This document shows positions 1 through 64,000 of a DNA stretch of 64,000 nucleotides, one piece after another. The stretch's first letter is position 1. Each line of letters begins with the position of its first letter. Both the position numbers and the translations under genes were made by a program. This DNA is from Turritopsis dohrnii. Taxonomy: Eukaryota; Cnidaria; Hydrozoa; Anthoathecata; Oceaniidae. The DNA is taken from contig BQMF02000025.1 in NCBI GenBank assembly GCA_027922465.2, positions 1,212,501-1,276,500 on the forward strand. The letters are read 5' to 3'. The notes below the pieces were generated by a model that worked only from the letters and a program-made list of their open reading frames with translations, ran no database searches and was not told where the DNA came from.

Positions 1-416
1 CACCAGCTTATATGGTATGAATTCTTTTACATATCAATCAATATCTTGGTGGAATCATCTCCAGTCTACCTATAAACACATCGACCTAGCTTCCCTTTCA
101 TATAACCATCTTAAACAGCTTGTCACTGATTATTTTCTAAGAAACTACCCAACATGCAATTAGTTCTCTCTCTCTCTCTATCTTGAAATAAGTATCTCCG
201 TAATCACACAACACTTTTTATTTATTCTCTATTTTCTACTGTACTTATTTATTCGTATTTTTTATTTAATCACTATTTGGTGGCCACCTCCTTTGTTTAG
301 ATATATATACTGGGGTGGTCTCCAGTCTTTATTTCATTTAACTACTTTGTAGCTAACTTATTTATTTTTTATGACGAATAAATATTATTCTATTCTATTC
401 TATTCTATTCTATTCT
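1..416 (+). mobile_element. 3' end of a LINE (CR1/L2-like) with pentanucleotide tail
   Basis: The open frame at 2-163 (SLYGMNSFTYQ..., ending TAG) reads like the extreme C-terminus of an L2/CR1-type reverse transcriptase protein. It is followed by an AT-rich 3' UTR holding the palindrome GGTGGCCACC (about 280) and a second GGTGGTCTCC motif near 314. The copy ends in AATAAATATTATTC and a (TATTC)n run at about 386-416. The same two motifs recur at 9487, 24175 and 48240, and a reverse copy of the tail lies at 43964. The 5' part lies outside the window. Family assignment is by motif recognition and is moderate. Confidence 0.65.
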
Positions 417-420
417 CCAA

Positions 421-1075
421 AAACCCCTGGCTTGTACATCAAGCCTGGCTTCATCATTGTCTACGGGTTGAAGCTTGGGTTCAATCTCCACATCTTTAAA
501 AACTTTGTTCAATAAGTTTGCTTCAAAATTTCTAACATTATCGTGGCGGATGGAAACGAAGCCCCCCTTTTTTGCAATTCATAGCGTGGTTGACATCGAA
601 TTTGCTTCCACATGGGCACTTCGTTGGGAGATTTTTGATATCACGAATGAATCTCAATGCTACTGCATCTCGAAACTCCTCTTTATTTAAGGTGAATCCA
701 TGCTCCTTCAAGGGCAGAACCGTCAGCCAACTGGATGCACCTTTCTCACGGCTTTGTTCTACAGCACGCTTATCCTCTTTGTTTAACTGGTTATCAATTA
801 GGTCACGTTGAGTCTTGTTCTTCTCCGATATTTCCTGAGCACGTTTGTTTCGGATTTCTCTGACAGTCTCTTTGTATGGAATGTTATGCTCTTGATTTAT
901 AATGACATCGGTAAGTGGGGCGGTGATGATAACAGAAGATTGGAAGTCAGTTACTGATTTTTCTGACAGAATCGGCATACCAAGTCCACCATCTTTGACG
1001 GGAAGTTTGAATAACTGCCTCTCCGCATCTGCTATGGTAGAACCGATAATAGCTGGTAGTAACTGTTCATGTTCA
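421..1075 (-). pseudogene. retroelement C-terminal fragment (ASSWLT / CG..F..HA..C motif)
   Basis: Read on the minus strand, the frame shows LFKLPVKDGGLGMPIL, then GASSWLTVLPLKEHGF, FRDAVALRF and CPCGSKFDVNHAMNCKKGG. This is the conserved tail often found after the polymerase in cnidarian retroelement proteins, with a putative C2HC zinc site. The frame shifts near 550-560: the conserved continuation (SIRHDNVRNFEANLL) is in another frame and runs on to about 421. There is no intact start and no polymerase core, so it is a dead fragment. The exact clade was not resolved. Confidence 0.6.
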
Positions 1076-1665
1076 TGTTATCAATACCAATTGCAGGTAG
1101 CACAAACAGTTATTACTCTCTAATTAGGTTTGTAAAGCATGTTTTTACATTGGAATCTCTCTAAAGGGAACATCTATCTCAGACATACGAACATTTTCGA
1201 CACATGATGTAAAAATTTGTAACTCTTATGACAAAACCTCTCTGGACACCTCTCTAATACGGAGAATTTTAACAATATCCCACCTGCCAAGTTTTAAGCT
1301 TCAAACTGTAAAGGTTTACGTTATTACATTTGACGTTGACTTTTACTACATATCAGGCGGCAGAGTTAATACATATTTATTTATTTATTTATTAATTTAT
1401 TTATGATGTGTATTTTCAATTCCAATGTCTCGCTTAGTCAGATTTGGAACACTACTTGAGATAAAGGTCACAAACATTTTGAGTGATGGAATTTAATTTT
1501 TTCATTAAATTCGGGTTCTCCTGAATACTTCAGGTAGGTAAGCCTGAATGTAAACTGGCCTTAACGGATCTGAGGCATCCATGCCAAAGACTTTTTAACA
1601 TATTTTTCTAAAAACTGAAACAGGGCTCGTTGAAAAATATTGAAAATATTGAAAATATTTGAAAT
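1076..1665. other. no gene seen; 3' flank of homeobox gene
   Basis: AT-rich DNA downstream of the homeobox gene, which reads leftwards. It contains a (TTTA)n run near 1373-1404 and short stretches like CTCTCTAATACGG (about 1250) that resemble a decayed pogo/Tigger-type MITE. No coding frame or RNA gene can be supported. Confidence 0.4.
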
Positions 1666-2764
1666 TTAAAGTTTCAACAGAAAATAATGGGGCGCAAAAT
1701 ACCTAGTATTTTTAATTACGCCCTGTTTCAATAACTCACCTCTTTGAGATTTCTGGCATATTGATAAAGCGTTCAAAAGAATCTGTTTATTCGTCATTTT
1801 TTCCTTGACACTTTTTTCTTTTACTTTCTTTGTGTTTGTCACTGAAGGTACATACATATTGCACAAATCGTCCTCTTGCTGCGGCAGCGCGGAAAAGTTA
1901 ACCTTGTCACACAACAACTTGTCTTTGCTTAAAGGCCACTTTACACTAAGCAAATCAATATCTGAGGAAGTTTCGGAAAAATTCAAGCTTCGCCGACTTC
2001 TCATTTTCTTCGCGTGATTTTTGTCGTTAAGCAGTTTATATTTTGCTCTTCTATTTTGAAACCAAATTCGTATCTAGGAAAGTAACAACGAAATCGTAAA
2101 TCTGCGTTTACTCGCGTTTTTCAGATTTTGAGCCAGACAAACATGAAAATGAAATTTCCATAATATATTCATAAATAATTATAAAACAATCCAGGACTTA
2201 AAAAATAACTTGAAAAATACTTTTTTCGGACAAAATATCATTTTAAGCAAGTAGAGAAAACAAATTCAGTTTAAAGGTGTTTCTTTCTAAGGGGTTTTCC
2301 ACCTTTTACAGACATCGTAAGTACAGGTGTTTACAGAAGGGCTGAGAAATCCTCACCGCAGCTTGTTCGTGGCCAAACCTTCGTGCTAACTTGGTTCTCT
2401 CATCTAACGTTGGATAACGATTATTCTCGAAATATTTCTCAAGTATTCTTAATTGGCTCGCTTCGAAATTTGATCGTTTTTTGAACGCTTCTCTTTGGAC
2501 ATATCTACAAGCCAAAATGATATATATTGAGATCGACTGCCAATAGGAAAAACTTGGGATAAACACAACATCAGTGATCCGTTTGTCCAGTCAAACTTGT
2601 ATTGGTTGGATCGATAAGTCAAGAAGTAACCTCGAAGTGACAAAGACCCGAAGCGAATTAAAAAAAACCGTTCGGAAAAATGTGAAAGTGCGTTTTGTAA
2701 TTTATGTTGACTGAACGAATGGAGTCAAAAAAAACTTACTTCTGTTTCCTCCTTGAACAGCCAT
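1666..2764 (-). CDS. divergent homeodomain transcription factor, 2-3 exons
   Basis: Minus strand. Exon 2 (about 2490-2504 down to 2357) codes for KRSNFEASQLRILEKYFENN and on to GHEQAA, which is homeodomain helix 1 through helix 2. A GT donor at 2356-2355 and an AG acceptor at 2075-2074 bound a 283-bp phase-0 intron. Exon 3 (2073-1666) opens with IRIWFQNRRAKYK, the recognition helix. Key homeodomain residues L16, F20, W48, F49, N51 and R53 are present. The intron falls between homeodomain residues 44 and 45, a position used in several homeobox classes. A possible first exon is ATG at 2764 (MAVQGGNR) ending at a GTAAGT donor at 2739; its phase fits an acceptor just upstream of 2490. The C-terminal ~110 residues are basic and Ser-rich with no known domain. 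The protein would be a nuclear DNA-binding factor. The class (ANTP, PRD or other) cannot be fixed, and no CpG island or promoter was identified. Confidence 0.8.
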
Positions 2765-3266
2765 GTTTTGTTAACGAACAAAATCGTTCAATTCAATGAC
2801 TTCTCACCTAAAATAAACAAACAATTTCCACTTGTTGCTCATCGGAATCACCAGTTGTATGTAGTGATTTAGAATTTTTAAACAATTTTTTTTTCTTAAT
2901 TTTTTTTGTCTTTTGCAAGGTGTGAAAGATGTTTGTAATGGAACAGCTCAATGCAGTGAAATGTGTGACGCAAGTAGAAACACAGAAATGCCGAAAGAAT
3001 AGTGTCAACAAAATCGAATTATAACCTTTGTCTTCTTATTCATCCATAAAGTGATTGATGTATCGTTTAAGTTTCAGAAACAATTCAAATGAAATATAAA
3101 CTCTACCCCCGAACTATTTAAACGCCGTGTTATGGCCTAGCAAACAAGTATGGTCTTGTTAAGGCTGAAAAATGACAGTGTATTCAGAAAAAAATTGTCT
3201 TTTTTTTACACTCTCATTTTTACTTCTATTGTTTTTTCGCGCACGTGTTCGTTGGCACGAGATGTG
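2765..3266. other. no gene seen; presumed 5' flank of homeobox gene
   Basis: AT-rich sequence upstream of the homeobox gene. A short stretch at about 3150-3180 (TTAAGGCTGAAA...GACAGTGTATTCAG) resembles the small MITE at 44731 and may be a decayed copy. Nothing else can be supported. Confidence 0.35.
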
Positions 3267-3268
3267 TA

Positions 3269-3397
3269 TGGTGGCCGAGAACTGCCATTGATTCTCAGTT
3301 GACTTTTTGACTACGACTTTCACTTTTTCTTTTTCTATTTTTATGGAAATTGTTTTGACTTTTTCGCATTTTTCGCGTTGGCAGTTCTCGGCCACCA
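3269..3397. mobile_element. short MITE, 129 bp, TA target duplication
   Basis: Perfect 19-bp inverted ends (TGGTGGCCGAGAACTGCCA) are flanked on both sides by TA (3267-3268 and 3398-3399). The interior is AT-rich and non-coding. The size, inverted ends and TA duplication fit a Tc1/mariner-type MITE. The open frame across it is just a by-product of the palindrome. Confidence 0.7.
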
Positions 3398-3399
3398 TA

Positions 3400-4048
3400 G
3401 ATGCGATAAAGACAACATTTTCATCAAGACTTTTACACGGGAAAATGAAAAAAAATTTGTCTTTTTAAAATAAGTGTGTAAAAGTTTGTCCAGTTGAAAA
3501 AAATCACTGACATAAGAAATTTTTAAGAAAAATCAGTAAACTTCAGTTGAAAATACTTGGTGGTAAATATCTCTATCATCACTTTTCTCGCAATGCATTG
3601 TTATTTTCAACAAGCTCCTTGGTTTTTAATATTCAAATACACTTTTTTATACAAGCATACCTTATCGGCTTTAATTCCCCCCGGCCCGGTCTGAATAAGT
3701 AAGTGTAAAGTCGGACTAAATAAGCCAAAATTTTATTTCATAAAATCCCAGTCGATCTAAAACTGCATTCTTAGAATGTAACTTATGTAACTTTGTCATC
3801 AGAGAAGGACGTGATATTAGATCTTCCTTCGATTTTATTCATAATATCGGAATTACATTGCGGGCGCTACGCACCCTGACGTAACTCCTCAATTTCTAGG
3901 TAATGTCGAGGGCTACACGTTTGGATTTCTTGTGGGAACTGGGCATAAAGCAGGAGAAAATCAAATCTTACGCCAATCATGAAATCATGAAAGAGATGAA
4001 AGTGCAATACATGTATTTTATTTACATTTTATATCTAATATTTTCCCA
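3400..4048. other. no gene seen
   Basis: AT-rich DNA with poly-A/T runs; no coding frame, inverted ends or RNA gene recognised. Confidence 0.35.
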
Positions 4049-5160
4049 GTGGGCAAAAGTATTGAAAAATCACTGTGGAAAAAATACAAAAAATACGACC
4101 AATATATAGTGGGTGAAATAACGCAACCAGTTCATTTCAGAAAAAGAAACCAAAGAAGCATAAATAGCAGTTATCAAAAAGTTAAAAATGTAATTTATAT
4201 GTTATTTTATATAAAAGAAAAAACACCAAACATACGAAGAATAGTGTGCGAAATAACGCAACCAGTTTATTTTGTCAAACTTTCCGAAAAAACTGCAGAA
4301 ATTGCAGAAGATGTCAAAGAAGCGAAAAAAGAATCGAAAAAACACTAAAAATACAGTTATCAAAAAGATCAAAGTGTAATATTTATATTTTATTTTATAT
4401 AAAATCAGCGAAAGAAACTCTAACCCTGATATTATTGAAAAAATCACTGTGGAGGAGTACATTTTTATAGAAAGCCGCACAAGTTTGCACAGAATTTCAA
4501 TGTAAATGCACTTCCGTCACGGTGACTTTTTTTGACACACATGAAATCTTGCTACTGCAACAAGAACAAAGATATGGTCTTCCTAACAAGAAAACCGGCA
4601 GAAATTGCAGAAGAAGATGACAAAGAAGCGAAAAAAGGATCGAAAAAACACTAAAAATACAGTTATCAAAAAGATCAAAGTGTAATATTTATATTTTATT
4701 TTATTTTATATAAAATCAGCGAAAGAAACTCTAACCCTGATATGTACTAAGTACAAGACTGCATTGAAAATTTTAAGTGGACAAAATTATTGAAAAAATC
4801 ACTGTGGAGGAGTACATTTTTATAGAAAGCCGCACAAGTTTGCACAGAATTTCAATGTAAATGCACTTCCGTCACGGTGACTTTTTGACGAAAAAAAGAT
4901 CGAAAAAAACACTACTTTATTTTGCCAAACCTTCCGAAAAAACTGCAGAAATTGCAATTGTTTCATCGTCTTTCCTGACGTACATGAAATCTTGCTACTG
5001 CAATAAGAACAAAGATATGGTCTTCCTAACAAGAAAACCGGCAGTTCCGAAAAACATGGACATGATTATGATTAACGCAGTAATGCAGGCGGTTCCACCA
5101 AGCCATGCAGGAAACGTAAAAAGCAGCGAAAGAAACTCGAACACTGATATGTATCATTAG
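4049..5160. repeat. complex tandem duplication block, unit about 300-340 bp
   Basis: A segment at about 4281-4535 is repeated at about 4593-4886 with small indels, including an extra stretch around 4740-4790. It includes GCAGAAATTGCAGAAGA, TATCAAAAAGATCAAAGTG and a stretch ending CACGGTGACTTTTT. Part of it returns at 4889-5060, and the TTGCTACTGCAA(C/T)AAGAACA segment is found at 4549 and 4990. Several short open frames read Lys/Glu-rich peptides but shift between copies, so coding is doubtful. No transposon ends were found. Confidence 0.6.
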
Positions 5161-5245
5161 TGAATACTCCTTATTATAAATTATTGCGTAATATTTTGAC
5201 GATTCATGAAAGCGAGGCAGTCGTTGTTCATTTTCTTCATAAAAA

Positions 5246-6715
5246 ATGGCTATGGCTGATAACGTAACGAAAAAAGTAAAAAACTATAAACCATCTCTTG
5301 GAAAGCAATGCGCAGTCTGGGGATGTGACAGCAGAGGTTTGGTAGAGTTCGAAGGTCAACTAATTTCTAGTAATATAAGTTTTTTTACGTTCCCAAGAGA
5401 TTCTGGTGCTAGAAAGGTGTGGTGCAGTCGAATAAATAAAACGAATTGATGGAAAGGACAACTTTCGTGTGACTAACCATACAGTTTTATGTGAAAAACA
5501 CTTTGGGAAAACAGATATAATTAAGCCTGCTGGTGGGACTTTGAAACGTCTTAAAGAGAGTGCAAAACCTGTATCATTTAAAAGTATGTAAACAGATAAA
5601 TCAACCAGAAAACCACCAGATGAAAGGCAGTCATCTCCAAGAAAAAAATTTCGAAATACCGTTTCATTAGCAGATCCTGAGATGGAATTTTAACAACCTG
5701 TTTCAGAAGTAGTTGCAGAATTTTGTGCTAATCCTAGCACACAAACTGAAGAAAATTTTACGTCGTTGCAGGAGAGAATAAATTTATTACGAGGAAAATA
5801 GAAAACTGAAAAAAGTGTCTTGGAAAATAACGTCTCCACAAAGCGTAATTTTGTAGAGCACATACTATCATCTGATGATGTATGCAACCATTATACTGGT
5901 TTTTCAACTATTGACATTTTCAAAGGAATATATCTATTTTTAAACCCTGGTGACACTGGCGAAAATGTTATTTTATATAATAACCAACGCATTAAAGTAG
6001 ACACCTCAAGAGGCAGACCTCGTACATTATCACCCTTGGAAAGCTATTACAATAATTAATAACTAATAATACAATATATAACTAATACAATAATTATATA
6101 CATGGATAAATTTCATACATAAAATTGGAGTTATCTGTATATGGCCTACTCGAGAACAAGTGAGATCAATTATGCCTAAATCAATGAAGGAAAAGTTCCC
6201 AAATGTACGATGCATAATTGATTGTGTGGAGTTCAAAATTGCTGTACCAACCTCACTTGTGATGCATAAGCTTATGTATTCAGATTACAAAAATCATACA
6301 ACTGTTGAAGTGCTAGTGGGAATTGCACGTGGTGGAGGTTTTACGTTCATTTCATCAGCTTATCCTGGAAGCATATCAGATAAGGATATTGCGATTAAAA
6401 GTGGACTGTTATATCCAGAACTGTGGAGATGCAATTATGGCTGATCGTGGTTTCTTAATAGCTGATTATTTTCAGCCATTAGGTGTAGAACTCATTATGC
6501 CATCGTTTCTGAAAGGTCGTGAACAATTCACTGAAAGGAAAGTTGTTCTCAGTCAACAAATTGCTGCAGAAAGAATACATGTTGAGCGTATGATACAACG
6601 TCTTAAATGTTTTCATATTTTTGACAGAGTAATACCTGTAAATATGCAAGGTTCACTCAATCAAATAATTTCTGTGAGTGCAATGTTAGCTAATTTTCAA
6701 ACCAATTTAAAATGA
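5246..6715 (+). pseudogene. THAP-domain DDE_Tnp_4 transposase, degraded
   Basis: From ATG 5246 the N-terminus shows a THAP zinc finger: CAVWGC, then FFTFP, then W, with the closing CEKH found only after a frameshift near 5443. The second half (from about 5868) carries the DDE_Tnp_4 core: CIIDCVEFK (first Asp), PGSISDKDI, then MADRGF in another frame (frameshift near 6423), and HVERMIQRLKCF with the catalytic Glu. There are stops at about 5588 and 5690, and a region around 5820-6160 looks deleted or decayed. The intact protein would bind terminal repeats through THAP and cut and paste DNA. The family is confident; activity is ruled out by the breaks. Confidence 0.75.
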
Positions 6716-6979
6716 ACTTATATACCTTAAAGAAGTACTTTTCACAAGCTAATTTTCAGGAAATCATCTGAAAGTCACGAAAACTACTTTCCGAGAAAAT
6801 AACTTCTTTTAAGGTAGAAGGTTACACAAACGTATACATGATATTTTATAAAAGAAGCTCAAATTTGGTTTGACCTTCTAAAATCCTCTATGAGGTCTTC
6901 CTACATAAAAAGCTATATATATATATTTATATAAAACAAGAAAAACACATTATTCAATACCACAATATTTCGACTTTTG

Positions 6980-7276
6980 CTAGTCTTTATCAAGTGTTTT
7001 TATCAGATATATATTTATATATATATAAAAAACGAAATATAAGCCATTTTTCAAATGTTCAAGTTTGTACTTTGAAAGGTTTTCTATGTCAATGTGTACA
7101 TGAGGATCAGATATGTCATCCTCAGTCAGAGTTATATTAGCTGGATCTAAAAAGATTATTAAAGTATTTTTATTTTTTACATATATTATAATAGCTATAT
7201 ATAAAAGATCAGGGAATGACACAGGTTCCTGTGTGTGACTTTTTTGAGTAATCGATAGATCATATTGATAAATCAT
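6980..7276 (-). pseudogene. possible SAP-domain N-terminal remnant of the element's second protein
   Basis: The minus-strand frame contains ITLTEDDISDPHVHIDIENL followed by SKYKLEHLKNGL, which resembles the start of SAP-YqaJ proteins of ISL2EU-type elements. It lies between the transposase and the right inverted end, on the opposite strand, as expected for the second gene. No YqaJ catalytic motif is left. It could also be chance similarity. Confidence 0.35.
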
Positions 7277-7900
7277 TGATTATTGATGATAAGAAAAGTA
7301 TAATTTACATTAGTATGTCAAAAGTATGTAAATATTTAGGCAAATCTACTTTTGACTTTTCTTATAAATGTTCGTCTCCTTATCACTGTTCCTAATTGTA
7401 TTTGTGTACACACTTACCTACAGATACATCATCGAAGAGTTCCTTGAAATCTTCCACCTTCATTCACTTCATGCTCTTTTTTGCTGGTCATGTTTATCGG
7501 AAATATCACAGTTCTTCTTAACCATAAAACGTTAATTTTATGGAAAATGATATGTAGCTATGAAATAGCTTTTTTATTGCTGTTGTTGCTATTAAAATAG
7601 CAGTTTTTTTAAAATTATATACTTGATACTTCAGACAGTTTCATATACTTTTCCCTCTCGTAAATTGTTTTTCTGTTACCTCGAACAAAAAACTATAGAG
7701 AAATATGTTTAATCTGGAGATATCCGGTTTGAAAGTTTAAAATATTATGGAGAATTTCGTTATCTCACCAATTGTTTGCAGCATTTTTAAACGTAATTCA
7801 GATAGATATCACTTGAAGGCGTTGTAAAGAAATTCAACAACGACTGCCTCGTTTTCACAAATCATTAAACTATTACGCAATAATTTATAAAAAGGAGTAT

Positions 7901-8554
7901 TGAAGTTAACGGCCATAACGAATCATAACGTATTCGAAAGCTGCGACTACGTACAGGATGCATTAATAATTTTCCATTTTGATGTGACACCCATGTGACA
8001 TTTTGTTTAACGTCATAACTTTCTGTCTTCAGTATAGCTTTTATAGATTAATCTTTACAAAGATCAAAACCAGGTTCCAACACCTAACAAGAATGCAGGT
8101 GTGATTATAAGATAATAGAAAATTTTAGTATTGTTTTTGAGCAAAGCTTGCAGTTTCGAAAAAACAATCTTTTAGCAAAAAAATTAGCCAACCAGGTGGT
8201 GACGAATCAATGGAACGGAAACGTCTTTACTTTCATTCAAAAACGATTTGAACTTCAAAGCAAAACGATGGAGAGTCATACATTTTTTTTTTCAGGTTTT
8301 ATTTCACTTTATTATCTTTCGAATATATTTATCATCAAAGTTATCTTTAGAGATAACATTTTATGTTCCGAATCTTCGAAAACATTAAACATTTGTTTTA
8401 TTTTTTGTCTCATTTCTTGCTACATTCAGTCTACACCACACATATGACACTTTTCAAAATTGACTTGATTATCATACAGAATAAAGATCGTCGATCTTAG
8501 TTGGAAAAAATTGATCGCACGACATCGCACATCTGTCAACAATTTATACACGAG
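7901..8554. other. no gene supported
   Basis: AT-rich DNA. A weak open frame at 8148-8447 follows a possible AG acceptor but shows no domain. Nothing firm can be assigned. Confidence 0.35.
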
Positions 8555-8591
8555 CGCACGCCATAACTGATATTGTCAGTTTAGGCGTGCG
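8555..8591. repeat. 37-bp near-perfect hairpin
   Basis: CGCACGCC and AACTGA are mirrored by TCAGTT and GGCGTGCG around a TATTG loop, with a 2-nt mismatch on each side. It may be the core of a decayed small palindromic element. There is no T-run to suggest a terminator and no RNA gene motif. Confidence 0.45.
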
Positions 8592-8769
8592 ATGACCACA
8601 CGTCTGCTAATTTTCTTACGACCAAGCCTTGCCACGACGTTCGAATACTATAGTTCGAGTCGTTCATCTACAATTTTTCCCGGCTAAATTTTTCAGTGAT
8701 AGGATTGGTGTATGCAATAACAAATAATTTCACATTTTCTTAAAAGTCTATATTGTTTATATAATTTAG

Positions 8770-8979
8770 GCTCCAGACTCGGAAGGAGAGCCGGTTGTTG
8801 TCTATCAAGCTCCGTCTCAGCCGGCAACTTCATATTTGACGACATCAAATCAGCCAACATTTTTGACGACTTCTGCCCCACCACCGACAATCCTTTTAAC
8901 AGGTTGTTCTCAGCCAACTGTGCCGACACCGCATGTGACACCCATTTGGTTTCCTCAACCTATACCTTTTTTTAGTTAA
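8770..8979 (+). CDS. putative terminal exon, Pro/Thr-rich C-terminus
   Basis: A pyrimidine-rich stretch and AG (8768-8769) precede an open frame of 69 codons (APDSEGEPVVVYQAPSQPAT... ending PIPFFS, stop TAA at 8977-8979). It is rich in Pro, Thr, Ser and Gln with repeated QPT/LTTS elements, like an unstructured protein tail. An AATAAA signal lies at 9103-9108. Upstream exons of the same gene were not identified. The minus-strand frame over the same bases is also open but lacks splice or poly(A) context. Treat as a candidate host exon of unknown function. Confidence 0.4.
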   Translation, partial: APDSEGEPVVVYQAPSQPATSYLTTSNQPTFLTTSAPPPTILLTGCSQPTVPTPHVTPIWFPQPIPFFS

Positions 8980-9109
8980 AACAATGTGAATTTATTTATG
9001 GTTAACTAAACTTGTAATTATACAACGTTTCTCAGAAATGCTACCTGTTTTTACTATTATGAATGAAATTTGTGTTTTGTTTATTGTTCTAATTGGATCA
9101 ATAATAAAA

Positions 9110-9486
9110 ATGTACTGTTAATTTATCTACCTAATTTACTTGCCTATTTGTTTAATCTTAAACATATTTGCATATTTTGTTTCAACCTTTCGTAAAATAA
9201 TGGACAACATGGACATGTTGTCATGTTGAGAACGTTTGGCGCAAAACCTAAGCGTCTACCATCAATTTTTTGTCTGTAACGATATCGAAAATGGTTTGTA
9301 TTAAATTGTTGTGAACGATTTCATATGAAAACAAAGTTCTCAATTGTTATCGGATGGAAAATCTAATAATAGTATCTAATAATTAAGCATTTTTTTTTTG
9401 TTTCTTTTTGTGCTATTGTCTTTTTATATCTTAGTGTATGGTTTTTTTTGTTTAACTTTTGTTAATGTATTTGTATTATTTATTTT
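9110..9486. other. no gene seen
   Basis: AT-rich DNA leading into a LINE 3' tail; poly-T runs near 9390-9460. Confidence 0.35.
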
Positions 9487-9625
9487 GGTGGCCACCCCCT
9501 CTGTTTAGATAAGTCTATTGGGATGGTCTCCCGTCAGATTGTATTTTTTTAGCATCTTAGAATTCCTTGCCTGTTTGTTTAATCTTGCCTATTTGTTTAA
9601 TCTTATTTGTTTAATCTCATTCATT
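9487..9625 (+). mobile_element. LINE 3' UTR tail, truncated copy
   Basis: Carries the same GGTGGCCACC...GATGGTCTCC pair as the copies at 280, 24175 and 48240, followed by TTTGTTTAATCTT repeats and (ATTC)n. No coding part is left. Confidence 0.5.
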
Positions 9626-9835
9626 CATTCACGATGTAACTCGTGCTATGTCGGACAAACGAGCCGGCATTTGATTGTCCGCATAAAGGAGCATATGAGT
9701 AGTCCAGTGGGAAAACATTTGAAAGAGTGCAATTGTGAATTATCAATGGATAATGTATCGGTTTTATACCCGCATTCAAAATCTGTCCTCCATTTAAAGG
9801 GGAATCAAACCCAAAAAATTTTTTTTCATTAAATC
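9626..9835 (+). pseudogene. GIY-YIG endonuclease fragment of a Penelope-like element
   Basis: The plus frame reads CNSCYVGQTSRHLIVRIKEH, then PVGKHLKECN. This is the SYVGQT...R..EH...P...H...C pattern of the GIY-YIG domain at the C-terminus of Penelope-like retroelements, which nicks the target DNA. The reverse transcriptase part is absent and the frame ends in unrelated sequence, so it is a 5'-truncated relic. Confidence 0.65.
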
Positions 9836-9839
9836 CTCT

Positions 9840-10312
9840 TGTCAAGCCATAATTTTATTAGGAAAAATAAAAAAAATCACTGAAAGTGCTTTTTTCCTAT
9901 TTTTTTCTCTTATTATAAGTTCCTCTAAATTTGTTGAATAAGTTCACGGAGGAGATTACGCCCAACATATTTTTCTACACTCCGTTGTTATGATTTGAGT
10001 GTCGAAGAATGGCCTGTTTTTCATGTCTTATGTTTATTGCAACAAAACCGGATGGCACATATTATTGATATCTAAGTTACTTACAGATCGAAAAACAGCA
10101 ACAGGTAATTATTTTATATACTAAACAAATAGTTTGTTATACGTCTTTTCTCAGAGTGACGAAAATTTACATAAAAATGTTTTTGATTTTTTGGGGCGAA
10201 AGTCTCATAAACCAACCCCCGTCTGACACACACTACGTTTTGAGCTTGCACGTGCATGAGTGTTAATCGATAAAGCCCGTGACAAACTGTCTGAAAATTC
10301 TTTTTTCAGATA
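9840..10312. other. no gene seen
   Basis: AT-rich DNA up to the left end of the next element; no supported coding frame. Confidence 0.35.
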
Positions 10313-10864
10313 CCTTATCGGCCCTTTTTACGCCGGCCCTAATGTGGCGTTAATTTTGTTGCGCGGCGTTAAAAGGGCCGGCGTAAATAGGGCCGGCGTA
10401 AAAAGGGCCAAAAAAATGGAAATTTTTCAAAAAATCGGCGTTATTTTTTAAAGTTGAAATTTAGATTTGAAAAAATGAAACCAACTTTAGATGTAAAAGA
10501 ACTCTTTGGAGACAATGAAGAGTCAGATGAAGGGGAAGTTGAAGCAGAAATAGAGGTAGAATCAGATGACGATGAGGGAATTAGAGAAAATAATGAAAGC
10601 ATTAATGAAAAAGAGAACGAAATAATTGTAACAGATTAAGTCTTACGATGTATTAGATGATATATATTAGAAGACATTTGTAGTATAAGTTAAAATTTGA
10701 ACAGAAAAAGTGAAAAATAGTGCTTAAAAATTCTTTTTTTTACTTTTGAGGCGTAAATAACGGCCCTAAGTGGCGTTAAGGCAAAATCTTGGGGTGGCGG
10801 AATAAGGGCCGGCGTAAAAAGGGCCGGCGTTAAATTAGGGCCGGCGTAAAAAGGGCCGATAAGG
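10313..10864. mobile_element. non-autonomous element, 552 bp, TA target duplication, GGCCGGCGTA subterminal repeats
   Basis: Inverted ends begin CCTTATCGGCCCTTTTTACG and match for about 30 bp. TA flanks both sides (10311-10312 and 10865-10866). The subterminal parts hold at least six variants of GGGCCGGCGTAAAAA in both orientations, which could be transposase binding sites. A 61-codon acidic frame (10454-10639, Glu/Asp/Asn-rich) lies inside with its own ATG; it may be a captured or decayed coding piece. The GC-rich ends contrast sharply with the AT-rich surroundings. Confidence 0.7.
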
Positions 10865-11435
10865 TAAACAAAAATCTAATTATTGTCCGTGTAGGATCTA
10901 CATCACCACTCATGTCCTAATCTTTCAAAGTATGTTGTACGTGGTCGGTAGCTTGTGTAAAGCATTTGTCTAAGAACTAGTAATCTAGAGAAATATTTTT
11001 TAGAAATAGACTAGGCCTTATTAGAAATTCATATTTGTTTATTTTTTGAATGCTTTTGGAGGAACGACAAAATATGAAGACAGACATGGAACAAAATGAA
11101 GATGTAAAAATATTTAAAAATGCATTATTTACGGCTTAATTACTTATGTACGTAGGCAAATTTTTGAAATTTTGATGACAGCGTTGATATCTTGTTACGA
11201 CCGTTTCCAAAACCATTCTGTTCGAAGTGTTTTGAAGTCTGGATGTGAAGTGATACACTGAATGTTATCCTGTTTATCATTTAAAAGAGTTGCATTCTCC
11301 TGACAGCATTTACATTCAATCAACTTCAAACGGATTTGTTTAGACAGCACCCTAAACTCTTAATTACTTCATCTTCCTCGTCAGTAGTATCAGATATCTT
11401 TTGTGATATTCTGTTTCACTGTTTGCCATTCTTAT
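10865..11435. other. no gene seen
   Basis: AT-rich DNA to the left of the 8.9-kb element; nothing coding or structured recognised. Confidence 0.35.
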
Positions 11436-11444
11436 CACTTCTCT

Positions 11445-11518
11445 CAACCTCGTCCCCAGGGCTTCTTGCCTTTTTGATATACGGATGACGGCGAAGAAAG
11501 CCCTGGTGCAGGCCGGTC
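11445..11518 (+). repeat. left terminal inverted repeat of the 8.9-kb element
   Basis: Starts immediately after the CACTTCTCT target copy. One mismatch (gatgAcgg versus gatgGcgg) against the right end over 74 bp. Confidence 0.9.
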
Positions 11519-12075
11519 GTTTCTCACTTGTGATTTGTTGTCGAGAATTAAATAATTAAGAAAATATTACCCGCGGCGTCGAGTGAGATTTTAAAAAAAT
11601 AAATGCCGAAAGTTTCAAAGCCAGAAATGGGAATAAGATTGAAAATATTTCACCAATGCAGAAGACAAGACCTGATGAATAAATATTAAATAACATTATA
11701 ATTGGCTATGACTCAATTTTCGTACTTATCAATTTGTTTTATTGATTTCTCTATCAGTTTTTTTTCTTTTTTTTTTCTTTTTCTTTTTTTAAAGGTTATT
11801 TATCAGTTATTTGTGAGAAAAAAGATAGTAACTAGGCTAGAAAATTGATGACAGCCAGTGCAGTACGTACAGATATATCAGCTAAATATTTTCCTCTCAT
11901 GCTTTACCATTCAAAAGTATTCCTACCAAGCAGGTGTAACTGCAGCTTAATAGCTTCTCAAAATTGTGGAAGTAAGTTCATAAAATTTTTCAGGGAAAAC
12001 ATTTTTTTTTTCCCTACCTGTGTTGTAAATGAAAAAAATATAATACTGGTGTGAATATTTAGTGTCCATGAGTAA

Positions 12076-13426
12076 ATGGCTCAATTAACACCAAAGAAAG
12101 TGTATTTGCGGAAAGAAGGAGGAAATCAATCCAAATGTCGACTTTGTGGAGAGCAAAAGAACAACAATCACTTACTAAAGATATTTTCAGTTTCTGGAAA
12201 GCAGAAAAGATTGTCTCTGAAAATTGCACGTACATGTGGAATCGCCATAGAGGAGGATGACTGTCTCCCCCATACAATTTGCAGAAAGTGTTTGAGCCGT
12301 GTGGAAAACATGTTGACATTCATGCAATCCTGTCAACAAACACAGGTGACACTCAGACAAAGCTTATCTATAAAAAGATTACCACCAAGTAGTATCCAAT
12401 CACATGCTATTAATGGAGAAAGCTCCAGCATAGGTTCACGAAAACAGTTACAATTTACAACACAACAACAAATAAAAGTAAGGAACATAGTACAACAACC
12501 TAAACAAGATGAAAATTACATAATAAAACATAACTCTGTATATACTGAAGATTATGACGAAATTGTAACAAAACCATTGGAAAATACTGAAAAAATTGAG
12601 AACTCATTAAAAACAAAACAACCACTAGCCATAGCAACATCACTGTCTACATATGTGGGAGTCAATCTTGCACTAAAAAGGCTATTATGCAATGAAATTG
12701 CATCATCATGTGAAAAACTCTGTAAAAGAAAGGGAAATAAGTCAGTATTATTGGATAACACTTTCACAGGACTATCTGAGTACAGTGTAGACAAAGTTTA
12801 TTCAGAACTGAAGGAAAACCATCCCTTTATAATTGATATTTTTAATACTGTGTCTGGAAAGGCAGTTGATATTGAAGAAACACAAGCTGAATTGAAACAG
12901 AAGTATGCACTGATTTATGCAATTTTAATGAATGCTCGATGACATGAGTTAAGCCTTTTACAGAGGATTAATACAGTTTTGGTTATTGATGGTGGTTGCA
13001 GTAAGGAGGTAATATTATAATCTCAATGTTGATATTTCTCACAGCACTACCTTTAGCAATAAGGATGATCTTGCTCAAGAGATTTCAAACAAGATTTCCA
13101 AGGGTATTGTACAGAGAATGGGAGCAAACAAAACCTTGAGGAGTATCTCTATGATATGTAAAGCCACAAGTGGAATCAAAGAAATTGTTGAAAATTTTGA
13201 CATTACAAGCAACATCCACAAAGCATCAGTTGGTCACACTACTACAAATTCTTTAATTGACGAGAAGGAGATGATCAAAGACTTGCTTCAACTTGACCCA
13301 TTTACACACACAGTTGGTCGAGCACATAGAAGTTTTCCTGATATTAAAAGATCCCCCTCCTTGTATTTGAATATTGTAGAATTTCATAAGTGGTTAGATA
13401 AACACAAAAATGAATTAGCTGCATGA
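12076..13426 (+). pseudogene. ZAD-like zinc-finger protein, candidate transposase, internally deleted
   Basis: From ATG 12076 the first ~90 residues carry a ZAD-like C4 finger: CRLCGEQ, then about 40 residues on CLPHTICRKCLSRVENM. Next come a Gln/Ser-rich linker and a helical part (SVDKVYSELKENHPFIIDIF). The frame stops at 12940-12942, but matching sequence (LLQRINTVLVIDGG) runs on after the stop to about 13000. The C-terminal part resumes at about 13058 (DDLAQEISNKISKGIVQRMG) and ends at 13426 with DPFTHTVGRAHRSFP and FHKWLDKHKNEL. A large central region seems missing. The layout suits the DNA-binding/transposase partner of the element, but no catalytic DDE or HUH motif is visible, so the role is inferred from position only. 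Confidence 0.6.
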
Positions 13427-13719
13427 AAAAGTAAAGCATAATAAATCAGGTAGAATTGATCTGTCATTTGTTCAAGTCATTTATATGAATCATCCAATTG
13501 TATAATAACATTCTAATATAAACAATCAAAGACAAACCAGCCAGGATTTTTTGCACCTTGTGATTATTATACTTTACCTTAGACAATAAAGACAGTGGAA
13601 TAAAAGAACATTACAGAATTAACAACTTCATTGAAATCATAACTGCAAATAACTACAAAATTCTGAATTCTTATTTATTCCACTGTGTTTTTATGTATAT
13701 ATATATAATGTAAAAAACT
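13427..13719. other. intergenic space between convergent genes of the element
   Basis: AT-rich, with AATAAA-type signals usable by both convergent genes (e.g. GACAATAAAG near 13584). No coding frame. Confidence 0.4.
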
Positions 13720-14815
13720 TTACTGCATATATGGAGCATATTTCTCTATGATATCATATATTAATTGCACATATAAATCATCCCAAATATTGAATGTATG
13801 CAAAAGATCTCCTGGTGATAGAACATGTTCAATGTTAGAAACAACATCTTCAATAATTTCATTGGATAACCTGAACACATGAACCATATATTCAGATTGT
13901 AATTTGTTGTGTTCTTCCATATTGTACTGCAAATCAACCAACTTTTCACAAATAATCTTTCGATTTTCCTGCATCACGAGTCGAGAAGGTTTTTTACCAT
14001 CTGTTTCAATTGATTTGTATACACAAACATCTTCATTACAAACTGAACAACACATGTCCTGAGAATCACCACAAAAACCAAAGTATTCAAGCAGTTGCTT
14101 TCGCAAACAGGTAGATGATTTACAAAACATCTTCATTGATTCATCCACATTTTTGTCACTCAAATCATTGTTATTATAAAATAAAATAGCATTGGATTGT
14201 TGCCCAGATCTCCCTGCCCTTCCAATTTCTTGTGCATACGATTCAAGATTATTGGGTGGATTCATATGTATTATTTGAGAAACACTAGGAGCATCTACAC
14301 CCATTCCTAATGCAGTAGTAGCAATAACAACACGAATTCTGGAGTTTTCATTCTTGATTTCTTGCAGAATTTCAGCCTTCATCTGGGAAGTAGATGATGC
14401 GTGAAACTGACTGAAAAGCCTTGCTCTAGGACACAATTCCTTTCCGACAAATGGGTTACTAATGATGGATTCAAAAAATTTGTAAGCATAACCACAATAC
14501 TTAATCCTGCTGGTATAAATAAAAGTTAATGGATATTTTTCCCTTTTATTGTCCAACTCCATTGCAATTGGTTTCAAAATGTCTTCATAACTTTGAATCC
14601 CTTTGCTACTAGATAACCTTGTATGTACAGAAAGAAAGACATTTCTCCTATTTGGAGAAGCTTTGATGATTTCACATTCATCCATTTTCAGTGTCTTTTT
14701 TAACTTTTTAATTTGATCTGGTGGTGAAGTTGCTGTTAATGCCAACATAACAGCTGAAGGAAAGAAGGCTCTTAAAACAGATAAATTCTCAAAGTCTGTC
14801 CTGAATTCTTTACCC

Positions 14816-16477
14816 CTATATAAAAAAAACAGAATAAAGTCTAGAACTTCTATAGTAAATAGTCATTTACATTATGTTTTTGTGTTAAGTTCAAAATGTA
14901 TGTTTTGGTTCCACAATACACTTTCTATTTTATATGAAGTTTTCCTATACTAATTGTTGATTCTCAAAGTGCAATGCATGCATTCTTACAGATTTTAATT
15001 CCGAAAATCTGGTTAATATTGGTCTGTATTGTGTGTTATAAAAGCAGATTTATATAAATTCTATTTTCAAGCTCTTTTGTTTTTAGTTTTGTCCACATAA
15101 AAGTTATATATACAGAAGCTATTATATATACTTATTATTGTGTTAATTATTATTCAATTTCCGCGCTTTTAAGCGTAGGAAATTGTTTGGTTTACACATT
15201 CTATCTATCTGTCTATGTAACAGTTTTTTGCCGTTTTCGGAAAGTCCGTTCGGATTTCGGATTGTTTGTTTATTCAGAATAGTTAATGACAGACCGAAAA
15301 CGCTATGCTAAATGAAATACAAAAAGGCCTCTATCAATATCAATTCATAAAAATATTAACTTTTTTATACTTTTGAAATATTTTTAGAAGTTATTTTAGC
15401 CGTGTTATGTTGAAAACTTTCCAATTCAATCTTTAAAATTTTTATTATCAAGTCAGTAAAATATGCACACCAAGCACGTGAAAAGTTTTCCAACCGATTT
15501 CGTTTATGTTTTGAGGAAGTTTTTGAAGTAACTTCGTAGAAGCTTTGAAGAAGAATTTTAAGACTTCTTTCCTGTCTTTATCTACTATTGCAATCGAAAT
15601 ATTATCATGAGAACATTACTTATGGAGGAAATATTGATGTTAAGCTGACTCCTGGGAAAGATTCTTGAAAAAGAAGATGAAGGTTTGATAATAAACAAAA
15701 ACGTGCTGTGAAAAACCTTCAGTATCACAGCAGAAATGTATGAAGTATCAGCATTACTGGTGAATACGTCCATCCATAAATGCATGAAGCATTCTCCTTC
15801 ATTTAATAAATATTACACTGAAGTTGAAGATATTGAAAAAAAGTAAACAAATGAAATTGTCATTAAGCACAAATTACTTCACTTGTTAATGAGTTGATCC
15901 AAACTGCCTACATACCCTGACACATACTGAATAAACATCATGCGCAAGATATTGGCGAACGATATGTCTAATAAAACTGTTTTTTGGCTCCGAAACGTCA
16001 TAGTGAATTGAAAAGTGGTTGACATTAAGTTTAATAAATTAAAGAAATTTGAAATTTGTAATTTGTGGAATTCCAAATTATTAGTCACTGTACGTAGCTC
16101 GGTCAAGTTATCACTGTCTGAGACTCATTAGTGTTACATTCACATTGGAAAAGATGACATCATTCAAAATAATCAAGATTTTTTCCACTGCAAACCACTC
16201 AATGGAGGCACAATGATTTAGTTTGGGATATATATATACAATGTCATGAAACAAACTTTAGATGATGATTAGAATCCACCCAATAATTATATACATACAA
16301 TGTGATCACTAAAACCTTGTGTAAATTTGGAGTGTAATATGTTCTAGGATAATATCATGTTTGAAAAGAACATTGCAATACAGATCCTAGCAAAGTTTTA
16401 ATTGTGTCATTTGTCTTTTCGTGCACATTTGTGTTACTTATAAGTACCATGAAAAGACTCAAGTGGTAATACGCATA
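14816..16477. other. helicase intron, left part; no gene seen
   Basis: AT-rich intron DNA. A short palindrome (TTTCCGCGCTTTTAAGCGTAGGAAA, about 15159-15184) is visible. No supported coding frame. Confidence 0.35.
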
Positions 16478-16641
16478 CAGTAGTGGATCTAGAGGGTAGT
16501 CGCAACTTGTGGAGAAGCGCATTAACATATTGTGAATTAAATTTATATTATCAATGGGATTATTTGAACGTTTTTCTTTTATTTTTGTTATTGCTAACAC
16601 TCTCCAACACAAGTTGCGACTTACCTCTGGATCTGCCACTG
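16478..16641. mobile_element. hAT-like MITE, 164 bp
   Basis: Inverted ends CAGTAGTGGATCTAGAGG / CAGTGGCAGATCCAGAGG continue with GTCGCAACTTGTG in both arms. The CAGTGGCGGATCC-type end is common in animal hAT MITEs. No clear 8-bp target duplication could be found. Confidence 0.55.
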
Positions 16642-16687
16642 GCAGGTTTAGTAGAAATAGATTTTCTTATTGCATGTGATATAGTCA

Positions 16688-18702
16688 GGTAGCTGACGAC
16701 ATAAAAAAAAGGTGTTTGCGTGCAAACTTCGGGACATTTCAAAAATATTAAGAACAACATCTATACGCTTTATAAAAATAAAAACCAGTTCCCGATTTTC
16801 AAAATAATCTTTAAGGACTGAGTTATAATCAAAAACAAGTCACCAACACTCATACAGTTTTCTTCACTAAACCGTCCTCCATGTTTTTATTATTTTATCA
16901 AACGCGTTCGAACTGGCTTGAATTTGTAGAAAATAAGACGGGGGTCAAAATTAGATAAAAAAAGAAAAGTTTAGTCAATACAAATTATTGATATTTATTG
17001 TAGTTATTATAAATTTTGTTATTGCATTTTTTAAATTTTGTTATTGTATTAGTTTTAAATAGCATTTTAATAAATATTTTCTTTATTGATATTCCAAACA
17101 ATAAACTTTGCTTTGCAGCCCCCGTTTTATTTCTTTTGTTTACATTTTTAAGAGCACGCTTTTTTTTTTCGCGCGGGAAATCTGAAAATCAACGTGCTAA
17201 TCATGTCTGAAGGACCTTCTGCTCCAATTTCTTCATCGTCTCTTCGAAAATTAAGCCTTTCTCCAAAGAAAAACAAAAATAAATGTTTGATTCATGTCTG
17301 TGATGGCTGCGGTAACGCCAAGCTCAGATTCTTCACCGAAACATCTTTGGAAAGAGTAAAAAATGCAAGGTAATAAATTTTTTCTTTATAACTTTTATAC
17401 ATTTTTATTTGCCTTTTTCGTGACATCTATAATTTTACATACTTGCACTGTTATTGTATGCATTTAAAATTATGCTAGGCAGGCAAGCCTATACTTGTTT
17501 TGGAGTTTAAAATAAAATTCTCCAAGAAATAACCTATACAATAACAGGAAAATATATTTACTTCGTATAAACAGTACAATACGGAATGATGAAAAAGTTA
17601 TCAACATTCTAAATGACCCAACTGTAAACGCACTCACAGATTTATCGTTCCATCAGAAGTGTTACGATAAATATACTCACTCCCGGCTACTTTCAAAGTT
17701 AAAAGATGGTGATCAGAACGTAAGTGATGCAGCAGTCGATGATACCACGAAAGACAATGGCTGTGATAATTTAAAAAGGGCTTTGTTTGACAACGTTAAC
17801 GAAGCAAGATATGCAAAGTTTTGTGCGACTGAGAAAGCGGCAGAGCCATGTAAATTGCCGCCTACAAGAGATGTTCTCTTGTGCCACTGCAAAAGAGTTG
17901 CATATGTAACAGCCGTAGTAAAGAAATCACTAGTCAATAACCCAGATATCCCATCACCTCACGGTCATGGATGGGTTCTTGAAGACGGGAAACTTCAGAT
18001 CCAATGGATGCTGTTACCCCCCGTGCCCCCGCAACTTATGGATATGATTGATTGTGGGTGTAAAAGTGGCTGTAAGAATAAGTCTTGTGTATGCAAATCA
18101 CATGGACTTTCATGCACTGATTTGTGCAATTGCACCAGCTGTACCAACAATGATGATTTAAGTGGCAGTGAATCCAGTGATAGCAACGAAGATGATGAAT
18201 CGGATTTTTCTGAATGCGACTAAACGTTTTTTTGAGTAACTTACAAACCATTAGTGATCGTTAATATATGTCAATGCCCTGCTCCTACTATAAACTTTAT
18301 GCTCAGACTCTTTTCCCATTCAGTCTGACATCATGTCTGAACGATCCTTTAGTAAAAATGTGATTCCGACCGCGTACAACGTCTAAAATGATGACGTCAT
18401 CAAGCTGAATTTATCGTTCCATAGCGACTGAAGTATTGATTTCTAGATATTAATGTTTTTGCATTATTTACTCAAAAATAAAATATCTATCGATTGATAT
18501 ACTTTTACAACAAATTTGACGTCATAAATGTTTTGACGTATGGCGTGACGTCATCAAACCCTTAAAATCTCCCGACACAGCCCCTTAAATAATTTTTCAA
18601 AAATCGGGATCCTGATTCCTCGTCCTTTAGGTCTATTTGATGATTTGAAAGTGATTTGGTTTTGTCCCCAAGTTGTCCAATTTTTTTTTGTCGTCAGCTA
18701 CC
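16688..18702. mobile_element. 2.0-kb nested element carrying a CxC protein gene
   Basis: Inverted ends GGTAGCTGACGACA followed by A-runs on both sides, with further scattered similarity inward (cttcgggaca / cttggggaca; cccgattttcaaaa / cccgatttttgaaa). Flanks show AGTCA on the left and GGTCA on the right, a possible imperfect duplication. It sits wholly inside the helicase intron of the 8.9-kb element and encloses the two-exon gene below. Confidence 0.6.
17203..18223 (+). CDS. two-exon cysteine-rich (CxC-tail) transposon protein, ~272 aa
   Basis: Exon 1 (17203-17369, ATG MSEGPSAPISSSSLRKLSLS...) has CDGCGNAKLRFF. A GT (17370) to AG (17573-17574) intron of 205 bp, phase 2, joins to exon 2 (17575-18223). 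Exon 2 contains FHQKCYDKYT, which together with exon 1 could form a C2HC zinc site. Then come ARYAKFCATEKAAEPCKLPP, a HGHGWVLEDGKLQIQW motif and a Cys-rich tail (CGCKSGCKNKSCVCKSHGLS, then CTDLCNCTSC) before an acidic Ser/Asp C-terminus. The frame is open throughout. The tail resembles CXC-type modules seen at the end of larger cnidarian transposon proteins; this one looks like a shortened version lacking the core. No catalytic motif was found, so function is unknown. Confidence 0.65.
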
Positions 18703-19289
18703 GGTCAACAATATAATTTTTATCTTCTTGTAATCCTGTTATCTGTCATATATTAAAATCTTTGAAATGCCCAAGTTTAGATAGACCAGGTTTTCAGTTT
18801 TTAAGCAAGTTTGACCTATTTTAAATCATTTTGTTGTAATAGATGTTATAGTGTTGAGGTCAATACAATTGTGAAAGTCTTCAATCCATACAGCTTCTTT
18901 TTTCAACTGATTTTGGTTCACTTCTATTAATATCATTTTATTCTCCATGTGAACCATAAGTCATATTTGGAGATGGTGATAGACCTGTTCTCACATAAGC
19001 AACAAGAAAAGAATGGATAGTCATTCAGATATCTTGAAAATTTGGCTAAAGCAATTTCCTCTAGGCCTGATGCGGAAATTGTTCAAGCCATGAGGCTTCT
19101 AGTTTATATTATTTAAGCACTCAAAAACTATTACATATTGAGTTTTTTTTTTAAAAAAATACCCAGCTAATTTAGCTGCATTGTGTTACAGTCTTGTTTT
19201 ATATTATATATATATTTAACTTTTTAACCTGCTGAGGCTTGATGTCAAAATATATTTTATCAAAAACTATTATTATGTAATATACATAC
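18703..19289. other. helicase intron, right part; no gene seen
   Basis: AT-rich intron DNA next to the exon 1 donor; nothing else recognised. Confidence 0.35.
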
Positions 19290-19900
19290 CACATTTCAAC
19301 ACAATGTGTTTCATCAATGCAACATGCCACAACATTATCTCCTGGATCTTAATAGTTTTCTTCCATCATCACACAATAACGACTCTGGATGTGAAAACAG
19401 AATGTCGATTTCTCCTTCTAAAACTTCACTGGCTAATTCTAATTCCATATCATCAGTTTCAGTATCAGAAATATTATTACACTGTCGTTGCTGCTTTCCT
19501 TTTTGATGCTGAAACAATGATGTCACCTCTTTCACTTTTTCAAATTGCAGGACACCAACTTTGACTTTTCTATCAGTTAAAACTCTCATTTGATCTTGTA
19601 TGATTGAATTCAACGGACTTACAACAATGACAATATTTCTCTTCCTCTTCTTAGGAATTAGAAAAGGCAGCAGTTGATAAACCAACGATTTACCAAAACC
19701 AGTTGGTAGAACTGCTAAGACGTCGTTGCCTTTTAAAAGTTGATTCCAGCATTGAACTTGTTTTGGTTTTAAAAAAAACCCTTGCATATTGCTTTTATCT
19801 AAAGCGTATTCAATTTGCTTAAATAAATTAATCACTTGCTCCATTTTGGTTTGCTAATTTTATCTATGATCGTACGAATTCTGTTTCACTCGACGTTTTA

Positions 19901-20170
19901 AGGCCGATTTCCATTCAACGCTTATGCCCGCGCGGACGTAGAATTTTCCGAGCGGCCAAACAGCTGCAAATGGAAATCAAAAGACACGATTGGCTGAAAT
20001 TATCAGCGGACATCGGCGGGCTTAAAAAAAGTTGAAATTTTTTAACTTTATTTTTGCTCGCTGAGCGGACATAACTACACTAATGAATTAGCCAATACGC
20101 ATGCGTTCTAAGTCACTGAGCGTGGATTACCTACGTCCGCGCGGATATTTTCTTGAATGGAAATTGGCCT
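19901..20170. mobile_element. 270-bp MITE, TTA target duplication
   Basis: Inverted ends AGGCC(G/A)ATTTCCATTCAA, plus a second inner match GCGCGGACGTAG in inverted orientation. TTA flanks both sides (19898-19900 and 20171-20173), as in PIF/Harbinger-type MITEs. It lies between the helicase start codon and the right TIR of the 8.9-kb element and could carry or displace its promoter. Confidence 0.7.
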
Positions 20171-20300
20171 TTAATCAAAAAAATTTAAGTAGTTCTCTAC
20201 CTCGCTTGCCCGTATGAAGACGATCTTAAAACCATGGGAAGAAAAGACAAATGACGTCAGTACTGCATAAATTAAAACCACCAGTATTTCGGTGGGTTTT

Positions 20301-20374
20301 GACCGGCCTGCACCAGGGCTTTCTTCGCCGCCATCCGTATATCAAAAAGGCAAGAAGCCCTGGGGACGAGGTTG
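20301..20374 (-). repeat. right terminal inverted repeat of the 8.9-kb element
   Basis: Reverse complement of 11445-11518 with one mismatch, followed directly by the second CACTTCTCT copy. Confidence 0.9.
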
Positions 20375-20869
20375 CACTTCTCTATGATTGAGCGAAACTC
20401 AAGCGTAATACACGTCATATCACGTGACTGCGGCTTCTATATATTAATAGCCGATTCTCTGTCTGTCTGTCTGTCTGTTTGTTTGTTTGTTTGTTTGTAA
20501 GTCACGCAAAATGGTAGATTGAGTTGTGAGCGAAATTTTTTCTTTTTTTGTGTGCGACGTGAGTTCGAAGCAAATACATTGCAACCCCAATCGAACGTGA
20601 CTTTTTTTGGCTGATGAACTAATAGGAATAACGTTTTGTTTTTATTATTATTGTTAGTTTTATATTCCACGTTGACTTGGCTTTGAAAACAGTACATCAA
20701 CTAAATACAAAGAAACTAACTGATTAAACATTTTGGACAAAGAGCAGCAGTGGCAGAACGTGGCAGCATGTGCGGTTTGCCAGTGTATCCTAACGTATCC
20801 TTGCCTGACTGTCTGAGACGAATGAACTTTTTTTTCGAGCAATCAAAATGTTAAAAAACCGATAGGTAA

Positions 20870-21297
20870 GGACAGCTTTATACAGCCGCATAATCGCCGT
20901 GTCGAATTAAATTACTTTAATTCGGGTAAAATTCGACAAAAATGCGACAGTCACTTTATACAGGTTTTGTTGCCGCATATAAAATTCGACATGACTTTAG
21001 ACAGCCGCATAAATGTCGAATAAATTTATCATCGTGTGTTTCTTACACGCTGTCCACTACTTTCGTGCACTTTTTCACAAAGTTCAATCAAGATGTTATG
21101 AAATTCGACGATTATGCGGCTGTATAAAGTGATGCCGAATTTATGTCGAAGATTGCCGTTTTATTCGACAAACTCTGCTGAACTTAATTCATTATGTCGC
21201 ACTTAATTAAATTTTCACTTTATACAGTCGAATTTACGTCGCATTTAATAAAGAGTTTAATTCGACGCGGCGATTATGCGGCTGTATAAAGCTGTCC
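20870..21297. mobile_element. 428-bp MITE, TAA target duplication, inside Helitron A
   Basis: Ends GGACAGCTTTATACAGCCGC are exact inverted copies. TAA flanks both sides. The neighbouring Helitron sequence (ACCGATAGGTA then AAAAAGAGTATCATG) is continuous in the other copies, which proves the insertion. PIF/Harbinger-type by size and target. The interior repeats CGACATTTATGCGGCTG-like words. Confidence 0.8.
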
Positions 21298-21567
21298 TAA
21301 AAAAAGAGTATCATGAAACAAAATTTTTTTTTCTTTTCTTTTAATAATTTAATTTCTTTTTTTAATTGTTATGCGCTTCAGATCGAACGTTTTTTTTATT
21401 CACTTTATTCATTTAGCACGTGCCTTTTTTCTCTCCTCCTGTGTGAACTTTTTAAGAAGAGAAACCATTTCCTCCCTGTTTGATAGCACCCATGTTAGAG
21501 CGCGTGACTTTTTTAAAACAAAAGCTAATAAAAAGTTGATGTTTTTTCTCCCTACGTTTTGAGTGTA

Positions 21568-21744
21568 CAGTCAACTCTCTCTAAAGCGGACACCATTCGT
21601 TCCAGCAAAAAGTGTCCGCTTTATGGAAGTGTCCGCTTTATAGAAAGTATTTTTAAAGGAAAACTTCAATTCGTTCCGAGAAAATGTGTCCGCTTTATGG
21701 AGGTGTCCGCTTTATAGAGTGTCCGCTTTAGGGAGAGTCGACTG
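21568..21744. mobile_element. 177-bp pogo/Tigger-like MITE, TA target duplication
   Basis: Ends CAGTC(A/G)ACTCTC(T/C)CTAAAG, with GTGTCCGCTTTAT repeated several times inside. TA on both sides. Other Helitron copies read TTTTGAGTGTATTG without the insert, so the target is known precisely. Confidence 0.85.
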
Positions 21745-22129
21745 TATTGCTGTACTGATCAACGATTGGTTTTAAAAAATAAATAAGTAACACATCATGA
21801 AAAACCTGAAAAATAGTTGATGTAACACTGATGTAACACTGACTGTACACCAGAGGTTGTGACTTCGAATCTGCTTCTGGTTGAGCACAAGTTATACGAG
21901 CCGTTTATAAGGAAATTTGACGTTTATTGATACAGTGATACAGAGCAGGTGGACATGGGCGGCGAGCGATGCCGCCTTGGCGGCTAGTCTTTTTTATTTA
22001 TTAAACTCTCTTTCATCACCCAATAAGAGGGTATATACAAGAAGAAACCTAGGAAAACTTTCGGTTTAAAAAAATATATATACAGGTTATATACATGGTT
22101 AAAAAAGAGACATTTAACTCTTTGGGATG

Positions 22130-23672
22130 TTCGTTTCCAGAATGTCTTTTAGTGTTTTCGTTTTTCGTAGAGGTGCCAGTCTGTTAATAGCTCTTCAAGT
22201 TCAGAGTTCCTTTCAGGGTCGAGTTCACTAGTTTTTAGGCTGGGTCTTTGTTTCGTCAGAAGGACAGCTATTACATCGACGTTCGATTTTTTGCAGGTGT
22301 TGAGGAGATCTTGGATGATTGAGTATGAGCGAGTCGGTTCGGGGGTGTTGAGGATTGTGAGTAGATATTTGGAGGTGGTTTCATTTCTCATTAGCAGATG
22401 AAGAAGGTTGATTTTTCGGTCATTGAGGTATGAGGTGATGGTATCCAGATAGTAATACTGGTTGAGATCAGTTTTGGCGTGTTTGGAGAGGCCAAGTAGT
22501 AGTTTTAGTGAGCATCGGCATTGACTATTGAGTCTGAGAAGGTCTTAGAAAGTTGGGTAATTTCCATCCCGTAGAGGGTTTTGGGTAGGAGTGTTGCCTT
22601 GAAAATTGTAGCTACAGTGTCAGGGTGCATTTTCCGAATACCACATGAGATAAGGGACGATGTTGTTGCCCACAGTTCCGAAATTCTAGTGGCATGATGT
22701 TTCTTTAGAGTGATTTGGTTCGATTTGTTGGAACCCCATGAAAAGCCGAGATACTTCAAAGTTGTCTGTGGCTTTACTTCTTCGTTGTTCAGTGTAATCT
22801 TTGCATCTGGTATGTTATTTATACCTGAGATAAGGAATTGAGTTTTGGTCGCATTGAATTTTAGACCATTCTCATACCAAAACGTTCACATTCGTTCACC
22901 ATTCGTTGAAGGTGGTTCAGGTTCGGACTGAGAAGGATGATGTCATCTGCGAAGACTATTACGGAGGTGTTGATGTTTCCTGGGAGGTGTGTACCAATGT
23001 TCATGTTTTGAATGATGTCAATAAGGTCCTCAGTGTAGATGTTATAAAGGTAAGGCGAGAGTATCGATCCTTGTCGTACACCTTGAGATAGACGAAAGGT
23101 GGTGGAGTAATGACCTCTGTATTCTGCAACGTTATCATTCATGGCATAGATGAAGTGTTCGGTTTTCATTTCAAAAGGATCGTAAGCCTTGTTTTTGTGA
23201 AGTCCAGCAACAGCTGTCTTGACGTCGTGTTGCGTTACATGGAAGTCGACCTGATGTTGTTCAAGATCGATAAGTAAGTCCATTGGACGTTAATTTGTCT
23301 CATTATTGTCGATTCCTTCAGTTCGTGGCGTGTTGAGCAGTTTATCAAAGTGGGTGTTGAAATCATCTGTAATACTCTGGACATCTGAGTTGTTGTTGAT
23401 AGTGTATAGTTTTTGGGCATTTGACTTGGCTAATCGTATCTTTTTCCAGTACGACCTTGAGTTAATATTCTTCAGTTTCTCAGTATTAATGAAATGCTCT
23501 GATTTGGATTGGTTTTTACACTTCTTGGCAAGGGTACGAAATTGTTTTTGCGCATAACGAAATCGATTGTATGATGTCCTATCGAGATCCCTTGTGTAAC
23601 CCTCCAGACGCCAGGCATTGAACATAGTCTGTAGTGTTTTGTGGACCTCAACGCTAATGTTTTTGGGTTCAA
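22130..23672 (-). pseudogene. degraded LINE reverse transcriptase
   Basis: Minus-strand fragments in order: NAWRLEGYTRDLDRTSYNRF (linker, 23625-23290), MDLLIDLEQHQVDFHVTQHD leading to GVRQGSILSPYLYNIY and FADDIILLSP (palm motifs, 23283-22861), YLGFSWGSN (22759-22505) and a C-terminal piece (22391-22149). Part of the palm between HFIYAMNDNVAEY and GHYSTTFRLSQG is missing. Frames change between pieces. The 3' side ends in a short T-rich/AATAAA-like tail near 22000. The clade was not fixed. Confidence 0.7.
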
Positions 23673-24110
23673 TTATGACGAATTACGAAGAGAAGGAAGA
23701 TTATTTTTAGTCTCAAACAAGTTTTATTTTTATTAATTTGATTTTTTGAATGAATTTACAAAATTTTATCTGAGGGTTTGATTCCCTTTTAATGACTTTA
23801 GAAGCCTTAATGATCAATGAATTAAAACCATCTCTAAATACAAAAGACGAATATCGCAGCCGTGCGTTAGTAATAAAAATTTAATTAATTTTCAGTCAGT
23901 TCTGTAAGGTCTCCTTAAGAAACCGAGGGTGAGTACTGTAACCAGTCGATCACTCAGTGGAATTATATTAAATGTTTGCATCCTCACAGAAACCTCACTG
24001 AAATGTCGGCTAAAAGCTTAAAGTTACTCGTTAAGTCTCACCTATTAGGTCAATACATTGCTGTCTGAAATTTTTCCTTCGTCAATTAGGCATTTGTCAC
24101 TTTAATTTTG
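23673..24110. other. no gene seen
   Basis: AT-rich DNA upstream of the LINE fragment; no supported feature. Confidence 0.35.
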
Positions 24111-24290
24111 TAGCATTTGTCTTTTATTCTTTTATTTATTTACCATTCTGCTTTTCCATTCTTTTTGTTGTAAAGGTGGCCACCGCCTCTGATTAGTTTT
24201 TACTATTGTGGTGGTCTCCTGGCCTTTAAATTTGCATGTAATTTTCTTACTTATGTTAATGCCAAATAAATTATTACTTACTTACGTTGT
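24111..24290 (+). mobile_element. LINE 3' UTR tail, 5'-truncated
   Basis: GGTGGCCACC near 24177, GTGGTGGTCTCC near 24210, then CAAATAAATTATTACTTACTTAC. This matches the end of the LINE in the receptor intron (48240-48358), with a TTAC-type tail. Confidence 0.6.
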
Positions 24291-25516
24291 GAGTGTTTGT
24301 GAATTTTGTGAATTGGATTGCAGATTTTTACTGTTTTTAACAGATTTTATTTTATCTTTTACACCTGGAGATGATATTATTGATATCGAAATATATTGTC
24401 AGAAATTACAATAAAAATCATTGTTGGATCCGATCTTAAAGTAAATGTCTCTGCCAAGCCAAAACAGTCTAACAACCTCCAATCTAAACTCAAGCCCAAC
24501 GAATAGACTGAATTGAAATGGCACAACAAACAACTCATTGGAAAATTTCGCCTATTTTGAATTTTGAATTAGAATACAAAAAAAAAAAAGTATCTGTTCT
24601 TATCGGACGCGTTTTTGCCGCTCTTGATAGTGAGTAATTTCTTTTTTTATCTTTTATTTCATTGATTCATTATTTACATTGGTCTAATATATACAGCAGT
24701 TCCGTTGGCGGGAAATTATACTGCTGTCACTTTCACGTCCGGTCAAATTTTTTCTCTTTTCTAATTGGATGAAAAAGTTTCATTTCGATCCTTAATTTGA
24801 TTGGAAGATGAAAGTGATTTTCTATTGGCCGTTGTAATATTGTTATTTTTCTGTTTGAAAAAAGGATCGAATTCGATCCGAAAATGCCATTCTGTAATGT
24901 GATTGGTTCCTTAATTTCTTTGTCGGCAATTTTCGGCGGGAGTTTTCGATCCTTTTTTTACGGCTGGTTTTCTGTTGTTTCCAGCTGCCGTTTTGACATA
25001 TATACATTTTTTCCCTTGTAATAAATATATTTTTGGTTTACAGAGGTACCACTTATACTTATTACTGAGTTTCAGTGTGTTTCGGGATTTTTTATTTTTT
25101 TCAAAACATGGGTTTTTTTGTAACTTTTTGCGATTGTTAGAATCCTCTATCTAAAGGCTATCTTTTGGTGAAAAAATTTTCGAAAAACCTCTTAAAGTTT
25201 TCGAGATATTGTTGATTTAGTTTTGATTGAAAAAAGATTTAACATCTTCCTGATGTGATGAAGTAGGAGGAGATTCGAACAATAGAATTCTAGGAATGTT
25301 ATCGAAATTAGCCAATGAGCGTTGGCCATTTAAAAATATCTTTCATCTTAATTCATCACTAGAAGATTTTGTCAAATCTTCGTCAAATCTTTGTGTGAAG
25401 TTTTGTTTTTTAGCTTTTTTTGAGGTTTTTCGGGTTAGGAATGTGGGTGACTTGTGTTGGATGGGACAGGGACTTTATGAGCTCGTTTGCTCGTCCCATT
25501 TATACGAATGTCATAA
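24291..25516. other. no gene supported
   Basis: AT-rich DNA with several inverted GGATCGAA/TTCGATCC words around 24860-24970. Open frames here are short and show no recognisable domain. Confidence 0.35.
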
Positions 25517-28049
25517 TCACCCCGATGGCAGGAGAATGGTTAAACTACCATCTCCCTCCACTCTAGCTACACTGGGGTGAGTGAAGTTTGCCTGAAATTC
25601 CGGCATTCTTCCCTCCCTCAGGGCCTGCATGTGCTTGATGCGGATCGCAATCGTCAGCTCTCGTCTGATTGCCAGGTTAGCAAAACGGCGAAAAAGGATA
25701 AGATCTGAGAAAATGAGATTAGGTATGGCGGAGACTGCCGTGACAAGTTTTAGTAGGTACGTAAGAATTGTCCGGATGTGTGGACAGAAAAGGAAGATGT
25801 AAGTGACGTCTTCTATTTGTTCACACACTTTACACTGTAGTGCCGTGTTCCGTTTGTAGCGTCTCCACCCGCTTAGCTTAAGGTTGGATGGTAGTATATC
25901 GTGGAGCGCTTTGAAGGTTGTGTCATAAGTTGGTGAGTGATGACCATACAGAGAACCCGTACGGCTCCCATTCAGCCTTCCAGAGGGCGGCAGTTTGCAG
26001 CGTAGAATGAGTCTCCTGGATTAGTAGAACATCAAAAGCCGAATGACGAAACCAAGAAACAACGAGTGTCGCTTCCGTGCGCCATTCAGCCCATTGATGC
26101 TCACGGCCACCAGGGACGCCATAAGGAAGATCATAACATTCATACCCATCTTTATGCGGTAAGTCCGTATCTGGATCGAATGCTGTCCAGTATCTGCAAC
26201 CATTGGTGTTGCGCATCTTTCACTGGTACCAGCTCTTTGTACCGTTTTTCTGTTTGATTCGAATTTGGTATGTCCGTTTTCAGGCCATATTTGGTGATAG
26301 ATAGAAGTTCAGGTAATGTATTAACGCTCTGTTCATCGTCATTCATTTAATTGGGATCTCGGATACGTCCGCTTGGTGACTTTCTCTTATGATTCTCGAT
26401 ACTCTCGTGAGAGCTTGGTCGGGTGTCAGGATTGCCGTTTCTAGTCTGGTCACTCGCCGGGTTAGCTGAGGTGTTTTGTGCTGTTCCGGCGTCTCAGTCT
26501 CATCGATGGGGGTGGGAGTTTGCGGTGGTGTTTCCTCCTCGTCAATGCTTTCTTCGTTCTCATTTTTTTCCAGGTTCGGGTTCAGGTTCGGCTTCTGGTT
26601 CAGGTGGTTGTGTCATTTCTTTCTTTTTCATTTCTACAACCTGCGTCTCCGGGACGACCTGCGTCTCTGGAGTTACATCAATGACCTCCTGAGTCGTATC
26701 GTCTTCTTCAACCTGATTTTCCACAAGGTCTTGTGTGAAATGTATTGGTGACGGTTTTGGTGGCAGGAGTTCTTGTTGAAGTTGTTTTTCTGCCTCCTTT
26801 CTGTCATAGATTACGTGTACCCTGCTACGTTCACATTTCTAGGGATTGATTTTCGTAGCTCCTCGTAAATGTACACCCTGGTTCCATTATAACACGTCCT
26901 GCCATTCACCTTCTTTGTTGCCTGGTAATGACGAAAAATGCGGCCGTATTTTTCCATGAAGTCTGTAATGAAGTGGTCGGGTACTTCGTGAGGGATGCAA
27001 GTAAGCGTGACCCTCGTGTGTTGTTTGATCGGTTTGACCGGATAAAAATTTATATGCCTTCCATTCATGTCTAGTCCAGAGAATGTTGGTCATTCCTGAG
27101 CATCAGTTCGATTTCTTAATGTTAGTCTAAAGCTTGGTTCCCAATAAAGGAATTTTATCGTACGATCGTCGCACTACAGTCGTACTACATTCCCACGACG
27201 TAATGGAAACACTTGTCGTGCAACATGTGGAAGATCGTACAACATTTTTTGATGTTGCACAACAATGTCGTAGAGATAGAAAATATTCTCCACGACAGTC
27301 GTGCTACAGTTGTAATAGCAAGTGCTCAAACATGTTGGGTGACATTCGCAGATATTGATAAAAAAACAACTCACGATCATGAAATCTGAGTTCGGATACT
27401 AAAGTGTGGCATGCTCCTGTTACTGAACGACCTTTAAACAGTCTGCAAACCCAGAAAAGAGTACTTTCTCTTTTCTCTGCATATTTCTTCTACGTTTTAA
27501 GAAGCTTAAAAACGTTGCAGCAAAAGCTTGTCCAATTTGAAATAATATTTTGAATTTCCCCCCAATCATTTGTAAACAAACCACGCAACACCGTAACATT
27601 TGTTGCACGATGATCGCACGATAATTTTTGGTTATTGGAAACCCAGCTTGACGGTGTGGTTGTTCGATACATGTTGGATGCAATCAACCTTCAAGTTTTG
27701 CTTGTGGAATGCGTTTTCCAGTTTAACTGGGTCGAAATTTCGCACTCCATAAATGTCAATCGTTTTAGTCAGTGCGATCCTTGCTATATCTGGGATCGGT
27801 TCTTTAATACTTTCTGTTGAGGTAGCAGCCACATCGGCCCACGACTTGTTGGGACGATCAGCTTTTTCCATTTCTTGTTGTTCAGTTGTCGTCGGATTTT
27901 CGTTGGTTGGACCGACAATTTCCGGTGATAAAATCTGATTCAGAGCGACAGGGGTCCCCCCTCTGGTGTTATCGGGGGTCTCGAGCGCCTTCCGAGTTTC
28001 TTCGGGCTCTTCCGGTGCCCTGTCGTCGTCGTCGGTTTCTTTTTCGCCA
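25517..28049 (-). mobile_element. L1/Tx1-type LINE copy 1, ORF2 mostly deleted
   Basis: Minus strand. ORF1 begins at ATG 28049 and includes KSWADVAATSTESIKEPIPD, then (after a MITE) MNGRHINFYPVKPI...GRTCYNGTRVYIYEEL, a Glu/Pro/Thr-rich linker and a C-terminal domain ending at 26152. ORF2 starts near 26100 with VAVSINGLNG and LLIQETHSTLQTAALWKAEW (APE-type endonuclease start). At about 25940 it jumps straight to the C-terminal zinc region (TTFKALHDILPSNLKLSG, then CKVCEQIEDVTYIFLFCPH), so roughly 2.4-2.6 kb of ORF2, including all RT motifs, is missing relative to copy 2. ORF1 also has an early TGA and a second in-frame TGA. Confidence 0.75.
27131..27648. mobile_element. 518-bp MITE inside LINE ORF1
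   Basis: Inverted ends AGCT(T/G)GGTT(C)CCAATAA with further match at ATTATCGT(A/G)CGATC. The interior has many small palindromes such as CGTACGATCGTCG. The flanks TAA (left) and TGA (right) are a 1-nt-diverged duplication. Removing the element restores a continuous ORF1 reading frame (HTV-RLTLRN), which fixes the insertion point. Confidence 0.75.
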
Positions 28050-28207
28050 TGGTGTTTCGTTGCGATTCTTCGTTGTGTGACTTTTGCGGTTTATTTTTCG
28101 ATCTTGTCATCTTGTAACGTCTTATTAACCTGCCACAATTAAACTAAATAAGGTCGAAGAAAACCACCTCATCCAGTCCGCTCATTGGACCCAGAAAAAC
28201 AACATGG

Positions 28208-29681
28208 TATGAAGTAAATTCGGTGTCAAAATCAAATCGTCGTTTCATTCCGAATCATCGTGTCATTGCGCCAAACTGCCGACTCATCGAGCCGGATCAG
28301 CAAGTCTTCGAGACTAGTTGTCATATCTTCTTGTCGGACCTTCTTGTCGGACCTTCGCGTCGAACCTTCGCGTCGAATCTTCGGGTCAAACCTTCAGGTC
28401 AAACCTTCGGGTCTTACTTTTCCAGGGCAAACTTTCAGGATCAGACACATGGTCGTGTAAAAGTAAGCATTTTCGTCCAAATAGCACAGCACCTCGTGCC
28501 TACCTGAATGAACCAAGATGACAGCCAAAAACAGCAGTCAAGTGAAGGAAGCGCTTGAAAAAAGTAAACAAATACACTATCAGAAGAATGCTCCACAAAT
28601 ACCAGCACAGCTGCTGCTGTTGCTGATTTTCAAAACTGTTTTCCTGGCCTACATGGGATCAGACCTGATAAGGCTAGACACGTGTTGTTTTGTGACCCCA
28701 GTGCAGTTGTGGCTTACTGGCTTGTTATCGTATTGCCCAGATCAGCCAGATAATATAGGGGATTGTGAAACTTATGGCATTGATTTCATTGGAAATGATG
28801 GCTTTTCTGAGGAGACTGCGCAAATCGAAGTTCCTGTTATAGATTGTCCATTTACTCCAGCACAAATGTCAGAAATAGAGAAAATTGACCCACTTGCGTA
28901 TTCAATTCGTCTTTTTAGGGTAGACATTTTTTCTTATGTCAAGTTTAACAGTTTTTTGTAGTTTTTTTCTTTTGTTAACTTTTTTTTTAAGATTTCAAAA
29001 CATAAATCACCTGTATGCTACCAAAGAGTCTGCTTAATACCGTGTCTTATCAAATAACAGTATCTCCAAAATTTGATGTTGAACGCCTTCTTTCTTTCCC
29101 TAAAAACAATTCCAAACAATATGAAATATGAAAGAACTTTCAATCTTCCATGTTTGAACTGCGGACCTTTCCCAAAAGGTTTATAGCCTGTTCTTCCGAC
29201 TTAGAATGTGACTGAAACTGGCGTTTTAAATGTTAAGTAACTGATCAAATAAATGGTCAATTAAATGGTCAATTTTAAAGAAACAGAGAAAGATTTATAT
29301 AAATACGCATTAATGTTCTTGGATATCCCAGAAAAATAGCTTCTAGCTTTATAAAGCAATCATTTCATAAGATGTGGTTTAAGAAAATCAATTTCAATGG
29401 ATGCGCTACGTTCGATCCGGAGGTACGACCCGGAGGTTTGATCCGAAGGTTCGACGCGAGGTACGGCGCGAAGGTACGACCCGGAGGTACGGCGGAAGTT
29501 TTGATCCGGAGGTTTCGCCCGAGGGCCGACACGAAGGTACGACAAGAAGAAGTAATAGTTTTGAAAGTTCGACTCGAAGACTTGCTGATCCCGGCGCGAA
29601 GAGTCGGCAGTTTGGCGCAGTGACACGAGAATTCGGAATGAAGACACGACGGTTTGATTTTGACACCGAATTTACTTCATA
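28208..29681. mobile_element. foldback-like element, 1.47 kb, long TIRs with internal repeats, 7-bp TSD
   Basis: The left end TATGAAGTAAATTCGGTGTC and the reverse complement of the right end agree for about 50 bp. The match then continues, more diverged, through arrays of a ~13-18-bp word (ACCTTCGCGTCGA variants), about 250 bp per arm. AACATGG occurs on both sides (28201-28207 and 29682-29688), a perfect 7-bp target duplication. Repeat-filled arms and a 7-bp duplication recall Foldback/Galileo-type (P superfamily) elements. No transposase is present. Confidence 0.75.
28518..28961 (+). CDS. unknown open frame inside the foldback element
   Basis: The frame has an ATG start and 147 codons (MTAKNSSQVKEALEKSKQIH..., middle DNIGDCETYGIDFIGND). 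No domain was recognised. It sits between the two repeat arms. It could be a captured host fragment or the remnant of the element's own gene. The last ~15 codons run into T-rich sequence and look unlike coding DNA, so a splice donor (GGGTAGAC...) or decay near 28917 is possible. Confidence 0.35.
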   Translation: MTAKNSSQVKEALEKSKQIHYQKNAPQIPAQLLLLLIFKTVFLAYMGSDLIRLDTCCFVTPVQLWLTGLLSYCPDQPDNIGDCETYGIDFIGNDGFSEETAQIEVPVIDCPFTPAQMSEIEKIDPLAYSIRLFRVDIFSYVKFNSFL

Positions 29682-29741
29682 AACATGGAGTCAAGGTAAG
29701 CGAGACAAACAATTTAAAAATTCCGCCACAAACTGTCAACA

Positions 29742-30367
29742 AAATGGTGGATTTTTCAAAAACAACTAACCCAAACCACACAACAAAACCCTTGAATTCA
29801 CAGAATACAAACCAATGTGAACTCAACAAAAATCAAAACAACAACCCCACAAACCATACCAACTTAAACAACAACAAAAATTAGGCTGCAGTAACAGCAG
29901 ACAAACCTGTATTGGAGAAAGCAATCAACAAAGCAGGTGGAAACACAGAGTGCATTCACTAATACGATCAGAATTACTCTTGAAAAGAAAGAGCAAACCC
30001 ATAAACTCATAAAAGATGGCTTGGACATGGGAGGAAAACATATATCCTTCCGTACGTCCAAGCCAATAAATAAAGAAGTCAGAGTGACGATAACCAACAT
30101 CCCTCATGAAATCCCAGATGAATTAATCACAGATATGGGAACATTCAAAGTCATTATAGAGTAGTGAGGGCAGTTAATGGAAAGAATATATACAATGGTA
30201 CCACAGTCTACATATTCAGTAAACTAACCAAACCAATACCCAAGAACATCAACGTGATGGGTATTAGGGCGCACGTGTTCTGGCCAGAACATCAAATTCC
30301 ACAACAAAACCAACAACCCACGGAGGAGAGCAGGGAGAACCGTCTCCCCTCCCTCCCCTCACCAATA
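29742..30367 (+). pseudogene. LINE ORF1 protein, N-terminal part
   Basis: Asn/Thr-rich start (KTTNPNHTTKPLNSQNTNQC), then TNTIRITLEKKEQTHKLIKDGLD, GGKHISFRTSKPINKEVRVT, then (frame change near 30163) VNGKNIYNGTTVYIF and PKNINVMGIRAHVFWPEHQ. The same block order is seen in copy 1. It would be the RNA-binding ORF1 product. The frame ends where the inserted element begins. Confidence 0.6.
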
Positions 30368-30530
30368 GAGGTTTTTACGATTTGGACCACAATGCATTGC
30401 GATTTTAAAAATTTTTGGAAATCCGCCATGTTGGTAGACCTACCGCTTCGTTGATAAAAACAAACACTGGCGTTTACGCTGCAATTTGTTTTTGTTTTAT
30501 TAGTTCATCGAATTCAATCTTATTGTCATC

Positions 30531-30945
30531 ATGTCATCTTATTTTTCTTCTTTGCCTGTCACCGCTCGTAAAAGATATGAAGAAAGAATTTCTCTTATTG
30601 GCAGTCAAGATCCCTACCAAATCCCTGATCGAGAATGGAGTACTGACCCTGATACTTTCCCTCCTATTACATACATCGACATGGTCAACTATTTAGTTCT
30701 TGGACAAAGTCCATTCTATAGCATGCAAGATTTAAAAAACTACAAGAGTTTGGAATCTTATGATCGTTTTTTGTCTGGTTGGATACAGAAGATTCAATCA
30801 TTTAACCATACTGTTGACAACAAAACTTTCATTGTTCTTCGGGCAAGGGTATTGCATAGTCAAAGGTTGAGTGAGAAACCAGTGTCTTGTTGGATCATTT
30901 CCAACAATAATGGAGAGATTTCTTCATGCCACTGCACACTGAAAA
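30531..30945 (+). pseudogene. N-terminal part of SWIM-finger (YqaJ-family) element protein
   Basis: ATG at 30531, then SSLPVTARKRYEERISLIGS, FPPITYIDMVNYLV, YDRFLSGWIQKIQSF and VLRARVLHSQRLSEKP, ending at the first half of a SWIM finger, CHCT (about 30937). This block order is what I recall from the N-terminus of YqaJ-type nuclease proteins of THAP transposons. The second zinc ligand pair (CxH) and the nuclease domain are missing because the sequence passes straight into the antisense THAP gene. Confidence 0.6.
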
Positions 30946-31622
30946 TCCCTTTCATCCAGCAACCTGTCAACAGCTTTGCTAAGTATGTCAACCTTTCTTT
31001 GCAAAGAAATATTTTCCATACGTAGCATTTTAAGTTCGTTTTGTTTCGTTAACACAACAAAATCTACATTAATACCAGGATTACTCACTACACCATCAAC
31101 CAAATCACCATCATCAACCACATCACCATCACCATCATCATCATCAACATCCTCATCATCAACAACTACACTTTCTTCTGCAAAACTACACTTTGATAAT
31201 TTTACAGCTATTTCCATATCCCTTTCAAATACCCTCTTCTTTCTACCAATACACCTTTCATACCTGGCAAGACTACTATGACCAACAACACTACTACCAC
31301 TACTAACAGCACTACTACAGCCACTACCACTACTACTACTACTACATGCATTATTTTGTGGCTCACTACTTTTTACATAACCCAGCTTTAGTGACGGGAC
31401 CCAATCAGGATTGGTTTCGTCCAAAGCATTGGCTGGTGAGCCACCAATAAAATGCAAACCACAAACACGCCAACTATCACTTTTCTTGTATGAGATGTCA
31501 CCACGATTTATAGCTGCCACACAACAATTTCTTCTTCTTTCGGTGATGGATTTCATCTGCTCTCCTTGGTTCAAAATAACTTTTGGCAGCGGTAAAAATT
31601 AAGATCACCTTCTTTACTTTGT
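30924..31622 (-). pseudogene. THAP-domain protein with coiled-coil tail
   Basis: Minus strand. The THAP start (MPTLCCIVGCSNKQ) lies at about 31657-31615 in a different frame from the rest (frameshift near 31575). The finger then continues WRVCGLHFIGGSPANALD with the CxxH pair. Runs of Ser, Asp and Val follow (CAT/ACT-type triplet repeats in the DNA at 31080-31340), then a leucine-rich coiled coil (ELKMLRMENISLQRKVDILS). THAP proteins bind the transposon ends. The C-terminus is truncated by the deletion junction. Confidence 0.65.
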
Positions 31623-31792
31623 TTATTGCTACAGCCAACGATACAGCATAATGTAGGCATCTTTTATAGGAGTTTTAAAAACTATAATCACACACAGTAC
31701 GCAGTTGATAGCTGTTTACTTTACTACCAAGGTCTACCAAGATGGCGGATCGTGATGCATTTCGGGTAAATTCGGAAATCGTAAAAACCTCT

Positions 31793-32381
31793 GTGGATCT
31801 CACCCAACCCGAAGTAATCACAACACAAACAAACCAACCAACAACACTGCGCCCTCAGCACCCGCCCCCTGTTGATCAAACCACCCCAGAGACTTCTCCT
31901 CAGATGACGAAAGTGAGGACGAATCAATCGGTGAATACGCACCAACACCAACACCGGAGACAGAAAGCCAGTCCTCAGGCAGTCCGGAACACCACAAACA
32001 ACAAAACAACAACCAGCTGTAACACCGCCCAAGTAAAACGCCTCAGTGCTAGAAGTCAAGACACTCACCCTTCCAATTGACCAAGCGATTTCGAAATTGA
32101 TAAGACTGTTGCAGAGATTAGAGAACGATGATCATTTCGACCTCGAGTTGCACGAGTACCCGGTAATTCGACTAGCGGGACGCCCGGACAGAATGTTGGC
32201 AGCAGTGAAATACTACCAACATTTGAGAAACGGTAAGCAGCTGAAATTCAGAAAAGAGCATATAACAGTTTCGGAACGATATGCAGAAATCATAGACAGA
32301 AACACCTCAATGGCAAACATACGAACAATCCTGGAGCAACAAATACAGGGCATCCGGGTCAAGCAAGGTCTCTCATCATAA
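31793..32381 (+). pseudogene. LINE ORF1 protein, C-terminal part
   Basis: Pro/Thr/Gln-rich linker, then (frame shift near 32046) KTLTLPIDQAISKLIRLLQR, GRPDRMLAAVKYYQHLRNGK and RNTSMANIRTILEQQIQGIR, stop at 32379-32381. It is the counterpart of the ORF1 C-terminus in copy 1. It ends 28 bp before the ORF2 ATG. Confidence 0.55.
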
Positions 32382-32409
32382 TGAGTGAGAACCAATACTT
32401 ATCTTTACA

Positions 32410-35400
32410 ATGGAATCTATTGTGTCTGTGAACATCAATGGCCTGAATGGCAAACCGAAGAGAGACGCTCTCTTCGCGTGGTTTCGCCATTTGCCCAACG
32501 ATGTGTTACTTATCCAAGAGACTCACTCCACACTACAAACTCCACCCGCTGGGCAAAAGAGTGGAAACCATACGGCCAGTCCGTGTGGGCGTCGCTCACT
32601 AACCGCGAGGCTGGAGTGGCGATATTGACCAAAGCTAGAGTTCAGTTAGTGAGCCCATTTGCCTGCGACGCTTCGGGGCGTTACATTGGGGCTGAACTCG
32701 TGTCTGATGGTGTACGCTACGTCATCATGTCCATCTATGCACCAACTCGTCCTCATTCTAGAGGAACTTTCTTCTCATCACTTTCAAATCTTTTCCCACC
32801 GGACCTTCCAATTGTGCTAGGTGGGGACTTCAACATGATCATAGACCTTAACCTTGACAGAGAAGGTGGAACGAAGTCACCCCTACACACGGGAGGATCC
32901 GGTGAACTAAACCTTCTCCTGGGACAGTTAAGGCTGCTTGACACCTGACGGAAATTACATCCACGCCAGGCAGGGTTTTACGAGACAGTGACGTCCAGAA
33001 TAAATAGGATTTACATCTCGAAAAATATAAAATCATCCCTCAACAAAGCAGATATAATACAACATCGCCTAAGTGACCACCACATGACAACTATCCAACT
33101 AACACCAGTAACACAGGAAAAACGTGGAATATGGAATCTTAACACGTCGATGTTGAAAAATCCCAATTACGATCAAAACATAAGACAATTCTGGACTCAC
33201 TGCAGGTCACAAAAACAGGAATGTCAAGACTTACTCTCATGGTGGGAAGTAGGGAAAGCCTACATCAAAAGCATTTCGATTGACCAATGCACCACCATGA
33301 GACAGGAAATAAAAAGAAAACTTAGTGAACTCTTAGATCAACTGGCCTCAGAACCACAAAAAGACACAATCGCCGTCCAAGCAGAGATTATTTCTCAATT
33401 CCGGAGTACGGACAAGATGTCGGATAACCTCTATCGAAGAAGGCGAAACACCATCTCGAGCCTTCTTCGCGGCGGAGAGCTTACAGCAAAAAAAGAAAAC
33501 CATCACCTCCCAAAAAACCCAAAATGGTAGAATCACCAACAACGATGACATACTAAGAACAACCCAAGAATTCTACCAAAAGCTCTTCGCCGACGAACCC
33601 ATATCAAGAGAAGCACAAACCGACATCTTGAGCAGAATCCCCAAACGTCTGGAGGGAGAGGACACACAACACCTCAGCTCCCCCCTCACCCAGGATGAAC
33701 TCAAAGCAAGCCTGGACCAAATGGACAACTCCAAATCCCCTGATCCAGATGGTCTCCCCAAAGAGTTTTATGCCCACTTCTGGGACATCCTGGAGGACTT
33801 AACCAACACCCTCAATGCAGCCATCACCGGTCAAAAGAACCTGAGCCAATCCTCCAAAATGGTGATCATCACCATGCTCCCCAAAAAAGGAGATTTGGAG
33901 GACGTCAGGAACTGGAGACCGATCTCATTACTTAACGTAGATTACAAAATACTATCCAAAACTCTGACAACTAGACTCAAACCCACCCTCCAGACGATAA
34001 TCGGACAAGATCAAACATGCTCCGTACCCGGAAGAGAGATATTTCACAACTTCCTCCTCCTTAGGGATACAATACACCTAACAAGAACCAAAGGACAAAA
34101 GGCCTTTCTCTTATCATCCGACCAAGAGAAGGCGTTCGACAGAGTCGACAGGGAATTCCTGCTCGAAATCCTCAAGGCATTCGGGTACCCTGAAGACTTT
34201 GTCGACATCATAACCCTTCTCCTAACCAACACATCCGCGCGTACCACCAACAATGGTTTTGTCTCTTCCACATTCCCCCAACATAAAGGACTAAGGCATC
34301 TCCCATCTCCCATCTCCTTCTCCCTCTGTGTCATTCAATCCGAAGTTCTAGCCATACTACTAGAACAAACCGACATCCAAGGATTGAAAATTCCAGGAAG
34401 AGCAAAACCAAACCTACTCTCCCAATACGCGGATGATACCACCACACTTCTATCTGACCCAACCCACATCCCACAGGTCATACAAACATTTGAATGGTAT
34501 GGCCTGGCAACACAAGCAAAACTCAACCTTTCTAAGACACAGACCTTTGCCTCATTACCACCTGAACCTTTCACATTACCTAATGGTATACAATGGACAT
34601 GGGAAATTAAAATCCTGGGGTGTCCTTTTCACCAATGATGGAGTCGGAGCGTCACAGCTGAATTGGACCAAAGCGGTAACCTCATGCGAAGTGAAACTAA
34701 GGTCCATCCAGCATAGACACCTCTCCATCAAAGGTAAAGTCACCCTGTGTTCAGCAAACTAATCCACTTGTATACCATATTCCCTCCTCCCATGTGGATC
34801 ACCAAAAATTACGCTCACTAATACAATCAACTCTGATTGGAACGACAACATCACCACTACCCTTTCACATGTACTCTCTGCCTAGAGAACAGGGAGGCCC
34901 AGGACTCCTCCACCCCAAAGGCACTCCCTGGCAATAGCAATAAAGAGAGTACATGACCTCTTCACATCAACCTCGAACCACCCCTGGTATGCTACCTGAT
35001 GTATCATACCTATGCCAGACTTTCACCGGAATGGAAAGCGTCCATGGACAATACCAGGCCGAAATCACTCCAACCCAAACCAACCTTCTACCCCAAAGCT
35101 GAGGCCATAGAGAAAGCCTCGCCGAAAAATAAAACACCAACGGTGAAGAACATCTCAAAAACTCTTTCTCCCCCAATGCAGAAAACAAGAGGGGAAATAG
35201 TGTGGGAAAGGAGACTTCCACCAAAACGGCAAGTCTAATCTCTTTAAGGGATGCTGTGTTCCCAATACCTATGACACCATCTTCAAAGCCCTCCATGATA
35301 TACTCCCAACCAATGTCAAACTAAACAGTTGGAGGCGCTATAAGGTGAACACAGCAATTGGCTGTAAAGCCTGCGTTACAATAAGTCTCCTCTTAATCTT

Positions 35401-35600
35401 CTTATCTTTACCATCTTGAACGTGGCAATAGATGGAATATGGAAGCATAGAAACGCTATCAAATACGACGGGTAACCACCGGATGACACGAGACGAGAAC
35501 TGACTATCGTGTTACAAGTGAAATATTGCCAGGCACTGAGGGAAGGCAAGGTAGCAAGCTGCCTTTGCTCATCCCAGTGTAGTGTGTGTGAGGAGAGATG
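32410..35600 (+). pseudogene. LINE ORF2: APE endonuclease, reverse transcriptase, zinc tail
   Basis: ATG 32410: VSVNINGLNGKPKRDALFAW, LLIQETHST (catalytic Glu), then shifted frame AGVAILTKARVQLVSPF, MSIYAPTRPHSRG and VLGGDFNMIID (endonuclease). A one-base change near 32948 leads to TSRINRIYISKNI...LSDHHMTTI (SDH motif). RT: NSKSPDPDGLPKEFYAHFW, NWRPISLLNVDYKILSKTL, SDQEKAFDRVDREFL and QYADDTTTLLSD (catalytic YADD), 33628-34638. The expected GxxQGDPLSP-type motif reads HKGLRHLPSPIS, a damaged version. The C-terminal part has LYDTIFKALHD-like sequence and CKAC. Multiple frameshifts. Confidence 0.75.
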
Positions 35601-37557
35601 AGAACCTTTCCTTCTCCCTGCCATTATAAAGGCCAGAAAACCTGAACAATCAAAGAAAACTGATTTAGACACCTATAGCCTCAATCTCACACTAAAAAGA
35701 GGCTAACAAATACAATCTCACCCCAAATGATGGTAGGCCATGCTTGGACCACAAATAGCCATAAACAAAACAAAAAAAACCAAAAAAACTTAAGGAAACG
35801 TCCTATTTCGGCAGAAACGAGGCTCAAAGACACAGATAAATTCAAACGTTTTTCTCTGTAATACGAAGATGTAGATCTACTCCGGAAATCTATTGTTAAA
35901 TCAAATAATTCCTTTGTTCTCAAGAAGAAAAAATAATCTTTCAGAATAGAGAGAAATTATTCTTTTAAAAACGACGAGAGTGAAAACCTAAGATTTCTGG
36001 CGAACCAACAGGCGTTTTCAAAAACGTTTTTCAAAGGCGTTTTCTTCGCAGGAAGTTTACAAATTGGCCAAAGAATCCTTTAAGCCAAAAACCAGCTCTC
36101 AACAACCATTTTAAAAAAATGGCAAAAATTCCCGTTTTGCCACAAAACTTGGCAAGGAGGTTCAAAAAGCCAAGATGAAACACCCTGCGAAGTTTCCACA
36201 TCAGAAACAAACCCTAAATGTTAAAACGGCACCTTTAAAAAATGCCGAAAATGTACATTATAACGAAAAGAGGATCGAAAATTCCCGCCAAAACTCCCGT
36301 ATACTGCGGAATTCGATCCACTTAAACAAACACTAACATATATTAAAAGATATACTTGTGGAAGTCATAAACGCATCAAACCCAGACCTAAAAACAAAGA
36401 AAATAGATCCGAAACATTCGTCCACATTTTCGTTCACACTCTCACGACCCCGGTACAAAATACATTGTCCAAATTTTTTGGGATGGCAATTTAATGCCGT
36501 CATAAAATCTAAAAAAAATCTTGAATAGTGGCACTTACTGAGATAGTCATCAACGCCTTCGAATGTTGAGAGGCACAGGTGTAGTAAAATATGACCCCTG
36601 ACCCCCGTGCTGTACGCTTTTGATCAAACCCTAACCCTAACCCTGTTAGGGATTTTTCCAAGCACTTTATGCTACCACCGTTTTTGTTTCCAAAGATTGA
36701 GTTTCTGCTATGTTTACAAGTGCACTTAGTTGCACTATGTTTACAAGTGCACGGCGCCCCCATGTTGGGCGTCGAGGGGCCGAAAATTTTTCATTTTTGA
36801 AATCTCTAGATTGCAGGAAACTTAACTGTAGAGGCATTATTAGGGCCAGTTATATTAAGTCTTCCCATGACAAATAATTATAAATCAGAAACTCATCACA
36901 AACAAAATAAACTCGACGAATACAAGAGAAAGGACGTGATTGGATCTTTCGCTAATGTAAACGTAGCTTAATTAATAACCAGAATTTATAACAATGAAAA
37001 CTCAATGTGATGGATGTATAATGACAGGTAGCACGCGTTAGTGTTTAATAATGAACTGATTACCTGGTTCTTATTCAAAGCGATTAATGTAAAGCAGAAA
37101 AGCGATTCATGTGAAGCGGAAAAGCGATTAAGTGCTTCAAATCGCTTTTTCGCTTGTTATCATTTTCCCATAAACCGTCACTATTATAAAAAATGTATAC
37201 AAGATTGAGTTTTGAAACTCAATTAAAGATGAGTTTTTACCGCCGTATAACGGCGGTAGAAAATGCTTGGAAAAATCTTTGCCTAACTACCCCAACAATA
37301 ACAAAGAAAATCTAGCAAGTCATAAGCGTAAACCACGAGGGGGTCAAAATCTAAGGGGTCATTATTTTCTACCACAGACTACTACTGAAATGGATCCCGT
37401 AAAGATGCAGTCACTTAGTTTAATTTTTTTATTCTTTATAAATGGTAAGTTGAATAGTGCTCGTATTTTTTTTCATGAAAATTGTTATTGCTTTACTGTT
37501 TTACCATAGTTTGGTCATCATTTTAGAAAATAACTGCCAGCAAATATATAATTATAA
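35601..37557. other. no gene seen; contains a telomere-like motif
   Basis: AT-rich DNA. At 36628-36650 there is CCCTAACCCTAACCCTGTTA, close to the animal telomere repeat. At 37085-37150 AGCGATTAAGTG-like words are repeated. No coding frame can be supported. Confidence 0.4.
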
Positions 37558-37668
37558 GGTGCTATTTCCTTTTCGCACCTCCCCCCCACTCTCCGTCCAG
37601 GGTCAGGGTTAGGATTAGGGTTATTTTTATCTCCGTGATGAAGAGCAAACTAGTAAAAAAATATGGCA

Positions 37669-37709
<41 letters not shown>

Positions 37710-37728
37710 GCGAAAAGGAAATAGCGCC
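37558..37728. mobile_element. 171-bp MITE with 37-G run, TAA target duplication
   Basis: Inverted ends GGTGCTATTTCCTTTTCGCA / GGCGCTATTTCCTTTTCGCA, TAA on both sides. The interior holds GGGTCAGGGTTAGGATTAGGG (telomere-like) and an unbroken run of 37 G (37672-37708) before the right end. Confidence 0.75.
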
Positions 37729-38605
37729 TAATTATTATATTAAAAACACATGTTAGAATTTATTAAAAATATACAAAGCTTTTCATAAGAACAGGCTTAC
37801 ATTATCAAGTCATCTAACTTGATAATGTTTAAATATTTAATCATTTAATCTCCTCTTCTAGCTTGTTTCTCGTAGTGGTTGTTTAATTCCATTTTTGATT
37901 TTTAATTTCAATGTATAGTTTAATTTAAAAATATCAAATTATGCAACACATAGCTAATTAGCATTTCCAGACCAAAAAATCAAATTTGTCAAAAAGCTAT
38001 GAAACTATGTTCATTGGATAGATCTTTTCAAGAGAAAAAAATGAGGGGTCATACACCTCTCAACGATAAGCCGTTCCGAAGTTATCCAAAACATTGGATT
38101 TTTTCTTGAAAATAAGGTTAAAAAATGTTGTTATAACTTTTTAGCACTTCATAATTTGGACTTAATATTTTCAGCCATTTACTACAAAAAGCAATATTTG
38201 TTTAACAGGATTTCCCCCATGGCAACAACACATAAAATAGGGTTAAAACAAGAATTAACAAGCAGAAGCTCCAAAAAACATATACTTTACTACTTCAAAT
38301 TAAGGTGGAGCAAAGAAACGTTACGTTTGCAGAACCAAATTACATATTACTTCAAGGTTTACCCCAAATTTTCCTTAGCAACGGTGTAAAATCAAGACAA
38401 AATGCACATATCAAGTAGTTACAACAAAAGAAATGGGGCAACTGACAACTTTTGACTCCGATTAAACAGAAAATAAGTAAATATGGCGTGTGGTGCTTAT
38501 ACATTCTAGTGAATTTCAAGATTTACCCCAAATTTTCCCTAGCAACATGGTAAAATCAAGAGAAGACAAACAAGACGTATCATGAAAACATGTATTATAT
38601 AAATA
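37729..38605. other. no gene seen
   Basis: AT-rich DNA with short runs similar to each other (TTTACCCCAAATTTTCC at about 38359 and 38524); no coding frame supported. Confidence 0.35.
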
Positions 38606-39429
38606 CTAGCCGCCAAGGCGGCGGTGCTCGCCGCCCATGTGCACCTCTGTGTCACTATCAATAAACGTCAAATTTCCTTATAAACGGCTGGTACAACTTG
38701 TGTTCAACCAGAAGCAGATTCGAAGTCATAACCTCTGGTAAAACCAATCTTTTATCAGTGTAACAATACACTCAAAACGTATAGAGAGAAAACTTCAACT
38801 TTTTATTAACTTTTTGTTTTAAAAAAGTTGCGCGCTCTAACATGGGTGCTATCAAACGTAAGGGGGAAATGGTTTCTCCTCTTAAAAAGATCACACAGGA
38901 GGAGAGAAAAAAGGCACGTGCTAAATGAATAAATAAAATAAAAAAACGTTCGATCAGAACGCTTTAAAAGAAGAAATTAATTTATTAAAAGAAAAGCAAA
39001 AAAAAAATATGATATGATATTTTTTTTACCTATCGGTTTTTAAACATTTTGATTGCTCGAAAAAAAAGTTTACCCGTCTCAGACAGTCAGGCAAGGATAT
39101 GTTAGGATACACTGGCAAACATGCTGCCACGTTCTGCCACTGCTGCTTTTTGTCCAAACTGTTTAATCAGTTAGTTTCTTTGTATTTAGTTGATGTATTG
39201 TTTTCAAAGCCAGCGTAGTCAACGTAGTCCTTGGAATATAAAACTAGCAATAATAATAAAAACAAAACGTTGTTCTTATTAGTTCATCAGCCACAAAAAG
39301 TCACGTTCGATTGGGGTTGCAATGTATTTGCTTCGAACTCACGTCGCACACAAAAAAAGAAATAATTTCGCTCACAACTTAATCTACCATTTTGCGTGAC
39401 AGACGGAGAATCGGCTATTAATATATAGA
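38606..39429 (-). mobile_element. non-autonomous Helitron, copy B
   Basis: Minus strand: 5' end TCTATATATTAATAGCCG at 39429, 3' hairpin-CTAG at 38606. Host A precedes CTAG on the plus strand. Its 5' end is directly joined to the 3' end of copy C. The interior is non-coding. It lacks the tetranucleotide microsatellite seen in the other copies. Confidence 0.8.
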
Positions 39430-40352
39430 CTAGCCGCCAAGGCGGCGTCGCTCGCCGCCCATGTGTACCTGCTCTGTGTCACCCCGGAGACCCCAATAAA
39501 CCTCATATTTCCTTAAAAACGGCTTGTACAACTTGTGTTCAGCCAGAGGCAAATTCGAAATCAAATAACAAATATCGGTTTAAACAAATGGTTCCAAAAA
39601 ACCCAAATTTCGTCCCAAATGATGTGCTATTTATTTACTTTTTAAAACCAATCGTTTTTCACTTTAACATTTACACTCAAAAGGTAGAGAGAAAAAACTT
39701 GAACTTATTATTAGCTTGTGTTTTAAAAAAGTTACGCACTCTAACATGGGTGCTATCAAACAGGGCGAAAATGGTTTCTCTTCTTAAAAAGATCACAAGG
39801 GAGGAGAAAGAATGGCACGTGCTAATGAATAAACTGAATAAAAGAAACGTTCGATCAGAAGCGCTTAACAATTAAAAGAAATTAAATTATTAAAAGAAAA
39901 GCAAAAATATATTTTGTTTCATGATACTCTTTTTTACCTATCGGTTTTTAAGCATTTTGATTGCTCGAAAAAAAAGTTCACCTGTCTCAGGCAGTCAAGC
40001 AAGTGTTAGGATACACTGGCAAACCGAACATGCTGCCACGTTCTGCCACTGTTGCTTTTTGTCCAAAATGTTTAATCAGTTAGTTTCTTTGTATTTAGTT
40101 GATGTATTGTTTTCAAAGCCAAGTCAACGGTGGTCCTTGGAATATAAAACTAACAATAATAAAAACAAAACGTTGTTCCTATTAGTTCATCAGCCAAAAA
40201 AAGTCACGTTCGATTGGGGTTGCAATGTATTTGCTTCGAACTCACGTCGCACACAAAAAAAGAAATAATTTCGCTCACAACTCAATCTACCATTTTGCGT
40301 GACTTACAAACAAACAGACAGACAGACAGAGAATCGGCTATTAATATATAGA
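39430..40352 (-). mobile_element. non-autonomous Helitron, copy C
   Basis: Same family and strand as B, head to tail with it with no base between them (39429/39430). The 5' end at 40352 is followed by host T. Contains an AACAGACAGACAGA-type microsatellite near the 5' end and an extra ~90 bp around 39550-39660 also present in copy E. Confidence 0.8.
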
Positions 40353-41062
40353 TTATTATATCAAAATCGACACTTTCATTAGTTTCTGTTTTTCATTGGG
40401 CAAACTGACTAATAGACATAAATAATCATTGATATCACATCTGGGACTACAGACAATAAACAGTTAAAAAAATTGGTTCGGGCCACCAAAATTTTTGAAA
40501 ACCAGTGTTGTGGTGGCCCGACTGGACAGGCAGAAAAAGATTTGAGTTTTATAATGTTTGTCTTTGCAATTTCAGCTCTTTTTTTCTATGAAATTGTAGA
40601 GTGTTATTGAATATCAGGCCATTAAAATTTCCTTCGAGCCACCAAAAACTCTAAAACCAATGATGTCAATGGCCTGGCGTGGCACCCAGGTAAAATCTTA
40701 AGATTAGACACTGATGTCATTTTATTAGACAAGACAACAACAAATCAAAGATTTATAAATGTACCTTCCTTACCTTATCCCAGAAACCTATGTATTATTA
40801 TTATAAAATAACCTGTTATTTTGTATCACTGTAGGGTTATATTATAAAAAGAAATTTGGTCCAAAATGACTTTTTACATCAAATTTTAAAAAATGCATTA
40901 TAAATTACACTATGTGCTAATAATACAGTTGTAATTAGAAAAAAGCCCTCAGATTGTTATATCAAGGATATTGGAGTGTTTTTTGTATTTTGTTTCATAA
41001 AAACCTTGACCAGGGTTACATTAAGTGGTCCCATTACTTTATACCCTTATAAAATTATTTAG
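40353..41062. other. receptor upstream/intron DNA; no exon found
   Basis: Presumed intron or 5' flank of the receptor gene. A 10-bp perfect inverted repeat (CGGGCCACCA 40479-40488 / TGGTGGCCCG 40511-40520) lies within a short repeat that recurs, diverged, near 40640. No signal-peptide exon was recognised. Confidence 0.4.
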
Positions 41063-44000
41063 GCCTGTCTGCTTTACAATGCTACCATTTTGGTGAAAGA
41101 GAAAGTTGTCGTGACAATCATTGCAAGCAAAACTGCTCATATACAACAAAAGACTTGTCAGCATGTCAGATAATTTACGAAAGAAACACTTCAAATAGCC
41201 TGTATGTAAGGCATGCAAGCTGTTGGAGTTGGAGTCAGTGTTCTGTAAAAAACAGCAGTTGTGTGTTACGACCTGATGGTCCCAATTTGTTCTCATGTTG
41301 CTGCAAAACAGACCTCTGCAATGTCCCCGAAAAAGTAATAATTGACGAAAAAATCTTGGTACGTACTACATCCACTGAAGGTAAGCTTCTTTATGACCTT
41401 GTTTTACCACTACAGTACCGTTCGCATGAAACTTTACATGTACATGAGATTTACGACTTCATGTAACATCTCATGTTTACACAAAGAATGTTCATGTGTC
41501 CATTCTTATCACACAAAGTTAAATAATTTTTATTGTTATTCCAACTGCGTGTTTAATAATCGAACTCATGTGCATTCTTTTGCTCGATCACGAAATATGC
41601 GTGTGATAATTTGCATGTACATGTAAAGTTTCATCTGAACGGTACTGTACATATCAAAAGTTATTTTCAACTCAATTTTTTGACAATAACTATGACTGTA
41701 ACTTGAAAAATACTTACGCTTATCTGTTTAGTCATTATAATTGAATAAGTCAGAGTTTATCATGTCATGAACATGAAATGAAATGACACTTTGAATATCA
41801 CCAGGGAACTCATGCAGATTGATGATGATTATGGGAATAAAACCAAAATGCCAATAGCTAGAATTAGAAATTAGATTGAATTAAAACATGGTATTTTTTT
41901 GACGATAACTTCTCTAAACAAACTGATGATGTCGCGATGGGTGGACCAACATCCTCTGTGGTGGCAGAAATATGTATGCAGGCTCAACAGCTTTAACGAC
42001 TGCAGATCATGCACCTAGAGTTTGGAATCTGACCTGAACTGGTTTTTATTTTTGGTCTTTTTCACCTTGAATTGTTCTTATTTTGTTTTTACATAATTGC
42101 AACACAGTTTCACAGTGTGTATTTAGTGCTGTTAGTTTATTCAGTTAAAGTAAGAATTTTTTTCTTTTTTAGTGAGGAAACCTTCTGACTCAATTTCCCC
42201 TTCAAAGGTGGTGTGGATTTGTTTTGCTGTTTGCCTGCCATTGATTGCTGCAATTGCAATTCCTTGTTTTTGGAGACTACATAAAAAAAATAAAGAAAAT
42301 AGAAGGAATATTCAAGACAATATTCAAACTAGTCCCCCTGTTCAATCAAGATTCATTCAGTTCCACGAAGAAATTTCGAGGGGGAAGTACAGTTCTGTTT
42401 GGAGGGGAACGTATGAGCACAAACAAGTTGCAGTAAAAATACTTTTACCGAATGAACGGGATTTGTGGGAAACGGAACGTTCTATCTATTGTGATAACCA
42501 GTTGTGGCATGAAAATATATTAAGGTTCCACTCAGCTGAAAAACGCTGCGAACTAGGCCGTGATCAATACTGGGTCATAACAGAATTCCACCAGAAAGGG
42601 TCTTTAGCGGACTACTTGTCAGCTTCTGTCCTGGATTATAATGACTTATTGAAAATACTGTTATCAATTGTTTCTGGGTTGGCGTATCTTCATGAAGATG
42701 AACCATCTGGAGTGCCGCCTAAACCACCTATTGCGCACCGTGACTTCAAAAGTCGTAATGTGCTTGTAAAATCTGATGGCAGTTGCTGTATAGGGGATTT
42801 TGGACTTGCTTGTTCATTTTTTTATGGACATGAAAGTGAAGAGTCAAAGTTACAGGTATCATGATAACAATTTCAAATTTGTATATTAAAAAGGATCTTT
42901 AGAGTGCTTGGGGTTTTTCCCTTGATTAAAAACTCGTAGTAAACTGGAAATATGATTTTTGAGAAGTTAACAGGGTAGCTCTACAATCACACTTTTTATT
43001 GCCTCACATAAATATTCCAACTCGTGTAACTCTAACCTCTAAGACTCTAATTGATAATATTTTTATGTCTCATTTTTTATCAATTAATTCAATCTCTGGA
43101 AAACTTCATCCGTTTCTGATCATCTTCCCCAATTTTTAATAACTTATAGTGATGTAATTAAAAACAATGATAAGAATCAAAACAACTTTTATAGAGATTG
43201 GAATAAATTGGATACTGTAGGATTTAAAAAAGATTTCACTGACTTAGATTGGGATAATTTGTTTTTAACTGTAAGCAAGATGCCCTAACAGGCAAAAGGA
43301 TTTCTGCGAAATATGCTGAAGTATGAAAAATAAAAGACCATATATGACATACTTGAAATTTGAAAAGGTTACACGATTTGCAAAATAAAACATATACAAT
43401 TCTAATGTACTCCCCAGGACATTTTATCAAAGGACAATTGGCACTATGTGAAACTTATAATGTATACACAGCCAATAAACTGGATTACATCTGAATGAAA
43501 TAAAATATTCTTTATTTTGTTAGTACGAAATAATATCAAGGATGTATTGACTCATAAACTCTCAAAGTTCTGAATTTGATACTTGGTGTTAATTTTCCTA
43601 GTAGACTTCCAAATTTTCAAGCACAAAAAAGCTCGCAAATTTTTTCACGCAAATCACATCCACATAGACCAAAATCAACATATAACCGAAATCAGAAATT
43701 TCTGTTTTAGTTTGATTAGCAATATGGCATGCATTTACAAATATTCTTGATCTAAGTTGACATTCATATCCTGTTTATAAAAATTCTTTAAGAAATTCGA
43801 AAAATCAGTTGAAGGATTTTTAAAACATAAAATTACATTTCTGATTTTGTATGCACCCCAGGACATTGCAAAAGTGCAATTGACACTACATGAAACAATA
43901 ATGTACATATACACCATCGATAAACTTAATTAAATCTGAATGACATAAAACATCCTTTATTTTGGAATAGAATAGAATAGAATAATATTTATTCGTCAAA

Positions 44001-47000
44001 AAATAAGAAAATTAAATACAAAGTATAATGAGTCAAAATATTACAGACAGTTGGGAGAAGTTTTAAATTGCTATTGTGATTAGGAAAGCCATTTGTAATA
44101 AGGGGCATTGACAGTATAACTTTGATCAAACATTGAAACATTAAAAACATTAACATTAAAAGTAAGTGGTGCAGAGTAGACACACATTTTTGATGTTGGA
44201 CCTGAAAAGCTGAGCTTCAGTATCTAAAGCTTAAAAAGAGTAGCAACCCATATACCAAAAACAAACGAAGATGTTTGTGTTTTCACTTAAAAACAAACAA
44301 ATGTATACCTTTTTCACTCTTCTGTTTACAAAACGTTGAGAACTTCAGAATGATCACAACTCAAGATAATTCAAAGTTTCTTCTACAGATTTTCTTTTTG
44401 GATTTCTGCGTAAGCAAGAAATACTTTACGATCGTCTTTGTTTTTCTGTTTTTTAGATTTCTGCGAAAGCAAGAAAGCCTTTACCATCGTCTTTGTTTTT
44501 TTTTCATACTGTCCAAACCTGGTCATGTTTGTCTCTCCAATTTGATTGGTTCATACAAAAGCCGTCTTAATGTTCATTGGTGCATAAAGCGCCACTATTT
44601 TGCAAAGGTGCTAATTAACTTTAATAGTGCTAATTTATTGGCTTGAATTTCCGCCATGTGATCATCCGGGTATTTTTCGACTTTGCACGCCGTTCGCATA
44701 ATGGTAGAAGAAACCGAAGAAACCCACTTAAGGCTGAAATACACTATCATTTTTCAACGATCATTTTTCAATTATCATTGAAAAATGACAGTGTATTTCA
44801 GCCTTTAGACTTCCATGTGTTGATTGATCAATATTGAACAGATTTAAAAGAACATTTAAGGGAGAAAGGGGAGAAATTCATAATTATCTTGCAATGATTC
44901 TACTGCGTTCATTCTTTTCTAAAAACAAGTTCTCAATGTTTTATAAAAACAGTGTGTGAAAAGGAATGCTTTTATTTTTTGGAAAATGTCTGGGATTCTT
45001 TCTAAATACACAAGATCGTTTGTTTCATGTGTGGGCTGTGGTGCTTTTTAAGCTCTGGATACGTACAGTTCAGCTCAGTTTCCTCTTCAACGACAACAAC
45101 ATACAAGAATGTCTTGTCTACCTAGTACAGGTAATGCATGTTTGTAAATAATAAACATAGCAATGACATATAGTTAATCAAACGAAAGCACAAATTTCTG
45201 TTTTCAGTTATGTATGTTGATTTTGTATGTATATATGGATGTATTTTGCATGATCAAAATCTATGTTTTCCTTTTTGTGCTTGTGATTTAGGAATTCTGT
45301 TAGGAAAAATGACTAGACGTATTGAATTCATAAATTCAAAAAATATAGGCTGAATTTCATGCATACTCATTTTCTTATCTAAATGGATCACTGTGTCCTT
45401 AATATCATCATGTACCAACAAAATAAAGAGCATTATGTCATCCAGATATCAAATTTATTGGTGTTTATTGGTATGAAGTTTTGCATTGACAATTATGTTT
45501 TTCTGGATTTTTGGGAGTACATGATCAGAAATTTGATAAACACAATTGTGGAAATGATTCAACCTTTTTTAAATTTCAAGAATGTCATAGTCTTTCTTTT
45601 TTTTATACTTCAGCTGATTTTGCAGAAATCTGTGTGCCTGCAAGGGCATCTTGTTTCATCTTAAAATATGTATATGTTTATTCTTTTAAAATCCATTTAA
45701 TATTGATCAAAAAACGTTTTGTAAATCTAAAAGGGTTTCTTCGCTGGGAGACATGACATGCATTGCACGGCGTTTCGGTTTCATGTAAACGCACACACGA
45801 AATATAAGCAATGAAAGAACATATCTAAACCATGGATAGCAGCTGGTATAAAGAAATCAATTTCTCTAAGAAATTCCTGTTACAAAATATTCATTAACTC
45901 TGATAATAAAGCCCAATATAAACACTATCATAATATTTATGATTTTTATCGCAACCGTATATTCAACCTAATTATAAACAGTAAAAAAATCATTACAACC
46001 TTTTCTTCCAGAAAAACATTCGAAACAAAAACAAATTTGGGATGGTATCAATGAACTCCTCAACAAAAAAAACAACAAGAATTGTCTAAGTAATTTCTCC
46101 TTAAAAGTTGATGGTAAGATAACTTCAGATGCAAAAAAAATTTCATCTACATTCAATGAATACTTCACTTCGATAGCTGATGACATTCGTGGAAACATTA
46201 AGCATAGCTCCAAGAATTTTAAAATGTTTTTAAAAAACAGGAATCCTGCTTCTTTTTTCTTCTCACCAGTCTTGCCAGCTGAAATAAACAAAATCATCAC
46301 CTCTTTTGACATAACCAAATCAACAGGTCCTAATAGTATCCACAGCTTAATACTAACCAACTTCAATAAAGAAATCTCTATGATCTTAGCTAAACTGCTT
46401 AATATGTCTCTCCAAAATGGCGAATTTCTTGAAATCTGTTACAGTGATTACTGTCTTCAAAAACAAGGGGACCCCATTAGATGTGTTTAACTACAGACCC
46501 ATATCCTTTCTTTCAAACGTAGATATAATTTTTGAGAAAATTGTATATCATCGACTTCTGTCTTTTCTTGACCAATTCAAAATTTTGGGTAATAAGCAAT
46601 TTGGATTCAGGAGCAAGCATTCACCTTTACATGCACTTATTAGTTTGACTGAGAACATTCGAAAAAATCTTGACTAGCGTAATTTTTCTTGTGGTGTGTT
46701 CATAGACCTCCAGAAAGCATTTGACACTGTGGACCATGAAATTCTCTTGAGCAAATTAAGAGTTAGAGGAATTGCTAACTCCTGGTTCAAATCCTACCTA
46801 CCAAATCGCTATCAATCTGCATCTACCTTAAGGGAAGAAATTTTCGCGGGAATTAATTTTCGCGAATATTCGGATTTCCATTGTTCTAGAACAATAGTCT
46901 TTTGTTATAAAACAATAGGACTCGCGAAATTCGCGAAATTTTCTTCCCGCGAAAATTTCTTCCCTTAGGTATTTCTAACTTGTTCTCATCCTACTCTTTA

Positions 47001-49039
47001 ATCAAACATGGTGTGCCTCAGGGCTCTGTACTTGGGCCACTATTATTTCTAATCTACATTAATGATTTTGCTGACTCAATCCTTCACTCAACTGTTTTTC
47101 ATTTTGCTGATGATACTAGCCTTCTTTACTCTAGCCTGAACCTTAAATCTATTAAGAAGCATATAAATATTGACCTCAAACATCTTCTACACTGGCTTAA
47201 TGCTAACAAATTTTCCCTCAATGCAACTAAAACAGAAGTTATTCTTTTCAGACATAAAACAGGTTGACTACGATATTAGATTAAAATTAAATGGGAAAAA
47301 ATAACATTTTACAAACTCTGCTCATTACTTAGGGGTTATTCTTGACCCTCATTTTAATTGGGAAGCCCGTTTTAACTATCTTACCCTAAAGCTAAGAAAA
47401 ATTAATGGTGCACTTTCAATCCTAAGACACTTCTTACCCAGGAATACTTCAATTAATGTGTATCATGCTTTATTTTCTTCTCATACAAATTACGCTTGTC
47501 AAGTGTGAGGTCAAGCACTACCAAAACAACATCGCATTATTAAACTTCAAAAAACTGCTCTTCGCTTAATCTCTTTTTCTCATTTTAGACATGCATCAAA
47601 ACCACTACTTTATTCTCTAAAAGTTTTCAGGGTTTCTGACTATATTTATATTTTGATTATTTATATACATTCTATTTTCATTTGTACTATGTTTTAGTTT
47701 TCAAACTTCTATCAGCCGAGTCATTACCAATGACCTAGGGCTAAAAGAAGTTCAGTTTTATGTATGCTTTCGGTAGTCGTATTTTCAAATGGTTGAGGAA
47801 AAAAAGTAATAATAACAATAATTTAATTTTGTATAAAACTATATAAAACTATAATCTGTACAAGACTGTATTAACTATATAAAATTAAGATTGTATAAAA
47901 CTGTATTTAAAAAATAGGATCTGTATAAAACTTTAAAAACTGTATAAAAAATATATTATGGTAAGTGTCGTATATCTAGATGGGCTCAAATGGAAAGTAC
48001 CTTCCGCAGAATGTGGGCAGTACTATTCATGACAATCTTTTGTAATTCACACAGAGGTATATTTCCTGGTATGTTTTCAAGGTGTTTCTGAGTTCCTTTC
48101 TTTATGATACCAATGGCACAGATGATATCCGGAATTGTGGTGGCTCTCACATTGCACATCTTGTTTTTGTTTGTTTGATTGTTTTTTTGTTTTTTGTTGT
48201 TGTTGTTTTTCTATCCGTTTTGCTATGCTATTTATCCTTGGTGGCCATCACTCGATTAGTTTTTGCTATTTGGTGGTCTCCATTAATTATACTGAATTAT
48301 TGTAAATGTACTACAGTTTCTGAATAAATAGATTACTTACTATATTACTTACTTATTATAAATGCCTTCAGAAGCCAAGAAAACATCTCCCTGTCACTTC
48401 TCTCCTAACGTTTTACTTTCAAATTATACTGCTGCACATCTCTCCTTTCAGGTGGGAACAAAGAGGTACATGGCGCCTGAAGTTTTACAAGGCGCTGTTG
48501 ACTTTCGAGTAGAATCATTTCTATGTATCGATGTCTACGCCTTAGCTCTTGTTATGTGGGAGTGCTTGACACGTTGTAACGTAACTGGTAAGTTGATTGA
48601 TATCATTACATTTCCTTCTTGGTCAGGTGGGGTAAAAAAATGACTTGAATTCACATTTTTATGTAATGTTAGGTACGGTTGATACTTATCGTGTTGCGTT
48701 TGAAAAAGAAGTCGGTCAGGACCCAACCATCGATGATATACGTGCCTGTGTAGTGGACAGACATTGTCGGCCGATCATTGAACGCAAGTGGAAACATAAT
48801 AAGGTGATTTTATATTTTATTAACTAGGAAATGTTTTTGCAACTTTTGGAAATTGGTTTTACTTGCACAATAAACAGACCACGTCATTTTTCATTTCTTG
48901 GAACAGCGTAATTTATTAAAACCCTTATATTTTTCAGATGTTGTCACGAATTTCTAAGACAATTGAAGAATGCTGGGATGAAGACCCAGAAGCACGTCTC
49001 ACCACCTCGAACATTTTCGAGAGACTTTCCTCCGTGTAG
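41063..49039 (+). CDS. type II TGF-beta/activin receptor Ser/Thr kinase, five exons seen, first exon missing
   Basis: Exons: 41063-41380 (cysteine-rich ectodomain, ending [13 protein letters not shown], the Cys box), 42173-42855 (single membrane span [20 protein letters not shown] and kinase N-lobe), 48452-48587, 48673-48803 and 48938-49039 (stop TAG). All introns are GT-AG, with phases 1, 0, 1, 0 that join in frame. Kinase marks: GKYSSVWRG (Gly loop), [52 protein letters not shown] and [24 protein letters not shown] and [10 protein letters not shown] are typical of activin type II receptors. It would bind BMP/activin-like ligands at the membrane and phosphorylate type I receptors. No internal stop or frame break, so it is likely functional. 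The signal-peptide exon should lie upstream and was not found. Confidence 0.9.
41413..41647. mobile_element. 235-bp MITE in receptor intron, TA target duplication
   Basis: Ends CAGTACCGTTC(G/A)CATGAAAC...ACATGTACATG are inverted matches of about 38 bp with few differences. TA at 41411-41412 and 41648-41649. Tc1/mariner-type by end sequence and target. Confidence 0.75.
43964..44080 (-). mobile_element. reverse-oriented LINE tail with (TAGAA)n
   Basis: GGAATAGAATAGAATAGAATAA then TATTTATTCGTC is the reverse complement of the tail at 366-416, so a LINE of the same family ends here on the minus strand. The body beyond about 44080 is not recognisable. Confidence 0.5.
44398..44506. repeat. imperfect direct repeat, two ~50-bp copies
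   Basis: GATTTCTGCGTAAGCAAGAA ... ATCGTCTTTGTTTTTC is repeated about 60 bp later with a few changes (GATTTCTGCGAAAGCAAGAA). Confidence 0.5.
44731..44804. mobile_element. 74-bp palindromic MITE, TTA target duplication
   Basis: Arms AGGCTGAAATACACT(A/G)TCAT... are inverted copies of about 28 bp. TTA at 44728-44730 and 44805-44807. A partly matching piece lies at 3150-3180. Confidence 0.7.
46831..46965. mobile_element. 135-bp MITE inside the LINE RT domain, TA target duplication
   Basis: Perfect inverted ends AGGGAAGAAATTTTCGCGGG; TA at 46829-46830 and 46966-46967. The interior has TTCGCGAA palindromes. It splits the RT frame between the fingers/palm part (PNRYQSAS) and the VPQGSVLGP motif. 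Confidence 0.85.
47646..48081. other. LINE 3' part, AT-rich with GTATAAAACT repeats
   Basis: A degenerate array of GTATAAAACT-like words at about 47830-47960, between the last LINE coding match and its 3' tail. No gene. Confidence 0.4.
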
Positions 49040-49079
49040 AGCGTCTTTAAAAATTAAATGCTGTTATGTTATGTTGGAA

Positions 49080-52000
49080 TATTAGAATATTTTTAATTTC
49101 CTCGTTTGAGCTGTACAAACGAATAATGGCTTCCGGGCGACCACTATAGGCTGGCGCAATATAGGGGTAAAGGGCTTGACTCTTTTATGTGGCCTCCACA
49201 GGGACTTATATGACATACCATACATGTATACCTATAAAATCGAAGCTGCAGAATTCATTTCTGGCATCAGATTGACCAAAGACAGCGTTGTTTGAGCTGT
49301 ACAAACGAATAAAGGCTTCTGGGTGACGTCTACAGGGTGGCGTAATATAAAGGGTAAGGGGCTTGGATCTTTATTGGGACCCCTATACGGACATATAGGA
49401 CATACCATACATGTTTACCAGTCAAATCGAGTCCGTAGAATTCGACTCTGCCATCAGATTGACCAAAGGCAGCCTCGTTTGAGCTGTGCAAACGAATAAT
49501 GGCTTACGGGCGGCCTCTATAGACTGGCGCAATATATGGGGTAATTGGGTTGCCTCTTTTTTGTGGCATCCACACGGACTTATATGACCTACCATACATG
49601 TATACCTATAAAATCGAAGCTGCAGAATCCATTTCTGGCATCAGATTGACCAAAGACAGCGTTGTTTGAGCTGTACGTAGGTATAATGGCTTCTGGGTGG
49701 CGTTATATAAAGAATAGGGGGCTTGGATTTTTATTGGGACCCTTATACAGACAAATAGGACATACCATACATATTTACCAGTCAAATTGATTACGTAGAA
49801 TTCGGTTCTGCCATCAGATTGACCAAAGACTGCCTCGTTTGAGCTGTGCAAATAATCGCTTACAGGCGATGTATATAGGCTGGCGCAATATAGGGGTAAA
49901 GGGGTTGACTCTTTTTTGTGGCGTCCACAGGGACTTATATGACATAGCATACATGTATACCTATAAAATCGAGGCCGCACAATTTATTTCTGGCATCAGA
50001 TTAACCAAAGACAACGTTGTTTGAGCTGTACAAACGAATAATGGCTTCTGAGCGACGTCTATAGGGTGGCGTTATATCGGGGTATAGGGCTTTGATCTTT
50101 ATTGGAACCCATATTTGGACATATAGGATATACCATATACGTTTACCAGGCAAATGGAGTCCGTAAAGTTGGATTCTGCCATCAGATTGACCAAAGACAG
50201 CCTCCTTTGAGCTGTACAAACGAATAATGGCTTACAGGCGACGTTTATAGCCTGACGCAATATAGGGGTAAAGGGCTTGACTCTTTCTTGCGGTATCCAC
50301 AGGGACTTATGTGACATACCATACATGTATACCTATAAAATCGAAACCGCAAAATGTATTTCTGGCATCAGATTGAGCGAAAACAGCCTCGTTTGAGCTG
50401 TACAAACGAATAATGGCTTACGGGCGACGTCTATAGGATGGCCAAATATAGGGGTAAAGGGGTTGACTCCTTTTTGTGGCGTCCACAGAGGGACTTATAT
50501 GACATACTATACATGTATACCTATAAATTCGTGGCCGCAGAAGCCATTTATGGCATCAGATTGACCAAAGACAGCGTTGCTTGAGCTGTACAAGCCAATA
50601 ATGGCTTCTGGGCCACGTCTATAGGGTGGCGTTATATAGGGGTAAGGGGCTTGCATCTTTATTGGGACCCTTATACAGACATATAGGATATACCATACAT
50701 GTTTACCAGTCAAATCGGTTCCGTAAAATTCGATTTTTCCATCAGATTGACCAAAGAAAGCCTCCTTTGAGCTATACAAACAAATAATGGCTTACAGCCG
50801 ACTTCTATAGGCCGGGGCAATATAGGGGTAAAGGGGTTGACTCTTTTTTGTGGTATCCACAGGGACTTATATGACATAGCATACATGTATACCTAGAAAA
50901 TCGAGGTCGCAGAATTCATTTCTGGCATCAGATTGACCAAAGACAGCGTTGTTTAAGCTGTACAAACGAACAATGGCTTCCGGGCGACGTCTACAGTGGG
51001 GTGTTATATAGGGGTAAGTGGCTTAGATCTTTATTGGGACCCCTATACGAAAATATAAGAATTACCATACATGTTTACCAGTACAATCGAGTCCGTAGAA
51101 TTAGATTCCTCCATCAGATTGACCCAAAGAAAGCCTCCCTTCAGCTGTGGAAACGGATAATAGCTTATGGGCGACGTCTATAGGCTGGTGCAATATAGGC
51201 GCAAAGGGGTTGACTCTTTTTTATGGCATCCACAGGGACTTATATGACACACCATACATGTGTACCTATAAAATCGAAGCCGCAGAAGCCATTTATGGCA
51301 TCAGATTGACCAAGAACAGATTTGTTTGAGGTGTAAGAGCGAATAATGGCTTCCGGGCGACGTCTATAGGCTGACGCAATATAGAGGTAAAGGGGTTGAC
51401 TCCTTTTTGTGGCATCCACAGGGACTTATATGACATACCATACATGTATACCTAGAAAATCGAGGCTGCAGAATCCATTTCTGGCATCAGATTGACCAAG
51501 CACAGTGTTGTTTTAGATGTACAAGCGAACAATGGCTTTCGGGGGACGTCTATAGGGTGGCGTTATATAGAGGTAGGGGGCTTGGAGGACCTCTTTACGG
51601 ACATATAGGACATACCATACATGTTTACCAGTCAAATCGAGTCCGTAACATTCGATGCTGCCATCAGATTGACCAAAGACAGCTTCGTTTGAGATGCGCA
51701 AACGAATAATGGCTTACAGGTAACGTGAAAAGCTGGTGCAATATAGGGGTAAAGGGTTGACTCTTTATTGCGGCATCCACAGGGACTCATATGACATACA
51801 ATACATATATAGCTAAAAAATCGAGGGCACACAATTCATTTGATGCATGAGATTGACTAAGAACAGTGTTGTTTGAGCTGTACAAACGAATAATGGCATT
51901 CGAGCGACGGCTATAGGGTGGCGTTACATAGGGGTAAGGGGCTCAGATCGTTATTGAGACCCCTATACGGACATAGAGGACATACCATACATATTTACCA

Positions 52001-52528
52001 GTCAAATCGAGTCTCTAGAATTCAATTCCTCCATCAGACTGACCCAAAGAAAGCCGCGCATGAGCTGTGCAAACGGATAATGCCTTATGGGTGACGCTTA
52101 TAGGCTAGCGCAATATAGGGGTAAAGGGGTTGACTCTATTTTGTGGCATCCACAGGGACTTATATGACATACCATACATGTATACCTATAAAATCGAGGT
52201 CGCAGAAGCCATTTATGTCATCAGATTGACCAAACACAGCGTTGTTTGAGCTATACAAGCAAATAATGGCTTCCAGGCGACGTCTATATGGTGGCGTCAT
52301 ATAGGGGTAAGGGGCTTGTATTTTTATTGGTACCCCTATACAGACATTTAGGATATATCATACATGTTTACCAGTCAAATCGAGTCCGTAAAATTCGATT
52401 CTGCCGTCAAATTGACCAAAGACAGCCTCGTTTGAGCTGTGCAAACGAATAATGGCTTACGGGCGACGTCTAAAGCCTGGCGCATTATCGGGGTAAATGG
52501 GTTGACTCTTTTTTATGGCATCCACAGG
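49080..52528 (+). repeat. ~187-bp satellite array, about 18 copies, two alternating monomer types
   Basis: The phrase CATCAGATTGACCAAAGA recurs at intervals of 173-188 bp (for example 49269, 49456, 49643, 49816, 49998, 50184, 50370, 50558, 50744, 50930). Type A monomers carry TATACCTATAAAATCGA and ATTT(C/A)TGGCATCAG; type B carry TTTACCAGTCAAATCGAGTC and CTGCCATCAG. The order is mostly ABAB with AA at about 50333/50516 and 51265/51450. The array starts about 40 bp after the receptor stop codon and ends abruptly at GGCATCCACAGG. Open frames inside are not conserved, because 187 is not divisible by 3. Confidence 0.9.
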
Positions 52529-52847
52529 AGAGATAGGAAAGTACCGATGTTAGGACAGAAATGTATCCCCTAATTATCAACGAGAGTCCCTGTCAATTAT
52601 TTTCTACTAAACATAAATTATTAACGTGGGAAATCCTAAGATTTCGGGGATTTCCCTACATAAAGTTTAATTAACAAATATTATGGGATTTCCATATTAT
52701 TATTATTATCACCACAAACTACTCAGAAATGTAAACAATTAAATATCATAAAAATGTCCAGGGGAAATCCCCAATTGTAGTAAAAAGCAGTTTGTAGCAG
52801 TTTCATTTTATAACATAAATGAGCTAACAATACTCATAACACACAGG

Positions 52848-52925
52848 TCAGCGTAGTCTAGTGGTTAAGGACATTAACTTGCACCAGCAAGGTTGTGTGT
52901 TCGAACCCCACGCAGTTCGTCTGAG
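52848..52925 (+). repeat. tRNA-derived SINE head
   Basis: A box-like TAGTCTAGTGG and B box TGTTCGAACCC are spaced as in tRNA, with an anticodon-arm-like CTTGC...GCAAG. The outer stem does not pair well and the T arm has a mismatch, so a functional tRNA is unlikely. The unrelated tail may run to about 53220. Confidence 0.5.
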
Positions 52926-53390
52926 AGGAAGTTTATACTTCGGCGGTTGTAGATCTCTCATGTTCTGGTTGTGAAACTTGCATGAGTGCGCACTTCCCCG
53001 CAGTTGAGTTGAATGTATCGCGAAATGGTTAGCAATGCGTCTGGGTGATTTATCACTGTCAGGTTTCTCTGGTCCATAGAGACATTCAGGTTACCGTCAT
53101 TTCGATCGAAATTCAGCAAAACGTCAGGGCTTAGAAGTGTTAGCATGTATCCACAATGCCGACTATAATTGCACACTACACGCGCTGATCATCGAAATAT
53201 ATACCATATGCTAAAAGCTGTTGTTATCACTAAAATCAAAGCAATTTTTTCTTCTTCCTGAGATGGGAGTGAATTTGTTTGACTCACTCTTTTGTGAACT
53301 TCCTTTTGTGAACTTTTATTTTTTGTTTGAACTTCCTTTTGTGAACTTTTACTTTTTGTTTGTAGCTCTTACCTCTTACCTCTTTGTTAT
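52926..53390. other. SINE body or unassigned DNA
   Basis: No coding frame supported. At about 53288-53367 there is a direct repeat of CTTCCTTTTGTGAACTTTTA. Confidence 0.35.
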
Positions 53391-56300
53391 TTATTGTAAC
53401 TTGTAGTGTCCTCTCGCTAATGTTCTAATACCATCGACGATAATTCTTTTGTCATCATCCGCATTGAGAGCGAGTTTGTTTGATTTCAATGTGTAAACAT
53501 CATGCTTAATCGATCGGAAGGTCATTTGCTCTCTATAAATATTTTCACCATCCAATAAACATCTCTTATAATCATCAAACCCCATCGTCTTCTTTACTAC
53601 ACACTTCTTGACTCCCTTACACTTTTTGTCTTCTGTTCCGTCTAACTGTTTATATGCATAGGTCTTTGCTCTAAGAGCAACAAACTCTGTCATTATCTTA
53701 CCACCCAACTCATCTTTCATTAGACCAATGACTTTCTTATTCAAACCTATGGGTAAAGGTCTGTTATCTTTCTCATCGTACGCTGAAGTGTCGAATCTCA
53801 AAGCTACATCATCGGCGATATCTTTGTAAAAGTCGTTGGTTTTGATGTGGTAGACAAAGCTGTCTGTATCCATATAGCAGAGCTTTAGATTGTCGCCATA
53901 TTTTGGTCTCATGTAATCATAGTGAAACCATACATAATCATCTTTGACAAATCAAGAACCGCAGGCCCCAGATAGATTGGCTTGTTCAATATGAGTTTGA
54001 TCTTTTGCATTTCAGCAGCCATCAAATGTTCGCTGAAACAGATACTACCCTTGAAGTTAGGTTTCATCACCAGCTTCTCATATTGTTCTTTCTTGGTAGC
54101 CAAGCGTATGTCTTTATGCTTACGTTGATTCTCCATAGTTTTACCAAAGACTAAATTGTTCATGAGCTTGAAAAAGTCCTTTTCAAAGTCATTCTTTGAT
54201 TTGGTACGCAAATTGGTGTTGAAATCGATGTACGGCTTCAACCATGCGCTTTGCTTAAATCTCAGTACTCTATGAACCTTCTCAAGAACAAGACCATGCT
54301 TCAGCGCTTGATCAAGTGCACAGATATGAATAATATAGTTCTTCTTGTCTGAAAGACATGGAGTTAGCTTTTCTACACCATTGATCTTCTTTCGCTCAGG
54401 CATAAATGGAAGATAGTTATGTGAATCATGAAGCTCCTGAGGATAGTTCACATCAACTTCAAGAAGATAACCATATTTACCGTCTTTCTCAGCGAACTTT
54501 GAAATGAATTTAGCGGTAAATTTATTAGCATCTACCCACTTGAAATTCCCTGTCGGTAGCTTCTGAATCATAGCTCATCCATATAGATTGTTTGCATCAA
54601 GATATTGGAGATAGCTACTTTCTTCAGTCTTCTTATATTTAGCATCCATATACTTGTTATTAGCTTTAGTATGTCTATGAACAGCCTGACAGAGACCTCC
54701 TCTAATACCTTGCTCTACGAAGAGAAACATATCCATATCTGACAACAAATCCAGCTCAACCTCTGTCTTTTTCAAACAGGCTTGCCAAGCTAGTCCTGGA
54801 GCAGTGTAAAAATGTGCAGGATCCAGTTTATAATTTGTTATGCATGTTTCCCTAAAAGTCTCAAAAACATCAGCAAGCAAAGAACGTCTGTCTTGAGGTA
54901 GAGATCATGATACACACCCATATTTTTATTTTTCATGTGTTTCCACACCTTCTGTGCATGTGTATAATCAGCATCACTGATACCTTTCATGTTCAACTTG
55001 CTGTAAAAAGCATCTTTCGGTGGGAGCTTAGTTTCATTAAACTTATCAAAAGAATCAATGTATTCATAAGGATAAACTCCTTTTCTTCTCAATAGTTTGA
55101 ATTGCTCATCACCCTTGAAGAATTTTCGAAGGTTTTTACACTGATCGTCAGATAGATTGTTTACCAAGTTATCCAGACTACTAGCCATGAAACGCACAAT
55201 ATCGATGAATCTCAACTGTATCTTTTGAACTTTAGTCTCCCCATTTTTGTTAGTGTATTCACCAACCTTAACATCCAATGAGAAAGAGATATATTTTTCT
55301 TTGTTTTCAGCGATGACGGTAATCTTTTCATCTCCATACTGTTTGGCTAGTTCTTTGATAAACAGATGAGCATCATATCCGCTCAGATTGTGAAAGACGA
55401 TCGGGATGTATTTAGGCACTTTATAACGGAGATTACAAGACTGATGTGCAGCTCCACGAAATTTACCAGTAAAATGACAGTGATCCCTAACCTTAATATT
55501 ATCTTTTTCAAATTCTTTCATACATATGTGGCATTTATCAGAATCGGTAAATCCCTGTTCCTCTTCATATGTGAGGTCTCGCATTTTCTGTTTAGGAAAC
55601 ATATTGTATAGCCTTTTCACTTCACCTACTGCATGATCCACAAAACGTAAAACACAGTCTTCACCACGATAAAGCGTTAGAGGGTCTGAAACTTCACCAT
55701 GAGCAAATTTGCTATAACAACAGAAGCCTGTGGGGATATGTATACCAACCTTTTCAGTGGATGATCCACTACCGCTGCGCGGTTCTTCACAAACCTCTTT
55801 TGACAAAGCTTCGAAATCAGCATACATTATGAAAGGAGCTTTGAGCTGGTACTGACCATCATGAAATTTAACGGTGCTACCCTCTTTAGGGAGTTGAATC
55901 TTAGCAGCATCGTTATCTTTACAATACTCAAAGTGCTCATCTCTCATCTGCTCACTTGAGAATCCATTGAGACAATTCAAGCAATAATGCTCCTTATGTT
56001 CGTACTTCGAGTTGACCTTGCTCAAGACACCGCTCAAGTTCTTTACAGCTATATAATGTCTCTTTTCCTCTTCACATAGTAAAAACAAAACAACCGTTTC
56101 TTTGCGGTCAAGATGCTTCGACTTACGACACATATAGACACCTTCTCTTACATCTTTTGTCAAAACATGCACAGCGATATCAGGGTTCCTCCTCTCAGAC
56201 AAATCTATTTTATTTAGCGCCATCGGAAACGATAAACCATTCCAATTATAGTTATCATACTTTTTGAGAGTTGAGATTCGCTCAGGATGATTATCGATCT

Positions 56301-56973
56301 TATCATGATTGAGAGCTGCGATAATAGCCCACCTAAAACATTCATCATCTTCATTTTTAGGATTGATTATCGATTTCTTACCGCTGAAATTCTTAGGTAG
56401 CGGCAAGTAAGAGCTGCCTCACGTTAATTTTAGCTTGTGAAAGTCTACATCAATATTTAAAATCTTATCGATAACAAAGCCGGATTGAGGTAATGCAGGG
56501 TTTTCAACCTGTTCGATTATCTTATTGAACATATTATTAACAACATCAGATATATCACTTTCACTGTGAATTGTTTCCATATTGCTATTGAACGCCTTAT
56601 CGACGTAGATTGTCGCTTCAGGATTGGATAAATCCTCCTTTCTCCATTTGATCCACACAGTTGCTTGAATTTTTATTGATTTTTTGTTTTTGAGTTCCCT
56701 CTTAATCAGATCAATTAGGATGGGTCGAACCTTTTTGAGAAACAAATCAACATCCTTTTTTCCATCTGAGTTTATCTTGAACCTTTTATAAGAACCATCA
56801 AACGCCGTTTCAATGGGGACAAACGCTTTTGGTTTCACCAATTTTTCATCTTTTTCATCATCCTTCTTGTAGAGATTAAGAATCTTCTTCTTCATCTCTC
56901 TGAAAGCGCTACTCACTTTCTCACGAATAGGTTTAGGTGTGTGATTTACCAACCACTCCTTCAACTCATCCAA
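53391..56973 (-). pseudogene. protein-primed family B DNA polymerase (Polinton/Maverick type), decayed
   Basis: Minus strand. The N-terminal part (56973-56419, MDELKEWLVNHTPKPIREKV...) continues past a TGA into 56406-54838, which holds an endonuclease VII-like zinc region (CHICMKEF...RDHCHFTGKF...CNLRY) and exonuclease motifs (MYADFEAL, FHNLSGYDAH, YLKTDVLCL). After a frameshift near 54870 come motif A (YLDANNLYG), another TGA near 54572, motif B (FFKLMNNLVFGKTMEN), another frameshift near 53925 and motif C (CYMDTDSF), stop at 53391. Polymerases of this kind replicate virus-like Polinton elements from a protein primer. Two TGA stops and two frameshifts make it inactive. No integrase, ATPase, capsid gene or terminal repeat is seen, so only the polymerase part remains here. 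Confidence 0.85.
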
Positions 56974-57024
56974 CTTGCTTTTTACCTGAGGTCTATAGGC
57001 GCACTTACTGTTAATAATGATACA

Positions 57025-57879
57025 CTAGCCGCCAAGGCGGCGTCGCTCGCCGCCCATGTGCACCTGCTCTGTGTCACTGTATCAATAAACGTCAAATTTC
57101 CTTATAAACGGCTCGTACAACTTGTGCTCAACCAGAAGCAGATTCGAAGTCACAACCTCTGGTAAAACCAATCTTTTATCAGTGTAACAATACACTCAAA
57201 ACGTAGAGAGAGAAAACTTCAATTTTTATTAGCTTTTGTTTTAAAAAAGTTACGCGCTCTAACATGGGTGCTATCAAACAGGGGGAAAATGGTTTCCCTT
57301 CTTAAAAAGTTCACACGGAGGAGAGAAAAAAGGCACGTGCTAAATGAATAAATAGAATAAAAAAACGTTCGATCAGAACGCTTAACAATTAAAAGAAGAA
57401 ATTAATTTATTAAAAGAAAAGCAAAAAAAAAACAAAAACATTTTGTTTTTATATGATATTCTTTTTTTACCTATCGGTTTTTAAACATTTTGATTGCTCA
57501 AAAAAAAAGTTCACCCGTCTCAGACAGTCAGGCAAGAGTTAGTGGCAAACCGAACATATGCTGCCACGTTCTGCCACTGCTGCTTTTTGTCCAAAATGTT
57601 TAATCAGTTAGTTTGTTTGTATTTAGTTGATGTACTGTTTTCAAAGCCAAGTCAACGTGGAATATAAAACTAACAATAATGATAAAAACAAAACGTTATT
57701 CCTATTAGTTCATCAGCCAAAAAAAGGCACGTTCGATTGGGGTTGCAATGTATTTGCTTCGAACTCACGTCGCACACAGAAAAAGAAATAATTTTGCTCA
57801 CAACTTAAGCTACCATTTTGCGTGACTTACAAACAAACAAACAAACAAACAAACAGAGAATCGGCTATTAATATATAGA
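57025..57879 (-). mobile_element. non-autonomous Helitron, copy D
   Basis: 3' hairpin-CTAG at 57025-57041, host A at 57024; 5' TCTATATATT end at 57879. An (AAAC)n microsatellite sits near the 5' end. Followed at once by copy E in the same orientation. Confidence 0.8.
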
Positions 57880-58965
57880 TAGCCGCCAAGGCGGCGTCGC
57901 TCGCCGCCCATGTTCAGCATGCGTTGACTTCACGAAAAATAAAATTAAGGAATTTGCAACCGAAAGTGTTACCATGTTGTAGAGCTCGAAAAACTGATCA
58001 AAAAAATGTATGGGATCGTTCCGCTACGATCAACCGTTACAAAGATATCATTTTTCAAAGATTTTGATGACGTCACAGACCCCTCCCAAAAAAATTAGAC
58101 CCAAACTTTTCGTCACCCCATCACCTGTATAGCGGACCCCAAAAAACGTCAGTTATCCCTAGAAGCAGATTCGAAATCAAATCTCAAATATCAGTTTAAA
58201 CAATGGTTCCAAAAAACCCCAAATTTCATGATGTGTTATTTATTTTTTTAAAACAATCATTGATCAGTACAACAATACACTCAAAACGTAGAGAGAAAAA
58301 AACTTTTTATTAGCTTTTGTTTTAAAAAAGTTACGCGCTCTAACATGGGTGCTATCAAACGTAAGGGGAAAATGGTTTCTCTTCTTAAAAAGTTCACACG
58401 GAGGAGAGAAAAAAAGGCACGTGCTAAATGAATAAAGAGAATAAAAAAAACGTTCGATCAGAACGCTTAACAATTAAAAGAAGAAATTAAATTATTAAAA
58501 GAAAAGCAAAAAAAAAAAACATTTTGTTTTATGATACTCTTTTTTTACCTATCGGTTTTTAAACATTTTAATTGCTCAAAAAAAAAGTTCATCCGCCGTC
58601 TCAGACAGTCAGGCCAAGGATACGTTAGGATACACTGGCAAACCGAACATGCAACCACGTTCTGCCACTGCTGTTTTTTGTCCAAAATGTTTAATCAGTT
58701 AGTTTCTTTGTATTTAGTTGATGTATTGTTTTCAAAGCCAAGTCAACGTGGAATATAAAACTAACAATAATAATAAAAACAAAACGTTATTCCTATTTGT
58801 TCATCAGCCAAAAAAGTCGCGTTCGATTGGGGTTGCAATGTATTTGCTTCGAACTCACGTCGCACACAAAAAAAGAAATACTTTCTCTCACAACTCAATC
58901 TACCATTTTGCGTGACTTACAAACAAACAAACAAACAAACAGAGAATCGGCTATTAATATATAGA
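57880..58965 (-). mobile_element. non-autonomous Helitron, copy E
   Basis: Head to tail with D; its 3' end has lost one base (TAGCCGCC on the plus strand instead of CTAGCCGCC). 5' end at 58965, host T at 58966. It carries about 250 bp near the 3' end (ATGTTCAGCATGCGTTGACT...) that copies B-D lack, but the copy at 63853 shares it. Confidence 0.75.
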
Positions 58966-59009
58966 TGTGTACTAACATAAGATAAAAATAGGTTTGGATA
59001 AAACTTAGA

Positions 59010-59245
59010 AGAATTAACATGGCGTTTTGTCAAAGTAAAACTGCAAAGTGGAGATGGAAAAACACCTTGTAAAGACCCGACCATGTTCGATGAAATTAAC
59101 GGTGAGTTTCTGTTTTCTGAATCCGTTCGGCGAGTATGTTTATATACATATTTATACATTCTTGCTGAACTTAGTTTCAGTACTCCAGCATTACAAAAGC
59201 ACTAAAGATGACATAAAAAGAAAACTTCTGTTGATGATCTCCTGA
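59010..59245 (+). CDS. possible two-exon 3' end of a host gene
   Basis: Possible exon 59010-59101 (AG acceptor at 59008-59009) reads ELTWRFVKVKLQSGDGKTPC then DPTMFDEIN and ends at GTGAGT. A pyrimidine-rich acceptor (59179-59180) opens a short exon, VLQHYKSTKDDIKRKLLLMIS, stop TGA 59243-59245. The phase (1) matches. No domain recognised, and upstream exons would have to lie beyond the Helitron pair. It could be chance. Confidence 0.3.
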
Positions 59246-59752
59246 TCGACAAAAAGCTTGCCGAAGGGAGTTTCAAATGTGCAAATGCATGTGAATTTCA
59301 TAACTTGACAACAAAGTGGCTAGTTTATGTTGAATTGTAAATTGTTGCGTTTTTTAAAAAAAAGAATTATAAAGAAAACATCTTGAATTTGTATGTTTTG
59401 TTGTTTTGATGATCCCAACATAGTTGACCTTTGATCTCACAAAAAGGAGGTTGTTAATCGGACGTCTTTACGGTGTCGTTTCGATGTCGTTGGGATGTCG
59501 TCGAGACGTCTCAGTGAAGATGTGATTGGGACGTCTTTTGAGATTCCCACTTCGCAACCATTGAGCAACGTCTCTACGACGACTTTACGACATCTTTGCT
59601 CCCGCTGTGAGAACTTTATTGAAGCTGAAACACCCTATCGTCGTGACACCCTTTCATCAAGTTTTGCCTCGTTTCTATAAATTCAATCGTTTTACAAATC
59701 TTAGGAATATCCATTCATTCATTCATAATTTATTTGATAAGTAGGGCAGACA
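59246..59752. other. no gene seen
   Basis: Contains a stretch (59460-59600) rich in GACGTC/ACGACG words arranged as a loose palindrome. No coding frame supported. Confidence 0.35.
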
Positions 59753-59806
59753 TCAACCTCGTACCCAGGGTTTCTTGCCTTTTCGATATACGGACGGCGG
59801 CGACAT
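59753..59806 (+). repeat. solo end related to the 8.9-kb element TIR
   Basis: CAACCTCGTACCCAGGGTTT then CTTGCCTTTTCGATATACGG matches the first ~50 bp of the TIR at 11445 with a few changes. No partner end was found within the window, so this is a truncated relative. Confidence 0.7.
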
Positions 59807-60227
59807 TATTTTTAACCACGTGACTTTCTAAATTTTAAGTCCTTTTCTGTACTGTTCCCTTCGAAGTGAAATTTGAAATGATTTTAACTTCTTCCAAGCC
59901 TTCTTACGGAAAATAGTCGAATTTGAAAAAAAAAAAACATTCGTTAGAAATCCCTCATCGGCGTTTTCAGTGTCAGTCAAACAAAACAAAAACGTTTTGA
60001 TATTTCTTTTCTATCTTAAGTATTGATTAGGTTATTTACACGTTTTTCTGTTCTACTGTGAATGATAAAGCTCTCCTCCACAAATTTTGACAGATCGCAA
60101 GCTACGCCTCTGTTCGTGACAGCATTTACATGGATGAATCAACTCAGTCCATCCTCCAAGAAAAACAAAAACAAAACTATAGTGGAAATTAAAACTGGAA
60201 AATTGTACGATCCCGAGGCAAAAGTTA

Positions 60228-60948
60228 AGCTGGGTTTCCACTTCTATGGATCAGACTGGGTCGGATCGGATTTTTATGCTCCAAACCAATCCAAAGCGAT
60301 TCAAATGAAAGTTGAACTTCTTTGGATTTCCGTCTCGGATCAACTAGGACTGGCCCAATTCTACACCAACGAAAACTCCCTTTGGTATCATGTGGCAGAT
60401 ATGTTGTGCACGTGAAACAAAACAGTGAAAGCTCCTCAGCTACTATGAACATCCAAAATCAGATTACAGTAGTTAAGGAACAACTTCTTACTATATTTTT
60501 AAATGAGTATGAGAACAATCTAGTTTCAAATGGAAACTTCCAACAGTTTTTCGAATTTATCTGAAAGCATTCTGAACTGTTTAAAAAAGTACTCATGGTC
60601 AAACAATCGCATATCTCTGACAAGCAGAGGAAACAATCGCATATCTCTGACAAGTAGACGAAACAACCGCATGTCTCTGACATGCAGATGAAATTCCCCT
60701 TTCTGTTTCCTTTCCTTGAACAACTGCTGAACCAAAAATCCTTTTTGTTACTAGATTGCTTCATTCTCTGCTTGATTTTCCATATCAATAAAAATACATT
60801 CTGTGTACGATGAGTTCGAGTTTTAATAGCCGCCATATTTATTTACAGAAACAGAATCTTTACGTGTTTAAGTGGAAATTAAGCTGAGCGGATCGGATTG
60901 GATTTTTTGATCTGATCCAGTCTGATCCATAAAAGTGGAAACCTAGCT
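60228..60948. mobile_element. 721-bp inverted-end element
   Basis: Ends AGCTGGGTTTCCACTTCTAT / AGCTAGGTTTCCACTTTTAT, continuing with GGATCAGACTGG, are inverted over about 40 bp. The flanks TTA (left) and TTC (right) differ by one base. Its interior has GATCGGAT(T) words and three tandem 30-bp units at 60601-60690. Confidence 0.65.
60601..60690. repeat. three tandem 30-bp units
   Basis: AAACAATCGCATATCTCTGA... repeated three times without spacers, second and third copies slightly diverged. Open on the minus strand as a repeated peptide because 30 is a multiple of 3, but there is no other coding sign. Confidence 0.75.
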
Positions 60949-61144
60949 TTCCGCAATTCGGCTTTATTTTGTAATCCTGGCCAGATTGTTCAAGTTTCAT
61001 TATGTCATTTTGTTAGAAATGTTTATTTGATAAAAGCGTGTCACAGATCTCCAAAATGACATATTTGGAAACATAAGAAAAATGAAATCAATGAAGCATG
61101 CCTTGCTACAAATTGCACGTGCAGTATGCGAAACACTTCTCTTA

Positions 61145-61608
61145 AGCGCTATTTCCACGACCACATTTGATCGAAATTTTTCGAGCGAAAATTTTAGAGG
61201 AGAACAATTTCTGCTAGAAATATTTCGATAATAGAATTCCACATAAAAAATTGAACTTTATTAGCTGGTTTTCATATTCAATAGGAGATTAAAGATACAG
61301 AAGTTACTTCGAAAGCAACCACAAGTAGGAACCGTCTGCTATAATTCTTTTTTCTGAATTGTTCGACAGGATTGCTATTCAATAGTTCAATTTAATACAC
61401 AAATTGTCAACACATTTTTCACGATTTTGATTGGACGAATATTTTTTCGCAAAGCGATTTCGATAGAGAGTTGAAATTATTTCAACTCACATTCGCACAG
61501 TAGAGAAAAGAAATTTTTCGCTCGAAAAGCAGAAAATATTTAATGCGCATGCTCAATTTTTTTCTCCGTCGAAATATTTCGATCAAAAGTGGTCGTGGAA
61601 ATAGCGCT
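61145..61608. mobile_element. 464-bp MITE, TTA target duplication
   Basis: Inverted ends AGCGCTATTTCCACGACCAC then (A/T)TTTGATCGAAAT. TTA at 61142-61144 and 61609-61611. PIF/Harbinger-type. Non-coding interior. Confidence 0.8.
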
Positions 61609-61733
61609 TTAGAAGTTTTTTGTGGTGAAAGAACGCAAATATATATGTAAGTAAATTTAAAAATTTTGATTTTTCTTTCTTGTATTATTATTCCGGATTT
61701 TATTTTGTCAAAGAGATGTATTTATGAAATAGG

Positions 61734-62033
61734 GAAAAAGGGAGACCAATGAATAATCGTAGGACTGAGAAATTAAGTTATTATGAAAATTTTTGAGAAA
61801 ATACATTTTGATCAAATCTTTCCCTAATTTTATCAAATGAAACTTCTCAACAGGTCTCACAGCATATTTATTTATTTTTATTTATTTATTTATTTATATA
61901 GAAAAAGGGAGACCAATGAATAATCGTAGGACTGAGAAATTAAGTTATTATGAAAATTTTTGAGAAAATACATTTTGATCAAATCTTTCCCTAATTTTAT
62001 CAAATGAAACTTCTCAACAGGTCTCACAGCATA
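61734..62033. repeat. exact 133-bp direct duplication around a (TTTA)n spacer
   Basis: 61734-61866 and 61901-62033 are identical by eye over 133 bp (GAAAAAGGGAGACCAATGAA ... CTCACAGCATA). They are separated by 34 bp of TTTA/TTTAT repeats. Confidence 0.85.
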
Positions 62034-62288
62034 GAAGTCATTTTTCACAGAAGTCTTGATTTCTTTTATCAGTGATCATTAAATTTTCTTATCTAATGAA
62101 ATTAATTACTAAATCAAAGTGAATCGAAGTTCAAACACATTTCCCGAATTTCAGTCCAAACTTAATCGACTTAATCTATCCATAACCATTTTCGATTCTT
62201 TTTGAAGTGATGCGGCGGGAACTTAAGTTTGCGGACGCGCAAAGTTGCTTCCGTGAAGCTCGTTTCCTGGCTCCTTATAGTAAAGCAT

Positions 62289-62328
62289 GGTCGCAATGTT
62301 GCAAATGTGGTCGCAATGTTGCAAATGT
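62289..62328. repeat. 20-bp unit repeated twice
   Basis: GGTCGCAATGTTGCAAATGT occurs twice in tandem. Confidence 0.6.
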
Positions 62329-63215
62329 GGTATTGATGGGGTTTTTGGGGATTAACCCAATATAATGCCAAAGCATGCTTCCAACTCCACTTTTATATAC
62401 AGCAAATATTGTGAAAAGTAATCCAATAAGTATCACAAGATTTTAAGGATCAGAAATTTCTCTTGCAATTGCTTATTGGTCTTGTTATTCGTTGATCCAT
62501 CGCATCAACGGCTTGTAGCTGCTACAAGCAGCACCCTCCTGTTTACTTGTTACTTGCTGTGGGTACATTTAATGTATGAAGCACCTGTTGTGCAAAAGAA
62601 CAATATTGTATAGAGTGTTACATTTTATGCAAACTTTTGTATGTAAATGTTCTTCTGGTCTGGAAAAACTGTGCTTAGCACAGCATAAAATCTTTTGAGA
62701 ACAATTCAAGAGAACTGCTATTGGATTCCTTCAATTTCTTTTGCAAAACATGGAAGGAAACCAAGATATCTTGATTTTCTTCAAAACAAAAAATACAGGA
62801 CAATGAATGGTTGTTCCAAAATTAACACTTTATATTGCTGTGAAAACTTTGAAAAGGGTGTATTTCAACTTGAAGGTTGAAGTCTTTTTGACAATAAAGT
62901 TTGCTGATACTATCCTCCAAAAAACAAAGTTCTCGTCAGAAAATCACAATTTTCCTTAATCATAACCAATTGTCACCTGCCTTTCAAACGTATTACTTAA
63001 AATTCCAATTATATATAATGCAATATTCCCCCCAATTATGACGAAAAATGGCTTGAGGACTTTGAGTTAATTCCAAAATAAACCAAAGTTATTCAGAATT
63101 ATAATATTCCTGATTCAACCTTAAAACCAAAACTTTATTTTTTGTGTTTGTATTTAGGAACGGTATAATAAAGATTATTTGGCAATTGGCAATTTCCATT
63201 GTTTGATTCAACAAG
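62329..63215. other. no gene supported
   Basis: AT-rich. A frame at 62695-62880 (CYWIPSISFAKHGRKPRYLD...) reads somewhat protein-like but has no splice context or domain. Confidence 0.3.
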
Positions 63216-63397
63216 AGGTGGATTTCTTTTGCTGACCTTTTGGGAAAACATCACCATTCATTGGTTGGTACCCATCAGAATAATCACGAATTCCGTTTTG
63301 TTGCCTCTGCTATAATATGTTTCACAAGAAAAGACAAAGGAACTATTGTATGTTCAGGTGTCGATCAAGTTAATGTTGCAGTGTTTCATTGGAACTG
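63216..63397 (+). CDS. possible internal exon of unknown gene
   Basis: An AG (63214-63215) and a GTAATT donor (63398) bound an open frame, RWISFADLLGKHHHSLVGTH, NNHEFRFVASAIICFTRKDK and GTIVCSGVDQVNVAVFHWN. Composition looks like folded protein. Frames on the other strand and phase were not supported. No family recognised, and the next exon could not be joined in phase. Confidence 0.3.
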
Positions 63398-63852
63398 GTA
63401 ATTTAAAAAATTCTTTTTTAAAACTTGATTTTGGAAGCTTATTTTGATCATAGTGCGGGTGCAGGCTTCTCATTTTGATCTATGCGATCGCGTTTGCGCG
63501 CGCCATCACATAGGCATATATACTTGCGTGCATGAAAAAAATCTGTTGGAATTCTTGTGTCTTCTGTTATCGCTCAGTTTTCAAGCAGGAGAATGTGTTC
63601 CCAGTCTTGCCAATGAAGAAATTGTCAGGTGTGTGATAACAAATCTTGTTTTGTTCATGAATTTTCTTTAAAAAGGCACTTCGCCACGTTTATATGAATT
63701 AATTTCATAAGAGCACTTCATTTTTCTGACAAAAATCACAACAAAGGTGTGCAAGAACTTAATTGTGTTTATATACCATCCTGACTACATTGACTTTTTA
63801 TTGATAAAACATTCCAGGAAGCCATAGAATGTTATGTGTGCATTTTTATTAT

Positions 63853-64000
63853 AGTGGTGACGCTCGCCACCTATGTTCAGCATACGTCCAGATCACGAAA
63901 AATAAAATGAAGAATTGGCAATGATAAGTTTGCCCATGTTGTAGAGTGTTGAATATAACTGGTAAAAGTTTTTTTAACAGTTTTAGTCAATTTGAGTTGA
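63853..64000 (-). mobile_element. Helitron-like 3' end, running out of the window
   Basis: TAGTGGTGACGCTCGCCACC then TATGTTCAGCATACGTCCAG matches the 3' part of copy E, diverged. The terminal hairpin stem is GGTG.../...CACC instead of GCCGCC. The rest lies beyond the window. Confidence 0.5.

Follow-up and report, generated by a model that had tools for sequence, protein, structure and literature searches.

A decayed two-gene DNA transposon of probable AcademH type with zf-AD/DUF6589 and RecQ genes in Turritopsis dohrnii

Structure of the element in the window

The window, i.e. the whole stretch of 64,000 nucleotides of Turritopsis dohrnii DNA that was analyzed, harbors an element of 8930 bp (11445-20374) inside which a zf-AD gene and a RecQ helicase gene converge. 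Its inverted arms, 74 nt each, lie 8782 nt apart and pair at 73 of 74 positions (99%, one mismatch), and the element termini are CA..TG. The features assigned were as follows.

11436..11444, no strand: left 9-bp target duplication CACTTCTCT, directly outside the left arm, exact copy
11445..11518, plus: left terminal inverted repeat (TIR), 74 nt, beginning CAACCTCGTCCCCAGGG, 99% complementary to the right end
12076..12942, plus: first exon of the transposase-type gene, zf-AD at residues 21-95, in-frame stop at the end; 36% identity to P0001 residues 3-282
12943..13011, plus: remaining part of exon 1, same frame, beyond the stop
13055..13065, plus: deletion junction, element position 1618/1619 against 4362/5961 of the C4 relative
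13061..13423, plus: remnant encoding the last 120 residues of the zf-AD/DUF6589 protein; 59% identity to P0001 756-875
13720..14815, minus: RecQ exon 2, Helicase_C; splice site by inspection
14816..19289, minus: RecQ intron, swollen by nested DNA; splice sites set by inspection and with the intact family-A gene as analog
15151..19102, no strand: foreign insertion of ~3.9 kb inside the RecQ intron, missing from the C4 and C75 relatives
16688..18702, no strand: inner nested element in the intron insertion with 22-nt inverted repeat ends, flanking a CXC-domain-like ORF
19290..19844, minus: RecQ exon 1, DEAD helicase domain; splice site by inspection
19901..20170, no strand: nested insertion of ~270 bp with inverted ends at a TTAA site, missing from the C4 relative
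20301..20374, minus: right TIR, 74 nt, from the inverted-repeat search
20375..20383, no strand: right 9-bp target duplication CACTTCTCT, directly outside the right arm, exact copy
59754..59803, plus: lone third end of the same element kind, 96% identical to the family-A terminus across 50 nt

The first 21 TIR bases, with up to three mismatches allowed, occurred three times in the window, at the two ends of the element and at 59754, and not at all in 100 shuffles. Pfam scanning of the window ORFs assigned zf-AD to the ORF at 12076-12942 (plus strand) with an E value of 4.6e-13. Compared with the C4 relative, ~1.6 kb is missing at the deletion junction, comprising the intron end and most of DUF6589; the match of the remnant at 13061..13423 to the end of DUF6589 (E 0.025) fell under the cut-off. 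In the same scan, the DEAD model matched 19335-19853 (minus strand, E 8.3e-13) and Helicase_C matched the ORF 13720-14862 (minus strand, E 4.8e-15). The exon 2 portion matches solved chains of BLM, RECQ1, and RecQ, and the RecQ zinc-binding model scored 23 bits on this exon, below its cut-off of 25 bits. Motif II of RecQ reads DETH and is found in another frame only, a frame shift lying just upstream of it. The CXC-domain-like ORF inside the intron (17516-18223, plus strand) matched TCR/CXC with an E value of 0.0056, under the Pfam cut-off.

The window copy is a dead, internally deleted element. It was either moved by proteins acting in trans or decayed after intact insertion, with neither course favored. 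A preliminary description had claimed a bounded transposon with 74-bp inverted ends, one mismatch, and identical 9-bp flanks, and the arm and flank coordinates bear this out. Its RecQ helicase with motif II DETH is likewise confirmed by the DEAD and Helicase_C matches, to which the intron, the frame shift, and the ~3.9 kb of nested DNA have to be added. The ZAD-like gene that it placed opposite RecQ is present and convergent, but it is decayed: a stop interrupts its frame and a large internal part has been deleted, both of which had escaped notice.

Relatives in the same genome and target duplication length

Further copies, which that description had proposed to collect, were found in families A and B, one of the family-A copies being intact. 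The intact relative (C142:160492-166459) measures 5968 bp and has identical TIRs of 73 bp and a 9-bp duplication. Its genes have GT-AG introns and encode a 917-aa ORF1 protein with zf-AD and DUF6589 and a 543-aa RecQ. Family A comprises seven copies, each at a site of its own; the duplication is exactly 9 bp in six of them and exactly 10 bp in one. Recent movement is suggested by two of its copies, which are 99.6% identical across 4682 bp that take in the left end and the greater part of the genes. In family B, which is divergent, the element at C80:513594-519240 (5647 bp) shares the terminal motif and has a 9-bp duplication. TIR lengths are 74 nt in the window, 73 nt in C142, and 51 nt in family B, and all TIRs start with CAACCTCG.

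Because copies were drawn from the top-ranking matches to the TIR and to DUF6589, the sample is biased toward well-preserved ends. Four of 20 stretches (L025-L028) showed one end only within the stretch and stayed outside the duplication count; L009 and L010 were taken as one element, and L020, L021, and L023, which have one common flank, were counted once. For three of 10 paired loci, which are nested or partial, the comparison refers to the ends alone. On this basis, 22 independent insertions had duplications of exactly 9 bp (13), exactly 10 bp (4), or 9 bp with one or two mismatches (5). The duplicated target sequences vary between sites. Thus, 9 bp is the main length, as had been expected, but not the invariable one. 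That the TIR pair and its flanks arose by chance or misassembly is scarcely credible in view of the shuffles and of such ends at 22 independent sites, with exact 9- or 10-bp duplications in 19 of 24 rows.

Pairing and co-divergence of the two genes

A convergent RecQ gene adjoined DUF6589 at 26 of 30 loci; at the other four, one of which (C60) has an uninterrupted frame of 564 residues, a RecQ match was absent from 1.5 kb on either side. Conversely, 26 of 28 RecQ matches of at least 200 bits had DUF6589 at a distance of 5 kb or less, in every case convergent, and the other two adjoined zf-AD. The expectation that the two genes travel together is supported. Proximity counts used 53 of the 115 RecQ matches in the genome, and the counts by bit score come from rows of at least 100 bits. 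Against these 53, RecQ was found within 5 kb for 41 of all 67 DUF6589 matches and not for 26, and for the 21 RecQ rows of 100-200 bits, DUF6589 was found at 15 kb or less in 11 and not in 10. A host-gene origin of the RecQ matches was rejected for the strong copies, which sit within elements; the weaker matches gave a mixed picture.

Across 21 loci, DUF6589 identities and RecQ identities correlated with a Mantel r of 0.97 (0 of 5000 permutations), a value inflated by groups of near-identical copies. The zf-AD/DUF6589 and RecQ proteins have thus diverged together across several families.

DUF6589 as candidate transposase

DUF6589 is likely the catalytic domain, a predicted nuclease of DDE/RNase H type, and the N-terminal zf-AD zinc-binding domain likely serves end recognition. 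Conserved acidic residues (P0002 numbering, homologs covering each position) are D36 (45 of 45), D224 (54 of 55), and D474 and E478 (52 of 54 each), other acidic residues being equally conserved. When 55 DUF6589 homologs were analyzed by hmmscan with E values up to 10, the matches listed (25 of 28 Pfam families) contained no transposase domain. Apart from DUF6589 and zf-AD, the families among them were weak, a KDZ-element cysteine cluster in one member (E 0.092) being the sole family with a transposon link. The DUF6589 profile retrieved no solved structure from the PDB. DUF6589 was not named in the literature searched, and a search for zf-AD joined with transposon and transposase found nothing.

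A further ORF in the genome, L073 (1302 residues), matched Pfam DUF6589 with 31.1 bits against a cut-off of 27. By eye, we take its C-terminal part to resemble the XPG-type nuclease expected of AcademX; neither the Pfam nor the PDB search reported a nuclease there. Direct alignment of L073 with the hydrozoan DUF6589 profile was insignificant, so that only the Pfam profile bridges them, and no element ends were found within 400 bp beyond the examined stretch. Pfam XPG_I occurred at four places in the genome, none of them at a DUF6589 match.

Discussion

In our judgment, the element is most probably a dead and internally deleted representative of an AcademH-type cut-and-paste DNA transposon with two genes. 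AcademH is a lineage of the Academ superfamily reportedly described from animals and fungi by Kojima in 2020 (Mob DNA 11:15). AcademH elements bear terminal inverted repeats. The available text of PMC10045372 ascribes to AcademH a helicase and target duplications of 9 or 10 bp, and to AcademX a nuclease and duplications of 3 or 4 bp; Academ elements with a RecQ helicase are reported in the accessible part of PMC3627910. Homology of the proteins to those of the Academ superfamily is inferred, AcademH being compared by description. The preliminary description had named only Academ elements with 3-4-bp duplications and had suggested a match to no nameable family and a possibly undescribed kind; this view finds no support, since AcademH fits in its helicase and its 9-10-bp duplications.

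An unlikely alternative is that DUF6589 with zf-AD would constitute the catalytic transposase of a superfamily of its own, separate from Academ and AcademH-like by convergence only, in which the accessory enzyme would set the duplication length. The literature results and the lack of a curated transposase domain among the matches listed for the homologs agree with this reading. Against it, both features in the partial description of AcademH recur here, and Pfam DUF6589 also matches L073 with its AcademX-like nuclease tail, recognized by eye only. In another form of the idea, DUF6589 with zf-AD may be the catalytic transposase of the whole Academ superfamily. If true, a RecQ helicase or an XPG-like nuclease as partner would decide between duplications of 9-10 and 3-4 bp.

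A RecQ-bearing Kolobok element resembling KolobokH is very improbable. KolobokH and Kolobok-1_CCri are also DNA transposons with RecQ, and the available text of PMC9587614 mentions fungal lineages with RecQ and one red-algal family with RecQ on the complementary strand. According to the same text, Kolobok elements have TTAA-specific 4-bp duplications and RR..YY termini, in contrast to varied duplications of 9-10 bp and CA..TG termini here, and KolobokH is reported from fungi only. Equally improbable is the capture of a host RecQ gene by a Mutator-like element. The long TIRs would fit such an element, as would duplications of 9 bp, the usual length in Mutator-like elements. For IS256/MuDR, the range given in the accessible part of PMC10045372 is 4-10 bp. 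MuDR differs by the RecQ partner present here and by its MULE transposase domain, which was absent among the matches listed for the DUF6589 homologs. RecQ occurs in several families whose mutual RecQ identities are mostly 35-46% (range 27-60, one pair without alignment), so its capture was not recent.

We propose for AcademH-type elements of this kind that working relatives encode a transposase (zf-AD plus DUF6589) and a RecQ-type helicase transcribed convergently. The transposase would bind the TIRs of 50-75 bp (CAACCTCG...CGAGGTTG), excise the element, and insert it where the target strands are nicked with an offset of 9 or sometimes 10 bp, and repair of the gaps would then yield the target duplication. 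The helicase probably unwinds the ends or the target, or aids repair or copying of the gapped site.

The element is useful because it ties DUF6589, a Pfam family of unknown function, and zf-AD to a precisely bounded and apparently recently mobile TIR transposon. One two-gene copy (C142) was read as intact, and close copies occupy six further sites. The helicase has been kept alongside the presumed transposase through several divergent families. What a RecQ carried by a transposon does, and how the accessory enzyme relates to duplication length, can thus be tested directly. Relatives in public gene sets (Hydractinia, Clytia, and Dendronephthya) are labeled as RecQ/Q1-like helicases or uncharacterized proteins; the DUF6589-transposon link may therefore also help annotation.

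AcademX presumably has a transposase of a common superfamily, and a DUF6589-positive ORF with a C terminus that is nuclease-like by eye (L073) occurs in this genome. AcademX is unlike the present elements in that, as far as it is described, it combines a nuclease with 3-4-bp duplications, whereas a helicase and 9-10 bp are found here and no nuclease was among the Pfam matches of the scanned window ORFs. With AcademH, no difference emerged; the comparison concerned features other than the zf-AD N terminus, the assignment to DUF6589, and the convergent arrangement of the genes. The likeness extends to a helicase beside the presumed transposase, here RecQ with zf-AD/DUF6589 (the intact pair in C142), to duplications of 9 or 10 bp, here at 22 sites, and to terminal inverted repeats, here of 51-74 nt. 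The element thus looks like a fresh example of the already described AcademH lineage rather than a new kind.

Structure and decay of the transposon

The preliminary description had delimited a transposon with 74-bp inverted ends, a 9-bp target duplication and convergent genes for a ZAD-like finger protein and a RecQ helicase; all three statements were confirmed. The inverted repeats at both termini are 74 nt long with a single mismatch, and CACTTCTCT flanks the element left and right. The zf-AD gene reads inward from the left end and the RecQ gene inward from the right, so that they converge.

Features of the element
11445-20374: transposon body, 8930 bp, bounded by the inverted ends
12076-12942: zf-AD gene, inward from the left end, Pfam E 4.6e-13
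19844-19290 and 14815-13720, minus strand: RecQ gene, two exons, splice sites by inspection
15151-19102: ~3.9-kb insertion in the RecQ intron, ends CAATTTCCGC...GCGGAAATTG
16688-18702: inner element inside that insertion, 22-nt inverted ends, CXC-domain-like ORF below the Pfam cut-off
19901-20170: nested ~270-bp insertion, TTAA site, inverted ends GGCC...GGCC, missing from the C4 relative

Solved BLM and RECQ1 chains aligned with the exon 2 portion of RecQ, including the Helicase_C core. The copy is dead. An in-frame stop interrupts the zf-AD frame, and a frameshift lies ahead of the DETH motif of RecQ. Compared with the relative on contig C4, the copy lacks ~1.6 kb comprising most of DUF6589, an uncharacterized Pfam domain presumed to be the transposase, and has ~3.9 kb of additional DNA within the RecQ intron and 270 bp inserted in a TTAA site. 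The latter insertion looks like a TTAA-type MITE.

Searching the window with the 21-base terminus retrieved both element ends and a lone third end at 59754 (0 in 100 shuffles). This solitary end (59754-59803) is of the same element kind and most similar to the terminus of family A, with 96% identity over 50 nt; the window yielded no partner end for it. Other features were also observed there.

6094-6715: remnant of a Harbinger-type DDE transposase (DDE_Tnp_4 in 6094-6444, E 1.3e-16)
41053-42864: receptor-kinase-like gene exons, with a protein kinase domain and a CD59/activin-receptor-like stretch (below Pfam cut-offs)
53391-57024, minus strand: ORFs that, judged by reading alone, resemble a DNA polymerase of the Polinton type

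Relatives in the genome

The zf-AD protein, with the stop and the missing part entered as X, matched 10 proteins; the best match, from Hydractinia symbiolongicarpus, has 875 residues and combines zf-AD with DUF6589. The 436-Mb assembly containing the window yielded 67 DUF6589 matches, and the best 18 of the 67 had no internal stop.

Representative relatives
C4:1453037-1460619: 7583 bp, full protein match (residues 3-875 of the homolog P0001) and both RecQ exons
C142:160492-166459: family A, 5968 bp, 73-nt identical TIRs, same terminal motif as the window element
C80:513594-519240: family B, 5647 bp, 51-nt TIR

Both genes were read through in full for C142 only. Its zf-AD/DUF6589 protein is 917 residues long, and the intron of that gene reads GTAAGG...TTTTAG; its RecQ, which has DEAH, is 543 residues long and is encoded with an intron reading GTAAGA...TAATAG. 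Matches to zf-AD, DUF6589 and RecQ exon 2 were all uninterrupted in five of seven family-A copies. Of the other two, C401 is interrupted by stops in both the zf-AD and the RecQ match, and the zf-AD frame of C678 is shortened. The C137 copy is 99.6% identical to C142 across 4682 bp, the likeness ending at the left TIR. The DUF6589 domains of families A and B are ~60% identical, and the C80 copy of family B has the family-A terminal motif and a 9-bp duplication. In an 11,756-bp relative on C75, DUF6589 is interrupted by a 4.5-kb insertion. Short copies with both TIRs were common among those fetched (e.g. six of ~2.9 kb); L013, the sole one compared in detail, kept remnants of both genes. Three DUF6589 matches at C10:966904-975849, with identical scores and a regular 3,990-bp spacing, resemble a single element fragment repeated in tandem.

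Length of the target duplication

Three of 24 rows had one common flank, leaving 22 independent insertions in a sample that favors well-preserved ends. Of these, 13 had exact 9-bp duplications, five had 9 bp with 1-2 mismatches, and four had exact 10-bp duplications. Because the registers differ, the 10-bp match is not an extended 9-bp match, and 10 bp is a real alternative. The seven family-A copies occupy seven different sites, all with exact duplications (six of 9 bp, one of 10 bp). The short copies L020, L021 and L023, on C119 (twice) and C471, have one common flank, AATTTGAAAGC, so they probably multiplied when a larger repeat was duplicated rather than by separate insertions.

Association of zf-AD/DUF6589 with RecQ

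RecQ lay directly downstream and convergent in 26 of 30 DUF6589 loci and was not found within 1.5 kb at the other four (L029, L051, L054 and L058). It was less than 1 kb away for 17 of the best 18 DUF6589 matches, C60 being the exception. Conversely, 28 RecQ hits scored 200 bits or more, and 26 of them had a convergent DUF6589 no more than 5 kb away, in surroundings that make up at most 0.17% of the genome. The remaining two were the window copy and the C163 locus, the latter with zf-AD at a distance of 2.6 kb. When all 67 DUF6589 matches were considered, short fragments and divergent long ORFs included, 41 lay no more than 5 kb from one of the 53 RecQ hits used for this comparison and the other 26 did not.

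Pairwise identities of DUF6589 and RecQ at 21 loci were correlated (Mantel r 0.97, 0/5000 permutations), a value inflated by groups of near-identical copies. Between families, identity was 54-68% for DUF6589 and mostly 35-46% for RecQ (27-60% including short alignments; one pair had no match). Outside this genome, EukProt gene16282 (DUF6589) and gene16284 (RecQ) carry neighboring numbers in apparently the same gene set, which suggests that they may be adjacent. The gene pair and the duplication are real and general within the T. dohrnii genome.

Candidate active site

Among the homologs covering each position (P0002 numbering), D36 (GTGDNWD) was conserved in 45/45, D224 (GDQLT) in 54/55, and D474 with E478 (a D-x3-E motif) in 52/54; the motif recurred in the divergent L051, L054 and L056 frames. 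From their sequence setting, we infer that D36, D224 and E478 (or D474) may form a DDE-type triad. Conservation alone does not single it out, since D381, D402, D408 and others are equally conserved. The Pfam matches listed for DUF6589 homologs included no curated transposase domain, and the DUF6589 profile matched no solved structure. By analogy, zf-AD would be an end-binding module; RecQ may act as an accessory helicase on ends, target or repair.

Comparison with known transposons

A Mutator affiliation is unlikely, as the Pfam families listed for DUF6589 homologs include no MULE transposase. KolobokH and one RecQ-bearing Kolobok have been described, and TTAA is given as the superfamily's duplication (PMC9587614); duplications of 9-10 bp argue against this placement.

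The 1302-residue ORF of L073 (C475:244000-248400) scored 31.1 bits for DUF6589 (cut-off 27), and by eye its C terminus looks like an XPG/PIN-type nuclease. When the ORF was aligned directly with the hydrozoan DUF6589 profile, the match was not significant; Pfam XPG_I had no hit at the locus, and no ends were found within 400 bp. L073 is possibly an AcademX relative; if its nuclease-like reading were confirmed, both Academ lineages would contain DUF6589.

In the literature, RecQ helicase is named for Academ elements (PMC3627910), AcademH and KolobokH are among the transposon sources of fungal DEAD and Helicase_C domains (PMC10799480), and Academ or AcademH is also mentioned in PMC12210899, PMC8290104 and PMC10294476. 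Our literature search, whose reach did not extend to Kojima 2020, which defines AcademH and is the likeliest source of such a statement, retrieved no paper linking DUF6589 or zf-AD to such elements, and this link may be new. The combination falls within AcademH, so the proposal that the family is undescribed is not supported. AcademH duplications are 9 or 10 bp and those of AcademX 3 or 4 bp, a difference that seems tied to helicase versus nuclease, according to PMC10045372. Compared by published description rather than transposase sequence, the present elements resemble AcademH and fit with it on two printed criteria, the helicase partner and the 9-10-bp duplication.
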